Origin: Salinisphaeraceae bacterium
GTDB taxonomy: Bacteria; Pseudomonadota; Gammaproteobacteria; Nevskiales; Salinisphaeraceae
Assembly (NCBI GenBank): GCA_002683405.1
Contig: NYTH01000050.1
Location: 1 to 64,000 of the forward strand
Reading direction: 5' to 3'
DNA length: 64,000 nucleotides
The translations under genes were made by a program, and so were the position numbers. The notes beneath the pieces were generated by a model. The model ran no database searches. It saw only the letters and a program-made list of their open reading frames with translations, and was not told the DNA's origin. Positions 1 through 64,000 of this stretch are shown piece by piece. How positions within the stretch are numbered: the first letter of the stretch is position 1; every line of letters begins with the position of its first letter.

Positions 1-68
1 AGATACATCGTCCGGGCGTGAAGATCGATGCCGCAGAAATACGCGTGGTTCTGGTTATAGAATCTCAC
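1..68 (-). CDS. IS110/IS1111-family transposase, N-terminal end only (cut by window edge)
   Basis: Reading the minus strand from a GTG at 68-66 gives about 22 residues containing CGIDLHARTMY. This is the start of IS110-family (DEDD) transposases; the Asp of GIDLHA is the first catalytic acid of the RuvC-like domain. A strong Shine-Dalgarno AAAGGAGG lies at 82-75, seven bases before the GTG. The rest of the gene lies outside the window. The position beside an attC-like site fits the IS1111-attC group, which is known to target integron cassette recombination sites. The family call is firm; the subgroup is inferred from context. Confidence 0.75.
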   Translation of the reverse strand, partial: MRFYNQNHAYFCGIDLHARTMY

Positions 69-69
69 C

Positions 70-157
70 GAGGCCTCCTTTTTCGTCGACTATGCAATGT
101 ACACAGTCTGGGATAGCAGTTTGACCTGCCGAGCCCGAAATCGGAGAAGGAGGCCTC
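70..157. repeat. Inverted repeat next to IS110/IS1111 transposase start
   Basis: Bases 70-84 and 143-157 are inverted copies with 13 of 15 positions matching; the inner 11 bases (AAGGAGGCCTC read at 147-157) match exactly. IS1111-group elements carry subterminal inverted repeats of about this length. One copy also contains the ribosome binding site of the transposase. It is not clear from this window which copy marks the element end, or whether the 58 bases between them are IS sequence. Confidence 0.5.
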
Positions 158-159
158 AA

Positions 160-232
160 TGAGTATCAAGGCGCTGCAGTTGACCCATGCTCCGCTACGC
201 TCCGCATGGTCAACTGAGCTTCAGCGTTGGGC
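160..232 (+). other. Integron attC-like site, left half disrupted
   Basis: The right core GTTGGGC (226-232) matches GTTRRRY exactly. In front of it is a long imperfect hairpin: AGTTGACCCATG (178-189) pairs with CATGGTCAACT (205-215) with one bulged base, and CGCTG (172-176) pairs with CAGCG (222-226). The loop TCCGCTACGCTCC is almost identical to that of the second site at 715-788. A left core RYYYAAC is not present in place, consistent with disruption by the neighbouring insertion sequence. Bulged palindromes with such cores are the defining form of attC sites. Confidence 0.65.
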
Positions 233-253
233 ACCCTCAAGGAGGCTTAGAGA

Positions 254-499
254 ATGAACGATAAAAGGAGACTTTGTCTCGTTGCTGGTGGCGTGATAGC
301 AATATTAATGGTGCTGTTTCCGCCGTTCCATATCGTACAGGGGGAACATACTGCAAACGTTGGCTACGGTTTCATCGCCACTCCTCCGAACTATTACGCG
401 TCTGTCAATGTGCTAACTCTTGCGGTTCAAATCTTCGGACTTGCCATCGCAGTAGCAGTTGTTTGGTATGTGCTTGGAAAAAACGGGAATGAAAAATAA
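254..499 (+). CDS. Small two-helix membrane protein in integron cassette
   Basis: This is an 81-residue protein of unknown function. Two hydrophobic segments are visible: residues about 7-27 (after the basic MNDKRR start) and about 52-74, before a short charged tail. The loop between them (about 28-51) should be periplasmic. A good ribosome binding site (AAGGAGG) lies just before the ATG. The gene sits 20 bases after the GTTGGGC core, as expected for the first gene of a cassette, and is followed two bases later by a second small gene. Its base and codon use are clearly more A+T-rich than the chromosomal genes further right. No family recognised. Confidence 0.7.
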   Translation: MNDKRRLCLVAGGVIAILMVLFPPFHIVQGEHTANVGYGFIATPPNYYASVNVLTLAVQIFGLAIAVAVVWYVLGKNGNEK

Positions 500-501
500 C
501 A

Positions 502-711
502 ATGTTCGGGCTTGAAAAATCAAATGAAGATCAGCTAGGCCCATTCAGGTATGTATATCTGGTGCTGGAATCCTATACGGAAGGTGAGTTGGGTCTTCCA
601 CGCCTCAGCCATTCTTGTGCTAGTGCCGAGGAACTACGGTATGAAGTTGAAAAAATAAAAGCAGAGCTGGATACCATGGTTAATCGAGCCGCTCGCCTCT
701 TTCAAGCGTAG
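502..711 (+). CDS. Small soluble hypothetical protein in integron cassette
   Basis: This is a 69-residue, mildly acidic protein with no signal peptide or membrane segment. Residues about 41-65 (SAEELRYEVEKIKAEL and following) look like one amphipathic helix. It starts two bases after the stop of the upstream membrane-protein gene, so the two are probably translated together, and its stop falls three bases before the attC-like core at 715. Codon use is A+T-rich like its neighbour. Function unknown; a partner role for the membrane protein is only inferred from the arrangement. Confidence 0.6.
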   Translation: MFGLEKSNEDQLGPFRYVYLVLESYTEGELGLPRLSHSCASAEELRYEVEKIKAELDTMVNRAARLFQA

Positions 712-714
712 GGT

Positions 715-788
715 GCCCAACAATGCCGTGGTGAGGGACGTTTGCTCCGCTACGCTTCGCAAACGCCCCTCACGGCTGGCGTTGAGGC
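715..788 (+). other. Integron attC-like site (cassette end)
   Basis: The left core GCCCAAC (715-721) fits RYYYAAC and the right core GTTGAGG(C) (781-788) nearly fits GTTRRRY. Between them GCCGTG...CGTTTGC (725-744) pairs with GCAAACGCCCCTCACGGC (759-776) with extrahelical bases, leaving the loop TCCGCTACGCTTC. The left core is exactly complementary to GTTGGGC at 226-232. That is expected if both came from one circular cassette spanning about 227-781. About 74 bases is within the usual attC range. Confidence 0.75.
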
Positions 789-853
789 TGTAGAAAAACC
801 CCTCGTGGGGTAAAATTCCTGTCCGTGTCCCATGCCCATTGCGAGGCGTTTGC

Positions 854-1011
854 GTGCCACGGTTCAAGGCTTATAACTACGACCAGCAAGTCATGCTGGC
901 TATCGATTTTCGTCGACAGATCCAGCCCGGCACCTTCGAGTGGGCGATTAATCTTGTGGTGGATACGCGTCTGGACATGGCGGTGTTTGACCATCGCTTT
1001 GCCAATGACGC
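854..1011 (+). pseudogene. IS1182-like transposase, N-terminal remnant
   Basis: From a GTG at 854 the frame reads VPRFKAYNYDQ, then QPGTFEWAIN and a MAVFDHRFAND segment. These match the start of IS1182-family transposases (PRFKxYDYxQ, QxxPGTxExxIN, DLxVFDxRYxND). Homology stops at about residue 53, where an IS3-type end begins (about 1012), and nothing downstream restores it. The frame runs open to 1060 but the last residues are not transposase-like. The element is dead, truncated by a later insertion. Confidence 0.65.
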
Positions 1012-1255
1012 TGACGTCCCCCCGTCTTCAGTAGCACTCAGTACTGGAATCCATGGATAAACTAGCAGCTTGCTGGGCAAGCTGCTCGGCATATTGGGAG
1101 GGGGTAAGGCCACCCAATGATTTCTTCGGGCGTTCTCGGTTGTACTCGCGTCGCCAGGCTTCGATGATCCGCTTGGCGTGCTCAAGACTGACGAACCAGT
1201 GTTCGTTCAGGCACTCATCCCGGAATCGCCCATTGAAGGATTCAATATGGAGACT
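1012..1255 (-). pseudogene. IS3-family transposase, C-terminal remnant with terminal repeat
   Basis: The minus-strand frame ending at 1028 encodes IESFNGRFRDECLNEHWF, later EAWRREYNRERPKKSLGGLTPSQYA. This is the C-terminal end of the IS3-family OrfB integrase (DDE) domain, including the glutamate-bearing ESFNG motif. The outer end at about 1012 reads TGACGTCCCCCCGTCTTC, like an IS3 terminal repeat starting with TG. The inner end breaks off at about 1247-1255; residues coded beyond it are not transposase. Only about 80 of about 280 residues remain, so it is inactive. Confidence 0.7.
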
Positions 1256-1276
1256 AAAGGGGTCAGAGCCCTTTAA
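1256..1276. repeat. Imperfect palindrome AAAGGGG-TCAGAG-CCCTTT at IS breakpoint
   Basis: A short imperfect palindrome with AAAGGG and CCCTTT arms sits exactly where the IS3 remnant loses homology. In the minus frame it codes KGSDPF, a peptide often seen at the ends of REP-associated tyrosine transposase reading frames. It may be a REP-like scrap. Nothing else in this window confirms that. Confidence 0.35.
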
Positions 1277-1341
1277 CCTGGCGCGCTTTCTCACGTTGCC
1301 GTGAAATCCAAGAAAACCGGATCAGCGTAGTACTGCGGTAA

Positions 1342-1542
1342 CAATTCTCGTCCAGTCTTGCGCAGCCTGCGAATTCAGCAGTAATTGCAACAGGCTTGCC
1401 CGGCCCGCGTTTACGGGACCTCGTTGCCGACGACGATCTGCGGCTGAATTACCACGGGCCGCTAGAGGTGCTGCGCGACTATACCGTGCTGGTCAACATG
1501 ACCTGGGAGCCGGACGAGTTCTGGCTGGGCGAAGATCGCTGA
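1342..1542 (+). pseudogene. Possible 3' remnant of an unknown gene
   Basis: This is the open frame between the stop at 1339-1341 and the TGA at 1540-1542. From about 1384 it has the high third-position G+C of real genes here (for example LRDYTVLVNMTWEPDEF) and no start codon with a ribosome binding site. It looks like the tail of a chromosomal gene whose 5' part was replaced by the insertion remnants on the left. The family is not recognised. The rest of 1277-1598 holds no other gene that I can see. Confidence 0.25.
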
Positions 1543-1631
1543 CATTCGCGGCAAGACGCCCTCTGCACCACCGATGAACTGGGCCTGCGGGTACGCTGAT
1601 GACCCGCGTCCCGACCGAACGGGAAGCGACG

Positions 1632-3419
1632 ATGCCGACAATGTTGAGACGAGAACGCTGGCGCGCCGCGCGGCTGGCCGCAGTTGGCCTGGCGGCGTGC
1701 ACGGGGCTATTCGCCGGGGCTGGCTTGAGCGAGCCGGGCGACGCCGGCGCCGAGCCCAATAAGGCCGACCGCGTGCACGCTTCGGCGTTTCGCGTGCGTG
1801 CTGAGGTGGCGGCCGGACTCAACGCCGACGGCGGCTGGGCCGGCGCGACCAACGAAGCTGTGAGCATCGATGTCGATCATCCGTTTCGCCTTCGCTTCGA
1901 GCTGGAGGGCGCGGCGCAGGCCGACGAGCCCCGTCGGTTCCGGCTGCAATACCGGCGCAACCACGGCGATTGGCTGAACGTGCCGGCGGCCGACTTCCCC
2001 CTGCCGGAGGGCCAGACGCCGCGGGTCAGCGTGGTCGCCGCCGAAGGCTACGACCACGGCGATGCAACCACCGATCTGCTGGCCGAATCGACAGCGCCGT
2101 TCACGGCCGGCGCCGGTATCGATCTGAACGCGCTCAGCCCGGTCTGGTCCGGCCGATCCGAACGCTGGCAGAGCGAATGGGAATGGCCCCTGGTAATTCG
2201 ACGTTTTGCCGACGGCGCGGTGACCAATGAAGCCGGTGATCGCTTCGAGTTCCGCATGGCCGACGCCGCCGGCCACCCGCTGGCCGCAGGCCGCAATCCC
2301 GAGCTCACCCTGGCGGTACCGGACGGTCTTCTGGGGGGCACCTTCGTGGAAACCCCGGGGCGCATCGGACCCAGGCAGGCCGCCAACGGCGATCTTTATT
2401 TCCTGATGGAGCCGGCAGAAACCGACAACATGCTGATGGTGGTCAAGTCCACCGACGGCGGCGCCACCTGGGCCGAGATTGATGGCGCCCACCGGCCGGC
2501 CACCGGCGATCTGGAGGGCTTCGCCGCCGCGCTCCATGGCGACACGATCCACATGCTGCACCAGACGTCGGAACACGTCTGGCACCACGCATTTCGCACG
2601 TCAGCGCATCCGGCTTATCCCGACACCTGGCAGGTGCGCGACGAGCGCGTCGCCACGCCGGCCGCCGAGCCGCCGGTGCAGGTCGCGACATTGGTCGCCC
2701 GCAGCGACGGCAGTCTGGTTGGCGTGTATGGCGGCCCGCAGAAAATCCACTACCAGATTCGTGAGCCCGACGGCCACTGGGGCGAGGCCGTGAAGATCGA
2801 CGCCGACCGGCCGGACAGCCTGTCCGGGCCGCAGGCCGTGCTCGGCGCCGACGACGCAGTTCACCTGGCCTATACCGCCGGAAACGGCAGCGCCTGGTAC
2901 CGGCGCATCAACCCGGACGGCCGGTTGACGCCGCGCCTCCGGCTTGCCGATGACCTGGGTACGGGCGAAACCGATGTCGGCTCGGTGCTGCCGCTGGTCT
3001 ACCTGCCTAACACAGGATCCGTGTTGGCGGTGTATCGGCGCAGCGACGGCAGGCTGTGGTCGCGCCGCATCGGCCCGGACGGTGAGCCTGGCGATGCGGT
3101 GCGGGTCAGCGAGCGCCCGGTGGTGCAGAACGCGGTGGATTCCGACCAGACCGGGGCCGACGTGATCGCGCACGAGGGAACCGTGCACGTGCTGTTCATC
3201 GAACAGGGCAGCGGCCGCGTCCTGCACGCGCAAAGCCCGGACGCCCGACAGTGGCAGCCGGCCAGCGTGGTCATCGACAACGTGAACGCCCAGTGGCTAC
3301 GGGGCGCCGTACTGAGCAACACGTCCGGCCAGCCGGTCTACGGCTTCGTATTCGACGCCGGCTCCAACGGCGGCTCGGGCATGAACCGCTACGCCGAAGT
3401 GCCCTTGACGCCGCGCTGA
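1632..3419 (+). CDS. Secreted sialidase-fold (BNR/Asp-box) protein
   Basis: The product is 595 residues from the ATG at 1632, which has GGGAAG six bases upstream; an in-frame ATG at 1599 is less likely. The N-terminus is basic (LRRERWRAARL), followed by a hydrophobic stretch (about 14-34) typical of a signal peptide, so it is probably exported. A clear Asp-box (STDGGATW) and repeated strand-rich blocks through the second half indicate a six-bladed beta-propeller of the sialidase superfamily. The N-terminal third is probably a separate beta-sandwich. The catalytic Arg triad and Tyr of true sialidases were not identified, so glycosidase activity is unproven. It stands alone, with convergent neighbours. 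Confidence 0.6.
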   Translation: MPTMLRRERWRAARLAAVGLAACTGLFAGAGLSEPGDAGAEPNKADRVHASAFRVRAEVAAGLNADGGWAGATNEAVSIDVDHPFRLRFELEGAAQADEPRRFRLQYRRNHGDWLNVPAADFPLPEGQTPRVSVVAAEGYDHGDATTDLLAESTAPFTAGAGIDLNALSPVWSGRSERWQSEWEWPLVIRRFADGAVTNEAGDRFEFRMADAAGHPLAAGRNPELTLAVPDGLLGGTFVETPGRIGPRQAANGDLYFLMEPAETDNMLMVVKSTDGGATWAEIDGAHRPATGDLEGFAAALHGDTIHMLHQTSEHVWHHAFRTSAHPAYPDTWQVRDERVATPAAEPPVQVATLVARSDGSLVGVYGGPQKIHYQIREPDGHWGEAVKIDADRPDSLSGPQAVLGADDAVHLAYTAGNGSAWYRRINPDGRLTPRLRLADDLGTGETDVGSVLPLVYLPNTGSVLAVYRRSDGRLWSRRIGPDGEPGDAVRVSERPVVQNAVDSDQTGADVIAHEGTVHVLFIEQGSGRVLHAQSPDARQWQPASVVIDNVNAQWLRGAVLSNTSGQPVYGFVFDAGSNGGSGMNRYAEVPLTPR

Positions 3420-3449
3420 GAGCTGTCAGGGAAGATCAGCGTGGATTTT

Positions 3450-4490
3450 CTAGCCCCGCAAGCCCTCCAGAAAGTCCAGCAGCAACCGGTTGGTCTCCTG
3501 CGGACATTCCTGCTGAATCCAGTGGCCGCTGCCCGGAACGATATGGCTGCCCCGGTGGTCGCGGCAGTAGTCGTGCACCTGCGCCAGTGCGTCCACGCCC
3601 CAGTGGGTGGCCACGTCCATTTCGCCGCCAATGAACACGGACGGCACGGTGAGCGGCTGGTCGGCGTGGGGTTCCAGATACGCCCAGCCCGCGTCCACCT
3701 GGTTGTAGAACGCCAGCGGGCCCGCGAAGCCGCTGCGCTGAAATTCGCCGACGAAGAACTCCAGGTCGTCTTCGGTCAGCCAGGCGGGCAGGGTGTCGGG
3801 CCAGACGAAGGCGTCCATCAGGCGGCCGCCCGGTGCCAGGCAGAGCGGTCCGTCGCGCAGGGCCTGTAGCGGGTCTTCGGGAATCTGTCCGGCGGCGGCT
3901 GCGGCGGCCACCGCCTCGCCGGATACCGTGTAGATCAGCCCGAGCATCCAGTGGCGCAGGTCGGCTTCGATTTCGGTGATGATGTCCTGCCGGGCGCCAA
4001 AATGGGTCTGGTAAAAAACCTTGTCGTCGCCCGTGAAGGTCTTGTAGTACTCGCTGGGCCGGATGTCGCCCCAGGGATTGCCGGGCAGACCCACCAGGGC
4101 GCGGCCGGCGAACGGCACGCTCAGACCGGCCACGCCGCGGACCCGGTCGGGATGCAGCCAGGCCGCCGTCCACGCCACGGGCGCGCCCCAGTCGTGGCCC
4201 ACCACCACCGCCTGCTGCTCGCCGTAGTGATCAATCAGGTTGATGACGTCGGCGACCAGCCGGTCGATGCGATAGGCGTCCACGTCGGGAAACTTGGAAG
4301 ACTGTCCGTAGCCGCGCTGATCAATGGCCACCGCCCGATAGCCGGCCTGCGCCAGCGCAGGCAGCTGATGGCGCCAGGAATACCAGCTTTCGGGGAAGCC
4401 GTGGATGAGGATGACCAGCGGCCCCTCGCCCTGTTCGACCGTATGGATACGCGTGCCCTGAAGATTGATCAGGCGATGACTTGGACTCAT
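3450..4490 (-). CDS. Alpha/beta hydrolase, epoxide hydrolase-like
   Basis: 346 residues with the soluble epoxide hydrolase pattern: HGFPE at 30-34 (oxyanion region), GHDWG at 98-102 with Asp100 as nucleophile, a cap domain in the middle, and GHW with His323 as the base. An Asp nucleophile rather than Ser separates it from esterases, although haloalkane dehalogenases share it; HGFPE favours epoxide hydrolase. The expected reaction is epoxide to vicinal diol in the cytoplasm. It is the last gene of a minus-strand block of acyl or lipid-type enzymes. Confidence 0.75.
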   Translation of the reverse strand: MSPSHRLINLQGTRIHTVEQGEGPLVILIHGFPESWYSWRHQLPALAQAGYRAVAIDQRGYGQSSKFPDVDAYRIDRLVADVINLIDHYGEQQAVVVGHDWGAPVAWTAAWLHPDRVRGVAGLSVPFAGRALVGLPGNPWGDIRPSEYYKTFTGDDKVFYQTHFGARQDIITEIEADLRHWMLGLIYTVSGEAVAAAAAAGQIPEDPLQALRDGPLCLAPGGRLMDAFVWPDTLPAWLTEDDLEFFVGEFQRSGFAGPLAFYNQVDAGWAYLEPHADQPLTVPSVFIGGEMDVATHWGVDALAQVHDYCRDHRGSHIVPGSGHWIQQECPQETNRLLLDFLEGLRG

Positions 4491-4555
4491 GGGTGCTCCT
4501 CCTGTTTATCGATCATACGGCCTCTACAGTCGCAGGCAGCTTATTTGTTCGCGTT

Positions 4556-4834
4556 CTACCGGCTACCCCAGATCCTGGCGACAGCCTGGTCGGACCCAAG
4601 CAGTCCGACGAGGCCGGATACGACGCCTACGGCGAAGAAGACCAGAAAGGGGATGAAGGCGTCCAGGCCGGCCGAGTAGCCTGCGGCGACGAGCGAGGCA
4701 ATAGCCAGAAACAGGAACAGCGCACTCACGGCGAGCAGGATGGCGCGGTGGGATTTGCGGTAGACCAGCGTGGTGTCGTCGCTCTCGAACAGGTTGAGAA
4801 CGGGCGCAAAGAAGCGTCTGAGTTGTGTTTTCAT
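4556..4834 (-). CDS. Small inner-membrane protein, unknown
   Basis: 92 residues from the ATG at 4834-4832. A charged N-terminal 30 residues (MKTQLRRFF, then ESDDTT and RKSHR) precedes two strong hydrophobic helices at about 31-52 and 60-81. Third-position G+C is typical of this genome. No family recognised; it lies between the phosphotransferase and epoxide hydrolase genes on the same strand, with gaps of 94 and 65 bases. Confidence 0.6.
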   Translation of the reverse strand: MKTQLRRFFAPVLNLFESDDTTLVYRKSHRAILLAVSALFLFLAIASLVAAGYSAGLDAFIPFLVFFAVGVVSGLVGLLGSDQAVARIWGSR

Positions 4835-4928
4835 CGCGTGACTTGCCGCAAGTGCATCGGCCCGCGCCGGACCGTATGGGTTTGGCTCGAGTCTATCGCA
4901 GGCGGGGCGTGGCCGGCTGGAAGGCCGT

Positions 4929-5984
4929 CTACCGGCCGTGAATTCGGGTCTGCGCGCGCTCCAGCAGGATGAGCGCGGCCTGATGCAGTAGATCGCCGGT
5001 CTGCTTCGGCGCCTTCCCGGCGCAGGCGCGGGCGTGGGTGCCTTCCAGAATGATGGCCAGCTTGTAGCAGGCCAGGACGGCGTACCAGTCAACGGCGGTG
5101 GTGTCGCGCTGCGAATGCGCCGCGTAGTGGGCGACCAGGGTCTGTTCGTCCGGAAAGCCCTCCCAGGGCGTGACGTTGACCACTTCCAGCGGGGTGCGGC
5201 CGTCGTTTTCCGGCCAGGTGGCGAGCAGCCAGCCCAGGTCGAGCATGGGGTCACCGATGGTGCTCAGCTCCCAGTCGACGATGGCGGCCAGCCGGGGCGC
5301 ATCGTGGCGGAACATGACGTTGGCCAGATGGCAGTCGCCGTGCAGGATGCCGGGCGGCTGATCAGGCGGGCGGTTGGCCTCCAGCCAGCGGCCAATGGCG
5401 TCAACGTCGGGCAGCTGCGCGCCAGAATAACCATCAATCTGGCTATAGCTGTCCAGCTGCTTGCGCCAGCGGGGCACCTGCCGCGCCAGAAAATCCTGGC
5501 TGCGATCCATGTCCGCCAGGCCGGCGGCGAGGTGATCAACCTGGCCCAGCGCGGCAATGCCCTCGGCCATGGACAAACCCATTTGTCGCCGCCAGTCCGG
5601 GTTGTCGCGGTGCGGCGAGGGCATGGCCACGGTGGCGTTGAAGCCGTCCACCGGTTGCATCAGGTAGAACGCGGCGCCCAGCACGGATTCGTCGGGACAG
5701 CCGGCCATGAAGGCCGGGTGCGGCACGTTGCTGTCGGCCAGGGCGGCCAGCATGCGAGCCTCGCGCCGCATGGTTTCGTCGCTGCCGGCGCGTTTGTGCA
5801 GCGGGGGGCGCCGCAGCACGTAGTCGCCGCCGCCGCGCGAAAAGCGAATGAGGATGTTCTGGGTGCCGCCGCCGAGCAGTTCCGGCGATTCAATCGGCCC
5901 GGGCGGCAGGTCCTGCGTGTCCATCCAGCGGTCCAGCGCCGCCCAGTCCAGCAGGTCCTTCGGCTGATTGGCGGTGTCGGCCAT
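4929..5984 (-). CDS. Phosphotransferase family protein (ACAD10/11-like APH fold)
   Basis: 351 residues if translation begins at ATG 5984-5982, which shares its A with the TAA of the upstream hydrolase (TAATG); a start at 6023 would extend it by 13 residues. HGDCHLANVMF is the kinase catalytic loop (Asp base, Asn metal ligand) and DWELSTIGDPMLDLGW holds the metal-binding Asp of the aminoglycoside phosphotransferase fold. This subgroup resembles the kinase domain of ACAD10/11 proteins, which phosphorylate 4-hydroxyacyl-CoAs during 4-hydroxy acid breakdown. The neighbouring hydrolases fit lipid or acyl metabolism; the substrate is inferred. Confidence 0.75.
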   Translation of the reverse strand: MADTANQPKDLLDWAALDRWMDTQDLPPGPIESPELLGGGTQNILIRFSRGGGDYVLRRPPLHKRAGSDETMRREARMLAALADSNVPHPAFMAGCPDESVLGAAFYLMQPVDGFNATVAMPSPHRDNPDWRRQMGLSMAEGIAALGQVDHLAAGLADMDRSQDFLARQVPRWRKQLDSYSQIDGYSGAQLPDVDAIGRWLEANRPPDQPPGILHGDCHLANVMFRHDAPRLAAIVDWELSTIGDPMLDLGWLLATWPENDGRTPLEVVNVTPWEGFPDEQTLVAHYAAHSQRDTTAVDWYAVLACYKLAIILEGTHARACAGKAPKQTGDLLHQAALILLERAQTRIHGR

Positions 5985-6871
5985 TATTGCCCCCGTTGCG
6001 CTGACTGTTGGGTTTCCAGCCATTCGGCCACGCGCGGCCAGATGTCGTCGCGGGCGTTGCGGCTGACCAGTATGCCGGGATGGTTGTAGTCGTCCTTATA
6101 GCCGCTTTGCCGTCCGGCAATCTCGAAGTGCTTGTCGCGGCTGCCCAGCGCGTCGAAAAACCGGCGACAGCCGGCGGGCGGATCAACGTGATCGGCCGCG
6201 CCCACCATGGCCAGGGCGGGGCAGTCGATGCGCGCCAGCGCGTCGGTGAGCCAGTTGCCGCGCCGGCCAGTCGAAACCCAGCGGCAGGCATCATCCATGG
6301 CGGCGGGGCTTTCGTCTTCCGGGCCCAGGCCCACGCGGTGCGCGGGAACCCGTCCAAGCATGTGGGTGACGGCGCGGGTGAACAAACTCCAGGGCAGCGA
6401 CAGGGCGCGCTTGTCCACGGCGTACTGGGTGGCAAACAGCAGCAGGCCCGCGGCCGCGCCGCCGTATCCGCGCGACACCGCCAGGCTGGCCATGATGCCG
6501 CCGAAGGAATGCCCGGCCCAGAAGGCCGGCCGGTGATGGGCGTCGGCTACATGATCGGCCAGCCGCGGCAGATCCTCTTCCAGATGCTCGCGCAGCCCGG
6601 CGCGCACGCCGGCCGGCACGGCGGGCGAGTCGCCCAGACCGCGCCGATCAGGCAGGTAGCAGCAGAAGCCGCGGGCAGCCAGCAGGGCTGCCAGGCCGAT
6701 GTCGCTGTCCGATATCCAGAAGCGGTGGGCGGTGAACATGCCGGGAATCAGGATGACCGGCGGGCGCTGCGGATCGCAGGCGCCGATCCGCGTGATGCGG
6801 ATTTCGCCGCCGTCGGCCACCCGCTGCAGCCATTGCTCGCGCGCCACGGCTGCGCTGGCTGACTCCGCCAT
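5984..6871 (-). CDS. Alpha/beta hydrolase (lipase/esterase type)
   Basis: 295 residues. GHSFGG carries the nucleophilic Ser; an ILIPGMF oxyanion-type strand lies near residue 40, a later MVGAADHVDPP segment supplies the likely acid, and the DYNHPG His is a candidate base. There is no signal peptide. Translation is coupled on both sides: its ATG lies one base after the amidase stop, and its TAA overlaps the phosphotransferase ATG. Substrate unknown. Confidence 0.7.
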   Translation of the reverse strand: MAESASAAVAREQWLQRVADGGEIRITRIGACDPQRPPVILIPGMFTAHRFWISDSDIGLAALLAARGFCCYLPDRRGLGDSPAVPAGVRAGLREHLEEDLPRLADHVADAHHRPAFWAGHSFGGIMASLAVSRGYGGAAAGLLLFATQYAVDKRALSLPWSLFTRAVTHMLGRVPAHRVGLGPEDESPAAMDDACRWVSTGRRGNWLTDALARIDCPALAMVGAADHVDPPAGCRRFFDALGSRDKHFEIAGRQSGYKDDYNHPGILVSRNARDDIWPRVAEWLETQQSAQRGQ

Positions 6872-6872
6872 G

Positions 6873-8378
6873 CTAGCGGGAACCGGCGAAAACGGCTGGC
6901 CGGCGCTGGCGCCAGGGATGCTCGCTCTCGAGCTGGGCGGCCAGGCGGAACAGCGTGGCTTCGTCGCCGTGCCGCGCCGTGAACAGGCTGCCCACCGGCA
7001 GGCCTTCGGTACTCATGTCCAGCGGCAGCGACAGGGAGGGCTGGCCGGTGACGTTCATGGGCATGGTCATGCCGGAGTAGTCGAAGATGCGCTCGCTGTT
7101 GGCCAGCACCCGGCTGCGGTTGATCGCCAGCCGCCCCAGCGGCAGATGCGCCAGCAGCTTCAGCTGCAGGCTTTCGGCGGCGTCCGGTGCGAGGCCGCCG
7201 ATCTTTTCGGGCGGACGAACCACCGTGCTGCAGACGAACACGTCGTACTGCGCCAGCGCGCGGCACCAGTCCTGCGCGAATCGCTGCATCCACCAGTAGG
7301 CCTGCAGGGCCAGCCGCGACGGAATGGCATCGCCAATGCGCTTGAGCGCCCAGGTGCGCGGCTCGAAGTCGGCCGGCGAGAGCTTGCGGCCGCCGTCTTT
7401 CTCTGCCTTGTCCAGCGTGGCCGCCAGATCGCTGGCCACGAGCAGCGAATAGCAGTAGATGAATTCCTCGCGGTCCAGCGGCGGCGTGAATTCTTCAACA
7501 TGGTGTCCCAGTGCTTCCAGTCGGTGGGCGTTGGCTTCCGCGGCCTGACGGCAGTCGGGATGCAGTACGCGCCCCAGCAGCGGGCTGGTGGAATAGGCAA
7601 TACGCAGGGCGCCCGGCTCGCGGCCCACTTCGTCCGCGAACGGTCGCTCGGGCGCGGCGGGCGCGAACAGGGCGCCCGGCAGGCTGCCGGCCGTGGCATC
7701 CAGCATGCGGGCGCTGTCGCGCACGGTGTGGGTCAGCACGTGCTCGGCCACGAAGCCCCACCAGCCTTCATGCAGATCCGGCCCCACCGGATTGCGCCCG
7801 CGGGTGGGTTTCAGGCCTACCAGATTGCAGGCCGACGCCGGGGTGCGGATGGAGCCGCCGCCGTCGCCGGCGCTGGCAATATGCACCATGCCGCTGGCCA
7901 CGGCCGCCGCCGAGCCGCCGCTGGAGCCGTTGGGCGTGTGATCGATGTTCCAGGGGTTGCGGGTGGGGCCGGTCAGTTCGGGTTCGGTAATGGGAATGGC
8001 GCCGAATTCGGGCGTGGCGGTCTTGCCGCAGATGACGGCGCCGGCCTGCTTGAACCGCTGCACCAGGGCGCTGTCGCGCTGGGGCACGAAATCGCGGAAG
8101 TAGCGAGAGCCGCTCATCAGCGGCACGCCGGCATAGTCGGCCAGCAGGTCCTTGAGCAGGAACGGCACGCCCCTGAACGGGCCATCGGGCAGCCCCGCGT
8201 CGAGCTGACCGCGGGCCTCGGCCGGCATGGGGCGAATCACGGCGTTGAGGTCGCCGTTGACCCGGTCGATTCGCGTCAGCGTTTCGTCGAGCAGCTCGGC
8301 CGGGCTGACGTCGCCGGCGGTAACCAGTTCGGCCAGGCCGGTGGCGTCGTAATCGTCATATTCCCTGAATCCCGTCAT
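6873..8378 (-). CDS. Amidase (amidase-signature family)
   Basis: 501 residues starting at [10 protein letters not shown] (ATG 8378-8376), 23 bases inside the end of the upstream gene. The Ser-cisSer-Lys triad of the family can be placed: Lys76 (FLLKDLL), Ser152 in [13 protein letters not shown], and Ser176 in [10 protein letters not shown], with the usual 24-residue spacing between the serines. It hydrolyses an amide, possibly a linear amide or oligomer linkage. It is not GatA, because no gatB or gatC adjoins and it lies in a catabolic block. Confidence 0.8.
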
Positions 8379-9558
8379 CGGTGCGAATGTCCAGCAGTTG
8401 TTCCACGCGTTCGACCGCAGCCGGCACCTCGCAATACGCCAGGTAGCGGCCGAAGAACGCCTCGGGTGAAAGCGCGGACTCTGGCACATGTACGCCGCTG
8501 CCCGCCACTTCGCCCGCGGCTACCATGTCGAGCGCGACAGCCAGTGAGGCCGCGGCCATGTCGGCGGTGTCACCGGCGGGCAGGGCGTGCAGCGATACGG
8601 CCGCCGTGGCGGCCCGGCCCTTGCGTTTGCCCAGCGCCACGGCGAACCAGTCGGGCAGCGCGTGGTGTTGGCCATCGCGGCGAAACAGCAGCTTGAGCGC
8701 GGCGCCGGTGCCCGGGCCGGGCAGCGGCTGGCCCGCCAGCAGCCTGGCCGCCTGCGCTGCGTCCAGGTTCCCGGCGTCGACCCGGGCGATGAGCTTTTTC
8801 AGACCGTGGTAATCGCGCGGCGCAAGCGCCATGAGGTTGGAGGCGTCCGCCAGCGCAGGGAAATGTCGACCCAGCGTGACGGCCTCCGGATGCCCGCAGC
8901 GGAAAAGCGTGTGGCGACCCTGTCCGGGGTAGGTCAGTTCGATGGCTTCCAGCGGTTCAAGCAGTTCGCGCCGCCCGTGGCGGTAGGCCGACACCTCCCC
9001 GCTGAGCTGGGTAATCCAGTGCTCCTGCCGGGCCGATAACGAGGCCTCCGGCCCGAAAAGCACGCGGCCCCTTGCGCCGGCCAGGTTGGAAGCGGTGTGG
9101 AGTTGTTCCACGGAGTCGAGCTGTGCGTGGGCCACCACTGCGAGCAGGTTGGTCAGGCCGGGGCTGACGCCCATGCCGATCAGGGCCAGCGTGCCGGCGT
9201 CGCGGGCCTGCTTGTTGCGCACCAGCAGGCCCAGCGTCGGCTCGGGGTCGTCGCAGGCGTCCAGATAATGCACGCCGGCCTCGATGGCCTCGTTGAGCAC
9301 CGCCAGGCCAAAGCGGAAGTAGGGGCCGGTGGCGTTGATGACGAGATCGACCTCCGCCAGCGCGGACTGCATGGCGGGGTGGTCCAGTACATCCAGCGCG
9401 CGGGCGGAAGCCGGACTGTCGAGGTCATCGACAACCGCGCGGGCCGCGTCGGCGTCGAGGTCGCTGACCACCAGGTGGCTGACCGACGACAGGCCGCAGA
9501 CCCGCCGGGCCACCGCCCGGCCCAGCCGGCCCGCAGCGCCGGCGATCAGAACGCGCAT
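8356..9558 (-). CDS. Saccharopine dehydrogenase-like NAD(P)-binding oxidoreductase
   Basis: 400 residues. The N-terminus MRVLIAGAAGRLGRAVARR is a Rossmann dinucleotide-binding loop of the GxxGxxG type, followed by an acidic residue after strand 2 (VVSDLD). INATGPYFRFG and HYLDACDD are typical of the saccharopine dehydrogenase/reductase-like family. Substrate unknown. Its 3' end overlaps the amidase start by 23 bases and its start lies 27 bases after the prpB stop, so the four genes downstream are probably one transcript with it. Confidence 0.7.
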   Translation of the reverse strand: MRVLIAGAAGRLGRAVARRVCGLSSVSHLVVSDLDADAARAVVDDLDSPASARALDVLDHPAMQSALAEVDLVINATGPYFRFGLAVLNEAIEAGVHYLDACDDPEPTLGLLVRNKQARDAGTLALIGMGVSPGLTNLLAVVAHAQLDSVEQLHTASNLAGARGRVLFGPEASLSARQEHWITQLSGEVSAYRHGRRELLEPLEAIELTYPGQGRHTLFRCGHPEAVTLGRHFPALADASNLMALAPRDYHGLKKLIARVDAGNLDAAQAARLLAGQPLPGPGTGAALKLLFRRDGQHHALPDWFAVALGKRKGRAATAAVSLHALPAGDTADMAAASLAVALDMVAAGEVAGSGVHVPESALSPEAFFGRYLAYCEVPAAVERVEQLLDIRTDDGIQGI

Positions 9559-9585
9559 GGGGCTCGGCTGGCGAGCGAGCCGGCG

Positions 9586-10449
9586 TTACTGATCGCCGAA
9601 CAGCGCGTCGAGCTTCTGCTCGTATTCGTGGTAGCCCAGGTGTTCATAAAGATCCATGCGGGTCTGCATCTGGTCGACCACGTTGGCCTGGGTGCCGTCG
9701 CGGCGAATGGCCTCGTAGACCTGCAGCGAGGCCAGCGCGGCCGCGCGCGAGGCGGACAGCGGATAAAGCACCATCCGCACGCCCTGGCTGGCGAGCTGTT
9801 CGGTGGTGTACAGGTCGGTGGCGCCGAACTCGGTAATGTTGGCCAGCACCGGTACGCCCAGGTGGGTAAAGCGCTTGTACATTTCCAGATCGGTCATGGC
9901 TTCGGCGAAGATATAGTCGGCGCCGGCTTCCACGCAGGCGGCAGCGCGTTCTACGGCGGCGTCCAGTCCCTCTACGGCCAGCGCGTCCGTGCGCGCCATG
10001 ATGAGCATTTCGTCGCGGGCGTCCACGGCGGCCTTCACCCGGTCCACCATTTCGCCCTGCGACACGATGGCCTTGCCGGGCCGGTGGCCGCAACGCTTGG
10101 CCGCCACCTGATCCTCGATATGCACGCAGGCCGCGCCGGCCTTTTCCATTTCGCGCACGGAGCGGGCGATGTTGAAGGCGCTGCCCCAGCCGGTGTCGAT
10201 GTCCACCAGCAGCGGCACGGTGGTCGCGGCCGTGATGCGGCGCACGTCCTCGAGCACATCATTCATGCTGGTCATGCCCAGATCGGGCAGGCCATAGGAA
10301 TGATTCGCCACGCCGCCGCCGGACAGGTAGATGGCCTTGAAGCCGCTGTGCTCGGCGAGCATGGCCGCGTAGGCGTTGATGGCGCCGACAATCTGCAGAG
10401 GCGTTTCGGCGCCCAGGGCGGATTTGAAGCGTTGTGCGGCGGTGCTCAT
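9586..10449 (-). CDS. prpB: 2-methylisocitrate lyase (PEP mutase/isocitrate lyase superfamily)
   Basis: 287 residues from the ATG at 10449; a long upstream extension in the same frame is not coding. The active-site signature KRCGHRPGK (118-126), the DIDTGWGS loop (83-90) and VHIEDQ (109-114) are those of PrpB, which splits 2-methylisocitrate into pyruvate and succinate in the methylcitrate cycle. There is no prpC, prpD or acnD beside it, which is unusual. It heads a block of hydrolases, so a related carbon-carbon lyase of similar fold cannot be ruled out. Confidence 0.75.
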
Positions 10450-10527
10450 GGTCGATTCCTTGTGCAGATGAGAGGTCCGGACGGCTGCGGTGCCGGGCAA
10501 TTCTACAGTCTCGCCTGCCGCGGGCAT

Positions 10528-10562
10528 AAAAAAGCCCCACTTTGGCATAGCCAAAGCAGGGC
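10528..10562 (-). terminator. Rho-independent terminator after aldehyde dehydrogenase gene
   Basis: On the minus strand a 12-base stem (GCCCTGCTTTGG pairing with CCAAAGTGGGGC, one mismatch) with a short loop is followed by TTTTTT. It lies 19 bases past the stop of the aldehyde dehydrogenase gene and separates it from prpB. Confidence 0.85.
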
Positions 10563-10580
10563 GATGCAGCGCGAGTGCGA

Positions 10581-12026
10581 CTACACGAAGTACTTCATGG
10601 TCAGCTTGATCAGCTTGCGCGTGAAGTCGTTGTAGGGCGGATGGAACAGCTGGCTCTGGGCAAACTTGTCCTCCACCACGGCGCGTTCGTGGGAGAACTC
10701 CTTGAAGCCGTAGGCGCCATGCGCCGCGCCGATACCGCTGTTGTTCACGCCGCCAAAGGGCAGGTTGCCGTGCAGGTACTGCATCATGGCGGTGTTGATG
10801 CACGAGCCGCCCGCCGTCGTGTTGTTCAGCAGGGTTTCGATATTGTCGCGATCCTTGCTGAAGATGTAGAGCGCCAGCGGCTTCTCGCGGCTGTTGATGT
10901 CGTCGATCACGGCCTGCGTGTCGGTATAGGTGAGAATCGGCATGAGCGGGCCGAAGATTTCTTCCTGCATGATGCGCATCTCGCCGCTCACGCCGGTTAC
11001 GAGCGTGGGCGACAGGAAATCCTGGCTTTCATCGTGCAGGCCACCGGCGGCCACCTGGGCGCCTTGCTGCTGCGCATCGTCCAGAATGCCCTTGAGGCGC
11101 GCATAGTGCTTGGCGTTGACGATGCGGCAGTAGTCGGGGTTGTCGCCGATCTTCGTCAGCTCGCCGAACATCTGCTCCAGCGCGCTCTTGACCTCGTCAA
11201 CGAACGTGTCGCGTACGTCCTCGTGCACGTAGATGTGGTCGGGCGCAATACAGGTCTGGCCGTTGTTGGCGAACTTGCCCCAGGCGATGTTGCGCGCCGC
11301 CTTCTTGACGTTGGCGGACTTGTCCACGATGACCGGCGACTTGCCACCCAGTTCAAGCGTGACCGACGTCAGATTCTTGGCCGCTGCATCCATGACGATG
11401 CGGCCCACCGCCGGCGAGCCGGTGAAGAAGATATGGTCCCAGGGCTGGGCGAGCAGCAGCTGAGTTTCCTCCACGGCGCCCTGCACGGTGGTGACGTCCT
11501 GCTCGTCGAACACCTCGGCGGTGATCTCCTGGATGATCTGCGCGCAGTGCGGCGTCATTTCGGAGGGCTTGAGTACCGCCGTGTTGCCGGCCGCGATGGC
11601 CGATGCCAGGGGGCAGAACGTGAGGTTCAGCGGGTAGTTCCACGGCGAGATGATCAGCGAGGTGCCCTTGGGCTCGTAGCGCACGTAGGACGACGTGCCG
11701 AGCATCATCAGCGTGGGCCTGACCTTCTTGTTCTTCATCCACTTCTTCACGTGGCGGATGGCGTCGTTGATTTCCATCACCACGGGCAGGATTTCGGTCA
11801 GGTCGACTTCGGCCGGGTGCTTGCGGAAATCGTTCGCGCAGGCCTTGTAGATATCCTCGGTGCGGTCAAGCACGGCCTGCTTCAGGCGCTTGAGCTTCTC
11901 GATGCGCTCGGCGGCGGTGCTGCGGCGAAGCGTCAGGGCATGTGCCTTCTGCTTTTCGAAAATGCGCCGAATTTCGGGCTCTAGATTGCCCTTGGCGCTG
12001 GAGATGTCGGTTACTGCGGTACTCAT
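10581..12026 (-). CDS. Aldehyde dehydrogenase (fatty/coniferyl aldehyde type)
   Basis: 481 residues. Catalytic Cys259 lies in [12 protein letters not shown] and the general base Glu225 in LELGGKSP. The NAD loop FTGSPAVG (201-208) and the PWNYP motif (128-132) are intact. The size and C-terminal PPYNDFTRK segment fit the class 3-like branch that includes fatty aldehyde and coniferyl aldehyde dehydrogenases. Beside alkB it should oxidise the fatty aldehyde formed from the alkanol to a fatty acid. No alcohol dehydrogenase is in the window. Confidence 0.85.
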
Positions 12027-12117
12027 GTTGTCTGACTCCTCGTGCGGCGAGTCTTCAGTGGCGCCGCTGCCTTCTCGTTGTGGCCGGTGGATTCACCGGC
12101 AGAATTGAAGTTTTGTC

Positions 12118-12130
12118 CCGTATCAAACGG
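12118..12130. promoter_or_regulatory. Possible second regulator site before aldehyde dehydrogenase
   Basis: CCGT and ACGG arms (12118-12121 and 12127-12130) lie about 90 bases upstream of the aldehyde dehydrogenase start, followed on the plus strand by TTTTATAC. This resembles the right half of the site inside the alkB promoter (CGGTTAATTTATAC). A weak match, suggestive only. Confidence 0.25.
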
Positions 12131-12199
12131 TTTTATACACCATTCAGCCTGGAACATCAGATGGCGACCGGCCCCCGACCCTCGTCGGGCCTGGCGGTG

Positions 12200-12859
12200 T
12201 CAGGCGGCGCGGGAGCGCTCGGTGGCCAGCGATACTGCCTTTTCGGCCATTTCCTGTCGCCGCGCGTGCGCCCGGAAAAACGTATGCGCCAGCATGGCAA
12301 TCAAGCGCTGGCTGGAGTCCGGCGTGCTGCGCCCGAGCGGCAGCACAATGGCCTCCAGCGTGGCGATGACGGCGTTGGCCATTTCGCCCACGGGGATTTC
12401 GAACTGCATTTCGCCGGCGTCGATGGCGTCCTGCAGACACTGGGTCAGGTATCGGGCCGAGGCCGCTTCGAACTCGGCCTGTACCTGCCGGGCTTCGGAC
12501 ACGTCGGCCGTTGACGGCTGCAGCCAGTAACCCGCTACACCATCGCGCACGCGCTGATCGGCCACCAGCTCGCCAACACCGCTGAACAGGGCCAGCAGGC
12601 GTGGCATGGGCGATTCGATACGGCACATGGGGGCGAAGATGTGTTCATCGAACAGGTTGCCCAGCTCGCGCATGCAGTCCGTGTAGATGGCTTCCTTGCC
12701 GGCGTAGTGCCAGTACAGGGCAGCCTTCGTCACCCTGGACTCGCTGGCGACCGAATTCATGGAAACGCCGTCGAAACCGTGCCGCCCGAACAGCCGGAAG
12801 GCGGCCTGCCGCACGTCCTGCAGCGTGTTGCCTTGCTGGTTTGCCGGTTTTCGACCCAT
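12200..12859 (-). CDS. TetR-family transcriptional regulator, probably of alkB
   Basis: 219 residues from MGRKPANQQ (ATG 12859-12857); a GTG at 12877 would add six residues. Residues about 13-55 form the TetR DNA-binding domain, with AAFRLFGRHGFDGVSM, the helix-turn-helix near ASESRVTKAALYWHY and the usual YxHFxxK-like ending (YWHYAGKE). The C-terminal two thirds should bind an effector, plausibly a fatty acid or acyl-CoA. It is divergent from alkB across a 140-base region with a sigma-70 promoter that carries a palindrome, the expected layout for a local repressor. Confidence 0.85.
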   Translation of the reverse strand: MGRKPANQQGNTLQDVRQAAFRLFGRHGFDGVSMNSVASESRVTKAALYWHYAGKEAIYTDCMRELGNLFDEHIFAPMCRIESPMPRLLALFSGVGELVADQRVRDGVAGYWLQPSTADVSEARQVQAEFEAASARYLTQCLQDAIDAGEMQFEIPVGEMANAVIATLEAIVLPLGRSTPDSSQRLIAMLAHTFFRAHARRQEMAEKAVSLATERSRAA

Positions 12860-12903
12860 GCAGTGTGTTGTGTGCACTGAATTTTCATCAGGGTAGCACG
12901 GAA

Positions 12904-12931
12904 TTGACTTACCGTTCGGTTAATTTATACT
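12904..12931 (+). promoter_or_regulatory. alkB promoter with embedded palindromic operator
   Basis: A near-consensus sigma-70 promoter is visible: TTGACT at 12904-12909, a 16-base spacer, and TATACT at 12926-12931. The spacer contains the palindrome ACCG-TT-CGGT (12911-12920), so a bound TetR dimer would block RNA polymerase. A related half-site ACCGAACGA lies at 12968-12976. A good ribosome binding site (GGAGG, 12988-12992) precedes the alkB ATG. Confidence 0.65.
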
Positions 12932-12999
12932 GCGAAGCAAATCCCGGACGGTCTGCTCGTCGGACCGACCGAACGACCACGAATTTCGGAGGATGATTC

Positions 13000-14172
13000 A
13001 TGAGCGCAACCATGGATAACAATCGGGCGGCCGCCGCGGGCGGCAAGCGCTATCTCTGGCTGTGGGGCGCCGTCGTGGCGCTGCTGCCCGTGATCGGCGG
13101 CACGCTGGCCTGGCTGACGGGCTGGGACGCCATGTGGTTCTTCGCGCCGGTATTCCTGTACGTCATCGTGCCGGCGGCGGACTACATCGTGGGCGAAGAC
13201 AGCAGCAACCCGGACGAGTCCGCCGTGCAGGCGCTCGAGCAGGACCGCTTTTATCGCTGGTGCACCTATGCATTCATTCCCGTGCAGTATGCGGTCGTGG
13301 TGTGGGGCGCCTGGCTGGTCGGCGGCGGCACGCTCAGTTGGGTCGCGCTGATCGGGCTGACCTGGTCCATGGGCATTCTGTCCGGCGTGGCCATCAACAC
13401 GGCGCACGAGCTCGGGCACAAGAAGCCGACCATCGAAAAATGGCTGGCCCGCATTGCGCTGGCGCCCGTGGCCTATGGGCACTTCTACGTCGAGCACAAC
13501 AAGGGCCACCATCGCCGCGTGGCCACGCCGGAAGACCCGGCGTCGGCGCGGATGGGCGAGACGCTCTACCAGTTCATGCCGCGTACCGTTCTGGGTAGCC
13601 TGGCCTCGGCCTGGGAAATCGAGAAGACCCGCCTGGCGCGGCAGGGCAAATCGGTATGGCACCCGGAAAACGAGAACCTGCAGTCCTGGAGCATGACCGT
13701 GCTGCTGTTCGGTGCGCTGACCGCGGCGTTCGGCTGGGCCGTGCTGCCGTTCCTGCTGATCCAGGCAGCCATTGGCGCCTCCCTGCTGGAGACGGTGAAC
13801 TACATCGAGCATTACGGCCTGCTTCGGCACAAGACCGCAGAGGGGCGCTACGAGCGCTGCCAGCCGCGGCATTCGTGGAACAACAACCACATCGTGACCA
13901 ACGTGCTGCTCTACCACCTGCAGCGGCATTCCGATCATCACGCCCATCCCACCCGTCGCTATCAGGCGCTGCGCCACTTCGAGGAAGCGCCGCAGCTGCC
14001 GACCGGCTACGCAGGCATGATCGTGCTGGCGGCGATCCCGCCGCTGTGGTTCAGGGTGATGGATCCGAAAGTCGTCGCGCACCATGAAGGCGACCTGCGG
14101 CAGGCGCACCTGCACCCCGCCAAGGCGGATTCACTGCTCGACCGCTACACCGCGTCGGCCGCCGCGACCTGA
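13000..14172 (+). CDS. alkB: Alkane 1-monooxygenase (AlkB)
   Basis: 390 residues, an integral membrane non-haem di-iron hydroxylase that turns n-alkanes into 1-alkanols using electrons from rubredoxin. All family histidine boxes are present: HELGH (136-140), EHNKGHH (165-171), NYIEHYGL (267-274) and LQRHSDHHA (307-315). About six hydrophobic helices are spread over residues 18-40, 46-64, 92-109, 113-132 and 232-264. The length is normal. Two rubredoxin genes follow, and a TetR gene and aldehyde dehydrogenase lie on the other side. Confidence 0.95.
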   Translation: MSATMDNNRAAAAGGKRYLWLWGAVVALLPVIGGTLAWLTGWDAMWFFAPVFLYVIVPAADYIVGEDSSNPDESAVQALEQDRFYRWCTYAFIPVQYAVVVWGAWLVGGGTLSWVALIGLTWSMGILSGVAINTAHELGHKKPTIEKWLARIALAPVAYGHFYVEHNKGHHRRVATPEDPASARMGETLYQFMPRTVLGSLASAWEIEKTRLARQGKSVWHPENENLQSWSMTVLLFGALTAAFGWAVLPFLLIQAAIGASLLETVNYIEHYGLLRHKTAEGRYERCQPRHSWNNNHIVTNVLLYHLQRHSDHHAHPTRRYQALRHFEEAPQLPTGYAGMIVLAAIPPLWFRVMDPKVVAHHEGDLRQAHLHPAKADSLLDRYTASAAAT

Positions 14173-14217
14173 CGCGCTGGCCGGCTGTCCGATCGATCGC
14201 CACCACGGGAGGTTTTC

Positions 14218-14388
14218 GTGGCTCGATATCGCTGCGAGGAGTGCGGTTACGTGTATGACGAGCAGGCGGGCTGCGTATCGGAGGGTTTTCCGGCCGGCAC
14301 CCACTGGGCGGATATCCCGGATGACTGGCCCTGCCCCGATTGCGCGGTGCGCGAAAAACCGGATTTCATTCAGGTAGAATCGCGCTGA
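14218..14388 (+). CDS. rubA: Rubredoxin, AlkG1-type
   Basis: 56 residues from GTG at 14218 (GGGAGG upstream). Two iron-binding pairs are present, CEECG (6-10) and CPDC (39-42). The second pair is followed by AVREKPDF, one residue longer than in the next rubredoxin and with the extra Arg that marks AlkG1-type proteins. AlkG1 types were reported not to replace AlkG2 types as donors to AlkB, so this one may serve another role. It lies 45 bases after alkB. Confidence 0.9.
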
Positions 14389-14391
14389 CCA

Positions 14392-14431
14392 CGCGCCCCG
14401 AGCCCTGGCCGCGAGGCCATGGCGGGGCGCG
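14392..14431 (+). other. Strong hairpin between the two rubredoxin genes
   Basis: CGCGCCCCG (14392-14400) pairs exactly with CGGGGCGCG (14423-14431), and an inner TGGCC/GGCCA stem (14406-14410 and 14415-14419) closes on GCGA. There is no T-run after it, so it is more likely an mRNA-stabilising or processing hairpin than a terminator. Confidence 0.55.
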
Positions 14432-14461
14432 CAAAATCGACATGATCAACAGGAAGTATTG

Positions 14462-14629
14462 ATGAAAAAGTGGCAGTGCATCGTCTGCGGGTTTGAATAC
14501 GACGAGGCAGCGGGGATGCCGGACGAGGGCATCGAACCGGGCACGAAGTGGGACGATGTGCCCGATGACTGGACCTGTCCCGATTGCGGCGCACCCAAGG
14601 CCGACTTCGAGATGATGGAAGTCGACTAG
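14462..14629 (+). CDS. rubA: Rubredoxin, AlkG2-type
   Basis: 55 residues. CIVCG (6-10) and CPDCG (39-43) bind the single iron, and the tail [13 protein letters not shown] is typical of AlkG2-type rubredoxins, which pass electrons from rubredoxin reductase to AlkB. The family aromatic and acidic residues ([14 protein letters not shown]) are intact. No rubredoxin reductase gene is in the window. A ribosome binding site-like AGGAAG lies just before the ATG. Confidence 0.95.
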
Positions 14630-14650
14630 CCTGCTCCTGATCGTGAAGAA

Positions 14651-14681
14651 GCCGCCGCAGTGATTGCGGCGGCTTTTTTTT
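14651..14681 (+). terminator. Rho-independent terminator of the alkB-rubredoxin transcript
   Basis: A perfect nine-base stem GCCGCCGCA/TGCGGCGGC with a five-base loop is followed by eight T residues. It lies 21 bases after the second rubredoxin gene. Confidence 0.9.
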
Positions 14682-14699
14682 GCCCGGGTGAGCCGTGCG

Positions 14700-14840
14700 C
14701 TAGCTGTTTTCTTCGGCTTCCTCGGATATTTCCTCGCCGGCGGCTTCGATGTCTTCGCCGGCACCCTGGATGGTGTTGCAGCCGCTCAGGCCGAAGACGG
14801 CCGCGTAGGACAGAGCCATGAACAAGGCCATTCTTCGCAT
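14700..14840 (-). CDS. Entericidin-like small lipoprotein
   Basis: 46 residues with a basic start, a hydrophobic stretch and the lipobox LSGC (18-21). The mature part NTIQGAGEDIEAAGEEISEE is the acidic, Gly-containing pattern of the entericidin A/B family. A GGAGTATGTG leader gives a ribosome binding site. These are small membrane-anchored lipoproteins linked in E. coli to stationary-phase lysis control; the role here is not established. Confidence 0.8.
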   Translation of the reverse strand: MRRMALFMALSYAAVFGLSGCNTIQGAGEDIEAAGEEISEEAEENS

Positions 14841-14925
14841 CACATACTCCTTTGAAATCGGTTGATGAGACCGGAAGCGCGATGACCGGCTCCGGCGCGA
14901 TAACGCTAGCATGTGCCCTGCGGCA

Positions 14926-16095
14926 TCAAACTCCGTAATTCTTCGGGCCTGCCGGCCCGGTCTGCCCTGCACAGATGCGTCGGGCCGCCAGCCGGGCGCC
15001 GGCGATATTGGGTGCAGCCGGGCCCACCACCAGTTCGGCCAGCCGGCCGGTCACGTAGAGTCCCGGCCGCCAGGCCAGCTGCGCATCGGGCAGCGGCGTG
15101 CCGCGCGCATCGACCGGCATCGACAGCGTCTTCGCAGCCTGCGCCAGCCAGGGCTGCAGGGGCGGTGAAGCCTCGAAACCCGTGGCCAGAACCACCGCGT
15201 CGCTGCGCACGGCGGCGTCCGTGTCGGTATGCAGCAGGCCGTCTTGCCAGCCGTTCACCCGAGCCTGTATGCGACGGAGGCGGCCGTCCTGGGCGGCGCG
15301 CTGCAGCGCCTCGGCCATGATAGGCGGCAGGCTGCCCGGCGCCCGGGCCGTGTCGATAACGGCGCGACGCGACTGCGCGTCGGGCAGGGCCTGAAAGTTC
15401 TCCAGGCAGCGCCGGCCCAGAAAACAGGGGTCGGAATCGAAATCCGACAGCGGCGCGGGCGGGCCAATCAGCGTGACCGGCCGATCCGGGCGGGCGAGAC
15501 TCAGCGCCAACTGCGCGCCGCTCAGGCCGGTGCCCACCACGGCCGGGCAACGGGCGTTGGCCACGGCCTGACGCCGGAAGTTCTCTGCCAGCACGTGCTG
15601 TACGCCGGGCCCGGCCCAGTGCGGCACCGCGGGCGCGCCGGGCCCGGTCGCCAGCACGACGCGGTTGGCCTCGACCGTGCCGGCCTCGCTCGAACTGCGG
15701 CGCCAGTGCAGCGCGTAGCCGTTGCCGCTGGCTTGCAGGTCGGTGGCCCGCCCCTGGATGTAGCGGCATGCCGAGAGCGTGCCGACAACGTGTAGCGCGT
15801 GCCGGTTGAACAGGTCCAGCGCCGGTCGGCGATAGCGGCCGGCCAGCCTGGCCCGGTCGACCTGACCGGCAAAGCGAAGCAGCGAGTGGGCGGGCACATC
15901 CAGATGATGCGCGGCCGGCGAGCGCAGGGTCTGCATGCCCACCTGCGTGCACTGCCCAAGCCAGCGTGTCAGGGGCGTTTCGTGCTCGTCGAGCAGGGCG
16001 ATATTGGCCGGGTCAACGCCGGCCCGCTCGATCAGCGACCGGGCCACATGCACGCCGTGCAGGCCGGCGCCCACAATCAGCCAGGGGATCGCCAT
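14926..16095 (-). CDS. FAD/NAD(P)-binding flavoprotein
   Basis: 389 residues. PWLIVGAGLHGVHVARSL (4-21) is an N-terminal FAD-binding GxGxxG loop; a second GTGLSGAQ motif lies near the middle, and ATGF (in VVLATGFEASPP) is the conserved strand of class B flavin monooxygenase and lysine N6-hydroxylase-like proteins. It probably uses FAD plus NADPH. The substrate cannot be told. It lies 12 bases downstream of sixA on the same strand. Confidence 0.65.
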   Translation of the reverse strand: MAIPWLIVGAGLHGVHVARSLIERAGVDPANIALLDEHETPLTRWLGQCTQVGMQTLRSPAAHHLDVPAHSLLRFAGQVDRARLAGRYRRPALDLFNRHALHVVGTLSACRYIQGRATDLQASGNGYALHWRRSSSEAGTVEANRVVLATGPGAPAVPHWAGPGVQHVLAENFRRQAVANARCPAVVGTGLSGAQLALSLARPDRPVTLIGPPAPLSDFDSDPCFLGRRCLENFQALPDAQSRRAVIDTARAPGSLPPIMAEALQRAAQDGRLRRIQARVNGWQDGLLHTDTDAAVRSDAVVLATGFEASPPLQPWLAQAAKTLSMPVDARGTPLPDAQLAWRPGLYVTGRLAELVVGPAAPNIAGARLAARRICAGQTGPAGPKNYGV

Positions 16096-16107
16096 CCGAA
16101 TCCGGCG

Positions 16108-16617
16108 TCAGGCCAGCGCGCGCAGCTGAGCGGCCGTCAGCAGCCAGCGCAGGTTGCCGGTACCGGCCTCGGGCGAGCCGGGGAATTCCAGCAGACAGCA
16201 GCCGGCTTTCTTGAAGGACAGCAGGCGATCGTGGCGGCGCGTGAGGCCCCAGGACACCCATTCCGACAGATCCGGCTCGTGCCCCACGAGCAGCTGGCAT
16301 TTATGCGCCGGCTGCTCGCGCAGCCAGGCGTTGACGGCCGACGGCCCCTGGCCGGGCACGAGGGCATCGCATTCAATGACCCGATCAATCTGCAGGCACT
16401 CGGCCAGTAGCGCGGCCGTCTGGGCAGCGCGCAGATAGGGGCTGGTGACAATCGCATCCACGCGTGCGCCGCGCAGGGCGGCCATCAAGCCGCGGGCAGC
16501 AGCCCGGGTGCGCACGCGCCCCCGGTCGGTGACGGGCCGCTCGGCATCGGACAGACCGAGCCGGGCCGCTTCCTCCCGCTCCAGCGCAATACCGTGCCGG
16601 AAAACCAGTATGTCCAT
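16108..16617 (-). CDS. sixA: Phosphohistidine phosphatase SixA
   Basis: 169 residues of the histidine phosphatase superfamily. FRHG with His8 is the phosphate acceptor; VGHEPDLSE holds the second catalytic His. The size and short form fit SixA, which removes phosphate from phosphohistidine domains of phosphorelay or PTS proteins in the cytoplasm. Confidence 0.8.
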   Translation of the reverse strand: MDILVFRHGIALEREEAARLGLSDAERPVTDRGRVRTRAAARGLMAALRGARVDAIVTSPYLRAAQTAALLAECLQIDRVIECDALVPGQGPSAVNAWLREQPAHKCQLLVGHEPDLSEWVSWGLTRRHDRLLSFKKAGCCLLEFPGSPEAGTGNLRWLLTAAQLRALA

Positions 16618-16664
16618 GCCGCCGTTCCCTGCTCAGAACAAAGAGGAGCGTCCGATGCGCGCTG

Positions 16665-18050
16665 CTATCCGCCGTAGATCTGCTCGGGCAGCCAGGTTGC
16701 CAGACCGGGCCAGACGGCCAGTACGCAGAGCATAGCCACCTGAATGCCGATGAAGGGTATCGCGCCGCGATAGATTGCGCGCGTTTCGACCTCGGGCGGC
16801 GCGACGCCGCGCAGATAGAACAGCGCGAATCCAAACGGCGGGGTGAGAAAGGAGGTCTGCAGGTTGATCGCCATCATGACGCCCAGCCAGACCGGGTCCA
16901 GCCCCATGGTCAGCAGGACCGGCCCCACAATCGGGACAACCACGAAGGTAATCTCGATGAAGTCCAGGATAAAGCCCAGCAGGAACATGACCAGCATGAC
17001 CACCACCATGGCGCCAAAGACCCCGCCGGGCAGCGATTCAAGCAGCCGGTGCACCGCGATGTCGCCGCCGTAGGCCGAGAAGACCAGCGAGAAGATCGAC
17101 GCGCCAATCAGGATGAGAAAGACCATGGCGGTGATGCGCGTGGTGTTCTCGACCACTTCGCGCAGGGCCTGCAGACTCAGCTGCCGGCGCAGGGCCGCCA
17201 GCAGTGCGGCGCCGAAGGCGCCGACCGCGGCGGCCTCGGTGGGCGTGGCCACTCCCGCCATGATCGACCCGAGCACCGCCACGATCAGCAACAGCGGCGG
17301 CATCAGGCCTGCGAGCAGCAGCCGCGCCAGACCGTCGCGGCCGAGTTCGGCGCGCGTCTGCGCCGGCAGGGCGGGCACGGCCTGCGGGCGCCGCCAGGCC
17401 AGCCACAGCAGATAGGCGATATACAGCGCCACCAGACACAACCCCGGCAGCAGGGCGCCCACGAACAGGTCGCCCACGGACACGGTCTCCGCGGCGAAGA
17501 TGCCCATGCTGTTCTGCGCCTGCTGATAGGCCGAGGAGAGCACGTCGCCCAGCAGCACCAGGATGATGGACGGCGGAATCACCTGGCCGAGCGTGCCCGA
17601 GGCGCAGATCGTGCCGGTGGCCACCGCCGGGTCATAGCCGCGCTGCAGCATGGTGGGCAGGGACAGCAGCCCCATGGTGACCACGGTGGCGCCGACAATG
17701 CCGGTGGACGCCGCCAGGAGCGCCCCGACCAGCACCACCGTAATGCCCAGCCCGCCGCGCACCCGGCCGAATAGCACCGCCACGGCGTTGAGCAGTTCCT
17801 CGGCCACGCGCGAGCGCTCCAGCATGACGCCCATGAAGACGAACAGCGGCACGGCGATGAGGGTTTCGTTGGTCATCACGCCGTACAGGCGCGACGGCAT
17901 GGCGAGCAGTTCGCTGAATCCGAATACCCCGAGCAGGTTGCCCAGCAGGCCGAACAGCAGCGCCACGCCGCCCAGCGTGAAGGCCACGGGATAGCCAGCC
18001 AGCAGCGTCAGACAGACCACGACAAACATGAGGCCCGCCATCCAGCTCAT
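16665..18050 (-). CDS. dctM: TRAP transporter large permease (DctM-like)
   Basis: 461 residues, almost all hydrophobic with about 12 helices. The N-terminus GYPVAFTLGGVALLFG, the TPTEAAAVGAFGAA motif and DFIEITFVVVPIV are hallmarks of TRAP large subunits, which move organic acids with sodium ions. The start overlaps the dctQ stop (ATGA). No periplasmic DctP-type binding protein gene is adjacent. Confidence 0.9.
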   Translation of the reverse strand: MSWMAGLMFVVVCLTLLAGYPVAFTLGGVALLFGLLGNLLGVFGFSELLAMPSRLYGVMTNETLIAVPLFVFMGVMLERSRVAEELLNAVAVLFGRVRGGLGITVVLVGALLAASTGIVGATVVTMGLLSLPTMLQRGYDPAVATGTICASGTLGQVIPPSIILVLLGDVLSSAYQQAQNSMGIFAAETVSVGDLFVGALLPGLCLVALYIAYLLWLAWRRPQAVPALPAQTRAELGRDGLARLLLAGLMPPLLLIVAVLGSIMAGVATPTEAAAVGAFGAALLAALRRQLSLQALREVVENTTRITAMVFLILIGASIFSLVFSAYGGDIAVHRLLESLPGGVFGAMVVVMLVMFLLGFILDFIEITFVVVPIVGPVLLTMGLDPVWLGVMMAINLQTSFLTPPFGFALFYLRGVAPPEVETRAIYRGAIPFIGIQVAMLCVLAVWPGLATWLPEQIYGG

Positions 18051-18553
18051 GTCCGGGACTCCGCAAGCTGCAGCGCAGCGTCACCGGCCCGCGCCAGCGC
18101 CGCCAGCACGAGCTGAACGGCCATGACCAGAATGAGCGTCTTGAGCAGATAGACGAACGGCAGGCCACCGGCTTCGGAGGAGACTTCGCCGCGCGCCCAG
18201 GCGTCGGCCACGTAGCTCCAGCTCGCCACGAAGATGAAGACGGCGACCGGCAGCAGCAGGCAGAGGCTGCCCAGCAGGTTGACCCAGGCCTGCCGGCGGG
18301 CCGGCCAGCTGCGGTAGAAGATGTCCACCCGCACATGCCCGTCCTGGTTCAGCGTGTAGGCGGCGGCCAGCATGAACACGGCCGCGTGCATGTAGGTCAC
18401 GGCTTCCTGCAGGCCGATCAGGCCGATACCGAAGCCGTAGCGCAGCAGCACGACCACGCAGTAGCCCAGCACCATGAACGCTGTGAGCCAGGCGGCGCAG
18501 CGGCCAACGACGTTGTTCAGCCGGTCGATGGCGTCGCAGGCCCTGCGGAGCAT
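18047..18553 (-). CDS. dctQ: TRAP transporter small permease (DctQ-like)
   Basis: 168 residues with four hydrophobic helices and the family motif GHVRVDIFY after the second helix. It pairs with the DctM-like subunit downstream. Its ATG overlaps the thrB stop as TGATG, so it is probably co-translated with homoserine kinase, an odd partnership. Confidence 0.9.
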   Translation of the reverse strand: MLRRACDAIDRLNNVVGRCAAWLTAFMVLGYCVVVLLRYGFGIGLIGLQEAVTYMHAAVFMLAAAYTLNQDGHVRVDIFYRSWPARRQAWVNLLGSLCLLLPVAVFIFVASWSYVADAWARGEVSSEAGGLPFVYLLKTLILVMAVQLVLAALARAGDAALQLAESRT

Positions 18554-19506
18554 CAGGCCGGGCCGGTCGGCAGCAACGCCGGCGTACGCTCGCGATGGGC
18601 CAGCAGAATCTCCTTGAGCGGCGCCGGATCCTTCTGATGCGTGTCGTCCCCGTCACGCGGGAACAGCCAGTCCTGCAGCCGGGACAGCCAGAAACGCAGC
18701 GCGGCCAGCCGCAACACGCCGGGCCAGGCGTCATGTTCGTCCGCGCTGTAGGGTCGACGGCGGGCGTAGGCCGCGCTCAGCGCCTGCCAGGCGGCCGGGT
18801 CGAATCGGCCCTGATCGTCAATACACCAGTCATTGCAGATGACCGCCAGATCGAACAGCAGGATGTCCTGGCAGGCGTAATAGAAATCGATGAGGCCGGA
18901 GACGTGATGACCCTCGAACAGCACGTTGTCGCGGAACAGATCCGCGTGGATGACGCCGCGCGGCAGGCTCTGGCGCGCCGCGGCCTGCTGGAAGGCCAGC
19001 TCGTCGTCCAGCAGGGCGAGGTCTTCGGTGTCCAGCCGTTCGGCCAACTCGCGGCGCGTGCGCTGCATCCAGTCCAGCCCGCGCACGTTGGCGTTTTGGC
19101 CGCCGAAGCTGTCGGCCGCCTTGTGCATTTCGGCCACGACAGCGCCCATGGCGGCGCACTGACGGGCGTCCGGCGCGTCCACGCTGGCGCCGCGCAGGCG
19201 GTGGACCAGCGCCGCAGGCTTGCCGTTCAAACGGGCATGAAAGCGGCCGTCGCGCCGCGCCACCGGGTGGGCGCTGGGCACGCCCTGACCGGCCAGATGA
19301 TCCATCAGGTCGAGATAGAAGGGCAGTTCGGCGTCCGAAAGTTTCTCGAACAGCGTCAGCACCCAGCGGCCCGAGCCGGTGTCGACGAAATAGTTGGTGT
19401 TGGTGATGCCGGCGGAAATGCCCTCGAAGCCTTCCAGTTCGCCGACCGAGTAGCCGGCCAGGAAGTCTTCCAGGTCTGCGGCCTGTACGCGCGTGTAGAC
19501 CGACAT
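18553..19506 (-). CDS. thrB: Homoserine kinase (ThrB, aminoglycoside-phosphotransferase type)
   Basis: 317 residues from the ATG at 19506. The start MSVYTRVQAADLEDFLAGY and GITNTNYFVDT are characteristic of the APH-fold homoserine kinase found in Pseudomonas and relatives, not of the GHMP-type E. coli enzyme. HADLFRDNVLF is the catalytic loop and IDFYYACQD the metal-binding segment. It phosphorylates homoserine in threonine synthesis. No thrC or thrA adjoins. Confidence 0.85.
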   Translation of the reverse strand: MSVYTRVQAADLEDFLAGYSVGELEGFEGISAGITNTNYFVDTGSGRWVLTLFEKLSDAELPFYLDLMDHLAGQGVPSAHPVARRDGRFHARLNGKPAALVHRLRGASVDAPDARQCAAMGAVVAEMHKAADSFGGQNANVRGLDWMQRTRRELAERLDTEDLALLDDELAFQQAAARQSLPRGVIHADLFRDNVLFEGHHVSGLIDFYYACQDILLFDLAVICNDWCIDDQGRFDPAAWQALSAAYARRRPYSADEHDAWPGVLRLAALRFWLSRLQDWLFPRDGDDTHQKDPAPLKEILLAHRERTPALLPTGPA

Positions 19507-19829
19507 CAGCCGCCCGCCTTTTTTTGCAACCGCTTGCGGAATACGGTCATTTCCTTGGCGGCCTGCTTGTCGCCACGCCTCTCGGCCACGTCGATCCCCG
19601 TGTTGAAGGCGGCCAGCGCCTGCGCATCCTGGCCGTCGGCCGCCAGCGCCTTGCCGTAGAGTTTCCACGCTGCGGAATAGTCGCGATCCTGCCGGACGGC
19701 TTCGGCCAGATGAGCCGCGGCTTGTGCGGCTTCGCCGTCCGTGAGCAAAAGATCGCCCAGCGTAAAACGCAGCAGGGCAGTGTCCCTGCCCGATGCGAGC
19801 ATGGATTCGAGCTGTTCGCGCATGGCCAT
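19506..19829 (-). CDS. Small TPR-repeat protein
   Basis: 107 residues with two to three TPR-like helix pairs (LGDLLLTDGEAAQAAAHLAE, then AWKLYGKALAADGQDAQA) and a basic tail. It starts at ATG 19829 or 19823, and its stop overlaps the thrB ATG (TGATG). Probably a cytoplasmic protein-protein adaptor; the partner is unknown. Confidence 0.65.
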   Translation of the reverse strand: MAMREQLESMLASGRDTALLRFTLGDLLLTDGEAAQAAAHLAEAVRQDRDYSAAWKLYGKALAADGQDAQALAAFNTGIDVAERRGDKQAAKEMTVFRKRLQKKAGG

Positions 19830-19928
19830 GTCGAGCGCGATTCTAGCTTAAACGCCCCCCGGCTTGTCTGCCCGGCCGGGAATGCGGCGAGTATCGTCGG
19901 CCGAGCAGCGGCAGCTGCTCGCCGAGGG

Positions 19929-21425
19929 CTAGCGGCGCCAGAAGGCGGGCGAGAGAATGGCGATGAGCGTGAATATCTCCAGCCGGCCGAGCAGCATGGC
20001 GAGGATGAGCACCCACTTGCCGGGCGCGTTGACCACCGTCATGTTCCCCGATACCTCGCCCAGTCCCGGGCCAAGGTTGTTCAGGCAGGCCGCCACGGCG
20101 GAGAACGCCGTGAGTTCATCCAGGCCGGTGGCCAGCATGATGATGAACAGCACGATGAAGATGGCGATATAGACGGCGAAGAATCCCCACACGGCCTGCA
20201 GCACGTCCGAGGGCACGTTCCGCCCGCCCAGCTTGACCGGAATCATGGCGCTGGGATGCACCAGCCGCTTGAGCTCGCTCAGGCCCTGTTTCCAGAGCAG
20301 CACGAACCGGATGACCTTCATGCCGCCGGCGGTGGAGGCGGCGCAGCCACCCACGAAACTGCCGAGCAGCAGCATCATGGGCAGAAAACTCGGCCAGGTG
20401 GCGTAGTCGGCGGTGGTGAAGCCCGTGGTGGTGCCGATGGACACCACCTGGAACAGCGCCTTGATCAGGGCGCGGTCGGCGTCGGGGTAGGTGCCGTGAA
20501 AATACAGCACGCCGGTGGCCACCGTGGTGACGCCGACCACCAGCGCCAGAAAGGTGCGGAATTCGGTATCGGCCAGATAGCTGCGGATGTCCGCCGACTG
20601 CCAGACGCGATAGTGCAGCGCGAAGTTGATGCCGGCGGCGAACATGAAGAACACCGCGATCGACTCGATGGCGGCGCTGTTGTAGTAGCCGGTGCTCAGG
20701 TCATGCGTGGAGAAGCCGCCGATGGCGACGGTCGAAAACGAATGGCCGATCGCCTCGAACGGCTGCATGCCGGCCAGCCAGTAGAGCGCGGCGCAGGCCA
20801 CGGTCAGGCCCAGATAGATCGCCCACAGCGCTTTTGCGGTTTCCGCGATGCGCGGCGTGAGCTTCTCGTTTTTCACCGGGCCGGGAATTTCGGCCTGGTA
20901 GAGCTGCATGCCGCCCACGCCGAGCAGCGGCAGGATGGCCACGGCCAGCACCACGATGCCCATGCCGCCGAACCACTGCAGCTGCTGGCGGTAATACAGG
21001 ATGCCCTTGGGCAGGGTGTCCAGCCCGGTAATGACGGTGGCGCCGGTGGTGGTCAGACCGGAAATCGATTCGAAGGCCGCCTCGGTGAAGGTCATCACCG
21101 GCCGTTCGGCCAGATACAAAGGGATGGCGCCGAACAGACCCAGCACCACCCAGAACGACACCACCACAACGAAACCCTCGCGAATCCGCAGGTCGCGGTT
21201 CAGGCCGGCGCCCAGGCGCCACATCATGGCGCCGGTGATCAGCGTCAGTGCAAAGGCGGTCAGAAACGCGGTATGGGTGCCGTCCTGGTAATACAGGCTG
21301 ACCAGAACCGGCGGCAGCAGCGTCAGGCTGAACAGAGTGAGCAGCAGGCCCACGATGCGCGGTACGGCGCCCAGTCGCCGCACGGGTTCGGGCACGCTGG
21401 CGGGTATGCCGAACAGATTGGCCAT
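19929..21425 (-). CDS. trkH: Trk potassium uptake protein, TrkH (second copy)
   Basis: 498 residues from the ATG at 21425, which overlaps the first trkH stop as TGATG. The four pore loops can be found: SGLTTTGATV, the ALFQVVSIGTTTGFTT filter, GGCAASTAGGMKV, and LNNLGPGLGEVSGN near the end. It forms the membrane channel of the Trk system, controlled by TrkA. It is clearly paralogous to the gene just upstream along most of its length. Confidence 0.9.
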   Translation of the reverse strand: MANLFGIPASVPEPVRRLGAVPRIVGLLLTLFSLTLLPPVLVSLYYQDGTHTAFLTAFALTLITGAMMWRLGAGLNRDLRIREGFVVVVSFWVVLGLFGAIPLYLAERPVMTFTEAAFESISGLTTTGATVITGLDTLPKGILYYRQQLQWFGGMGIVVLAVAILPLLGVGGMQLYQAEIPGPVKNEKLTPRIAETAKALWAIYLGLTVACAALYWLAGMQPFEAIGHSFSTVAIGGFSTHDLSTGYYNSAAIESIAVFFMFAAGINFALHYRVWQSADIRSYLADTEFRTFLALVVGVTTVATGVLYFHGTYPDADRALIKALFQVVSIGTTTGFTTADYATWPSFLPMMLLLGSFVGGCAASTAGGMKVIRFVLLWKQGLSELKRLVHPSAMIPVKLGGRNVPSDVLQAVWGFFAVYIAIFIVLFIIMLATGLDELTAFSAVAACLNNLGPGLGEVSGNMTVVNAPGKWVLILAMLLGRLEIFTLIAILSPAFWRR

Positions 21426-22870
21426 CAGCGGCGCCAGAAGGCCGGCGTGAAGATCACCAGCACCGTGAAAAGCTCCAGCCGCCCGAGCAGCATGGCCGCC
21501 ATCATGATCCACTTGGCCGGGTCGTTGAGGGTGGTCACGTTGCTGGCGATCTCGCCCAGGCCGGGGCCGAGGTTGTTCATGCTGGTGGCGACGGCGGATA
21601 CCGCGGTGACCTCATCCAGCCCGCAGGCCAGCAGGCCCAGGAACATGATCGCGAAGAGCGCCACATAAACCGTGATGAAGCTCCACACGGAGTTCACCAC
21701 GCGCGCATCCAGACGCCGGCCGCCGAACTTGATCGACACCACCGCATGCGGATGGATGATGCGCTGAATCTCGCGCAGACCCTGCTTGGCCAGCAGGATC
21801 ACGCGGATGATCTTGATGCCGCCGGCGGTCGAACCCGCGCAGCCGCCGGCAAAGCTGCCCAGCAGCAGCGCCATGGGGATGAAGCTGGGCCAGGTGGTGA
21901 AATCGGCGGTGGCGTAGCCGGTCGAGGTGCCGATGGAAATGACCTGAAACAGCGCATTGACGAAACTGTCGCCGATTTCCACATAGGTACCCCCGAGCAG
22001 CAGCGCCGTCGTGACCAGCAGGGTGACGGCGGCCACCAGCCCCAGAAACACCTGCGATTCGCGGTCGCGCCAGTAGGTCATCAGGTCGGCGCGCTGCCAC
22101 GCGACGAAATGCATGGCGAAACTCAGGCCGCCCAGCGCCATGAACAGCGCCGCGATCAGATGGATCGTCTTGCTGTCGAAATACCCCATGCTGGCGTCAT
22201 GGGTGGAATAACCGCCGGTGGATAGCGTGGTGAACGCGTGGCAGATCGCGTCGAACACGCTCATGCCGGCCAGCCAGTACGCCAGGCCGCAGGCCAGCGT
22301 GAGCATGAGGTAGATCATCCACAGCGCCCGCGCCGTGTCCTGCACCCGGGCGGTGATCTTGGTGTTTTTCATGGGACCGGGCGTTTCGGCGCGCACCAGC
22401 TGCATGCCGCCCACGCCCAGCAGCGGCAGAATGGCCACGGCCAGCACGATCACGCCCATGCCGCCCATCCACTGCAGCTGTGATCGCCACAGCAGGATCG
22501 ATTGCGGCAGCGTATCCAGCCCCGTCATGGCCGTGGCGCCGGTGGTGGTCAGCCCCGAAACGGATTCGAAGATCGCGTCCGTCATGTCCAGACCGGGGCG
22601 GTCGGACAGGTGCAGGGGCAGCCCGCCGAACAGGCCCAGAACCACCCAGAACAGGGTGGTCAGCAGGAAGCCGTCGCTGACCTTGAGTTCGCGTCGCTTG
22701 CCGCGCACGGGCAGCCAGATGAGTACGCCGCAGGCCATGCACAGCGCCGCGGATCGCTCGAAGGCGTCGGTGGCGCCATCATCGATGATCAGCGAGAAGA
22801 CCATCGCCGGCAGCATGGTCAGGCTGTACAGCATGAGCAGCAGGCCGGTCAGGCGTTGGATGACCAGCAT
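21425..22870 (-). CDS. trkH: Trk potassium uptake protein, TrkH (first copy)
   Basis: 481 residues if translation starts at MLVIQRLTGLLLM (ATG 22870); the frame is open back to 22924, and GTG codons at 22885 and 22879 are alternatives. Pore loops SGLTTTGATA, SIGTSTGYATADF, GGCAGSTAGGIKI and MNNLGPGLGEIASN match TrkH. The gene follows trkA with 34 bases between (or overlaps if an earlier start is used) and precedes the second trkH. Confidence 0.88.
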   Translation of the reverse strand: MLVIQRLTGLLLMLYSLTMLPAMVFSLIIDDGATDAFERSAALCMACGVLIWLPVRGKRRELKVSDGFLLTTLFWVVLGLFGGLPLHLSDRPGLDMTDAIFESVSGLTTTGATAMTGLDTLPQSILLWRSQLQWMGGMGVIVLAVAILPLLGVGGMQLVRAETPGPMKNTKITARVQDTARALWMIYLMLTLACGLAYWLAGMSVFDAICHAFTTLSTGGYSTHDASMGYFDSKTIHLIAALFMALGGLSFAMHFVAWQRADLMTYWRDRESQVFLGLVAAVTLLVTTALLLGGTYVEIGDSFVNALFQVISIGTSTGYATADFTTWPSFIPMALLLGSFAGGCAGSTAGGIKIIRVILLAKQGLREIQRIIHPHAVVSIKFGGRRLDARVVNSVWSFITVYVALFAIMFLGLLACGLDEVTAVSAVATSMNNLGPGLGEIASNVTTLNDPAKWIMMAAMLLGRLELFTVLVIFTPAFWRR

Positions 22871-22904
22871 TGAATCCACGGCGACGCGATCGCCGCGCTG
22901 GCGA

Positions 22905-24278
22905 TCAGAGAAAACCGAGGCCAACCTGGAACAGCCGCTCGACGTCGCTGGTGTATTTCTTGTCCACGATGAACAGAATGACGTGGTCGTTGGATTCGAT
23001 CACCGTGTCGTGGTGGGCGATGATCACTTCGTCATTGCGGGCGATGGCGCCGATGGTGGTGCCAGGCGGCAGCCGGATTTCGTCGATGCGCCGGCCCACC
23101 ACGCGGGAGTTGCCCGGGTCGCCGTGCGCGACCGCCTCGATTGCTTCGGCCGCGCCGCGGCGCAGGGTATGCACGCGCACCACGTCGCCGCGGCGCACGT
23201 GCGCCAGCAGGGCGGATACCGTGGACTGCTGCGGCGAAATTGCGATGTCGATTACGCCGCCCTCGACCAGATCCACATAGGCCAGGCGGTTGATCAGCGA
23301 CAGCGCCTTGCGCGCGCCCAGCCGCTTGGCCAGCATCGATGACAGGATGTTGGCTTCGTCGTCGTTGGTGATGGCGCAGAACACGTCGACGCTTTCGATG
23401 TTTTCTTCCACCAGCAGCTGTTCGTTGGCGGCGTCGCCCACCAGGACGATGGCCTTCTTGACCTGCTCGGACAGATAGCGCGCCCGCTCGCGATTCATCT
23501 CGATGAGCTTGACCTGGCAGTGATCCTCCAGGGCCCGGGCCAGGCGCAGACCGATGTTGCCGCCGCCGGCCAGCATGACGTGTTTCACGGGCCGGTCGAG
23601 CTTGCGCAGCTCGCTGATGACCTTCTTGATATCCCGCTTGGCGGCCACGAAGAAGACCTCGTCATCCGCTTCTATGATCGTGTCGCCTTCGGGAATGATC
23701 GGCTTGCCGCGCCGGTAGACCGCCGCCACGCGCGTGTCCACACCCGGAATGTGCTCACGCATGGTGCGCAGCTCCTGACCGACCAGCGGTCCGCCATAGT
23801 AGGCCTTCACGCCCACCAGCCGCACGCGGCCGCCGGCAAAGTCGACCACCTGCAGCGCGCCCGGATACTGGATGAGCCGGCTGATGTAATCGGTCACCAG
23901 TTGCTCGGGGCTGATACTCATGTCCACCGGCAATGCGTCCTGCTGGAACAGCCGGTCCTCCACCAGATATTCGGCCGCGCGGATGCGCGCGATCTTGGTC
24001 GGCGTGTGGAACAGGGTGTAGGCGATCTGGCAGGCGACCATGTTGGTCTCGTCGCTTTCGGTGACCGCAATGATCATGTCGGCATCGTCCGCGCCGGCCG
24101 AGCGCAGGATTTCCGGATGGGCGGGAAAGCCCTGCACAGAGCGGATGTCGAGCCGGTCCTGGAGGTCAGCCAGCAGAGCGGCTTCCGTATCCACGACAGT
24201 CACGTCGTTGGCTTCGTTCGCCAGATTCTCGGCCAGGGTCGCCCCCACCTGGCCTGCCCCCAGAATGATGATCTTCAT
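22905..24278 (-). CDS. trkA: Trk system NAD-binding regulatory protein TrkA
   Basis: 457 residues made of two RCK halves. Each has a Rossmann loop: [14 protein letters not shown] (3-16) and [14 protein letters not shown] (about 235-248), each followed by a TrkA-C domain. It binds nucleotide and gates the TrkH channels on the cytoplasmic side. It is first in the minus-strand trkA-trkH-trkH operon. Confidence 0.93.
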
Positions 24279-24395
24279 AGCGGCGCAACATTAAGTCTGC
24301 CTACTGCCGGTTGCAAGCGAGGTTTTTCCTGTGGTTGGCCGCGATCACGGGTAGAATGGCGGCCGCCATTTCCGGCCGTGATGAGACGACGTTTG

Positions 24396-24779
24396 ATGGG
24401 ACAATGGATTGACGAGGTCCGCTGGGACAAGCGCGGCCTGCTGGCGGTCATCGCGCAGGACCACCACAGCGGCGCGGTACTGATGATGGCCTGGATGAAT
24501 CGCGACGCGCTGCTGGAGACCGTGCAAAGCGGCCAGGCGGTCTACTGGTCGCGCTCGCGCTCGCGGCTGTGGCGCAAGGGTGAATCCTCCGGGCATGTTC
24601 AGAACGTAAAGTCCATCAGGCTCGACTGTGACGGCGATACGCTGCTGCTGAGCGTCGAACAAGTGGGCGGTATTGCCTGTCATACAGGAAGAGCGCACTG
24701 TTTCTATCGCGAGATGCGCGACGGCGAATGGCAGACGGTCGAGCCGGTGATTCGATCTGCGGAGGACATTTATGGCTGA
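24396..24779 (+). CDS. hisI: Phosphoribosyl-AMP cyclohydrolase
   Basis: 127 residues from MGQWIDEVRW (ATG 24396; another ATG at 24381 would add five). DCDGDTLLLSVEQ and the zinc Cys/His segment IACHTGRAHCFYR are diagnostic. It opens the purine ring of phosphoribosyl-AMP in histidine synthesis. It overlaps hisE by eight bases. HisI and HisE are separate proteins here, unlike the fused E. coli form. Confidence 0.93.
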   Translation: MGQWIDEVRWDKRGLLAVIAQDHHSGAVLMMAWMNRDALLETVQSGQAVYWSRSRSRLWRKGESSGHVQNVKSIRLDCDGDTLLLSVEQVGGIACHTGRAHCFYREMRDGEWQTVEPVIRSAEDIYG

Positions 24780-25098
24780 TAGCAGCCGCGTTCTCGAAGC
24801 GCTGTCCGACGTGCTGGCAGCGCGTCGCGAAGCGGACCCGGATACGTCCTACGTGGCCGGACTGCTGGCCCGTGGAAATGAGGGCATATGCCCCAAGATT
24901 ACGGAAGAGGCTGCGGAAGTTGTTGAGGCCGCGCAGGAATATGACAATGCACATCTGACGCACGAAGTGGCGGATTTATGGTTTCACAGTATGGTCTTGT
25001 TGGCGCATCACGGTCTCGGACCGGATGCCGTGCTGAACGAGCTGGCCAGCCGCTTCGGCACGTCCGGTCTGACGGAAAAGGCCAATCGCCGCGCCTGA
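24772..25098 (+). CDS. hisE: Phosphoribosyl-ATP pyrophosphatase
   Basis: 108 residues of the all-alpha MazG-like fold. KITEEAAEVVEAA and HEVADLWFH hold the metal-binding acidic residues. It removes pyrophosphate from phosphoribosyl-ATP, the step before HisI. Placement directly before tatABC is common in gammaproteobacteria. Confidence 0.93.
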   Translation: MADSSRVLEALSDVLAARREADPDTSYVAGLLARGNEGICPKITEEAAEVVEAAQEYDNAHLTHEVADLWFHSMVLLAHHGLGPDAVLNELASRFGTSGLTEKANRRA

Positions 25099-25137
25099 TT
25101 GGCGCGGCGGCATGATTCACTCCTGAGGTAAAGAGCA

Positions 25138-25413
25138 ATGGGTATTGGTGGTATTAGCATCTGGCAGCTTCTGATTCTGCTGGTGATCGTCGTGCTGCTT
25201 TTCGGCACGAAAAAGCTCCGCAACCTGGGCGGGGACCTGGGGTCCGCGCTCAAGGGTTTCCGCTCGGCCATGGGTGAAAGCGAGGATCAGGACGCCCGCA
25301 AGCGCGAAGAAGACCCGCAGCTGGTCGACGAGCTCGGTCAGACTCGCGCCAACACCGATCCGGTGGAAGAGGCCGACATGCGCGAGGAGAAGGCGCAGGA
25401 CAAGAACCGCTAG
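25138..25413 (+). CDS. tatA: Twin-arginine translocase subunit TatA
   Basis: 91 residues: one N-terminal membrane helix (about 7-21), the [10 protein letters not shown] hinge and amphipathic helix, then a long acidic charged tail. It oligomerises to form the Tat export pore. GAGGTAAAG precedes the ATG. Confidence 0.93.
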
Positions 25414-25419
25414 ACGCCC

Positions 25420-25851
25420 GTGTTCGACGTGGGTTTCTGGGAACTGGCCTTCATCGGGCTGATCGGGCTGATCGTGCTCGGGCCCGAGCGGCTGCCCAAG
25501 GTAGCGCGCCAGGTGGGGCTGTGGGTCGGCCGCGCGCGGCGGCAGCTGAGCAGCTTTACCTCCGAGCTGGAGCGGGAAGCCAACCTGGGCGACATCCGCC
25601 GCGAGTTCGACTCTGCGCGCCAGCAGTTCGGCCAGCAAAAGGACAACATCGAATCGGAGGTTGGCCAATTCCGGGACGATCTGTCCCAGAGCGCCAGTTC
25701 GTCGCCCGGATCGCGTGGTGGCCGCAACCACTTTCGCCGCGCGCGGCAAAATAGCCCGTCGGCCGGTGGCGGATCAGCTTCGTCGGCCGGCAGCGGTACC
25801 GACGCCGGCGCTGCTGACGGCGACAATGACAGTGACAGCGAGACGCGATGA
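25420..25851 (+). CDS. tatB: Twin-arginine translocase subunit TatB
   Basis: 143 residues from a GTG at 25420, six bases after tatA. FDVGFWELAFIGLIGLIVLGPERLP is split by the membrane helix and ends in the GPERLP hinge typical of TatB. A long coiled helix and a Ser/Gly/Asp-rich tail follow. With TatC it forms the receptor for twin-arginine signal peptides. Confidence 0.93.
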   Translation: MFDVGFWELAFIGLIGLIVLGPERLPKVARQVGLWVGRARRQLSSFTSELEREANLGDIRREFDSARQQFGQQKDNIESEVGQFRDDLSQSASSSPGSRGGRNHFRRARQNSPSAGGGSASSAGSGTDAGAADGDNDSDSETR

Positions 25852-26621
25852 GCGCAGGCATGCAGGAGGGCGGTGACGAGCGGCCCATCGTTGAGCATCT
25901 GCTCGAGCTGCGCAATCGTCTGCTCAAGGCGATCGTGGGTGTGCTGGTGGCCTTCATTCCTCTGGCGTTCGTGGCGTCGGAGCTGTTCTCGTTCTTGTCG
26001 GGGCCGCTGACGGCGCATCTGCCCGAGGGCAGCAGCCTCATCGCCACGGAAGTGGCCGCGCCGTTTCTGACGCCCTTCAAGCTGGCGCTGCTGGTTGCGC
26101 TGGTCATCTCGATTCCCTGGGTGTTTCATCAGATCTGGGCCTTTGTCGCGCCCGGTCTTTACGCCAACGAGCGGCGGATGGTGGTGCCCCTGCTGGTCTC
26201 CAGCACGCTGCTTTTCTATTGCGGCATTGCCTTTGCCTACTACGCGGTGCTGCCGATCGTGTTCGGCTTTTTTGTCAGCGTGGCGCCGGAAGGCGTGGCG
26301 GTCATGACCGACATCAGCCGCTATCTGGATTTCGTGCTGGCCATGTTCATGGCCTTCGGGATTGCGTTTGAGGTGCCGGTGGCCATCATCCTGATCGTCT
26401 GGGCCGGCATGACGACCCCGAAACAGCTTGGCAGCTACCGGCCCTATGTGCTGGTCGGCGCTTTCGGGCTGGGCATGGTGCTGACCCCGCCAGACGTGAT
26501 CTCGCAGACGCTGCTCGCCGTGCCTATCTACCTGCTGTACGAGGTGGGCATCGTGATGGCGCGCGTCATGGTGCCGGGCATCCGCGAAGTCGAAGCGCAG
26601 CAGTCATCAACCGACGATTGA
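25848..26621 (+). CDS. tatC: Twin-arginine translocase subunit TatC
   Basis: 257 residues, six membrane helices. PIVEHLLELRNRLLKAI (9-25), FVAPGLYANERR and the late LTPPDVISQTLLAVP motif are TatC signatures. It overlaps tatB by four bases (ATGA). It recognises folded Tat substrates. Confidence 0.95.
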   Translation: MSAGMQEGGDERPIVEHLLELRNRLLKAIVGVLVAFIPLAFVASELFSFLSGPLTAHLPEGSSLIATEVAAPFLTPFKLALLVALVISIPWVFHQIWAFVAPGLYANERRMVVPLLVSSTLLFYCGIAFAYYAVLPIVFGFFVSVAPEGVAVMTDISRYLDFVLAMFMAFGIAFEVPVAIILIVWAGMTTPKQLGSYRPYVLVGAFGLGMVLTPPDVISQTLLAVPIYLLYEVGIVMARVMVPGIREVEAQQSSTDD

Positions 26622-26775
26622 CCCGCGGCGCCAGACCGGGCGTAGCCCGTTGCGTTCAGTTTCGATTCACCAATTCAGCGTTATCCTTGCGCACAAGCGC
26701 GGTCGGACCCGGCTGCGTGCCAACAATTAAATTCGGAGCAGGATCGCTCCCTATTCAGTCAGAGGAAGAGTTCCC

Positions 26776-27633
26776 ATGCACAAGCACATTGCGATCATGA
26801 CCGGGCTGGCGCTGGCAAGCGGCAGCGCGCTGGCAGACAGCAAGGCGTCGGCCGGTTTGGGCGTTGGCGTCAATCTGGGCGCAGACGTGAATCTCGGTGT
26901 CGACAGCGATCTGTCGCTGGCGCAGCAGTTCAGCAAGCTCGATGCCAATGGTGACGGCGTTATCAGCAAAACCGAAGCCAATGCCAATGCGGACCTGAAA
27001 TCCTCTTTCGCGGAGATGGACAACGGTGACGGCAAGCTGACCAAGGCCGAATTCACCAGCGGTCTCAAGGCGCGCGCCAATGCCGGTGCGGCCGGTGGCG
27101 GAAACGCCGTGGGCAACGCGCTTGGCAAGGTCGGCGGTGCCGTAAACAGCGGCGCGGAGGCCAGTGCCGACGCCGCGGCCAACGTGGGCGGCAAGGTGAA
27201 GAGTGGCGCCAAGGCCGGCGTTGAAGCCGGTGCCGATATGGCCGGCGCGGCCAAGGACAAGGCGGGCGACGCGGCCAGCGCCGTGGGCTCGGGTGCCAAG
27301 GCCGCCGGCGGTGCCGCCGTGGATGCGGGCGAGAAGGTCGGCGAAGGCGTCGGGAACCTGCTGGGCGGCGCCACCAGCGCCGGCGCCGACGTGGGCGCCA
27401 GCGTCAATCTGAGCGGCGCGCTGAAGAACCGCTTCATGGGCCTGGATGACAACAGCGACGGGATGATCAGCAAGACCGAAGCCAAGGCTGATGCCGGTGT
27501 CAGCAGCAACTTTGCGGCCGGTGATACCGACGACGACGGCATGCTGACGGACGCCGAATTCAAGGCGGCCGTAAATGCCGAAGCCGGCGCCAAGAAGGAA
27601 GGCGGCTTCCTGCGCGGCCTGTTCGGCGGCTAA
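26776..27633 (+). CDS. Exported EF-hand protein with Ala/Gly/Lys-rich central linker
   Basis: 285 residues with a signal peptide ending ALA-DS (about residue 20). Four EF-hand loops lie in two pairs: 56-67 (DANGDGVISKTE), 81-92 (first position Met, so weak), 224-235 and 250-261 (DTDDDGMLTDAE). Between the pairs, about residues 97-205 are almost only Ala, Gly, Lys, Val, Asp and Glu in short quasi-repeats (GKVKSGAKAG, AKDKAGDAA, AGEKVGEG), like LEA-type sequence. It is probably a periplasmic or secreted calcium binder; no matching full-length family known to me. Confidence 0.7.
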   Translation: MHKHIAIMTGLALASGSALADSKASAGLGVGVNLGADVNLGVDSDLSLAQQFSKLDANGDGVISKTEANANADLKSSFAEMDNGDGKLTKAEFTSGLKARANAGAAGGGNAVGNALGKVGGAVNSGAEASADAAANVGGKVKSGAKAGVEAGADMAGAAKDKAGDAASAVGSGAKAAGGAAVDAGEKVGEGVGNLLGGATSAGADVGASVNLSGALKNRFMGLDDNSDGMISKTEAKADAGVSSNFAAGDTDDDGMLTDAEFKAAVNAEAGAKKEGGFLRGLFGG

Positions 27634-27658
27634 ACTTCCGGCCCGTCCGGATGCTCGA

Positions 27659-27684
27659 GACCCCGCTCCGGCGGGGTCTTTTTT
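27659..27684 (+). terminator. Rho-independent terminator after EF-hand gene
   Basis: GACCCCGC (27659-27666) pairs exactly with GCGGGGTC (27671-27678) around TCCG, followed by six T residues. It ends the EF-hand transcript 26 bases past its stop. Confidence 0.9.
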
Positions 27685-27728
27685 GTGCGGCGGGTCTACA
27701 AGGTTTCAATCAGGGTCTTTGGCAGCAA

Positions 27729-28478
27729 ATGAATCAGTCCGAATTGCCGCAGCCGCGGCGCGTGCCGGCCCTGAGCGCCAACGACTGGATGCGGCATGGT
27801 TGGGGCCAGTTCAAGCGGTCCCCGCTGCACTGGGCACTGGTGCTGCTGGTGTTCGTGCTGTTCTATGTGCTCGTCAGTTATCTGCCCGGCGGACAGCTGC
27901 TGGGCGCCTGTCTGCAGCCGCTGATGCTTGGCGCCATCATGCTCGGCTGCCATGCGGGCAGCCGCGAGGCCTACGGGTTTCGGGTCGACGCGATGAAACA
28001 GGCCTTTGACGACAGCCGCCTGTGGCCGCTGGTCAAGCTGGGTCTGCTCGGCATTGCGGTGCAGGTGCTGGCCATATTGCCGCTGGGCCTCACGCTGGTG
28101 AACATGATGCAGTCCGGCGCCATGGCCGAGCCGGGCGCGGTGTCCCCGGCGCAGGCGCTGCTGCTGCTCGCGGTCACGCTGCCGCTGTTGCCGGCGATCA
28201 TGGCGCTCTGGTTCGCGCCGGCGCTGGTGGCGGTGGGCCGGTTGAGCCCGATCGCCGCACTCAGGACCAGCCTGACCGGCTGCTGGCGCAATCCGCTGGG
28301 TCTGTCCCTGCACGGGCTCTGGATGTTCCTGCTGCTCGTGCTCGTGGCGCTCACCTACGGCCTGGCGCTGTTTGTGGCGGCGCCGGTCATGATTGCCTCG
28401 ATCTATGCCAGCTTCGAGGATATTTTTGATCTGCGGCGGCCGGCAGAAGCCGATCGCGAACGGGTGCTGGAAGCCTGA
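27729..28478 (+). CDS. BPSS1780-family membrane protein
   Basis: 249 residues from ATG 27729. After a soluble start with the family pattern RRVPALSANDWMRHGWGQF come about five to six hydrophobic helices; the C-terminal DIFDLR segment is cytoplasmic. This looks like the BPSS1780 group of uncharacterised proteobacterial membrane proteins. No function known. Confidence 0.65.
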   Translation: MNQSELPQPRRVPALSANDWMRHGWGQFKRSPLHWALVLLVFVLFYVLVSYLPGGQLLGACLQPLMLGAIMLGCHAGSREAYGFRVDAMKQAFDDSRLWPLVKLGLLGIAVQVLAILPLGLTLVNMMQSGAMAEPGAVSPAQALLLLAVTLPLLPAIMALWFAPALVAVGRLSPIAALRTSLTGCWRNPLGLSLHGLWMFLLLVLVALTYGLALFVAAPVMIASIYASFEDIFDLRRPAEADRERVLEA

Positions 28479-28516
28479 TTGAATGGGTGGTCTGCTCACA
28501 CGGAGCGTGGAACAAC

Positions 28517-28675
28517 CGTAGGCTGGATGTAGCAAAGCGGAATCCGGCAATCCTGGCCGCTTCGTCTTCGTCACCAAAAAATTTCGCGTTAGCGCCAAAG
28601 CAGTGGCGAAACTCTTTCACAACGCAGGCAACAGGGCGCAAAAGCCGGATTCCGCCTTGCTTCATCCGGCCTACG
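28517..28675. repeat. 159-bp element with 32-bp REP-like inverted ends
   Basis: Bases 28517-28548 (CGTAGGCTGGATGTAGC...) and 28644-28675 (...CATCCGGCCTACG) are inverted copies matching at 28 of 32 positions. The pattern GTAGG..GGAT..GC....GG.ATCCGGC resembles the REP/BIME palindromes seen in many gammaproteobacteria. The 95 bases between hold no gene. This is the main content of the 359-base gap 28479-28837. Confidence 0.65.
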
Positions 28676-28780
28676 CGGGGTGCGGCTCGGCCGGGCCATA
28701 GTAACGGCATGCTGGCGGCCAGCCTGGATAGTTGAGGGTCGCGGGCTTCCAGGCAGGCTTCGAACGCTGGTGAAGCGCCC

Positions 28781-28809
28781 AAAAAAAACGCCCCGCGTGT
28801 TGCGGGGCG
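28781..28809 (-). terminator. Rho-independent terminator of the periplasmic coiled-coil gene
   Basis: On the minus strand CGCCCCGC/GCGGGGCG (eight base pairs, loop of five) is followed by eight T residues, 28 bases after the stop of the minus-strand gene at 28838. Confidence 0.9.
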
Positions 28810-28837
28810 TTGATTTCGCGGGTATTTTGCGCCGCGA

Positions 28838-29458
28838 TCAGCCGGGCGTGTTCTGCGGCATCTGGCTCTGCAGATCGCTCTTGATGGTTTCCAGCCGGGC
28901 CAGCAGCTGCTCGGTCTTGCCGTTCTGCTCCTTCATGGCCGCGACGACGGCGGTCTGAAGTTCAGAGGCGGTCTCCTGGACCTCCGGCTGCGACAGCGCC
29001 TGCTGACGGGCCTTGGCGAAGGCCATGCGGTTCTGCTGAATTTCCTGAGTGATTTCAGTGCGCTTTGCCTCGCTCAGGTCTTCGCTCTTGAGCTGCTGAG
29101 CCAGCTGATTGAGCTTCGGGCCACGCGCCTCGGCGTCGAAGCCGGCTTCCACCATCTCCGACTGAACCATCTTCTGGAAGGCCTGCTGCTGCTCGGTCAG
29201 CTCCGGATTCGCCTGCATGGCTTTCTTCCGGATGCGGGCCAGTTCTTGCACCACTTCGCGATACTCACCCACCAGTGCCTGCATCTCCGGCGAAGCGCCA
29301 CCGGCGGCCGCACCGCCGGGTCCGGCCTTCTGGAAGCCCTGGTTCTGGGCCTGGGCGGCCGGCATGGCGGCCAGCGCCAAGGTGAGAGCCAGCGCGGCGC
29401 CGAGCGCCCAGTGCATGCGGGCCGGCATTCGGCGAGTGGCTGCAGTCTTCTTGATCAT
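28838..29458 (-). CDS. Exported coiled-coil protein, unknown
   Basis: 206 residues. A basic start and hydrophobic stretch (about 17-37, ending AAQAQ) make a signal peptide. The mature part is Gln/Glu/Lys/Ala-rich, with long helical heptads (REVVQELARIRKKAM, KLNQLAQQLKSEDLSEAKR, ELQTAVVAAMKEQ), so probably a helical periplasmic protein. Its own terminator follows. No family recognised; a DUF with chaperone-like helices (Spy or OmpH style) is possible but not shown. Confidence 0.6.
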   Translation of the reverse strand: MIKKTAATRRMPARMHWALGAALALTLALAAMPAAQAQNQGFQKAGPGGAAAGGASPEMQALVGEYREVVQELARIRKKAMQANPELTEQQQAFQKMVQSEMVEAGFDAEARGPKLNQLAQQLKSEDLSEAKRTEITQEIQQNRMAFAKARQQALSQPEVQETASELQTAVVAAMKEQNGKTEQLLARLETIKSDLQSQMPQNTPG

Positions 29459-29626
29459 GAGAACTCCAATTGAAAATGTTCAAGCTGTTTGGTCGAGCAG
29501 CGCATCGCTGCGCCACCTTCCGGCCCAAATTAGCGTGGCCGGACGATCCCGGTCTGCATTCCCTCTGTATTTGTAGACAGCGCATCAGGCTAACAGTGCC
29601 ATCGGGGCACAGGCAAAACGGCCGAT

Positions 29627-30238
29627 TCAGCAAGAGGCCTTCGGGTGCCGGCGATAAGGCGATACTTCCGCGCAGTCCGTCAGGTAAAAGCGCCAGGGTA
29701 TCTGCCAGGCGAGCCGCACGCCGGTGCGTGGCCCCGAGGCGATGCGCTCGCCCAGGCGGGGCTGGTCGTTCCGGGCAAGGTGCAGAAGCCCGGCGGGGTC
29801 GCACAGATCCACGGCGTTGAACGTCCGGCCCACATCCAGCGCTGCGGTCAGCCGCGCCGGGCCACGGGCCAGATCGGCGTTGCGGCGGGCGGCGGGTCGG
29901 CGCTGGCGGGCCAGGTCCTGCCCTTCAATGATCTGCGCGGCCCGGAACAGCACGCCTGCCGCCGTCGCGCCGTCGCCGCAGCTGGCGTTCAGGCAGAAAT
30001 GCATGCCGTAGGTGAAATAAACGTAGGCATGACCGGGTGGCCCGAACAGACCCGCGTTGGCGCGTGTGCGCCCGCGATGCGCGTGGCAGGCCGGCTCGGA
30101 CTGGTGATAGGCCTCGGTTTCAACGATGCGGGCGATGCGACGCGGCTGGCCGGGCTGATCGGGCTGGCGCACGAGCAGGGCGCCCAGCAGCGCGGGCGCC
30201 AGCGTTTGCACGGGCTGGTCGAATTCGGCGCGGTCCAC
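29627..30238 (-). CDS. mpg: 3-methyladenine DNA glycosylase, AAG/MPG type
   Basis: 203 residues from GTG 30238. VETEAYHQSEPACHA holds the catalytic Glu of the mammalian-type AAG fold; HAYVYFTYGMHFCLN and ARGPARLTAALDV are conserved nucleotide-flipping and binding segments. It removes alkylated purines. A second, unrelated alkyl-base glycosylase (AlkA-like) is encoded at 59723. Confidence 0.88.
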   Translation of the reverse strand: MDRAEFDQPVQTLAPALLGALLVRQPDQPGQPRRIARIVETEAYHQSEPACHAHRGRTRANAGLFGPPGHAYVYFTYGMHFCLNASCGDGATAAGVLFRAAQIIEGQDLARQRRPAARRNADLARGPARLTAALDVGRTFNAVDLCDPAGLLHLARNDQPRLGERIASGPRTGVRLAWQIPWRFYLTDCAEVSPYRRHPKASC

Positions 30239-30279
30239 GGGGCGCAGCGCGCCGCGCGGCCTGTCGGGCTCGTCGTGAA

Positions 30280-30756
30280 TCAGCGCTGTCCGTCGGTGAA
30301 ACGCTGCATGATGGCCAGCGTCTCGTCGCTGACGTGATGTTCGATGCCCTCGGCATCGTAGCGCGCGACTTCCTCGGGTACGCCCAGCGCCTGCAGGAAT
30401 TCAAGCACCACCAGATGCCGGGCCCGGGAGGTTTCCGCCATGTCCATGCCCGCGTCGGTCAGGAAAATCGAGCGGTAGGGTTCGCTGGTCACCAGCTTCA
30501 GGTCCACCAGCCGGCGAATCATCTTCGCCACGGTGGCCTGGGTGACGCCCATGCGCTGGGCCAGTTCCACCGCGCGCGCTTCGCCCTTCAGCTCGATGAG
30601 GTCGCCGATCAACTCGACGTAGTCTTCGATGAGCTCGGTTTCGTGCGCCTTGCGCACGCCCTGGTGCTGGCGCGCCTGCTCGTCGGCATCCAGCATCTCG
30701 TCGCTGCGCCCCGAGGGGGACACGTGACTCCGCTTTGGGGGCTGCGCGTCGCTCAT
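30280..30756 (-). CDS. mntR: Manganese transport regulator MntR (DtxR family)
   Basis: 158 residues. After a charged leader, residues about 38-100 form the winged helix (ELIEDYVELIGDLIELKGEARAVELAQ, then MGVTQATVAKMIRRLVDLKLV); the C-terminal half has the metal-binding HHVSDET motif. The family represses manganese uptake when Mn is plentiful. No mntH or mntP is near. It overlaps the aroE stop by four bases. Confidence 0.8.
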   Translation of the reverse strand: MSDAQPPKRSHVSPSGRSDEMLDADEQARQHQGVRKAHETELIEDYVELIGDLIELKGEARAVELAQRMGVTQATVAKMIRRLVDLKLVTSEPYRSIFLTDAGMDMAETSRARHLVVLEFLQALGVPEEVARYDAEGIEHHVSDETLAIMQRFTDGQR

Positions 30757-31625
30757 GCGATCAGCTCGCGGGGGCGCAGGGCATCCAGCACGGGACGTGT
30801 GTCCGGTCGCGTGCCGCGCCAGATCAGGAATGCCTCGGCGGCCTGCTCGACCAGCATGCCCAGCCCGTCGGCGCGGTGTGCCACGCCCTGTTCGGCCGCC
30901 CAGGACAGAAAGGGCGTGGGCGTGTCGGCGTAAATCATGTCGTAGGCCAGCGCGCCGGAGGCGAACAGATGAAGCGGCAGATCGGGCAGGCTGCGGCGAT
31001 CACCGTCCAGCCCGGCGGACGTGGCGTTAATGACCAGGTCGAACGGTGCGTGCTCCGCGGCCTGTGCGAACCGCGTGCCCCGTATCATCCCGACCGGGGC
31101 AAAGCGCTGCGCCAGATCATCGGCCTTTTCGGCGGTGCGGTTGGCGACCACGAGACAGGACGGCCCGCTCTGCAGCAGTGCTTCCACCACGCCGCTGGCC
31201 GCGCCGCCCGCGCCCAGCAGCAGCAGGCGCTGCCCAGCCGGCTGCAAGCCCAGATTGACCGTCAGGTCGCGCAGCAGACCCGCGCCGTCGGTATTGTCGC
31301 CGGACAACCGGCCGTCGGCTTCCCGCTTGATGGTGTTCACGGCGCCGGCCGCACGGGCGCGCGGGGTCAGGCTGTCCATCAGCCGGGCCGCCTCGCCCTT
31401 GAACGGGACGGTCACGTTGGCGCCGCAGCCTCCGGCGTCGAAGAAGCGGCGGGTCGTCGCGACGAAATGGTCGCGCTCGGCCAGCAATCGGCTGTAGCGC
31501 AGAGCGCAGCCTGTCTGCTCGGCAAATAGAGCATGAATGCGAGGCGAGAGGCTGTGGGCCACCGGATTGCCGATAACCACGTATTCGTCCGGCGAATGGG
31601 CGCCCGGGCTGAGGTCAGACTTCAC
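30753..31625 (-). CDS. aroE: Shikimate dehydrogenase
   Basis: 290 residues. GNPVAHSLSPRIH (19-31) and NVTVPFKGEA with the catalytic Lys form the shikimate site; GDNTDGAGLLRDL and LLLGAGGAASGV form the NADP-binding part. It reduces 3-dehydroshikimate in aromatic amino acid synthesis. Confidence 0.92.
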   Translation of the reverse strand: MKSDLSPGAHSPDEYVVIGNPVAHSLSPRIHALFAEQTGCALRYSRLLAERDHFVATTRRFFDAGGCGANVTVPFKGEAARLMDSLTPRARAAGAVNTIKREADGRLSGDNTDGAGLLRDLTVNLGLQPAGQRLLLLGAGGAASGVVEALLQSGPSCLVVANRTAEKADDLAQRFAPVGMIRGTRFAQAAEHAPFDLVINATSAGLDGDRRSLPDLPLHLFASGALAYDMIYADTPTPFLSWAAEQGVAHRADGLGMLVEQAAEAFLIWRGTRPDTRPVLDALRPRELIA

Positions 31626-31881
31626 GGCAAGACTCGTTGATTCCTGCGAATATCCCCCGCCATGGTACAGGCCCGTGTGGGCCCGCCGTTAGCAGCACGG
31701 CGGACGGGCGGCGGAGGTTTCGACAAATCAGGCGCGACCTCCCTGTCGCTGCGCTGTGGCCCGCAGGCCGTTCCCCCCGAGGAAACTGATGATGGTCGGC
31801 CCGCCCGACGGGGCAGCCGACTATAAGCACATGATCAATATGCACTAATTGTCGCGAGTATGCCAGCCGCGGTGACCGGCC

Positions 31882-33960
<2,079 letters not shown>

Positions 33961-34017
33961 CGGCCGGCCGTCGTGCTTGCCGCATTCCGTAACTATCAAT
34001 AACCGGGAGATAGAGCC

Positions 34018-35133
34018 ATGAGTACAGCCAGCGTATTGGAGCGTTACTCGCAGGGCGCGAAAGCGCGCGAAGCGGAATTGTGCTGCCCGGTGGACTACGA
34101 CAGCAGCCTGCTCGAGCTGCTGCCGCGGGAAATCGTGGAGCGTGATTACGGCTGCGGCGATCCCTCGCGCTACGTCCGGCCCGGCGACACAGTGCTCGAC
34201 CTGGGCGCCGGTGGCGGCAAGATCTGCTACATGGCGGCGCAACTGGTGGGCGATGGCGGTCGCGTGATCGGCGTGGACATGAACGACGACATGCTCGATC
34301 TGGCGCGCCGGCACCAGGCGGCGATGGCGGAAAAGCTCGGCGGGGACCGCGTGGATTTCCGCAAGGGCTATATCCAGGATCTCGCGCTCAGCCTGACGGA
34401 AACCGAAGCCTGGCTGGCGGAGCGGCCGGTGAAAACCAGTGCCGACCTGTCGGCGCTGCACGCCTTCCAGGACGCCCAGCGGCGGGACAATCCCATGATT
34501 CCTGATCAATCGGTGGATCTGGTGGTGTCCAACTGCGTGCTCAATCTGGTGAGCGAACGCGATCGGCAGCAGATGATTCGCGAGATCCATCGCGTGCTCA
34601 AACCCATGGGCCGCGTGGCCATTTCCGACATCGTGGCCGACGAAGCCGTGCCCGCCGCGCTCAAGGCCGATCCGACGCTGTGGAGTGGCTGCATTTCGGG
34701 CGCCTTTCACGAAAAGGGATTTGCCGACGCGTTTGTTGACGCCGGCTTCGTGGGCGTGAGCTACGATAAGTGGGAAGCCACGCCCTGGCAGGTGGTCGAC
34801 GGCATCGAGTTCCGCTCGGTCACCTTGCTTGCCACGCGGCCCGACACCGTCGAGTGCCTGGATTACGGCCACGCGGTGATCTACCGCGGTCCGTTTTCCG
34901 AGGTAACCGATGACGAAGGGCACATGTTCCCGCGCGGCGAGCGGATGGCGGTCTGCGAACGGACCTTCCGGCTGCTCATGCAGGGCCCCTACCGCGATGA
35001 TTTCATCGGCATCAGCCCGCAGGAACCCGGCCAGCCGCGACCCTGGTGCGCGCCCGCCGGAACCCGCCGGCCCGCCGCGCAGACCAAGGGCGGCGAGCAC
35101 GCGCTGGAGGGCGACAGCGGCGGCTGCTGCTGA
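34018..35133 (+). CDS. arsM: Arsenite methyltransferase-like protein (ArsM family)
   Basis: 371 residues. VLDLGAGGGK is SAM motif I. Cysteines at the positions conserved in ArsM are present: ELCCP (22-23), DYGCGDPS, SNCVLNLV and SGCISGAF. The C-terminal part is longer than minimal ArsM and ends SGGCC. It would methylate As(III) with SAM. Pairing with arsS fits arsenosugar or arsenolipid formation. Confidence 0.85.
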   Translation: MSTASVLERYSQGAKAREAELCCPVDYDSSLLELLPREIVERDYGCGDPSRYVRPGDTVLDLGAGGGKICYMAAQLVGDGGRVIGVDMNDDMLDLARRHQAAMAEKLGGDRVDFRKGYIQDLALSLTETEAWLAERPVKTSADLSALHAFQDAQRRDNPMIPDQSVDLVVSNCVLNLVSERDRQQMIREIHRVLKPMGRVAISDIVADEAVPAALKADPTLWSGCISGAFHEKGFADAFVDAGFVGVSYDKWEATPWQVVDGIEFRSVTLLATRPDTVECLDYGHAVIYRGPFSEVTDDEGHMFPRGERMAVCERTFRLLMQGPYRDDFIGISPQEPGQPRPWCAPAGTRRPAAQTKGGEHALEGDSGGCC

Positions 35134-35187
35134 GCCGGTACAAGCCGCAGCGCGGGCCCGCCCGCTCCGGGTCGGCCACGCCATGCG

Positions 35188-35207
35188 CCCCGGTTGCGCA
35201 ACCGGGG
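35188..35207. promoter_or_regulatory. Perfect 20-base palindrome before ECF sigma gene
   Basis: CCCCGGTTGC/GCAACCGGGG is an exact palindrome with no loop, 44 bases upstream of the GTG start of the sigma gene and 55 bases after arsM. With no loop and no T-run it does not look like a terminator; a dimeric regulator site is possible. Confidence 0.45.
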
Positions 35208-35250
35208 TAGTGGCGTATGCTCTGATCAAGAGCTTTTCACGGTAGCCACT

Positions 35251-35841
35251 GTGAAACCCAGAACGCGGCTGGCCGCCCAACCCGAACAACTCGTCGAGTG
35301 GCTTGCGGGCATTGCCCGCGGCAACGAGCGAGACTTTCAGCAGCTGTACCGCGCTACGGCTCCGCATCTTTATGCGTTGCTGCTTCGTATACTCAAATCA
35401 GAAGAACGCGCTGAAGATGCGCTGCAGGACGCTTACGTCAAGATCTGGCAGAAAGCGGAAACCTACTCGGCCGAACGCGGCGCGCCGCTGACCTGGCTGT
35501 TGAGTGTGGCCCGCTACCGGGCGCTGGACATGCTCCGGCGCAACCGACCCGAAGTGGCGCTGCCCGAAGAGCCCGATCTTGCTGACGTGGTGCTCGCAGA
35601 CACGACCAGCGCGGGTCCGTACGAGGACAACATGACGCTGCAGGCCATGGATGCCATCGAGGCCTGCCTGGCGGATCTGCCTGAAGAGCAGCGTCAGGCG
35701 CTGCTCATGGCCTACTACGAGGGCCTGACGCACGCCGAACTGGCCAAGCGCATGGACGCGCCGCTGGGCACGGTGAAGAGCTGGGTCCGGCGCGGGCTGC
35801 TGAAATTGCGTGAGAGCCTGACCGAACGGGGGCAACGATGA
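35251..35841 (+). CDS. ECF-family RNA polymerase sigma factor
   Basis: 196 residues from GTG 35251 (VKPRTRLAAQPEQ). Region 2 spans DFQQLYRATAPHLYALLLRI to EDALQDAYVKIWQKAETY; region 4 has LPEEQRQALLMAYYEGLTHAELA and the helix-turn-helix GTVKSWVRRGL. It is the SigK/RpoE-like group whose partner anti-sigma has an RskA domain, as encoded next door with an ATGA overlap. Confidence 0.9.
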   Translation: MKPRTRLAAQPEQLVEWLAGIARGNERDFQQLYRATAPHLYALLLRILKSEERAEDALQDAYVKIWQKAETYSAERGAPLTWLLSVARYRALDMLRRNRPEVALPEEPDLADVVLADTTSAGPYEDNMTLQAMDAIEACLADLPEEQRQALLMAYYEGLTHAELAKRMDAPLGTVKSWVRRGLLKLRESLTERGQR

Positions 35842-36590
35842 CCATACACAATCAGAATGACGACGAGGCGCAGGGCCCGGGCGAGACGACGAACCAGGGT
35901 GTCGACGCGGGCGAATACGTGCTGGGCACCCTGGACGGCCGGCAGCGTCGCCTGCTGGACAGTCAGATTCATTTCGATCCCGACTTGCTGCGCGATGTGG
36001 CGTTCTGGGAAGAGCATCTGGGGCGTCTGGCGCTGCGGCTGCCGCCCGAAACGCCGCCACCCGCGGCCTGGACCGGCATCAAGAACCGGCTGGGGCTGGG
36101 CCAGTACCGGCCCAAGCTGGCGATCTGGCGCGGCTTCGCGCTGGCCGCGTCCTGCGCGGCGCTGGTGTTTGCCTCGATGCTCTACATGTATGTCGGCACC
36201 TCACCCGGTACGGCGACCGAGTCGGGCGATCAGCCGCGCCGGACCGCCTATGCCAGCCTCATCCGCGACGAAACCTACGGGGTGGGTTGGCTGATCACCG
36301 CCGGGCAGGACAAGCGGCAGCTCAAGGTCATGGCGCTCGGACACTACCAGTTGCCCGGCAGCAAGTCGCTGGAGCTGTGGCTGATCACACCGGAGCGGGT
36401 CAGCGGTCAGTCGCTGGGCCTGATTCCCGCGCGCGGCGAGGTTACCCTGCCGCTGCCGGACAACGAGGATCTCGTGCTGTCCGATCGCGCAACCTTCGCT
36501 ATCTCCATCGAGCCGGAGGGCGGCTCCCCGGTCGGCTCACCCACGGGGCAGACCATCTTCATCGCGCCGGTCAGCGCTGACGTGGGCTGA
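35838..36590 (+). CDS. Membrane anti-sigma factor with RskA domain
   Basis: 250 residues. Cytoplasmic N-terminus (about 1-90) with the sigma-binding EYVLGTLDGRQRRLLD pattern, one membrane helix at about 96-117 (FALAASCAALVFASMLYMY), and a periplasmic RskA domain with repeated WLIT/ELWLI strands. It holds the sigma factor inactive until released. No zinc HxxxCxxC motif is visible. Confidence 0.88.
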   Translation: MTIHNQNDDEAQGPGETTNQGVDAGEYVLGTLDGRQRRLLDSQIHFDPDLLRDVAFWEEHLGRLALRLPPETPPPAAWTGIKNRLGLGQYRPKLAIWRGFALAASCAALVFASMLYMYVGTSPGTATESGDQPRRTAYASLIRDETYGVGWLITAGQDKRQLKVMALGHYQLPGSKSLELWLITPERVSGQSLGLIPARGEVTLPLPDNEDLVLSDRATFAISIEPEGGSPVGSPTGQTIFIAPVSADVG

Positions 36591-36610
36591 CCCGAGCCTG
36601 ACCGACGGCG

Positions 36611-37444
36611 CTAGGGCAGGCCGTTGAGCGACCAGTCGTAACGGTAGTCATCGATCGACGAGGCGCTTTCCAGGCGCGCCCTCAGGTCCGGCCCGGCGAA
36701 GCGTCGCAAATGGGCCAGTACGCCTGCTTCAGTGCCCCCGAAATCGCTGGCGAACCATTTGTAGATCGACGACAGGATCAATCGGCCATTCTCGAACTGC
36801 ACGCTGCGCGGGCTGTTGATGAACCGTGAGGCGTTGTCACGCAGGGCATCATTCACGGTGTCTGCCGTGAACGCCCGATCAATCAGATCAGGGCAGCCCA
36901 CCGACGCGCAGTTGACGCCGTAGTGGATGAGCGGATCCTGCCAGATGGGCCGCAGGATGCCGTGTTCGATGTCGTTGAGCGAGAGCCTCCGGCCCTCGAC
37001 GCTGACCAGCGGCTCGTCCCACGGCCCCGTGTTGAAAAGCCCGCCGTGAATTTCGCGAATACTGTTGACCGGCGCGTGCCTGATGACCAGACGGACGGTG
37101 GCGGCGTTGTACAGGTTCAGCCAGAACGCTTTTTGCTGGCGGCGGTTGAAGTCGCTGATGCGCGTGCGCTGCAGGTGAGTCAAATAATCATCCAGCGCGG
37201 CAATCTGATTGGAAGACACGCTTTCGTAATCTATTCGGTTGGGCGAGCCTGCCCGCACGTGATCACCCAGCCAGCGGGTCCAGGCGTCGTGATCAATCGT
37301 GGCCGAACTGGCCGCAGCGTGCTGCTGCCAGTGAGGGAGGAGTTTCGCCTCGGGCGCAGCCCTGAGCCCCGTACTCGCCACGAGCAGACTCAAGGCCGTG
37401 GCCAGGCCGAGCCGGGTGGCTTTCGCTGAATTCGCTGATTTCAT
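36611..37444 (-). CDS. DUF547 protein, exported
   Basis: 277 residues with a signal peptide ([20 protein letters not shown]). The DUF547 core is clear: [33 protein letters not shown] and [14 protein letters not shown]. Function is unknown; family members occur beside oxidative-stress or redox genes. Divergent from glpK. Confidence 0.75.
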
Positions 37445-37562
37445 GGAAAGGAAGACCGCTGCGGCGCAGGTGGGCTTTCAGCCGGGTGTTCTTGACCTGC
37501 TCCGGCAAGCCGGTAAAGCTGCGCCGCGTGCGACCGCGTTGACCCACCGGGAGGGCAGGCCA

Positions 37563-39044
37563 ATGAGCCGTTACATACTGGCAATCGATCAGGGCACCAC
37601 CAGCTCACGCGCCATCGTGTTTGACGACACCGCGCGCATCTGCGGCCTGGGGCAGCAGGAGTTCCGCCAGCATTTTCCCGACAATGGCTGGGTCGAGCAC
37701 GACGCCGACGAAATCTGGACATCCACCCTGGCGGTCTGTCGCCAGGCGCTTGAGGCGGCCGGCGTCCGCGCCCGGGACGTGCGCGCCTGCGGTATTACCA
37801 ACCAGCGGGAAACCACGGTGTTGTGGGACCGCCAGACCGGCGAACCCGTGCATCGGGCCATTGTCTGGCAGGACCGGCGCACCGCGGCGGCCTGTGCGCG
37901 GCTCAAGGAAGCGGGCCACGAGGACATGGTCCAGGCCAGGACCGGGCTGCTGATCGACCCCTATTTTTCGGCCACCAAGCTGCAGTGGCTGCTGGACAAC
38001 GTGCCCGGCGCGCGGGAGCGCGCGCGCGCCGGCGAGCTGGCGTTCGGCACCGTGGACAGCTGGCTGCTGTACAAGCTGACCGCTGGGCGGTCGCATCTGA
38101 CCGACGCCAGCAACGCCTCGCGCACGCTGCTGTTCAACATTCATGAACAGGCCTGGGACGACGAGCTGTTGACGCTGTTCGACGTGCCGCGGGCGCTGCT
38201 GCCCGAGGTGCGCGACAACGCCAGTGATTTCGGCAGCATCGACGACGACCTGCTCGGCGCCCCGATTCCGGTCGGCGGCATGGTCGGCGATCAGCAGGGG
38301 GCGCTGTTCGGGCAGGCCTGCTTCGAGCCCGGCATGACCAAGTCCACCTACGGCACGGGCTGTTTTCTCATGCTCAACCTGGGTGAGTCGCCGGTGCTCT
38401 CGCGTCACCGGCTGCTGACCACCGTGGGCTACCGGCTGAACGGGCGGACCTGCTACGCGCTGGAAGGCAGCATTTTCGTGGCCGGCGCGGCGGTGCAGTG
38501 GCTGCGCGATGCGCTGCACCTGATCGAGAACGCCGGCGATACCCAGGCCATGGCCGAATCGCTGCCGGACAACGCCGGCGTGTACCTGGTGCCCGCCTTC
38601 ACCGGACTCGGCGCCCCCTACTGGGACCCGGACGCGCGCGGCGCGCTGTTCGGATTGACCCGCGATACCGGTATTCAGCAGATCGTGCGGGCGGCACTGG
38701 AAGCCGTGTGCTATCAGACCCGGGACCTGCTGGAAGCCATAGGCGACGACGCGATTGCCCCCACGCAGCTGCGGGTGGACGGCGGCATGGTCGCCAACGA
38801 CTGGCTGTGTCAGTTTCTGGCCGACGCGCTGCAGTTGCCGGTGACGCGCCCGCCCGTCATCGAGACTACGGCGCTGGGCGCGGCCTGGCTGGCCGGGCTG
38901 CAGTGCGGGCTGTTCGAATCGCTGGACGAGCTGCGGCGGCTGGCCGGCCGGGGCGAGGACTTCTCGCCCAAGGTGGCCGCCGCGCAGGCGGACGAATGGC
39001 ACACCGGCTGGCTCGAGGCCGTCAGCAAGGTGCGCAGCAGCTGA
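37563..39044 (+). CDS. glpK: Glycerol kinase
   Basis: 493 residues from ATG 37563; the frame is open further upstream but that part overlaps the divergent DUF547 start and looks non-coding. [39 protein letters not shown] and [19 protein letters not shown] are conserved FGGY signatures. It makes glycerol 3-phosphate. No glpF or glpD adjoins. Confidence 0.95.
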
Positions 39045-40597
<1,553 letters not shown>

Positions 40598-40631
40598 GGC
40601 TTAGCAGATATCGGCCGCCCGCGCGCCGTAC

Positions 40632-41279
40632 TTAAGCGGCGTGTACTCCGTATTCCGCGCGGTAGGCCTCCATGGCCCTGAGCTCGGCGGCGAACTCCAG
40701 CTCCGATCGCATGAAATCCATCACGTCGTCCAGCCCGCAGATGGACAGCGTGGCCACGCCGGTCTGTTCGGCCAGCGCCTGAATGGCGGACTGTTCGCCC
40801 TCGGCCTTTTCCTGACGGTCCAGCGCAACCAGCAGGCCGGCCGGCCGCGCCCCCGCCTGCTCGATGATCCCGATGGCCTCGCGCACCGCGGTGCCGGCGG
40901 TGATGACGTCGTCGATCACCACGATGCGGCCGCGCAGTTCGGCGCCCACGAGGTGGCCACCCTCGCCGTGATCCTTGGCTTCCTTGCGGTTGTAGGTGAT
41001 CGGCAGATCCTGTCCCTTCTCGGCGAGGGCGCAGGCGACCGCGGTCACCAGGGGAATGCCCTTGTAGGCAGGACCGAACAGGCCATCCGGCGCCAGACCG
41101 GACCGAGTCAGCGCCTGCGCGTAGCAGCGCGCCAGATGCAGCAAGGCCTTGCCGCTGCTGATGGCGCCCAGATTGAAGAAGTAGGGGCTGATGCGGCCGG
41201 ACTTGAGCTCGAATTCACCGAACTTCAGCGCCCCGCAATCCATGGCGAGCTTCAGAAAATCGCGCTTGTATGCCTCCAT
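40632..41279 (-). CDS. pyrE: Orotate phosphoribosyltransferase
   Basis: 215 residues from ATG 41279. FELKSGRISPYFFNLG binds orotate and IVVIDDVITAGTAVREA is the PRPP loop. It makes orotidine monophosphate in pyrimidine synthesis. Divergent from the ExoIII-family gene, the same order as pyrE-crc in Pseudomonas. Confidence 0.95.
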   Translation of the reverse strand: MEAYKRDFLKLAMDCGALKFGEFELKSGRISPYFFNLGAISSGKALLHLARCYAQALTRSGLAPDGLFGPAYKGIPLVTAVACALAEKGQDLPITYNRKEAKDHGEGGHLVGAELRGRIVVIDDVITAGTAVREAIGIIEQAGARPAGLLVALDRQEKAEGEQSAIQALAEQTGVATLSICGLDDVMDFMRSELEFAAELRAMEAYRAEYGVHAA

Positions 41280-41367
41280 GAACTCCCTTCGGCAGGTGGA
41301 TACAGCTTCTGTATGATAGCGGTCCCGCCCGCGCCGGCGGAACCGTAGTCGCCGCAGCAAGGGTCTC

Positions 41368-42159
41368 ATGCGAGTCATCAGTTTCAACGCCAACGGTATT
41401 CGCGCGAGCGCGCGCAAGGGTTTTTTCGGCTGGCTGGCGCAGCAGGACGCCGATGTGGTGTGTATCCAGGAGCTCAAGGCCCAGGTGCACCAGCTCGAGG
41501 CCGACAAGACCTTTTATCCCGAGGGTTACCACTGCTTCTACGAGGAGGCGACCAGCCGTAAGGGTTACAGCGGCGTGGGCCTGTACAGCCGGCGCGAACC
41601 GGACGAAGTCCGCCGCGGCATGGGCCACGAAGAGTTCGATGCCGAGGGGCGATACATCGAGGCTCGCTTCGGTGATATCTCGGTGGCCAGCCTGTATGCG
41701 CCCTCCGGTTCGTCAGGCGATCACCGGCAGGCCTCGAAGGAGCGCTATCTTGAGCACTTCATGGCGGTGCTGAAGGAGCGGGCCCGCGCCTGCCGCGCGC
41801 AGGGCGGTGAACTGCTGATCTGCGGCGACTGGAACATCGCCCACAAGGAGATTGACCTGAAGAACTGGAAGAACAACCAGAAGAATTCGGGTTTTCTGCC
41901 GTACGAGCGCGCCTGGATGGACGAGTTGTTCGGCGACGCCGGCTTTACCGACGCCTTTCGCGTCGTCAACCAGGCGCCCGATCAGTACACCTGGTGGTCC
42001 AATCGCGGCCAGGCGCGAGCCAAGAACGTGGGCTGGCGCATCGATTACCACGTGGTGACGTCCGGCCTAGCGGATCGGGTGAAAAGCGCGGAAATTCATC
42101 CGGAGCCTCAGCTGTCGGATCATGCACCGCTGATTCTTGACTACGACTACGCGCTGTAG
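41368..42159 (+). CDS. xth: Exodeoxyribonuclease III family AP endonuclease (Crc-like locus)
   Basis: 263 residues. Catalytic residues are all present: Glu35 (CIQELKAQ), Tyr110, Asp154/Asn156 (GDWNIAHK), and the Asp251/His252 pair (LSDHAPL). It should cut at abasic sites. Several blocks (NWKNNQ, ERAWMDELFG, WWSNRGQ) resemble Pseudomonas Crc, which sits in the same place next to pyrE but lacks the catalytic residues. Confidence 0.88.
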   Translation: MRVISFNANGIRASARKGFFGWLAQQDADVVCIQELKAQVHQLEADKTFYPEGYHCFYEEATSRKGYSGVGLYSRREPDEVRRGMGHEEFDAEGRYIEARFGDISVASLYAPSGSSGDHRQASKERYLEHFMAVLKERARACRAQGGELLICGDWNIAHKEIDLKNWKNNQKNSGFLPYERAWMDELFGDAGFTDAFRVVNQAPDQYTWWSNRGQARAKNVGWRIDYHVVTSGLADRVKSAEIHPEPQLSDHAPLILDYDYAL

Positions 42160-42197
42160 CCGCCGGTGAAACGCGTGACAGCGAGGCCCGGGCCGCG

Positions 42198-43481
42198 ATG
42201 ATCGAATCGCTGCGTGATGCCGCCCGCCGCCTGAGCCCGCCCGTGCTGCTGGCCATGCTGGTGCTGGGCTTCGCCTCGGGCCTGCCGCTGATGATGCTGT
42301 ATTCGAAGCTGTCGTTCCGCCTGGCGGAGGCCGGTATCGACCGCAGCACCATCGGTTTCATGTACTGGATTACGCTGGCGTATTCGATCAAGTGGATGTG
42401 GGCGCCCGTGGTCGATCGCGTAAAGCTGCCGCTGCTGGGGGAGCTGGGGCGCCGCCGCTCGTGGATGCTCCTGGCGATCATCGGCACGGTCGCGGGGCTG
42501 GCGGTAATTGCCTTCAGCGATCCGGCCACCCAGCTCTCGCTGACCCTGTTCGGCGCCGCGCTGCTCGCCTACTCGGGGGCAACGCTGGATATTTCCGTGG
42601 ACGCCTGGCGTATCGAGTCGGCCCCCAACGACGTGCAGTCGGCCATGGCGGCGCTGTATCAGTGGGGCTATCGCTTTGCCATCATGTTTGCCGGGCTGGG
42701 GCTCGTCGTGGCCGACTACGCCGACTGGACAATCTCCTACCTGCTCATGGCCGCCACCATGGGGATCATCGGCGCGATGGTCCTGTTCATGCGCGAGCCT
42801 CCGGGTGTGTCGGTGGAGCGGATGACCAGCGGCAGTTTTCGCCGCGACGCCATCAACGCCGTGCGAGAGCCCTTCCTGCAGTTCTGGGAACGCCTGGGCA
42901 AATGGCTGCTGCCGGTGCTGGCGCTGGTGGCCATCTACCGCCTGAGCGATTTCACCATGGGCGTCATGACAAGCCCGTTCTACGAATCGATGGGCTATTC
43001 CAAGTCGACGGTCGGTTTCGTAACCGGCGTGCTCGCCCCCTGGGTCACGCTGGTCGGGGTGGCCGTGGCGGCCGGAGTGGCGCTGGCGCTCGGGGTGCTG
43101 CGTACTCTGGCTCTGGGCGCGGTGCTGACGGTACTGACCAATGCCGCATTCGCCTGGCTGGCGGCCGTGGGCGAGCCGGATGTCGTCATGCTGACCCTGG
43201 TGGTGTCGGCTGACAATTTTGCGGCCGGGTTCGTGGGTACGGTGTTCATCGCCTATCTGTCGTCGTTGACCGATCCGCTGAATGCCGCCACCCAGTACGC
43301 GCTGCTCAGCAGCCTGTATTCGCTGTTCTGCAAGACGCTGGCCGGGTTCTCGGGCGTCATTTCCGAATACCAGGACTGGGAGAACTTTTTTCTGCTCACG
43401 GCCGGCTACGGTCTGCCAGCGCTGCTGCTGATTGCGCTGCTGGCCTGGCGCGGGCCGCCTGCGGCGCGCGGTGCGGGCTGA
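42198..43481 (+). CDS. ampG: AmpG-like muropeptide permease (MFS)
   Basis: 427 residues, about 12 to 13 hydrophobic helices. GFASGLPLMMLYSKLSF is split by the AmpG pattern (SGLPL), and the GATLDISVDAWRIE motif is characteristic. It imports anhydromuropeptides for wall recycling. It starts 38 bases after xth. Confidence 0.85.
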   Translation: MIESLRDAARRLSPPVLLAMLVLGFASGLPLMMLYSKLSFRLAEAGIDRSTIGFMYWITLAYSIKWMWAPVVDRVKLPLLGELGRRRSWMLLAIIGTVAGLAVIAFSDPATQLSLTLFGAALLAYSGATLDISVDAWRIESAPNDVQSAMAALYQWGYRFAIMFAGLGLVVADYADWTISYLLMAATMGIIGAMVLFMREPPGVSVERMTSGSFRRDAINAVREPFLQFWERLGKWLLPVLALVAIYRLSDFTMGVMTSPFYESMGYSKSTVGFVTGVLAPWVTLVGVAVAAGVALALGVLRTLALGAVLTVLTNAAFAWLAAVGEPDVVMLTLVVSADNFAAGFVGTVFIAYLSSLTDPLNAATQYALLSSLYSLFCKTLAGFSGVISEYQDWENFFLLTAGYGLPALLLIALLAWRGPPAARGAG

Positions 43482-43631
43482 TTGGCGCATTGTCTTCCCG
43501 CCTCGCGCGGGATACCGGCTGCAGCCGGCGATTCCGGTGTATGGCGTCGGGCCGCCCGCCGAAACCGCGGCCGGTTCTGGCAAGATCATCATCCGGCAAG
43601 CCGTTTGCGGCACAACAGGGCGGGACGCTTC

Positions 43632-44978
43632 ATGAAACACAGCATTCGTATGGTCTGCGCGGCGAGCGCAATGATGGCGGGTGGCGCGCAGCTGCCCGCG
43701 GTTGCGGACGATATCGCCGTATTCGAGCAGGGCGCGGCCGTGGCCACTGCCACCCGCGAGGTGGCGCTGGAGGCGGGCGCGCAGGCGCTGGCCTGGCCCG
43801 GCCTGCCGAACTCGCTGCTGGCCGAGACACTCTTGCTGCAGTCCGACCAGGTCAGCCTGCTCGGCAGCCGCTTCGTGCGGGATGCGCTGGGACAGTACGC
43901 CTTGCTCAGCCAGAGCGTGGGCGAAAAGGTCCTGCTGCTACGCGGCGACGGTGCCGGTGGCGACGTGCGACGCGAGGCCACGCTGATCAGCGCGAACGGG
44001 CCGCTGGTGCTTACGGAGGGCCGCTACGAGGTCATCGACGGCAACTCGCCGTGGCGGATTGCCTGGCAGGCGCTGCCGTCCGGACAGCCACCGGGTCCGG
44101 GTCTCAGCCTGAATGTCGACGCCGAGACCGCCGGCAGCCACGCGCTGGCACTGACCTACCAGTTCGGCGGTCTGAACTGGTCGGCCGACTATGTGGGTCG
44201 CTATGACGAAGCGGCGGACACGCTGGCGCTGCGCGCGCAGGCGAGTATCCGCAATGAGGCGGGGCATTTCGATGACGCCCGGCTCGTGCTGATCTCCGGC
44301 GAGATCGCGCGGGAAAGCGGTGGCGGTGGCCCGCGCCCGCAGATGATGCGCATGGCCATGGCGGATTCGGCGTCGGAGAAAGTCAGCGCCGAGGCCGCGT
44401 TCGAGTACTACCGCTACGCCTTGCCGGGCACGTTCGATCTGGTGAGCGGCGAAACAAGAAACGTCACGCTGTTTGATGAACAGTCGCTCAAGGTGGAACG
44501 TCGCTACGTCATCGAGGGCGGCTGGCGCAACAGCAGCGCGGGTGAACAGCCCACCGCCAACCCGGAGATTCGCCTGGATTTCGACAATGGCCTGGAGCGC
44601 CCGCTGCCGGCCGGCAGCATTCGCGTGTACGACAGCGGCGAACCGCCCATGCTGCTCGGGGAAGACAGCATCCAGCACACCGCGCAGAACGGCCACGTCA
44701 GCCTGACGCTGGGCCGCGCGTTCGACATTTCCGCAGAGCGCCGCGTGACCGAGGACAATCGCGAGGGCAAGGCGCGCGAATCGTCGCGGCGCATAACCGT
44801 CAGCAACGCCAAGCAGAGCGCGGTGCAGGTCCGCGTGATTGAGAGTCTGCCGGGCGACTGGGAAATCACCAGTCAGAATCTGCCGCACGAGCGGCTTGAT
44901 GCGCATCGCGTGGTGTGGGTCGTGGGTGTGCCGCCGGGCGGCAAGGCCTCGTTGATCTACGGCGTCACGTGGCGCTAG
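43632..44978 (+). CDS. DUF4139 protein, exported
   Basis: 448 residues from ATG 43632 with a signal peptide ending near AVADD. The C-terminal half is the DUF4139 (mucoidy inhibitor A-like) beta domain with RVTEDN, SRRITVSNAK and the final VPPGGKASLIYGV. The N-terminal coiled coil of longer relatives is missing. Its 3' end overlaps the bioH start by ten bases. Confidence 0.75.
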   Translation: MKHSIRMVCAASAMMAGGAQLPAVADDIAVFEQGAAVATATREVALEAGAQALAWPGLPNSLLAETLLLQSDQVSLLGSRFVRDALGQYALLSQSVGEKVLLLRGDGAGGDVRREATLISANGPLVLTEGRYEVIDGNSPWRIAWQALPSGQPPGPGLSLNVDAETAGSHALALTYQFGGLNWSADYVGRYDEAADTLALRAQASIRNEAGHFDDARLVLISGEIARESGGGGPRPQMMRMAMADSASEKVSAEAAFEYYRYALPGTFDLVSGETRNVTLFDEQSLKVERRYVIEGGWRNSSAGEQPTANPEIRLDFDNGLERPLPAGSIRVYDSGEPPMLLGEDSIQHTAQNGHVSLTLGRAFDISAERRVTEDNREGKARESSRRITVSNAKQSAVQVRVIESLPGDWEITSQNLPHERLDAHRVVWVVGVPPGGKASLIYGVTWR

Positions 44979-45739
44979 CCGCGGTCCACTCCGGTCTGGC
45001 GTCCGGGCCGGCGCTTGTTCTGGTGCACGGCTGGGGGCTGTCCGGCCGAATCTGGGACTCGCTGACCCTGCGGCTGGACAAGTCGCTTTCGGTGATCCGC
45101 GTGGATCTGCCGGGGCACGGTGACAGTGCTCCCGGGCCGGCAGGGCTGAACAACTGGACCGACGCGCTGGTCGAGGCCGCGCCCGCCGAAGCCGTTTTTC
45201 TCGGCTGGTCGCTGGGTGGGCTGATTGCGCTGCAGGCCGCGCGGCGACATCCGGAACGGGTCCGCGGACTGATTCTGGTTGACACGCTGCCGCGCATGCT
45301 GCGGTCGGACAGCTGGCAGTGGGGCATGAAGCCCGCGGCGGTGCAGGCCACGGCGCGAGGCCTGGAGGCCGATTTCGTCTCTACTCTGCAGGAATTTCTG
45401 ACCCAGCAGGTGCTGGGCGAGCCGGGCGCGCGACACCTGGTGCGCGGTCTGCAGAACCAGTTGCTCTCGCGACCGCCCGCAGTGGACGGCCTGATGCGCG
45501 GGCTGGATATCCTGCACGAGGCCGACCTGCGCGCCGAGTTGCCGCATGTGGCGCAGCCATCGCTGCTGATCGGCGGCGAGCGGGATCGCATGTGTCATCC
45601 CGACGCCATGGAGTGGACCGCGCGGCAGATACCGGATGCCCGCTTCTGGCGCGTCTCGCGGGCCGCGCACGCGCCGTTCCTGTCGCACGAAAAGTCCTTC
45701 GCCGAGCGCGTGGCGGCGTTTGCCACGACGCTGGACTGA
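44969..45739 (+). CDS. bioH: Pimeloyl-[acyl-carrier protein] methyl ester esterase BioH
   Basis: 256 residues from the GTG at 44969, the same length as E. coli BioH. FLGWSLGG holds Ser81; the acid is in GGERDRM and the base in AAHAPFLSH. It frees pimeloyl-ACP methyl ester to end the BioC-BioH route to biotin. It precedes bioD by 12 bases. bioA, bioB, bioC and bioF are not in the window. Confidence 0.85.
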   Translation: MALAAVHSGLASGPALVLVHGWGLSGRIWDSLTLRLDKSLSVIRVDLPGHGDSAPGPAGLNNWTDALVEAAPAEAVFLGWSLGGLIALQAARRHPERVRGLILVDTLPRMLRSDSWQWGMKPAAVQATARGLEADFVSTLQEFLTQQVLGEPGARHLVRGLQNQLLSRPPAVDGLMRGLDILHEADLRAELPHVAQPSLLIGGERDRMCHPDAMEWTARQIPDARFWRVSRAAHAPFLSHEKSFAERVAAFATTLD

Positions 45740-45751
45740 CGGCGCCCGATC

Positions 45752-46429
45752 ATGACGCTGACCGTATTCGTGACCGGGACCGATACCGAGATCGGCAAGA
45801 CGCACGTTTCCACGGCCTTGCTGCGGGCGGCGGCATCGGCGGGGCTCAGGGTGGCCGGGTTCAAGCCGGTAGCGGCCGGCTGCGAGCGGACCGCTGACGG
45901 TCTGCGTAATGACGATGCGCTTGCGCTCATGCGGGCAAGCAACGTTGATCTCCCCTACGAGCAGGTCAACCCCGTTGCTCTGGCGCCGCCGGTGGCACCG
46001 CATATCGCGGCAGCGCAGGCCGGGGTGATCATTGATGGCCGCCGACTGCTCGACGGACATGCCGCGATCGCGGCGCAGGCCGATCTGGTTGTGGTGGAGG
46101 GGGCCGGCGGCTGGCAGGTGCCGCTGGGAGCGGGGGCGGGCCGGTTTGCCGACTGGGTCGCAGGCGCCGGCTGGCCGGTACTGCTGGTGGTGGGCATGCG
46201 TCTGGGCTGCCTGAATCACGCCCTGCTGTCGGCCGAATCCATCCGGCGTCAAAGCCGTCTTGCCGGGTGGGTGGCGAACTGTCTGCCGCCGCGTCAGAAC
46301 TTCTGGGAGCAGAACGTCGCCTGTTTGCGTGATGAGCTCGCAAGTCCCTGTTTTGGCGTCGTTCCTACCGATGCGGACGCTGCTGCGCATATCGACCTGG
46401 GCCGGCTGCTGGACGCGCTGGCGGACTGA
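45752..46429 (+). CDS. bioD: Dethiobiotin synthetase
   Basis: 225 residues. VTGTDTEIGKTHVSTALL is the P-loop, with KPVAAGC, VVEGAGGWQVPL and DWV motifs of BioD. It closes the ureido ring of biotin. Follows bioH. Confidence 0.93.
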   Translation: MTLTVFVTGTDTEIGKTHVSTALLRAAASAGLRVAGFKPVAAGCERTADGLRNDDALALMRASNVDLPYEQVNPVALAPPVAPHIAAAQAGVIIDGRRLLDGHAAIAAQADLVVVEGAGGWQVPLGAGAGRFADWVAGAGWPVLLVVGMRLGCLNHALLSAESIRRQSRLAGWVANCLPPRQNFWEQNVACLRDELASPCFGVVPTDADAAAHIDLGRLLDALAD

Positions 46430-46495
46430 CCCTGCGGTTTGCCAGCGGGGGTTCCGATGGCTTAATATTCTCGGGGTTTACCTCTCTACCCTCGC

Positions 46496-47008
46496 ATGGT
46501 TTCGTCCCGGCAAGACAGTCCGACAGCTGGCGACCACGAGCGCTGCCTGGTCATTCAGCCCAACGCGTCGCTGACACCGCGGCAGGGCAGGCTGTTTTTC
46601 GTGTCGATGTGTGCGGTGTCGTTTGGCATCGCCATGCTGTTTGCGCTGCAGGGATTCTGGGTCGTGCTGCCTTTCGCCGGTCTCGAAATGGCTGCGCTGG
46701 GCGCCGGCCTGTACTGGAGCATGCGGGGCAATACCTACCGCGAGGTGATTCGCGTGGAGGGGGATCGAGTACTATTCGAGTCCGGCCGTGCCGGGCCCGA
46801 CGAACGCCGCGAATACCAGCGGGCGTGGGCGCAGGTGGTGCTGGAGCCGAGAGTCGTTCGCAACCATGCGCCCCGGTTGCTGTTGCGCAGCCATGGCCGC
46901 GATTGCGAGTTTGGCCGGTGCCTGACGGCGAAGGAAAAACGTGAAGTGGCCCAGCGTCTCAAGCGCTGGCTGAATGAGCCGGTTTCTCGCGCAGCGCCGG
47001 CCACATGA
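46496..47008 (+). CDS. DUF2244 membrane protein
   Basis: 170 residues with two hydrophobic helices (about 32-50 and 53-72) and a soluble C-terminal half (VLEPRVVRNHAPRLLLRS). This matches DUF2244, commonly found just before cytochrome oxidase operons, as here: coxB starts 20 bases downstream. Confidence 0.75.
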   Translation: MVSSRQDSPTAGDHERCLVIQPNASLTPRQGRLFFVSMCAVSFGIAMLFALQGFWVVLPFAGLEMAALGAGLYWSMRGNTYREVIRVEGDRVLFESGRAGPDERREYQRAWAQVVLEPRVVRNHAPRLLLRSHGRDCEFGRCLTAKEKREVAQRLKRWLNEPVSRAAPAT

Positions 47009-47027
47009 GTCTGGAAGAGATACGAGC

Positions 47028-48332
47028 ATGTTGATGAAGTCTTTACTGCGAAATACGGTTCTTGCCATGGCGGCGCCGCTGCTGCTGGCGACCGGTCAGG
47101 CGCGGGCCGCGCTCGAACTGAACATGCCGCGCGGCGTGACCGAGATCACCCGCGAGGTATACGGGCTGCACATGCTCATCTTCTGGATTTGCGTGGCCAT
47201 CGGCGTGGTGGTCTTTGGCGCCATGATCTGGTCGCTGATCTACCATCGCCATTCCAAGGGCGCCAAGCCCGCCCAGTTTCACGAGTCCACCACCGTGGAG
47301 ATTGCCTGGACGCTGGTGCCGTTTCTGATTCTCATCGGCATGGCGATTCCGGCCGCCGGGACGCTGATCAAGATCGAGGATGCCAGCGACGCCGACATGT
47401 CCATCAAGGTCACCGGCTATCAGTGGATGTGGGAGTACGAGTACCTCGACCACGACGTGCAGTTTTTCAGCCGCCTGGATGAAGCCACGAATCAGGCACG
47501 TCAGCTCAAGTCCGGTATCGACCCGACGTCGGTGGACAACTATCTGCGCGACGTCGACAAGTACGTGGTGGTGCCCGTGGATCAGAAGGTCCGCCTGCTG
47601 CTGGCCTCGAACGACGTGATTCACGCCTGGTGGGTGCCCGAACTGAGCGGCAAGAAGGACGCCATTCCCGGCTTTATCAACGAAATGTGGTTCAAGGCCG
47701 AGAAGACCGGCATCTATCGCGGGCAGTGCGCCGAGCTCTGCGGCCGGGGCCACGGCTACATGCCGATCGTGGTCAAGGTGGTCACCGAGTCCGAATTCGA
47801 GGCCTGGGTTAACGAGCAGGGCGGCTCGATGACGACGGACGCCGCCGAGCAGGCCGCTTCCGGCACGCAGGTCGCCTCCGCCGGTACCACCGCGACCGAC
47901 GCCGCCGTGGACGCGCCTGCCGATTCGGCTGCGGCCGACGAGGGCGAAGGCCAATCGAGTGAGCCCGTGCAGGTGGCCGACGCCGGTGATGCACCGGCGG
48001 ATGGAACCAGCGAGGGCGCGGCCGGCCTGTCGATGGACGACCTGATGGCGCAGGGCAAGAAGGTATATGACGGCCAGTGCGCCGCCTGTCACCAGGTGGA
48101 TGGCTCGGGAATGGCCGCGGCCGGCTTCCCCGCCATGAAGGGCAGCCCCGTGGCGACTGGTGATCTGGCCGAGCACATCGACCAGATTCTGAACGGCAAG
48201 GGCGCCATGCCGCCGTACAAGGATACCCTCAGCGACGAGGAAATAGCGGCCGTGATCACCTACGAGCGCAACGCGTTCGGTAACGAAACGGGTGACATCA
48301 TCCAGCCCGCCGACATCGCGGATGCCCGCTAG
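47028..48332 (+). CDS. coxB: Cytochrome c oxidase subunit II fused to cytochrome c (caa3 type)
   Basis: 434 residues from ATG 47028. Signal peptide to about residue 27, two membrane helices (about 47-70 and 94-112), then the CuA cupredoxin domain with His199, Cys234, Glu236, Cys238, His242 and Met245. A roughly 65-residue Ala/Asp/Glu linker joins it to a C-terminal cytochrome c with CAACH (351-355) and a GAMPPY axial Met segment. Electrons pass from this haem c to CuA, then to CoxA. Confidence 0.95.
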   Translation: MLMKSLLRNTVLAMAAPLLLATGQARAALELNMPRGVTEITREVYGLHMLIFWICVAIGVVVFGAMIWSLIYHRHSKGAKPAQFHESTTVEIAWTLVPFLILIGMAIPAAGTLIKIEDASDADMSIKVTGYQWMWEYEYLDHDVQFFSRLDEATNQARQLKSGIDPTSVDNYLRDVDKYVVVPVDQKVRLLLASNDVIHAWWVPELSGKKDAIPGFINEMWFKAEKTGIYRGQCAELCGRGHGYMPIVVKVVTESEFEAWVNEQGGSMTTDAAEQAASGTQVASAGTTATDAAVDAPADSAAADEGEGQSSEPVQVADAGDAPADGTSEGAAGLSMDDLMAQGKKVYDGQCAACHQVDGSGMAAAGFPAMKGSPVATGDLAEHIDQILNGKGAMPPYKDTLSDEEIAAVITYERNAFGNETGDIIQPADIADAR

Positions 48333-48353
48333 AATTTTCCGGAGATTGATGAC

Positions 48354-49973
48354 ATGAGTGAAGCACACGCACACGACCATCACGACGATCATCACCATGG
48401 CCCGGAGCCGGGCATCATGCGGTGGATCAAGACGACGAACCACAAGGACCTGGGCACCTTGTACATGTGGTTCTCGTTCACGATGTTCATGATCGGCGGC
48501 ATGATGGCGCTGGTCATCCGCGCCGAGCTGTTCCAGCCGGGCCTGCAGTTCGTGGACCCCGGTTTCTTCAACTCCATGACCACCATGCACGCGCTGGTCA
48601 TGATTTTCGGCGGCGTCATGCCGGGCTTTGTCGGGCTCGCCAACTGGATGGTGCCCATGATGATCGGCGCGTCGGATCTGGCGCTGCCCCGCATCAACAA
48701 CTGGGGTTTCTGGATCCTGCCGTTCGCCTTCACGCTGCTGCTGTCGACGCTGTTCGTCGATGGTGGCGCCCCGGCGGCCGGCTGGACGATGTATCCGCCG
48801 CTGGTGCTGCAGTCGGGTGACTCGCTGCCGCTATTGATCTTCGCCGTGCACATGATGGGCGTGAGCTCCATCACCGGTGCCATCAATATCGTGGTCACGA
48901 TTCTCAACATGCGCGCGCCGGGCATGACGCTGCTCAAGATGCCGCTGTTCGTGTGGACCTGGCTCATTACCGCCTATCTGCTGATTGCCGTCATGCCCGT
49001 ACTGGCCGGCGCGGTGACCATGCTGCTGACGGATCGTTATTTCGGCACGAGCTTCTTCAGCGCGGCCGGCGGCGGTGACCCGGTCATGTTCCAGCACATC
49101 TTCTGGTTCTTCGGGCACCCCGAGGTGTACATCATGATCCTGCCGGCCTTCGGCATCATCTCGATGATCATCCCGGTGTTCGCCCGCAAGACCCTGTTCG
49201 GCTACGACTCGATGGTCTACGCCACGGCGTCGATTGCCTTCCTGTCCTTCATCGTGTGGGCCCACCACATGTTCACGGTGGGCATGCCGGTCGCGGCCGA
49301 ACTGTTCTTCATGTTCGCGACCATGCTGATTGCGGTCCCCACCGGCGTGAAGGTGTTCAACTGGGTGGCAACCATGTGGAAGGGCTCGATGTCTTTCGAA
49401 ACCCCCATGCTGTTCGCCCTGGCCTTCGTGTTCCTGTTCACCATCGGCGGGTTTTCGGGTCTGATGCTGGCCATCGTCCCGGCCGACTTCCAGTATCACG
49501 ACAGCTACTTCGTGGTGGCGCATTTCCACTACGTATTGGTGCCGGGCGCGGTGTTCTCCATCATGGCCGGGGTGTACTTCTGGCTGCCGAAGTGGACCGG
49601 CCACATGTACGACGAGAAGCTGGGCAAGCTGCACTTCTGGCTGTCCACGATCTTCGTGAACGTCACCTTCTTTCCGCAGCATTTCTCGGGCCTGGCCGGC
49701 ATGCCGCGCCGTATTCCCGACTATGCGACCCAGTTCGCCGAGTTCAACATGATCTCGTCGATCGGCGCCTTCGGTTTCGGCTTCTCGCAGCTCATTCTGC
49801 TGTTCGTGGTGATCAAGTGCATCCGCGGCGGCCAGCCGGCTACAGGCCGGGTCTGGGAAGGCGCGCGCGGTCTGGAATGGTCCATTCCGTCGCCGGCGCC
49901 CTATCACTCCTTCGAGACGCCGCCCGACGTGCCGGATTCGGAAGTGACCTCCGCGCAGGAGCAGCATGCCTGA
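48354..49973 (+). CDS. coxA: Cytochrome c oxidase subunit I
   Basis: 539 residues, 12 membrane helices. [14 protein letters not shown] holds the CuB His and the cross-linked Tyr, WAHHMFTVG has two more CuB ligands, and HFHYVLVPG the haem ligands. It carries haem a, haem a3 and CuB and pumps protons. Its 3' end overlaps the 44-residue gene by eight bases. Confidence 0.97.
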
Positions 49974-50100
49974 TTCCGGTGCGCAGAAATCCCCGGCCCG
50001 GCAGAGCAGGCGGCGTGGTGCGATCATCCACGCCTGCCTGCTGGGCGGCGTGGCGCTGGTGATTTACGTGGGTTTTTATTTTCTGGTCGGTAGCCGCTGA
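49966..50100 (+). CDS. Small one-helix protein of the cytochrome oxidase operon
   Basis: 44 residues: a basic N-terminus (RQSRRRGAI) and one membrane helix (about 19-41). It overlaps coxA by eight bases and ends three bases before ctaG. Tiny one-helix proteins occur here in many cox operons and are called cytochrome oxidase small assembly proteins. The assignment rests on position and shape. Confidence 0.7.
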
Positions 50101-50103
50101 TCC

Positions 50104-50637
50104 GTGAAGAAGCACGCCAAAACTGTTTCGCTGCTCGGCGTGGCCACCGTGGCCATGTTCGGGTTCGGCTTTGCGCTGGTGCCGCTGTACGAGGTGTTGT
50201 GCAACATCACGGGTCTGAACGGTCGCAGCGACTCGATCGTGACCGCTGCGGATGAAATCGACTACCAGCTCGATCCGGATCGGCTTGTGACCGTGCAGTT
50301 TCTGACCGACGTGAACTCGGGCATGCCCTGGGATTTCAGTGCCCGGCAGACCAGTATTCAGGTGAATCCGGGCAAGCTGAATACGGTGGTTTTCGATGCC
50401 ACCAACCGCTCCGGGCAGGACATGGTAGGCCAGGCCGTGCCCAGCATGCGGCCCAGCGAAGCGGCCGGATACCTGCGCAAGACGGAGTGCTTCTGCTTTA
50501 CGCAGCAGCCGTTCGAGGCGGGGGAGCAGCGGCAGATGCCGATGCGTTTCGTGATCGATCCGGAGCTACCGGCCCGGGTGGACACGATCAGCCTCTCTTA
50601 TACTTTCTTCGACGCGACCAGCATCGCGGCGAACTGA
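50104..50637 (+). CDS. ctaG: Cytochrome c oxidase assembly protein CtaG/Cox11
   Basis: 177 residues from GTG 50104. One N-terminal helix, PLYEVLCNITGLNG, and the copper-binding CFCF pair near 127-130. It delivers copper to the CuB site of CoxA. Confidence 0.93.
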   Translation: MKKHAKTVSLLGVATVAMFGFGFALVPLYEVLCNITGLNGRSDSIVTAADEIDYQLDPDRLVTVQFLTDVNSGMPWDFSARQTSIQVNPGKLNTVVFDATNRSGQDMVGQAVPSMRPSEAAGYLRKTECFCFTQQPFEAGEQRQMPMRFVIDPELPARVDTISLSYTFFDATSIAAN

Positions 50638-50686
50638 ATCAATCACAAACCAGGCCGACAGAGCCGCGAGTATCGGGAACAAGATC

Positions 50687-51577
50687 ATGGCCAGCGAAGC
50701 AACGCTCAATACCAAAGATCAGAAGTATTTCGTGCCGGAGCCCAGCGCCTGGCCTTTCATGATGACGATCAGCATGTTCGTCTTCATGATCGGTTTTGCA
50801 TCCTGGCTGAATGACGCCGAAATCGGCAAGTACATCTTCGGTATCGGGCTGGTGATGATTCTCGCCATGAGCTTCATCTGGTTCCGCGGCGTGGTGAACG
50901 AGAGTCTCGGCGGTTCCTACCGGGTGTGGGAAGACAAGACCTTCCGGTGGTCGATGAGCTGGTTCATCTTCTCCGAAGTCATGTTCTTCGCGGCGTTCTT
51001 CGGCGCCCTGTACTACGCTCGCGTGCTGTCGGTGCCCTGGCTGTCCGGCGAAGGCTCGGAATTCTCGACCAACGAGTATCTATGGAAGGGCTTCGAAGCC
51101 GCCTGGCCGACCAATGGTCCCGAGAGCGTCGGCGGCGAGTTCCAGACCATTCCGGCCTGGGGCGTGCCGTTCCTGAACACGATTATCCTGGTGGTCTCGG
51201 GTATTACCTTCGAAATTGCCCACCACATGCTCAAGGAAGGCAAGCGGGGCGTCTGCCTGGCCTTCATGGGGCTGACCGTGGCGCTGGGCTGCCTGTTCCT
51301 GTTCTTCCAGGCTGAAGAGTACATCCTGGCCTACCAGCAGCTGAATCTGACGCTGGGATCGGGCATCTACGGGTCGACTTTCTTCATGCTCACCGGCTTT
51401 CACGGTGCCCACGTGACGCTGGGAACCCTAATGCTGGCCATCATTACGCTGCGTATCGCCAAGGGGCACTTCAAGCCGACTGACGACAGCCATTTCGCGT
51501 TCGAGTCCGTCGGCTGGTACTGGCACTTCGTCGACGTGGTGTGGATCGGGCTCTTCGTCTTCGTTTACGTGGTCTAG
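50687..51577 (+). CDS. coxC: Cytochrome c oxidase subunit III
   Basis: 296 residues, seven hydrophobic helices. FRWSMSWFIFSEVMFFAAFFG is broken by the conserved Glu, and the final GWYWHFVDVVWIGLFVFVY is diagnostic. It stabilises subunit I. Confidence 0.95.
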   Translation: MASEATLNTKDQKYFVPEPSAWPFMMTISMFVFMIGFASWLNDAEIGKYIFGIGLVMILAMSFIWFRGVVNESLGGSYRVWEDKTFRWSMSWFIFSEVMFFAAFFGALYYARVLSVPWLSGEGSEFSTNEYLWKGFEAAWPTNGPESVGGEFQTIPAWGVPFLNTIILVVSGITFEIAHHMLKEGKRGVCLAFMGLTVALGCLFLFFQAEEYILAYQQLNLTLGSGIYGSTFFMLTGFHGAHVTLGTLMLAIITLRIAKGHFKPTDDSHFAFESVGWYWHFVDVVWIGLFVFVYVV

Positions 51578-51584
51578 ACGCACT

Positions 51585-51613
51585 GCGGCCCGCGCCGAGC
51601 AGGTGCGGGCCGC
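51585..51613 (+). terminator. Likely terminator hairpin after coxC
   Basis: GCGGCCCGC (51585-51593) pairs exactly with GCGGGCCGC (51605-51613), followed by a weak TGTTT. It lies between the convergent coxC and DUF2909 genes. Confidence 0.5.
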
Positions 51614-51652
51614 TGTTTAGGCCGCCGGCAGGCATCGGCCCGCGAGGTTTGT

Positions 51653-51865
51653 TCAGTCCAGCGGGCTGCCGTGCGGCTCGATCCAGCCGGCGAAGAACGC
51701 CACGGCCAGAAAGATGATCAGCAGCGCCTGCAGGCCCACGCGCCAGGACAGCGCATAGAAGACTTTTCTCGATTCGGCTTCCCGTTCGGTCATCAGGAAG
51801 TACAGGCCCGCCCCGAGCGAGGCGATGATGGCCAGCAGAAACGCGATGATGAGTACGGTGGTCAT
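51653..51865 (-). CDS. DUF2909 twin-helix membrane protein
   Basis: 70 residues from ATG 51865: two membrane helices (about 4-23 and 44-61) joined by the charged EREAESRK loop, the DUF2909 pattern. Proteins of this family are frequent beside surf1 in gammaproteobacteria. Its start codon abuts the divergent surf1 start codon with no base between. Confidence 0.75.
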   Translation of the reverse strand: MTTVLIIAFLLAIIASLGAGLYFLMTEREAESRKVFYALSWRVGLQALLIIFLAVAFFAGWIEPHGSPLD

Positions 51866-52585
51866 ATGCACATAGGCCGATGGCAGTTCAAGCCGGCGTG
51901 GTGGGCATTGGCCGTATTCCTGCCGCTGTTGGGATTGCTCTGCGGTCTGGGCGTGTGGCAAGTCCAGCGCGCCCAGCAGAAGGCACTGATGATATCGGAG
52001 CGCTCGCAGGTCGGCAAAGCCGATCCCCGGCCGCTGGACCAGGCTCTGGCGGGTGAGCGTAGCGGCTGGATACGAGTCACCGCGTCGGGCCGATACGACG
52101 GTGATCGTCAGTTGCTGCTCGACAATCAGGTGAACGACAGCCAGCCCGGCTTCCACGTCTGGACGCCGCTGAGTCTGGCCGACGGGCGATTGCTCATGGT
52201 CAATCGCGGCTGGATCCCCGGCGCCCGTGATCGACAGAACCTGCCTTCGCCGACGGCCGAGCCTGAGGCGCGCGTGGTGACCGGCTACCTGCGCGACTGG
52301 CCCGAACCGGGTCTGCGGCTGGCGGCCCAGCCGTGCGAGCAGACCGGCTGGCCGCGGGTGGTGAATTACCCCCGGTTCAGCGAAGTGGCCTGTCAGTACG
52401 AGGCCCCCGTTGTGGACGGGCTGCTGCTGCTGGGGCCCGACCAACCGGCGGGCTTCACGCGCAACTGGAGCTACGTTGAAATGTCGCCTACCCGGCACTA
52501 TGGCTACGCCGTCCAGTGGTTCGGGCTGGCCATCGCGCTGAGCGCGATCTTCTTGATCATGAATGGGAAGAAAGATGACAGGTAA
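51866..52585 (+). CDS. SURF1-family oxidase assembly protein
   Basis: 239 residues from ATG 51866. Two membrane helices at about 9-31 and 215-233 flank a soluble domain with GLGVWQVQRAQQK, VNRGWIPG and NWSYVEMSPTRHYGYAVQWF, all SURF1 signatures. It helps insert haem a into CoxA. The last codons overlap the SCO-like start region. Confidence 0.9.
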   Translation: MHIGRWQFKPAWWALAVFLPLLGLLCGLGVWQVQRAQQKALMISERSQVGKADPRPLDQALAGERSGWIRVTASGRYDGDRQLLLDNQVNDSQPGFHVWTPLSLADGRLLMVNRGWIPGARDRQNLPSPTAEPEARVVTGYLRDWPEPGLRLAAQPCEQTGWPRVVNYPRFSEVACQYEAPVVDGLLLLGPDQPAGFTRNWSYVEMSPTRHYGYAVQWFGLAIALSAIFLIMNGKKDDR

Positions 52586-53189
52586 CGGACAGGGCAGAAC
52601 CGCCGGCCGGCTGAAACTGATAGCGCTTGCCTCGCTGTTTTTCGGGCCCTTGATTCTGGCCTGGGTCTGGTATTTCGCCTTTCCCGGCACGGCGCCGACA
52701 GCGCGCAGCAACCGCGGTCATCTCATCGATCCGGCGCAGCCGCTGCCGGAATCAATCGGCTTGCGCACGCCGGCCGGCGAAGCGGTGAACCGGAGCGTTT
52801 TCGAAGACACCTGGACGCTGATCTACGTCGACAGTGGTCAGTGCGGCGAGGACTGCGCCCAGCGTCTGTACGAAATGCGGCAGGTCTGGGCTTCACTGCA
52901 CAAGAACATCGGGCGGGTGCGACGTGCCTACGTGACGCAGGGCGAGTTGCCGTCGGGCGGCGTGGATGCCTTGACGGAGGTGGCCCACAAGGACATTCAG
53001 TCCTTCATCGATCCTTCCGGACGTCTGGCGGAATTTTTTGACGGTACGGTTGATCAGGCCGGCAGCAACGGTTTCATCTACCTGCTGGATCCGCTGGGCA
53101 ACTGGGTGCTTTATTACAAGCCGGGCGAGCCGCTCGGGGACATGCTCAAGGACCTCAAGCGCCTGCTGAAGCTGTCACACATCGGGTAG
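52575..53189 (+). CDS. SCO1/SenC-like thiol copper-delivery protein
   Basis: 204 residues from ATG 52575, with one N-terminal helix (about 16-34) and a thioredoxin-like domain. CGEDC is the CxxxC copper and thiol motif; the fold ends with GFIYLLDPLGNWVL. It probably delivers copper to the CuA site of CoxB. The usual later SCO His is not certain. Confidence 0.75.
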   Translation: MTGNGQGRTAGRLKLIALASLFFGPLILAWVWYFAFPGTAPTARSNRGHLIDPAQPLPESIGLRTPAGEAVNRSVFEDTWTLIYVDSGQCGEDCAQRLYEMRQVWASLHKNIGRVRRAYVTQGELPSGGVDALTEVAHKDIQSFIDPSGRLAEFFDGTVDQAGSNGFIYLLDPLGNWVLYYKPGEPLGDMLKDLKRLLKLSHIG

Positions 53190-53196
53190 GGCCGAC

Positions 53197-54207
53197 ATGA
53201 ACGCCTTTTATCGACTCGCGCTGATAGCGCTTCCGCTGGTTTTCACCGTCGTGGTGCTCGGCGCCTATGTCCGGCTGTCGGACGCGGGCCTGGGTTGCCC
53301 GGACTGGCCGGGGTGCTACGGCGAGCTGCTCGTGCCGCAGGATCACGTGGCCGCGAACGAAGCCTTCCCCGAACGGCCTCTGGAACACGGCAAGGCCTGG
53401 AAGGAAATGATCCACCGCTATGCCGCCGCTTTTCTCGGGCTGATCATTCTGGCCATGGCGGTCGTCGCGCTGCGGCGGCGCTATGATCGCCCCGGGCCGC
53501 CGGTCGGCCTATCGCTGGGGCTGGTCGCGCTGGTCATCTTCCAGGGCGCGCTGGGCATGTGGACGGTCACGCTCCTGCTCAAGCCGCTGATCGTCACCGC
53601 CCACCTGATTGGCGGGATGCTCGTGCTGAGCCTCGTGTTCCTCGCGCTGCTGGCCAGCAGCCGACACCTGCGCGGCTGGCGTGGCGGACATGACGCCATG
53701 CGCGTTGTGGGCGGCCTGGCTATTGCGGCGGTGTTCATCCAGCTGTTCCTTGGCGCGTGGACGTCCACCAACTATGCCGCGCTTGCCTGTCCCGATTTCC
53801 CGACCTGCCAGCGGAGCTGGTGGCCGGAAACCGACTTCACCGAAGCCTTCACGCTCTGGCGGGGCCTGGGTATCAATTACGAATACGGCGTGCTCGACAG
53901 CGTCCCGCGGGCCACGATCCACTGGGTGCATCGGCTGGGCGCGATTCTGGTCACGGGCGTTCTGCTGGTGTGGGCGGCCATGCTGTTCGCCGCCGCCCGG
54001 ACCGATCGCCGCTGGGCCGGCGCAGCTGTCTGCCTGCTTGCGGCGCTGGTGCTTCAGATCACGCTCGGCATCACGGCGGTGGTCGGCGGACTGCCGCTGC
54101 TCGTCGCGACGGCCCACAATGGGGGGGCAGCCTTGCTATTATTGACGGTTATGGCCATCAATCACGCAATCTGGCAGCGGCAGGTCCGGGCCGGGACGCC
54201 GGCATGA
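53197..54207 (+). CDS. ctaA: Heme A synthase (CtaA/COX15)
   Basis: 336 residues, about eight helices. GAYVRLSDAGLGCPDWPGCYG near the N-terminus (in two parts) and HWVHRLGAI are conserved; His residues of the paired helices bind haem. It oxidises the haem O methyl group. Its stop overlaps the ctaB start (ATGA). Confidence 0.93.
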   Translation: MNAFYRLALIALPLVFTVVVLGAYVRLSDAGLGCPDWPGCYGELLVPQDHVAANEAFPERPLEHGKAWKEMIHRYAAAFLGLIILAMAVVALRRRYDRPGPPVGLSLGLVALVIFQGALGMWTVTLLLKPLIVTAHLIGGMLVLSLVFLALLASSRHLRGWRGGHDAMRVVGGLAIAAVFIQLFLGAWTSTNYAALACPDFPTCQRSWWPETDFTEAFTLWRGLGINYEYGVLDSVPRATIHWVHRLGAILVTGVLLVWAAMLFAAARTDRRWAGAAVCLLAALVLQITLGITAVVGGLPLLVATAHNGGAALLLLTVMAINHAIWQRQVRAGTPA

Positions 54208-55112
54208 GCAGCTCCTCGGCGTCGTTGACGCGGCCGACGCTGTCGCAGCGGCTCGCGGACTATTACGAACTGTGCAAGCCGCGCGTCGTGCTGCTGATCG
54301 TCTTTACCGCCGTGGTCGGCATGTTTCTGGCCACGCCCGGCATGGTGCCGCTGTGGACCCTGCTGTGGAGCACGGTCGGCATCGGGCTCATGGCGGCTTC
54401 CGCCGCCGCGGTCAATCAGGTACTGGACCGTCAGGTCGATGCGCGTATGGCGCGAACCTGCGGCAGGCCGCTGGTGACCGGCAGTCTGGGTGTGCCGGAA
54501 TCCTCGCTGTTCGCGATGATGCTGGGGCTGCTCGGTATGGGCATTCTGTACTACTGGATCAATCCGCTCACCGCCTGGCTGACGCTGTTGACGCTGGTGG
54601 GTTATGCAGGGGTCTATACGCTTTACCTCAAGCGGGCAACGCCGCAGAACATCGTGATTGGTGGCGCGGCCGGGGCGGCCCCGCCCGTGCTGGGCTGGAC
54701 CGCGGTCACGGGCACGCTGGACCCGCATGCGCTGCTGCTGTTTGCCATCATCTTCATCTGGACGCCGCCCCACTTCTGGGCGCTGGCCATCGAGCGGCAC
54801 CGCGAATACGCGGAAGTGGATATTCCCATGCTGCCGGTCACGCACGGGCTGGAATACACGCGGACCCAGGTGCTGCTCTACACCATCCTCATGGTGCTGG
54901 TCACCCTGCTGCCGTACGCGGTCGGTATGAGCGGCGTGCTCTACCTGGCCGGTGCGCTGGGGCTGGGGGGCTGGTTCATCGTGTACGCTTGGCGGCTGAA
55001 ATTCCGGCCGGTACCGGGTCTGGCCATGAGAACCTTCGGCTATTCAATAATCTACCTGGCCGCCATTTTCGGTCTGCTGCTCATCGACCACTACATGGCA
55101 CCGATCGCATGA
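54204..55112 (+). CDS. ctaB: Protoheme IX farnesyltransferase (CtaB)
   Basis: 302 residues from ATG 54204, eight to nine helices. The prenyltransferase motif NQVLDRQVDARMARTCGRPL supplies the Asp-rich diphosphate site; YTLYLKRATPQNIVIGG is also conserved. It makes haem O for CtaA. Confidence 0.95.
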   Translation: MSSSSASLTRPTLSQRLADYYELCKPRVVLLIVFTAVVGMFLATPGMVPLWTLLWSTVGIGLMAASAAAVNQVLDRQVDARMARTCGRPLVTGSLGVPESSLFAMMLGLLGMGILYYWINPLTAWLTLLTLVGYAGVYTLYLKRATPQNIVIGGAAGAAPPVLGWTAVTGTLDPHALLLFAIIFIWTPPHFWALAIERHREYAEVDIPMLPVTHGLEYTRTQVLLYTILMVLVTLLPYAVGMSGVLYLAGALGLGGWFIVYAWRLKFRPVPGLAMRTFGYSIIYLAAIFGLLLIDHYMAPIA

Positions 55113-55121
55113 GCCCCGCTG

Positions 55122-55142
55122 GCCGGCCCGGATCGGGCCGGC
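55122..55142. other. GC-rich hairpin between convergent genes
   Basis: GCCGGCCCG and CGGGCCGGC are exact inverted arms around GAT, between ctaB and the convergent SH3 gene. No T-run follows on either side, so a terminator role is uncertain. Confidence 0.35.
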
Positions 55143-55166
55143 GTGTTCGGCGCCTCGCCGGGGTGC

Positions 55167-55694
55167 TCAGGGGCTTTTGAACAGCGGCCGGAAGGCCCAA
55201 CCGCGCACGTCATCGCGCTGAATCTCGATCCAGTCTTCGCCTGAATCCCGCAGGACGGTAACCGTCTGGTCGGGATAGACCTTGCCGGTGACCGGGTTGT
55301 CCGTCCCCGGCCCGCCGCGCACGTTGATGGTGTCGGTTGCCACCAACTTCGGCTGAGCGCTTCCGGCGCGTCCCGGGGCGAGAGCTTCGCGTTGTTCGCC
55401 GCCGGTAGGGCTGGTCGCCCGGGTATCCGGTGATGACTGCGCGGCCGTACTCGTGCCCGTCTGCTTCGGAGCCGGCGCGTCTGCGGCACCAGTACCTTGA
55501 CTCGGGGCGACGCCCGGCTCGCTGGCGGCGATGGCCGTGCCCTCGTTGACGCGGGTCTGTCTGGCCTGCTTCAGCGTCGCAATCTCGGCCTCGCTGTAGC
55601 CGCGCGCCGAGAGAATGCCCTCGATGGGCAGTAGCCAGACCACGGCGGCCAGGAAGCCGCCACAGACGATCAATAGCAGAATGGTTCGAAACAT
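55167..55694 (-). CDS. SH3-domain membrane-anchored protein
   Basis: 175 residues from ATG 55694. One N-terminal helix (about 4-22), a Pro/Ala/Thr/Ser-rich linker, and a C-terminal bacterial SH3 domain (INVRGGPGTDNPVTGKVYP, then DWIEIQRDDVRGWAFRPLF). It probably faces the periplasm; such domains often bind cell-wall peptides. Confidence 0.7.
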   Translation of the reverse strand: MFRTILLLIVCGGFLAAVVWLLPIEGILSARGYSEAEIATLKQARQTRVNEGTAIAASEPGVAPSQGTGAADAPAPKQTGTSTAAQSSPDTRATSPTGGEQREALAPGRAGSAQPKLVATDTINVRGGPGTDNPVTGKVYPDQTVTVLRDSGEDWIEIQRDDVRGWAFRPLFKSP

Positions 55695-55950
55695 GTTGAT
55701 TGGGTCCCCTTGTTGCCCGCGCGGGCATGCTAGCAAATTTGCGGAATGATCGACGCGATGCGTGCCGGGCGCTGCAGGACCCTGGATCATGGGCGTCTCT
55801 CGTGGTCAGGGCAGCCATGGGCCTTGACGGGTGAGTCGGCCCGGCCAGCGACACAACCGCCCGCGCCCGAGCCATCCGGCACACGATCTCTGACGCGCGT
55901 ACGCTTCGTATATAGACAAAAAAGATATAAAAAAATAATCAATAATGCCT

Positions 55951-55979
55951 TTTAAATCTAACGGCACGGACTGTATTCT
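55951..55979 (+). promoter_or_regulatory. cysJ promoter region with A+T-rich upstream tract
   Basis: TTTAAA (55951-55956), a 17-base spacer and TATTCT (55974-55979) form a plausible sigma-70 promoter 61 bases before cysJ. Just upstream, 55908-55950 is strikingly A+T-rich (runs of A, TATATA, AATAATCAATAAT), as expected of a CysB activation site. The remaining part of the 346-base gap 55695-56040 shows no gene. Confidence 0.5.
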
Positions 55980-56040
55980 GCGTACCCCAGACTGGGCGGA
56001 TGCCGCCCACCGATCGGTTTTCCAGTAGCGAAACTATGCC

Positions 56041-57870
56041 ATGAACAGGGTGCCCATCGCAGAACACACCAGCCCGCTGGATGCGCGGCAGGCGGAACAG
56101 CTGAATCAGCTGATCGATACGCTGTCGCCCACCCAGGTCACCTGGATCAGCGGCTATCTGAGCGGAATCAACGCTGCGCTGAGCGAGGGCCAGGTGGCTG
56201 CGCCGGCCGTGACGGCTCCGGCCGCGCAGAACGAGGCGCGGCTGACCATCCTGTTTGGCTCGCAGACGGGCAACGCCGAAGGCATTGCCGAGCAGCTGCG
56301 CGACCAGGCCATGGCGCGCGGGTTTTCGGCCAGCGTAGTCGACATGGATGATTACAAGCCGAAGGACCTGAAAAAGGAATCCAACGTGGTGGTGATCGTG
56401 TCGACGCACGGCGAGGGCGATCCGCCCGACAACGCCGAGGCGCTGCATGAATTCATCTACGGCAAGAAGGCCCCGAGCCTCGAAGGTGTGAATTTCGCCG
56501 TGCTGGCGCTTGGCGACAGCAGTTACGAGCACTTCTGCAAGACGGGCCAGGACTTCGACGAACAGCTGGAGAAGCTGGGCGCCTACCGGGTGACGCCGCG
56601 TGTGGATTGCGACGTCGATTACGATGACGACGCCGAGGCGTTCATCGCGACCACGCTCGACAAGCTGGACGCCGAGCGGCAGGACGATGCGCATCCCAAC
56701 GTGGCGCATATGCCCGCTGCCGCCGCGCCCGCATCGGCCGCGTCCGAGGCCTGGTCGCGCAAGCGCCCGTTTCAGGCCGAATTGCTGACCAACACGGTTC
56801 TTAACGGCCGCGGCTCTGCCAAGGAGGTGCACCACATCGAGTTGTCCACGGAAGACTCCGGGCTTGTCTGGGAGCCGGGCGATTCCATTGGCGTGGTGGC
56901 GAGCAACGCGCCGGCGGTGGTCGACGAGCTGATAGGCGCTCTGGCGCTGGACGGTGATGAAATCGTGACCGGTGTGGATGGCGAAATTGCCCTGCGCGAC
57001 GCGCTGACCCGGCAATACGAGATCACCACGCTGACGCGGCCGTTCGTGGAGAAATATGCCCAGCTGGCCGAGTCCGAAGAGCTGGACGCGCTGCTGGCCG
57101 AAGACAACCGCGAGGCGTTCGCGCAGTTCATTGACGGTCGGCATATCGTGGATCTGGTCGAGCGCTTCCCGGCCGAGGGCCTCAACGGGTCCGATCTGGT
57201 TCGTATATTGCGCAAGCTGCCGCCCCGTCTGTATTCCATTGCCAGCAGTCATTCCGCCGACCCTGACGAGGTGCATCTGACCGTTGCAGCGGTGCGCTAC
57301 GACAGCCACGGCCGCCACCGTGAGGGTGTCGCGTCGGTTCACCTGGCTGACCGGGTCGGCGATGAGGGTGAAGTGTCGATCTACGTGGACCGGAACAAGA
57401 ATTTCCGCCTGCCGGAAGACAATGACCGGCCGATCATCATGATCGGTCCGGGCACCGGCGTGGCGCCGTTCCGCGCGTTCATGCAGGAGCGCGAGGAGCG
57501 CGAGGCGGCCGGGCGCAACTGGCTGTTCTTCGGCGCCCAGCATTTCCTGAGCGATTTCTACTATCAGACCGACTGGCTGCGCTGGCGCGACAGCGGTCTG
57601 CTGAGCCGCATCGACGTGGCCTTTTCCCGGGACCAGGCCGAGAAAATCTACGTGCAGCAGCGATTGCGCGAGCAGGGTCGCGAGCTGTGGGCCTGGCTGC
57701 AGGACGGCGCCAATATCTACGTTTGCGGTGACGCCGACGCCATGGCGCACGACGTGCACGAAGCGCTGATCGACATCATCTCCGAGCATGGCGGCCTGGA
57801 CGCGGCCGAGGCCGCAGATCATCTCAAGCAGCTTCAGAAGGACAAGCGCTACCAGCGGGACGTCTACTGA
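56041..57870 (+). CDS. cysJ: NADPH-sulfite reductase flavoprotein subunit
   Basis: 609 residues. Flavodoxin-like FMN domain (about 65-205; LFGSQTGNAEGIAEQ, STHGEGDPPDNA), then the FAD domain (PRLYSIASS) and NADPH domain (IGPGTGVAPFRAFMQE), ending KDKRYQRDVY. It passes electrons from NADPH to CysI for sulfite reduction in cysteine synthesis. Length is normal. Confidence 0.95.
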   Translation: MNRVPIAEHTSPLDARQAEQLNQLIDTLSPTQVTWISGYLSGINAALSEGQVAAPAVTAPAAQNEARLTILFGSQTGNAEGIAEQLRDQAMARGFSASVVDMDDYKPKDLKKESNVVVIVSTHGEGDPPDNAEALHEFIYGKKAPSLEGVNFAVLALGDSSYEHFCKTGQDFDEQLEKLGAYRVTPRVDCDVDYDDDAEAFIATTLDKLDAERQDDAHPNVAHMPAAAAPASAASEAWSRKRPFQAELLTNTVLNGRGSAKEVHHIELSTEDSGLVWEPGDSIGVVASNAPAVVDELIGALALDGDEIVTGVDGEIALRDALTRQYEITTLTRPFVEKYAQLAESEELDALLAEDNREAFAQFIDGRHIVDLVERFPAEGLNGSDLVRILRKLPPRLYSIASSHSADPDEVHLTVAAVRYDSHGRHREGVASVHLADRVGDEGEVSIYVDRNKNFRLPEDNDRPIIMIGPGTGVAPFRAFMQEREEREAAGRNWLFFGAQHFLSDFYYQTDWLRWRDSGLLSRIDVAFSRDQAEKIYVQQRLREQGRELWAWLQDGANIYVCGDADAMAHDVHEALIDIISEHGGLDAAEAADHLKQLQKDKRYQRDVY

Positions 57871-57981
57871 CCGGCTCGCCCGGCGGGCGCTTGCCCGGCG
57901 CGACGCGTTATCCTTGCATGACTTCAGGCGCCCGGGCGTTCGCTCGGGCGGCCACTTTCCACGCACGGCAATCAGGCTGAT

Positions 57982-59685
57982 ATGGCTGACGAGCAGACAA
58001 AGCTTTCCGACGTCGAATACATCAAGGCCCGCAGCAACTACCTGCGCGGCACAATCATGGAGGGGTTGAGCGATCCCGTGACAGGCGCCATCAGCGCCGA
58101 CGACGCGCAGCTCACCAAGTATCATGGCGCCTACATCCAGGACGATCGCGACCTGCGATCCGAACGCAAGCAGCAGAAGCTGGAGCCCCACTACCAGTTC
58201 CTGCTCAGACTGCGTCTACCGGCGGGGGTGCTGAGCAGCGATCAGTGGCTGAAGCTCGACGAGTTTGCCCACGAGTACGCCAACGGCACCCTGCGGCTGA
58301 CCACCCGGCAGACCTTCCAGTACCACGGCGTTCTCAAGAAGGACCTCAAACCCCTGATCGCGGGATGCTGCGGTATCGGCATCGACTCCATCGGCGCCTG
58401 CGGCGACGTCAATCGCAACGTGGTGGCCAATACCAACCCGTATGAAAGCCGGGCGCATCAGGCGGTGCACGATTATTCCCGCCTGATCAGCGAGCACCTG
58501 CTGTGGAAGTCCTCCGCCTACGAGCAGATCTGGCTGGACAGGCCCGCGGCCGAGCAGGAAGAGGAGCCCGTCTACGGCAGCACCTACCTGCCGCGCAAGT
58601 TCAAGATCGCCGTCGCCATTCCGCCACTCAACGATGCCGACGTCTTCGCCAACGACATTGGCCTGATTGCCATCGTCGAAGCGGGCGAGCTGCAGGGTTT
58701 CAACGTCGCCATCGGCGGCGGCATGGGCGCCACTTACGGCGATGAAGCGACCTATCCCCGGCTGGGAACGGTGATCGGCTACTGCCCGGCCGAACAGGCG
58801 GTCGAGGTCTGCGAAAAGATCATCACAGTACAGCGTGATCTGGGCGACCGGACCGAGCGCAAGCATGCCCGATTCAAGTACACGGTCGACGATCACGGGG
58901 CCGACGGGATTCGCGCCGAAGTCGACAAGCGCCTCTCGGCCGCGCTGGAGCCGGCCCGGCCCTACCATTTCGACCACAACGGTGACCGCTATGGCTGGAC
59001 GGAAGGCGAGGACGGCAATCATCACCTGACGCTGTTCGTGGAGAACGGCCGCGTGGCCGACTTTCCCGACTACAAGCTGATGACCGGTCTGCGCGAGCTC
59101 GTGAAGCTGCATGACGGCGATATACGCGTCACCTGCAACCAGAACCTGGTGTTTGCCAATATCCCGCCGGCGCGCCGCGAGGCCATCGAGGCGGTGGTAG
59201 CGCATTATCAGCTTGATGACGGTAGCCGCGGCTCGGCACTGCGGCGCGCGTCCATGTCCTGCGTGGCCTTTCCCACCTGCGGGCTGGCCATGGCCGAGGC
59301 CGAACGCTACCTGCCCACCCTGATCGACAAGCTCGACAAGATCATGCGGGAAGCCGGTCTGGAGGACGACCCCATCGTGATTCGCATGACGGGTTGCCCC
59401 AATGGCTGCGCGCGCCCGTATCTGGGCGAGATCGGCTTCACCGGCAAGGCGCCCGGCAAGTACAACCTGTACCTGGGGGCTTCATTCTCGGGCGAAAGGC
59501 TCAACAAGCTCTACCGCGAGAATATCGGCGAGGATGAGATCCTGGCCGAGCTGGCGCCAATGATTCACCGCTACGCCGAGCAGCGCGAACCCGGCGAGCG
59601 CTTCGGCGATTTCGTGGTTCGGGTCGGCATCATCAAGCCGACGCTGGAAGGGCGGGACTTCCACGTCGACGCCGAGCCCGCCTGA
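57982..59685 (+). CDS. cysI: Sulfite reductase hemoprotein subunit
   Basis: 567 residues. The paired Cys motifs [17 protein letters not shown] and [16 protein letters not shown] bind the coupled [4Fe-4S]-siroheme; [17 protein letters not shown] is the substrate and siroheme loop. With CysJ it reduces sulfite to sulfide. No cysH, cysG or cysD adjoins. Confidence 0.96.
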
Positions 59686-59722
59686 CCGGCTACGCCGCCG
59701 CGCTCGCCGGACAGGCCGCTAT

Positions 59723-60373
59723 ATGACACCGGATTCGTCCGCCGAATGGCGCCAGGCGGCCGCGCACATCAGCCGCAATGATCCGGCCATGGCACGGCTC
59801 GTGCGCGCCTACGGGCCCTGTACGCTCAGGGTCGGCCATCCCCACAGTCCCTTCGCCGCCCTGCTGGGGGCGATTGTCTCGCAGCAGCTGGCCACCCGCG
59901 CCGCTGCGACCATTCACGGCCGGCTGCTGTCGCTGTTTCCGCGTCGAAGGCCCAGTCCCCGGGTGCTGCTGGGGCTCAGCGACGAGGCCTTGCGGGGCGC
60001 GGGGCTGTCGCGCAACAAGATGCTGGCGGTGCGCGATCTGGCGACGCGCTGCCGCAACGGCAGCCTGCCCGGACGGGCGGCCATGCAGGCCATGGATGAC
60101 GAGGCGGTAATCGAGCGGCTGGTGGCGGTGCGGGGGATCGGCCGATGGACGGCCGAAATGCTGCTCATATTCTGTCTGGGGCGGCCGGATATTCTGCCCG
60201 TCGATGACCTGGGTATCCGGCGCGGCTGTCAGTATCTGCTGGGACTGCCGGACTTGCCGGATGCGCGCGCGCTGACGCGCTACGCCCACCCCTGGCGACC
60301 TTACCGCTCGGTGGCCTGCTGGTATTTGTGGCGTCTGGCTGAAAACCCCGGCCTGACGCGCCCCGACGCCTGA
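59723..60373 (+). CDS. DNA-3-methyladenine glycosylase II-like (AlkA/HhH-GPD)
   Basis: 216 residues. The helix-hairpin-helix LVAVRGIGRWTAEML is followed by the catalytic Asp in LPVDDLGIRRG. SPFAALLGAIVSQQLAT is the family N-terminal helix. The E. coli AlkA N-terminal domain is absent, so it resembles yeast Mag1. It removes alkylated bases; no iron-sulfur cluster Cys is seen. Confidence 0.88.
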   Translation: MTPDSSAEWRQAAAHISRNDPAMARLVRAYGPCTLRVGHPHSPFAALLGAIVSQQLATRAAATIHGRLLSLFPRRRPSPRVLLGLSDEALRGAGLSRNKMLAVRDLATRCRNGSLPGRAAMQAMDDEAVIERLVAVRGIGRWTAEMLLIFCLGRPDILPVDDLGIRRGCQYLLGLPDLPDARALTRYAHPWRPYRSVACWYLWRLAENPGLTRPDA

Positions 60374-60405
60374 AGCCGTGGTCTTCGCAGGGCGCGGGCG
60401 TGGCG

Positions 60406-60600
60406 TCAGTGCGTGACGATCAGGCCGCGTAGCGCGAAGAAGAAGAACGCCAGTAGCGTCACGAGCACCGCAATCTGGGCGGCGGCCGGACTCATCCAGG
60501 CCGAAAAGATGAACGAGACCAGAAACGCGGCCACGCAGCCGATGGCCAGAAGGACGATGGCCAGAAGTATGCCCAGAAGAAGCGCGCCTGCCTTGCTCAT
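60406..60600 (-). CDS. Small two-helix membrane protein
   Basis: 64 residues, almost wholly hydrophobic with two helices (about 6-33 and 39-60) and few charges. No family recognised. It lies between the convergent glycosylase gene and rpoH. Confidence 0.5.
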   Translation of the reverse strand: MSKAGALLLGILLAIVLLAIGCVAAFLVSFIFSAWMSPAAAQIAVLVTLLAFFFFALRGLIVTH

Positions 60601-60668
60601 TTGACTCTTTCCGATGCGATAGTGACGAGCCGGGAGTTTGACGCTAATCCCCGGCGAGGTCCAGCGAC

Positions 60669-60697
60669 AAAAAAACCGGCCGCGAGGGCCGGTTTTC
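60669..60697 (-). terminator. Terminator hairpin after rpoH
   Basis: AACCGGCC and GGCCGGTT form a stem with A and T runs on both sides, so on the minus strand it ends in TTTTTTT. It follows the rpoH stop by 21 bases. Confidence 0.8.
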
Positions 60698-60717
60698 TAT
60701 GCGTGCGGGATAAGGCT

Positions 60718-61608
<891 letters not shown>

Positions 61609-61694
61609 CAGTGTTGCCTTAGCCTCCTTGGGGCTTGAGCAGTCGTCGGCTTGTCAGCACCCAACAGTCTAGCAAGCCGGCCTGCGTTTCTCTA

Positions 61695-61764
61695 CTGTCG
61701 GTTAAGACAGCACGCGGGAGGGAAAGTTCGCTGTCTTGAGCCACATAAGTTGCTCTTTAGACAG
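61695..61764. repeat. Repeated CTGTC/GACAG half-sites upstream of rpoH
   Basis: CTGTC-6-GACAG occurs at 61695-61710, and another CTGTC at 61731-61735 with GACAG at 61760-61764, all in the gap between ftsX and rpoH. They could be regulator half-sites; the function is not known. Confidence 0.35.
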
Positions 61765-61790
61765 TATTTATACGGAGACGTGCGGGGTGG

Positions 61791-62783
61791 TCAGCGCGGC
61801 TGGATCGCGCTGAGCCGGCGGGACACCGTCAGCGCCGATCCCAGCCACCCCAGTACGATACCGCAGCCCAGCAGGGCCATGGATCCGGTAAAACCCAGAC
61901 CCGACAGCACAAAGCCGCTGTCGTACAGTCCGGCGAGGTGGCGAACCGGGCCGCCGAGCGCCAGCAGCGCGACGACCAGCAGCAGCCAGGCCAGCACGCC
62001 GCCGGCCAGCCCGTACCAGAACCCGGCGTAGAGGAAGGGCCGCCGGATGAAGCCGTCGGTGGCGCCCAGGAGCCTGAGGATGCGTATTTCCTCGCGGCGA
62101 TTCTCAATGTCCAGGCGAATGGTGTTGCCCACGATGAACAGCACGGCCAGACCCAGCAGCAGGGCGATGATGAACACCGCCCGGCGCAGGACGTCCAGCA
62201 TGGCGTAGAGCCGGTTAAGCCAGGCCTGATCCATCTGCGCCCGATCCACCTCGGGCAGGGCGGCCAGGCTGCGCAGCATGGCGTCGATCTTCATGGGTCC
62301 TAGCGCGGTATCCGGCTGCACCACGATGGTCGCGGGTAGCGGATTGTCCGCCACGATATCCAGCGCATCGCCAAAGCCGGACAGCTCGCGGAACTCGGCC
62401 AGGGCCTCATCGCGCGAAATGTAGCGAGTGCGCGTCACGCCGTCGCGCTGCGAAATACGCCGCGTGAGCGCCCGCCCCGCCTCCGGCGTGACCGTGTCGC
62501 GCAGAAACAGCGAGGCCTGCAGGCTGCCCTGCCAGCCAAGCGATACCGCGTCCACGTTTTTCAGCGCCACCCACAGACCGGCCGGCAGGGCCAGGGTGAT
62601 GCCGATGACGGCGGCGGTAAGCAGGCTGCCCAGTGGCTTGGCGTACAGCCGCATCAGGCTGTCCAGGAAATCGCGCTTGTGCTGCTGCCCCAGCCGGGCG
62701 CCCAGCCACGGCCGGCCGCGGTCGCGCCGGGCAGCCCGGCCGGGCGAGGCCGGCGGTGGCCGGTTGGGATGGGGCTGGTTCAT
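61791..62783 (-). CDS. ftsX: Cell-division ABC transporter permease FtsX
   Basis: 330 residues: one N-terminal helix, a large periplasmic domain and three C-terminal helices (about 185-320). DEALAEFRELSGFGDALD and NRREEIRILRLLGATDGFI are FtsX signatures. With FtsE it controls wall hydrolases at the septum. Overlaps ftsE by four bases. Confidence 0.93.
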   Translation of the reverse strand: MNQPHPNRPPPASPGRAARRDRGRPWLGARLGQQHKRDFLDSLMRLYAKPLGSLLTAAVIGITLALPAGLWVALKNVDAVSLGWQGSLQASLFLRDTVTPEAGRALTRRISQRDGVTRTRYISRDEALAEFRELSGFGDALDIVADNPLPATIVVQPDTALGPMKIDAMLRSLAALPEVDRAQMDQAWLNRLYAMLDVLRRAVFIIALLLGLAVLFIVGNTIRLDIENRREEIRILRLLGATDGFIRRPFLYAGFWYGLAGGVLAWLLLVVALLALGGPVRHLAGLYDSGFVLSGLGFTGSMALLGCGIVLGWLGSALTVSRRLSAIQPR

Positions 62784-63463
62784 GACGCTTCTGCCGTCGC
62801 CATGTGGCCGTGTTCCAGCACGATCTGGCGATAGGGCAGGCTGCTGATGAGGTTCAGGTCGTGCGTGGCAATCAGCACGCTTGTGCCGCCCTCGTTGAGC
62901 CGCGCGAACAAACGCATGATTTCGGCGGACAGGGCCGGGTCGAGATTGCCGGTCGGCTCGTCCGCCAGCAGCAGATACGGCCGGCCGACGACCGCGCGGG
63001 CAATGCCGACACGCTGCTGTTCACCGCCGGAGAGCGTGACCGGCAGCTTGTCCCGGTACCGCAGCAGCCCGACGGTGTCGAGCGCCGCGTCGACGCGGCG
63101 CGCGATGTCGGTCGGCCGCATGCCCCGCAGCAGTAGCGGCATGGCGGCGTTGTCGAAGACGCTACGGTCGTAGAGCAGGCTGTAGTCCTGGAAGATCAGG
63201 CCGAGCCCCTGGCGATAGCGGGGAATGCCGGCGGCGGGGATGGACGACAGGTTGCGACGGTTGATGATGACCTGGCCGCGGCTGGGACGCTCGATCAGCG
63301 CAATCAGCTTGAGCAGCGTGGATTTGCCTGCGCCCGAGTGGCCGGTCAGGAAGGCCATTTCGCCCCGCGCCAGCGAAAAGCTGACCCGATCCAGCGCAAG
63401 CTGTCCGCCGGCATAGCGCTTGACCACTTCGCGCAGTTCGATGATGGCGGGTGCGCTGCTCAT
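62780..63463 (-). CDS. ftsE: Cell-division ABC transporter ATPase FtsE
   Basis: 227 residues. GHSGAGKSTLL is the Walker A motif, LSGGEQQRV the signature, and LLLADEPTGNLD Walker B. Works with FtsX. Confidence 0.95.
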   Translation of the reverse strand: MSSAPAIIELREVVKRYAGGQLALDRVSFSLARGEMAFLTGHSGAGKSTLLKLIALIERPSRGQVIINRRNLSSIPAAGIPRYRQGLGLIFQDYSLLYDRSVFDNAAMPLLLRGMRPTDIARRVDAALDTVGLLRYRDKLPVTLSGGEQQRVGIARAVVGRPYLLLADEPTGNLDPALSAEIMRLFARLNEGGTSVLIATHDLNLISSLPYRQIVLEHGHMATAEAS

Positions 63464-63480
63464 GCTGCTGCTGCGGGCCC

Positions 63481-64000
63481 TTACTTGTCGCCGTACAGCG
63501 CGCTCATGAAGGCTTCGCTGTCGAAGGGGCCAAGATCATCCACGCCTTCGCCCACGCCAATGAAACGGATGGGCAGCTTCAGCTTCTGGGCAATCGCAAA
63601 CACCACGCCACCGCGGGCCGTACCGTCGAGCTTGGTGACCGCAAGGCCGGTCACGCCGACCGCCTCGTGAAACTGCTGGGCCTGCTGCAGGGCGTTGCCG
63701 CCGGTGGTTGCGTCCACCACCAGCAGGACTTCGTGCGGGGCGGTGTCGTCCTGTTTGCCCAGCACGCGCCGGACCTTCTTGAGCTCGTCCATGAGATGGC
63801 CCTGCGTGTGCAGGCGCCCGGCGGTATCGACGATGAGCACATCGGTGTTGCGCGCGCGGGCGGCCGCGAGCGCGTCATAGCCCACCGACGCCGGGTCCGA
63901 CCCGGTGGGCTGGGCGATGACCGGCACGCTGTTGCGCCGGCCCCATTCCTGCAGCTGCTCGACGGCCGCCGCGCGAAAGGTATCGCCGGCGGCCAGCATG
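63481..64000 (-). CDS. ftsY: Signal recognition particle receptor FtsY, C-terminal part (cut by window edge)
   Basis: The last about 173 residues of the SRP GTPase: AAGDTFRAAAVEQL, VDTAGRLHTQGHLMDELKK, TKLDGTARGG and FIGVGEGVDDL are G2 to G5 and C-terminal motifs. The open frame continues past 64000. It docks SRP-ribosome complexes at the inner membrane. Confidence 0.95.
   Translation of the reverse strand, partial: MLAAGDTFRAAAVEQLQEWGRRNSVPVIAQPTGSDPASVGYDALAAARARNTDVLIVDTAGRLHTQGHLMDELKKVRRVLGKQDDTAPHEVLLVVDATTGGNALQQAQQFHEAVGVTGLAVTKLDGTARGGVVFAIAQKLKLPIRFIGVGEGVDDLGPFDSEAFMSALYGDK

What the first reader, a model, noticed from the sequence alone, without database searches (positions are those of the whole stretch)
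1..788. Integron cassette remnant (attC-like pair) beside an IS110/IS1111 element
Two bulged palindromes with GTTRRRY/RYYYAAC cores and near-identical loops (TCCGCTACGCT.CG) bracket two small genes. The left core of the second site (GCCCAAC, 715-721) is exactly complementary to GTTGGGC at 226-232, as required if 227-781 was one circular cassette. No integrase gene is present, so this looks like a CALIN (attC sites without integrase). An IS110/IS1111 transposase starts right next to the disrupted first site, matching the known IS1111-attC habit of inserting in attC sites.
Basis: partly seen in the sequence, partly recalled or inferred. Interest (0 to 1): 0.75.

Follow-up and report, generated by a model that had tools for sequence, protein, structure and literature searches.

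The report
Integron tail interrupted by IS1111 element
The start of this sequence is the far end of an ordinary chromosomal integron, a bacterial gene-collecting platform, cut in two by a known kind of jumping element; its integrase gene is not missing but most likely sits on another piece of the unfinished assembly.

Summary
Window 168-232 and 715-787 are attC sites that bracket one cassette (227-781) with two small genes. A covariance model built only from other genomes' attC sites finds both: 35.3 bits, E 1.1e-6 over 64 kb, for the first; 24.5 bits for the second, only with filters off. The cassette's two core ends are complementary over 12 of 12 bases.

Bases 1-167 are one end of an IS1111-attC group element. 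It sits exactly behind the lost R'' box, with a 12-bp subterminal repeat and the family's 7-bp extension. The matching other end, with the 3-bp extension, lies at the left end of contig C45, right behind an R'' box.

"CALIN" is not supported. The window begins at a contig end, and C45 carries a full integron integrase, an attI and four cassettes. The simplest reading is one integron, split in assembly at the IS; no contig spans the gap.

This is a new member of known kinds. Off the window I noticed two more attC arrays headed by attI-like sites without an integrase, and IS91-family transposases that appear to travel as gene cassettes.

The parts
1..68 (-). first 22 codons of an IS110/IS1111-family transposase (GTG start at 68-66); cut off by the contig start
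   Evidence: tblastn of the 23-residue N-terminus: 15 plasmid records, best 69.6% identity; several annotated 'IS110 family transposase'; position
149..160 (-). subterminal inverted repeat (12 bp) of the IS1111 element, tnp-upstream (left) end; 10 of 12 bases match the right-end copy on contig C45 (82-93), counted by eye
   Evidence: rule of 11-13 bp sTIR from PMC11187229 (passage)
161..167 (-). 7-bp left-end extension of the IS (GATACTC read outside-in); IS boundary at 167/168
   Evidence: same GATACTC in 4 of 6 plasmid relatives examined, one base off in the other 2; 7-bp rule from PMC11187229 (passage)
168..232 (+). attC site 1 without its R'' box (IS inserted directly behind R''); R' = GTTGGGC 226-232
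   Evidence: model R1: 163-232, 35.3 bits, E 1.1e-6 over the 64-kb window; same arm sequences in attCs of 5 of 9 same-family arrays scanned
227..781 (+). gene cassette, crossover G^TT to G^TT
   Evidence: start and end cores complementary 12 of 12
254..499 (+). 81-aa hydrophobic protein (by eye two membrane helices), no known family
   Evidence: the ORF listing; no Pfam, PADLOC or NCBIfam match, no plasmid or viral relative; only weak PHROG hits, best E 0.11
502..711 (+). 69-aa protein, no known family
   Evidence: no match; one weak PHROG hit, E 0.14; not searched in viral contigs
715..787 (+). attC site 2 (last one seen of the array): R'' 715-721, R' 781-787
   Evidence: 24.5 bits on +, 2.7 on - (filters off); DNA fold z about -4
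839..1060 (+). truncated reading frame that resembles the N-terminus of an IS1182/IS5-type transposase (recalled; no library match): debris beyond the array
   Evidence: no Pfam, NCBIfam or PHROG match
1028..1294 (-). C-terminal fragment of an IS3-family transposase: debris beyond the array
   Evidence: rve_3 E 2.6e-21; IS3 model positions 317-368 of 369, below that model's cut-off

Best explanation
Window 1-788 is the distal end of a complete chromosomal integron. Reading in array direction: intI (C45:3141-4079, divergent), attI, four cassettes, then the fourth cassette's attC split by an IS1111-attC element directly behind its R'' box (R''^AAGGCG). The rest of that attC, one last cassette (227-781) and its attC follow in the window, and then chromosome with IS debris. 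Inferred mechanism: IntI recombines folded attC against attI between G and TT, which put this cassette in place. A seekRNA-guided DEDD transposase of the IS1111-attC group later inserted at the R'' end of the upstream attC. That separates R'' from the rest of the hairpin and probably blocks recombination there, so the last cassette and the one before it are likely stuck. Shown here: attC sites, cassette ends, IS end anatomy, presence of intI and attI in the genome. Inferred: physical adjacency of C45 and C50, activity of IntI, and the effect of the insertion.
For: attC model hits in the window. attCs in 5 of 9 same-family intI-linked stretches share the arms CGCTGCAGTTGACC and AACTGAGCTTCGGCGTT (or near forms) with site 1. 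Full IntI on C45. attI core CTAATCAGCTG^TT on C45, with CTAATCACTG^TT in Pseudomonas borbori and Aeromonas tecta next to their intI. GGAGGCCTCA occurs four times in the genome; only C45 (82-91) and C50 (149-158) have IS-like flanks, the other two do not. The window's first 130 bases occur nowhere else in the assembly. C45's last R'' (GCCTAAC, 97-103) mirrors the start of its own cassette over 10 of 12 bases and abuts the 3-bp right-end extension and sTIR. Orientation of both halves fits one element. PF01548 gives 0 matches in the assembly and PF02371 only a fragment with a stop on C4, as expected if the IS interior is the unassembled gap.
Against: No contig spans the junction; a second, collapsed IS copy could join C45 and C50 to other ends. 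Site 2 was found by the model only with filters off, and its R' ends in G, not Y. The supposed attC at about C45:1450-1370 was not found by the model and one core base departs (TTTGGGG). Model R1 found no attC in the six plasmid IS relatives. The two cassette proteins have no relatives in the searches made. IntI of this genome is closer to Pseudomonas, Aeromonas and Halopseudomonas (61-63%) and to a genome of another family of the same order (64%) than to same-family genomes (49-54%), so the integron may have been acquired by transfer.
Confidence: 0.82

Rival explanations
1. A true CALIN: the C50 cassette lies far from the C45 integron, and each was hit by its own copy of the same IS1111-attC element, with the assembler collapsing the copies.
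For: The IS interior is absent from the assembly, which often means a multi-copy repeat. Other attC arrays without an integrase beside them exist on C46 and C54 of this genome.
Against: Two copies would leave four IS-target ends; an exact search for the shared repeat found only one left and one right end, in a genome given as 99.11% complete.
Confidence: 0.13
2. Not attC sites but REP-like or IS hairpins with chance core motifs.
For: The loop is short and palindromic; site 2 scores modestly (24.5 bits).
Against: The exact loop 14-mer occurs only in three attC sites of the genome; 12-of-12 core complementarity; strand-specific model score; site 1 E 1.1e-6.
Confidence: 0.02
3. The element at 1-167 is another IS110-family member that landed near the attC by chance, not an attC-targeting one.
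For: Only 22 codons and 167 bases are in the window; target choice depends on the NCR, most of which is not in the assembly. Model R1 found no attC beside the six plasmid relatives.
Against: Insertion exactly behind R'' on both halves; left end GATACTCATTGAG exact in 4 of 6 plasmid relatives, and a GTT core right outside the other end in 4 of 6.
Confidence: 0.03

Closest known systems
Chromosomal (sedentary) integron with IntI, attI and attC array
   Same: intI, attI, cassettes with mirrored R'/R'' cores, attC sites of the same lineage as in same-family genomes
   Different: short (five cassettes by my scaffold) and split across contigs, apparently by an IS
IS1111-attC group (Tetu and Holmes 2008, Post and Hall 2009, both seen only as references; ISKpn4, ISPst6, ISPa25 from passages of PMC11187229)
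   Same: insertion at one end of attC, 12-bp sTIR, 7-bp and 3-bp extensions, no duplicated target bases visible
   Different: only the ends are in the assembly; the transposase N-terminus is at most 69.6% identical to the plasmid relatives found; not compared with ISfinder
CALIN (cluster of attC sites lacking an integrase)
   Same: attC sites with no intI on the same contig
   Different: the window starts at a contig end and the genome has an intI with a fitting broken array

Membership tests
Integron gene cassette with attC | attC: conserved R''/R' and L''/L' boxes in an imperfect palindrome | tested here: met
   R1 model: site 1 E 1.1e-6 over 64 kb; site 2 24.5 bits, filters off only. IntegronFinder's own model was not available.
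Integron gene cassette with attC | R' at the cassette start complementary to R'' at its end | tested here: met
   12 of 12; first seven bases match 6, 7, 6 and 7 of 7 for the four C45 cassettes
Complete integron | intI gene | tested here: met
   C45:3141-4079, TIGR02249 393.6 bits over cut-off 265; on another contig
Complete integron | attI next to intI | tested here: met
   CTAATCAGCTG^TTGAGCC on C45; compared by eye with the regions upstream of intI in five relatives, clear in four, doubtful in L046
Complete integron | intI and the window cassette on one DNA molecule in one array | tested here: inconclusive
   single left and right IS1111 end in the genome, fitting orientation; no spanning contig
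IS1111-attC group | DEDD transposase of the IS1111 family | tested here: inconclusive
   only 22 codons; IS110-family tblastn hits; PF01548 not found in the assembly
IS1111-attC group | sTIR of 11-13 bp with 7-bp and 3-bp extensions | tested here: met
   12 bp, 10 of 12 identical; 7 bp on C50, 3 bp on C45, if both halves are one element
IS1111-attC group | insertion at one end of an attC site | tested here: met
   R''^AAGGCG: directly behind R'' on C45 and directly before the attC remainder in the window
IS1111-attC group | seekRNA from the downstream NCR matching attC | not testable with these tools
   most of the NCR is not in the assembly
CALIN | attC sites with no integrase in the neighbourhood | tested here: inconclusive
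   neighbourhood cut by the contig end; intI present elsewhere with fitting ends

The most novel reading that the evidence does not exclude
The genome runs one integron integrase against several platforms: besides the C45/C50 integron, two distant arrays (C46, C54) each begin at an attI-like site with no integrase beside it. One of these holds a member of a clade of IS91-family (Y2/HUH) transposases that live as gene cassettes. Since IS91-type transposases are postulated to move their DNA as single strands (PMC7923331, passage), and IntI recombines folded single-stranded attC (recalled), such a cassette could supply its own substrate for capture.
Probability: 0.25. Interest if true: 0.6.

Novelty: new member of a known kind. 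Interest (0 to 1): 0.3.

Why it matters
For the window itself, little: it is a worked example of how an IS1111-attC element can break an assembly and make a complete integron look like a CALIN. The genome around it is more useful. Finding integrase-less arrays behind attI-like sites offers a handle on how CALINs arise, and the cassette-borne IS91 transposases would link two single-strand DNA recombination systems if their activity were shown.

Tried and rejected
Rfam on the window gave nothing at gathering scores. A strict core-plus-fold scan of C50:1-20000 missed both window sites, because site 1 lacks R'' and site 2's R' departs by one base. The 81-aa protein had no relative in plasmids or viral contigs; the 69-aa protein had none in plasmids and was not searched in viral contigs; neither had a convincing relative in the loci held. 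The loop-plus-arm pattern of site 2 occurs in 1 of 61 genomes searched, our own. C39:108495, a one-mismatch loop hit, gave no attC. C4:1441 and C36:11435 share ten bases with the IS ends but not the flanking ends. The R1 model found no attC in the six plasmid IS relatives; the left flank of L191 looks like the Colwellia attC in L062 by eye only. The genome-wide R1 search scored 150 of 6960 first-look candidates and did not list site 2, so its list of attCs is a lower bound. On alignment A1, four of five covariation measures exceeded nearly all shuffles, but the number of further pair types did not (474 of 500 shuffles as high).

Mirrored-core test for the IS91 cassettes, shuffles as good out of 300: L202 1, L203 0, L204 29, L205 225, L206 36, L207 33, L185 19, own C46 271; control L208 233. 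So the own copy and L205 are not significant alone. The script stopped with an error before controls L209 and L210 were scored.

Model R1 rests on 15 sites: 13 of 35 candidates plus 2. I left out longer or doubtful sites by hand; none of the 15 comes from this genome.

I considered and set aside an IS91 insertion at CAAG of an attC as the cause of the C46 arrangement: in relatives the bases behind R'' vary (AAG, AAC, AAT, GAG).

Full report
WHAT IS THERE. The window starts at base 1 of contig C50 of a 58-contig, 3.72-Mb assembly. Bases 168-232 and 715-787 carry two palindromes with the loop TGCTCCGCTACGCT. In the whole genome this 14-mer occurs exactly three times: these two and a site on contig C46, which scores 60.3 bits as an attC by a model built from other genomes. 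Between the sites lie two small genes (254-499 and 502-711). The two ends of the implied cassette, GTTGGGCACCCT and AGGGTGCCCAAC, are complementary over 12 of 12 bases.

attC TEST. From stretches next to integron integrases of other genomes I collected attC candidates and aligned 15 of them. Their structure is supported by covariation: 91.0% of cells paired against 76.8% in shuffles, 0 of 500 shuffles as high; one of five measures, the number of further pair types, did not exceed shuffles, and relatedness of the rows inflates the rest, as that tool warns. The covariance model R1 found site 1 at 35.3 bits, E 1.1e-6 over 64 kb, although its R'' box is gone; the next hit in the window had 12.0 bits. 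Site 2 appeared only with filters off on 1-1600: 24.5 bits on the + strand, 2.7 on the - strand. E-values are rough by construction. In 5 of 9 same-family stretches scanned, attCs carry the same arms as site 1, so this looks like the attC lineage of the family.

THE IS. The minus strand of 1-68 encodes 22 residues of an IS110/IS1111 transposase. Reading inward from 167 there is GATACTC, then ATTGAGGCCTCC. On contig C45, reading inward from base 96, there is ACC, then TATGAGGCCTCC, and right outside it the box GCCTAAC. [quoted passage not shown] Both halves obey it if they are one element. I examined 6 of 15 plasmid records with a related transposase N-terminus. GATACTCATTGAG is exact in 4 of 6, one base off in L190 and two off in L188; all six have TT just outside, as here. 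In 4 of 6 the right end is followed by GTT and a core-like box; in L191 the right-end motif is followed by other sequence, and in L189 I did not see it in the stretch printed. Model R1 gave no hit in these six.

THE INTEGRASE. C45:3141-4079 encodes a 312-residue integron integrase (TIGR02249, 393.6 bits against a cut-off of 265). Its nearest named relatives in the capped list are in Pseudomonas borbori (63%), Aeromonas tecta and Halopseudomonas yangmingensis (61%); 41 of 61 genomes searched, our own counted, have an IntI at E 1e-40 or better. Upstream of it lies CTAATCAGCTG^TT, like the CTAATCACTG^TT next to intI in two relatives, followed by four cassettes on the minus strand. They encode a 131-residue protein, a TIR-domain protein (TIR_2 E 2.5e-28; similar to several defence proteins), and proteins of 207 and 157 residues without a Pfam or PADLOC match. 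Start and end cores mirror in 6, 7, 6 and 7 of 7 bases. R1 finds two attCs among these cassettes (761-683 and 2461-2366); the one between the second and third cassette I placed by eye. The fourth cassette ends in R'' at 103-97 and the IS follows. GGAGGCCTCA occurs four times in the genome, and only C45 and C50 have IS-like flanks. PF01548 finds no copy of the transposase in the assembly and PF02371 only a broken fragment on C4. I therefore read C45, the IS and C50 as one integron with five cassettes. The IntegronFinder 2 paper (passages) states that draft genomes overestimate CALINs because integrons are divided between contigs.

HOW IT WORKS. Established for integrons (recalled): IntI recombines folded attC with attI between G and TT. 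Inferred here: the IS parted R'' from the rest of the upstream attC, so neither that cassette nor the last one should be excised normally. PMC11187229 (passage) did not detect the restored target after circle formation of ISEc11, so such an insertion may be long-lived.

WHAT I SAW BESIDES. Two further arrays stand on C46 and C54, with two attCs each above 31 bits (the genome-wide search scored 150 of 6960 candidates). Both begin at an attI-like site, and these two sites share about 50 nearly identical bases. The integrase model has no match on C46 or C54, and 84 other genomes of the order lack the sequence at E 0.01. On C46 the first cassette is an IS91-family transposase (NF033538 E 4.6e-86). 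In 369 genomes of the class, 9 have a relative at E 1e-40 or better, own included. With six other close ones (39-47%) and a Thiolapillus plasmid copy (41.5%) there are eight loci. The start G^TTGNACA is seen in 7 of 8; L206 has GTTGGACG. A stretch TTTCCTATATAAGGAA is exact in L204, L205 and L185 and altered in the own copy and L203. In 6 of 8 the model places an attC in which the reading frame ends (own, L202, L203, L204, L205, L185; L202 is weak, E 0.014); in L206 and L207 the nearest downstream model hit lies 0.2-0.5 kb further on. Three distant matches (30-35%) in two genomes look different: no attC in L209 and L210, and one model hit in L208 more than 1 kb upstream on the other strand. The mirrored cores are significant alone in only part of the loci (counts under Tried and rejected). 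[quoted passage not shown] The listings of searches show no paper plainly about this clade; they cover open-licence papers only and I read passages of few.

VERDICT. The attC pair and the IS1111-attC insertion are real and known kinds. The CALIN reading is most likely an assembly effect.

Noticed in passing
L041 (C46) 14405-15628, minus strand; relatives L202-L207 and L185: An IS91-family (Y2/HUH) transposase gene lies between an attI-like site and an attC, like a gene cassette; seven relatives (39-47%) share much of this plan, and in 6 of the 8 loci the reading frame ends inside a model-scored attC.
   Followed up: partly
L041 15626-15680 (C46, minus) and L180 3650-3711 (C54, plus): Two attI-like sites (..TCTAATCAGCTG^TT), nearly identical over about 50 bases, head cassette arrays without an integrase beside them; not found in 84 other genomes of the order.
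   Followed up: partly
L041 13145-13954 (C46, minus): Cassette gene of 269 residues that resembles candidate defence proteins PDC-S11 (E 3e-31) and PD-T4-3 (E 5.7e-13).
   Followed up: no
L040 1448-2350 (C45, minus): Second cassette of the integron encodes a TIR-domain protein with similarity to anti-phage TIR proteins.
   Followed up: no
L180 3246-3644 (C54, plus): A 133-residue gene of unknown function ends about 60 bases before the C54 attI-like site; DNA like its 3' end (70% over 165 bases, attI-like site included) precedes the C46 site too, though a protein search finds the gene only on C54.
   Followed up: partly
window 64-85 and 142-163: A second copy of the IS subterminal repeat motif GAGGCCTCC lies at the transposase start codon, inverted to the one at the IS end; it may overlap the ribosome-binding site.
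   Followed up: no
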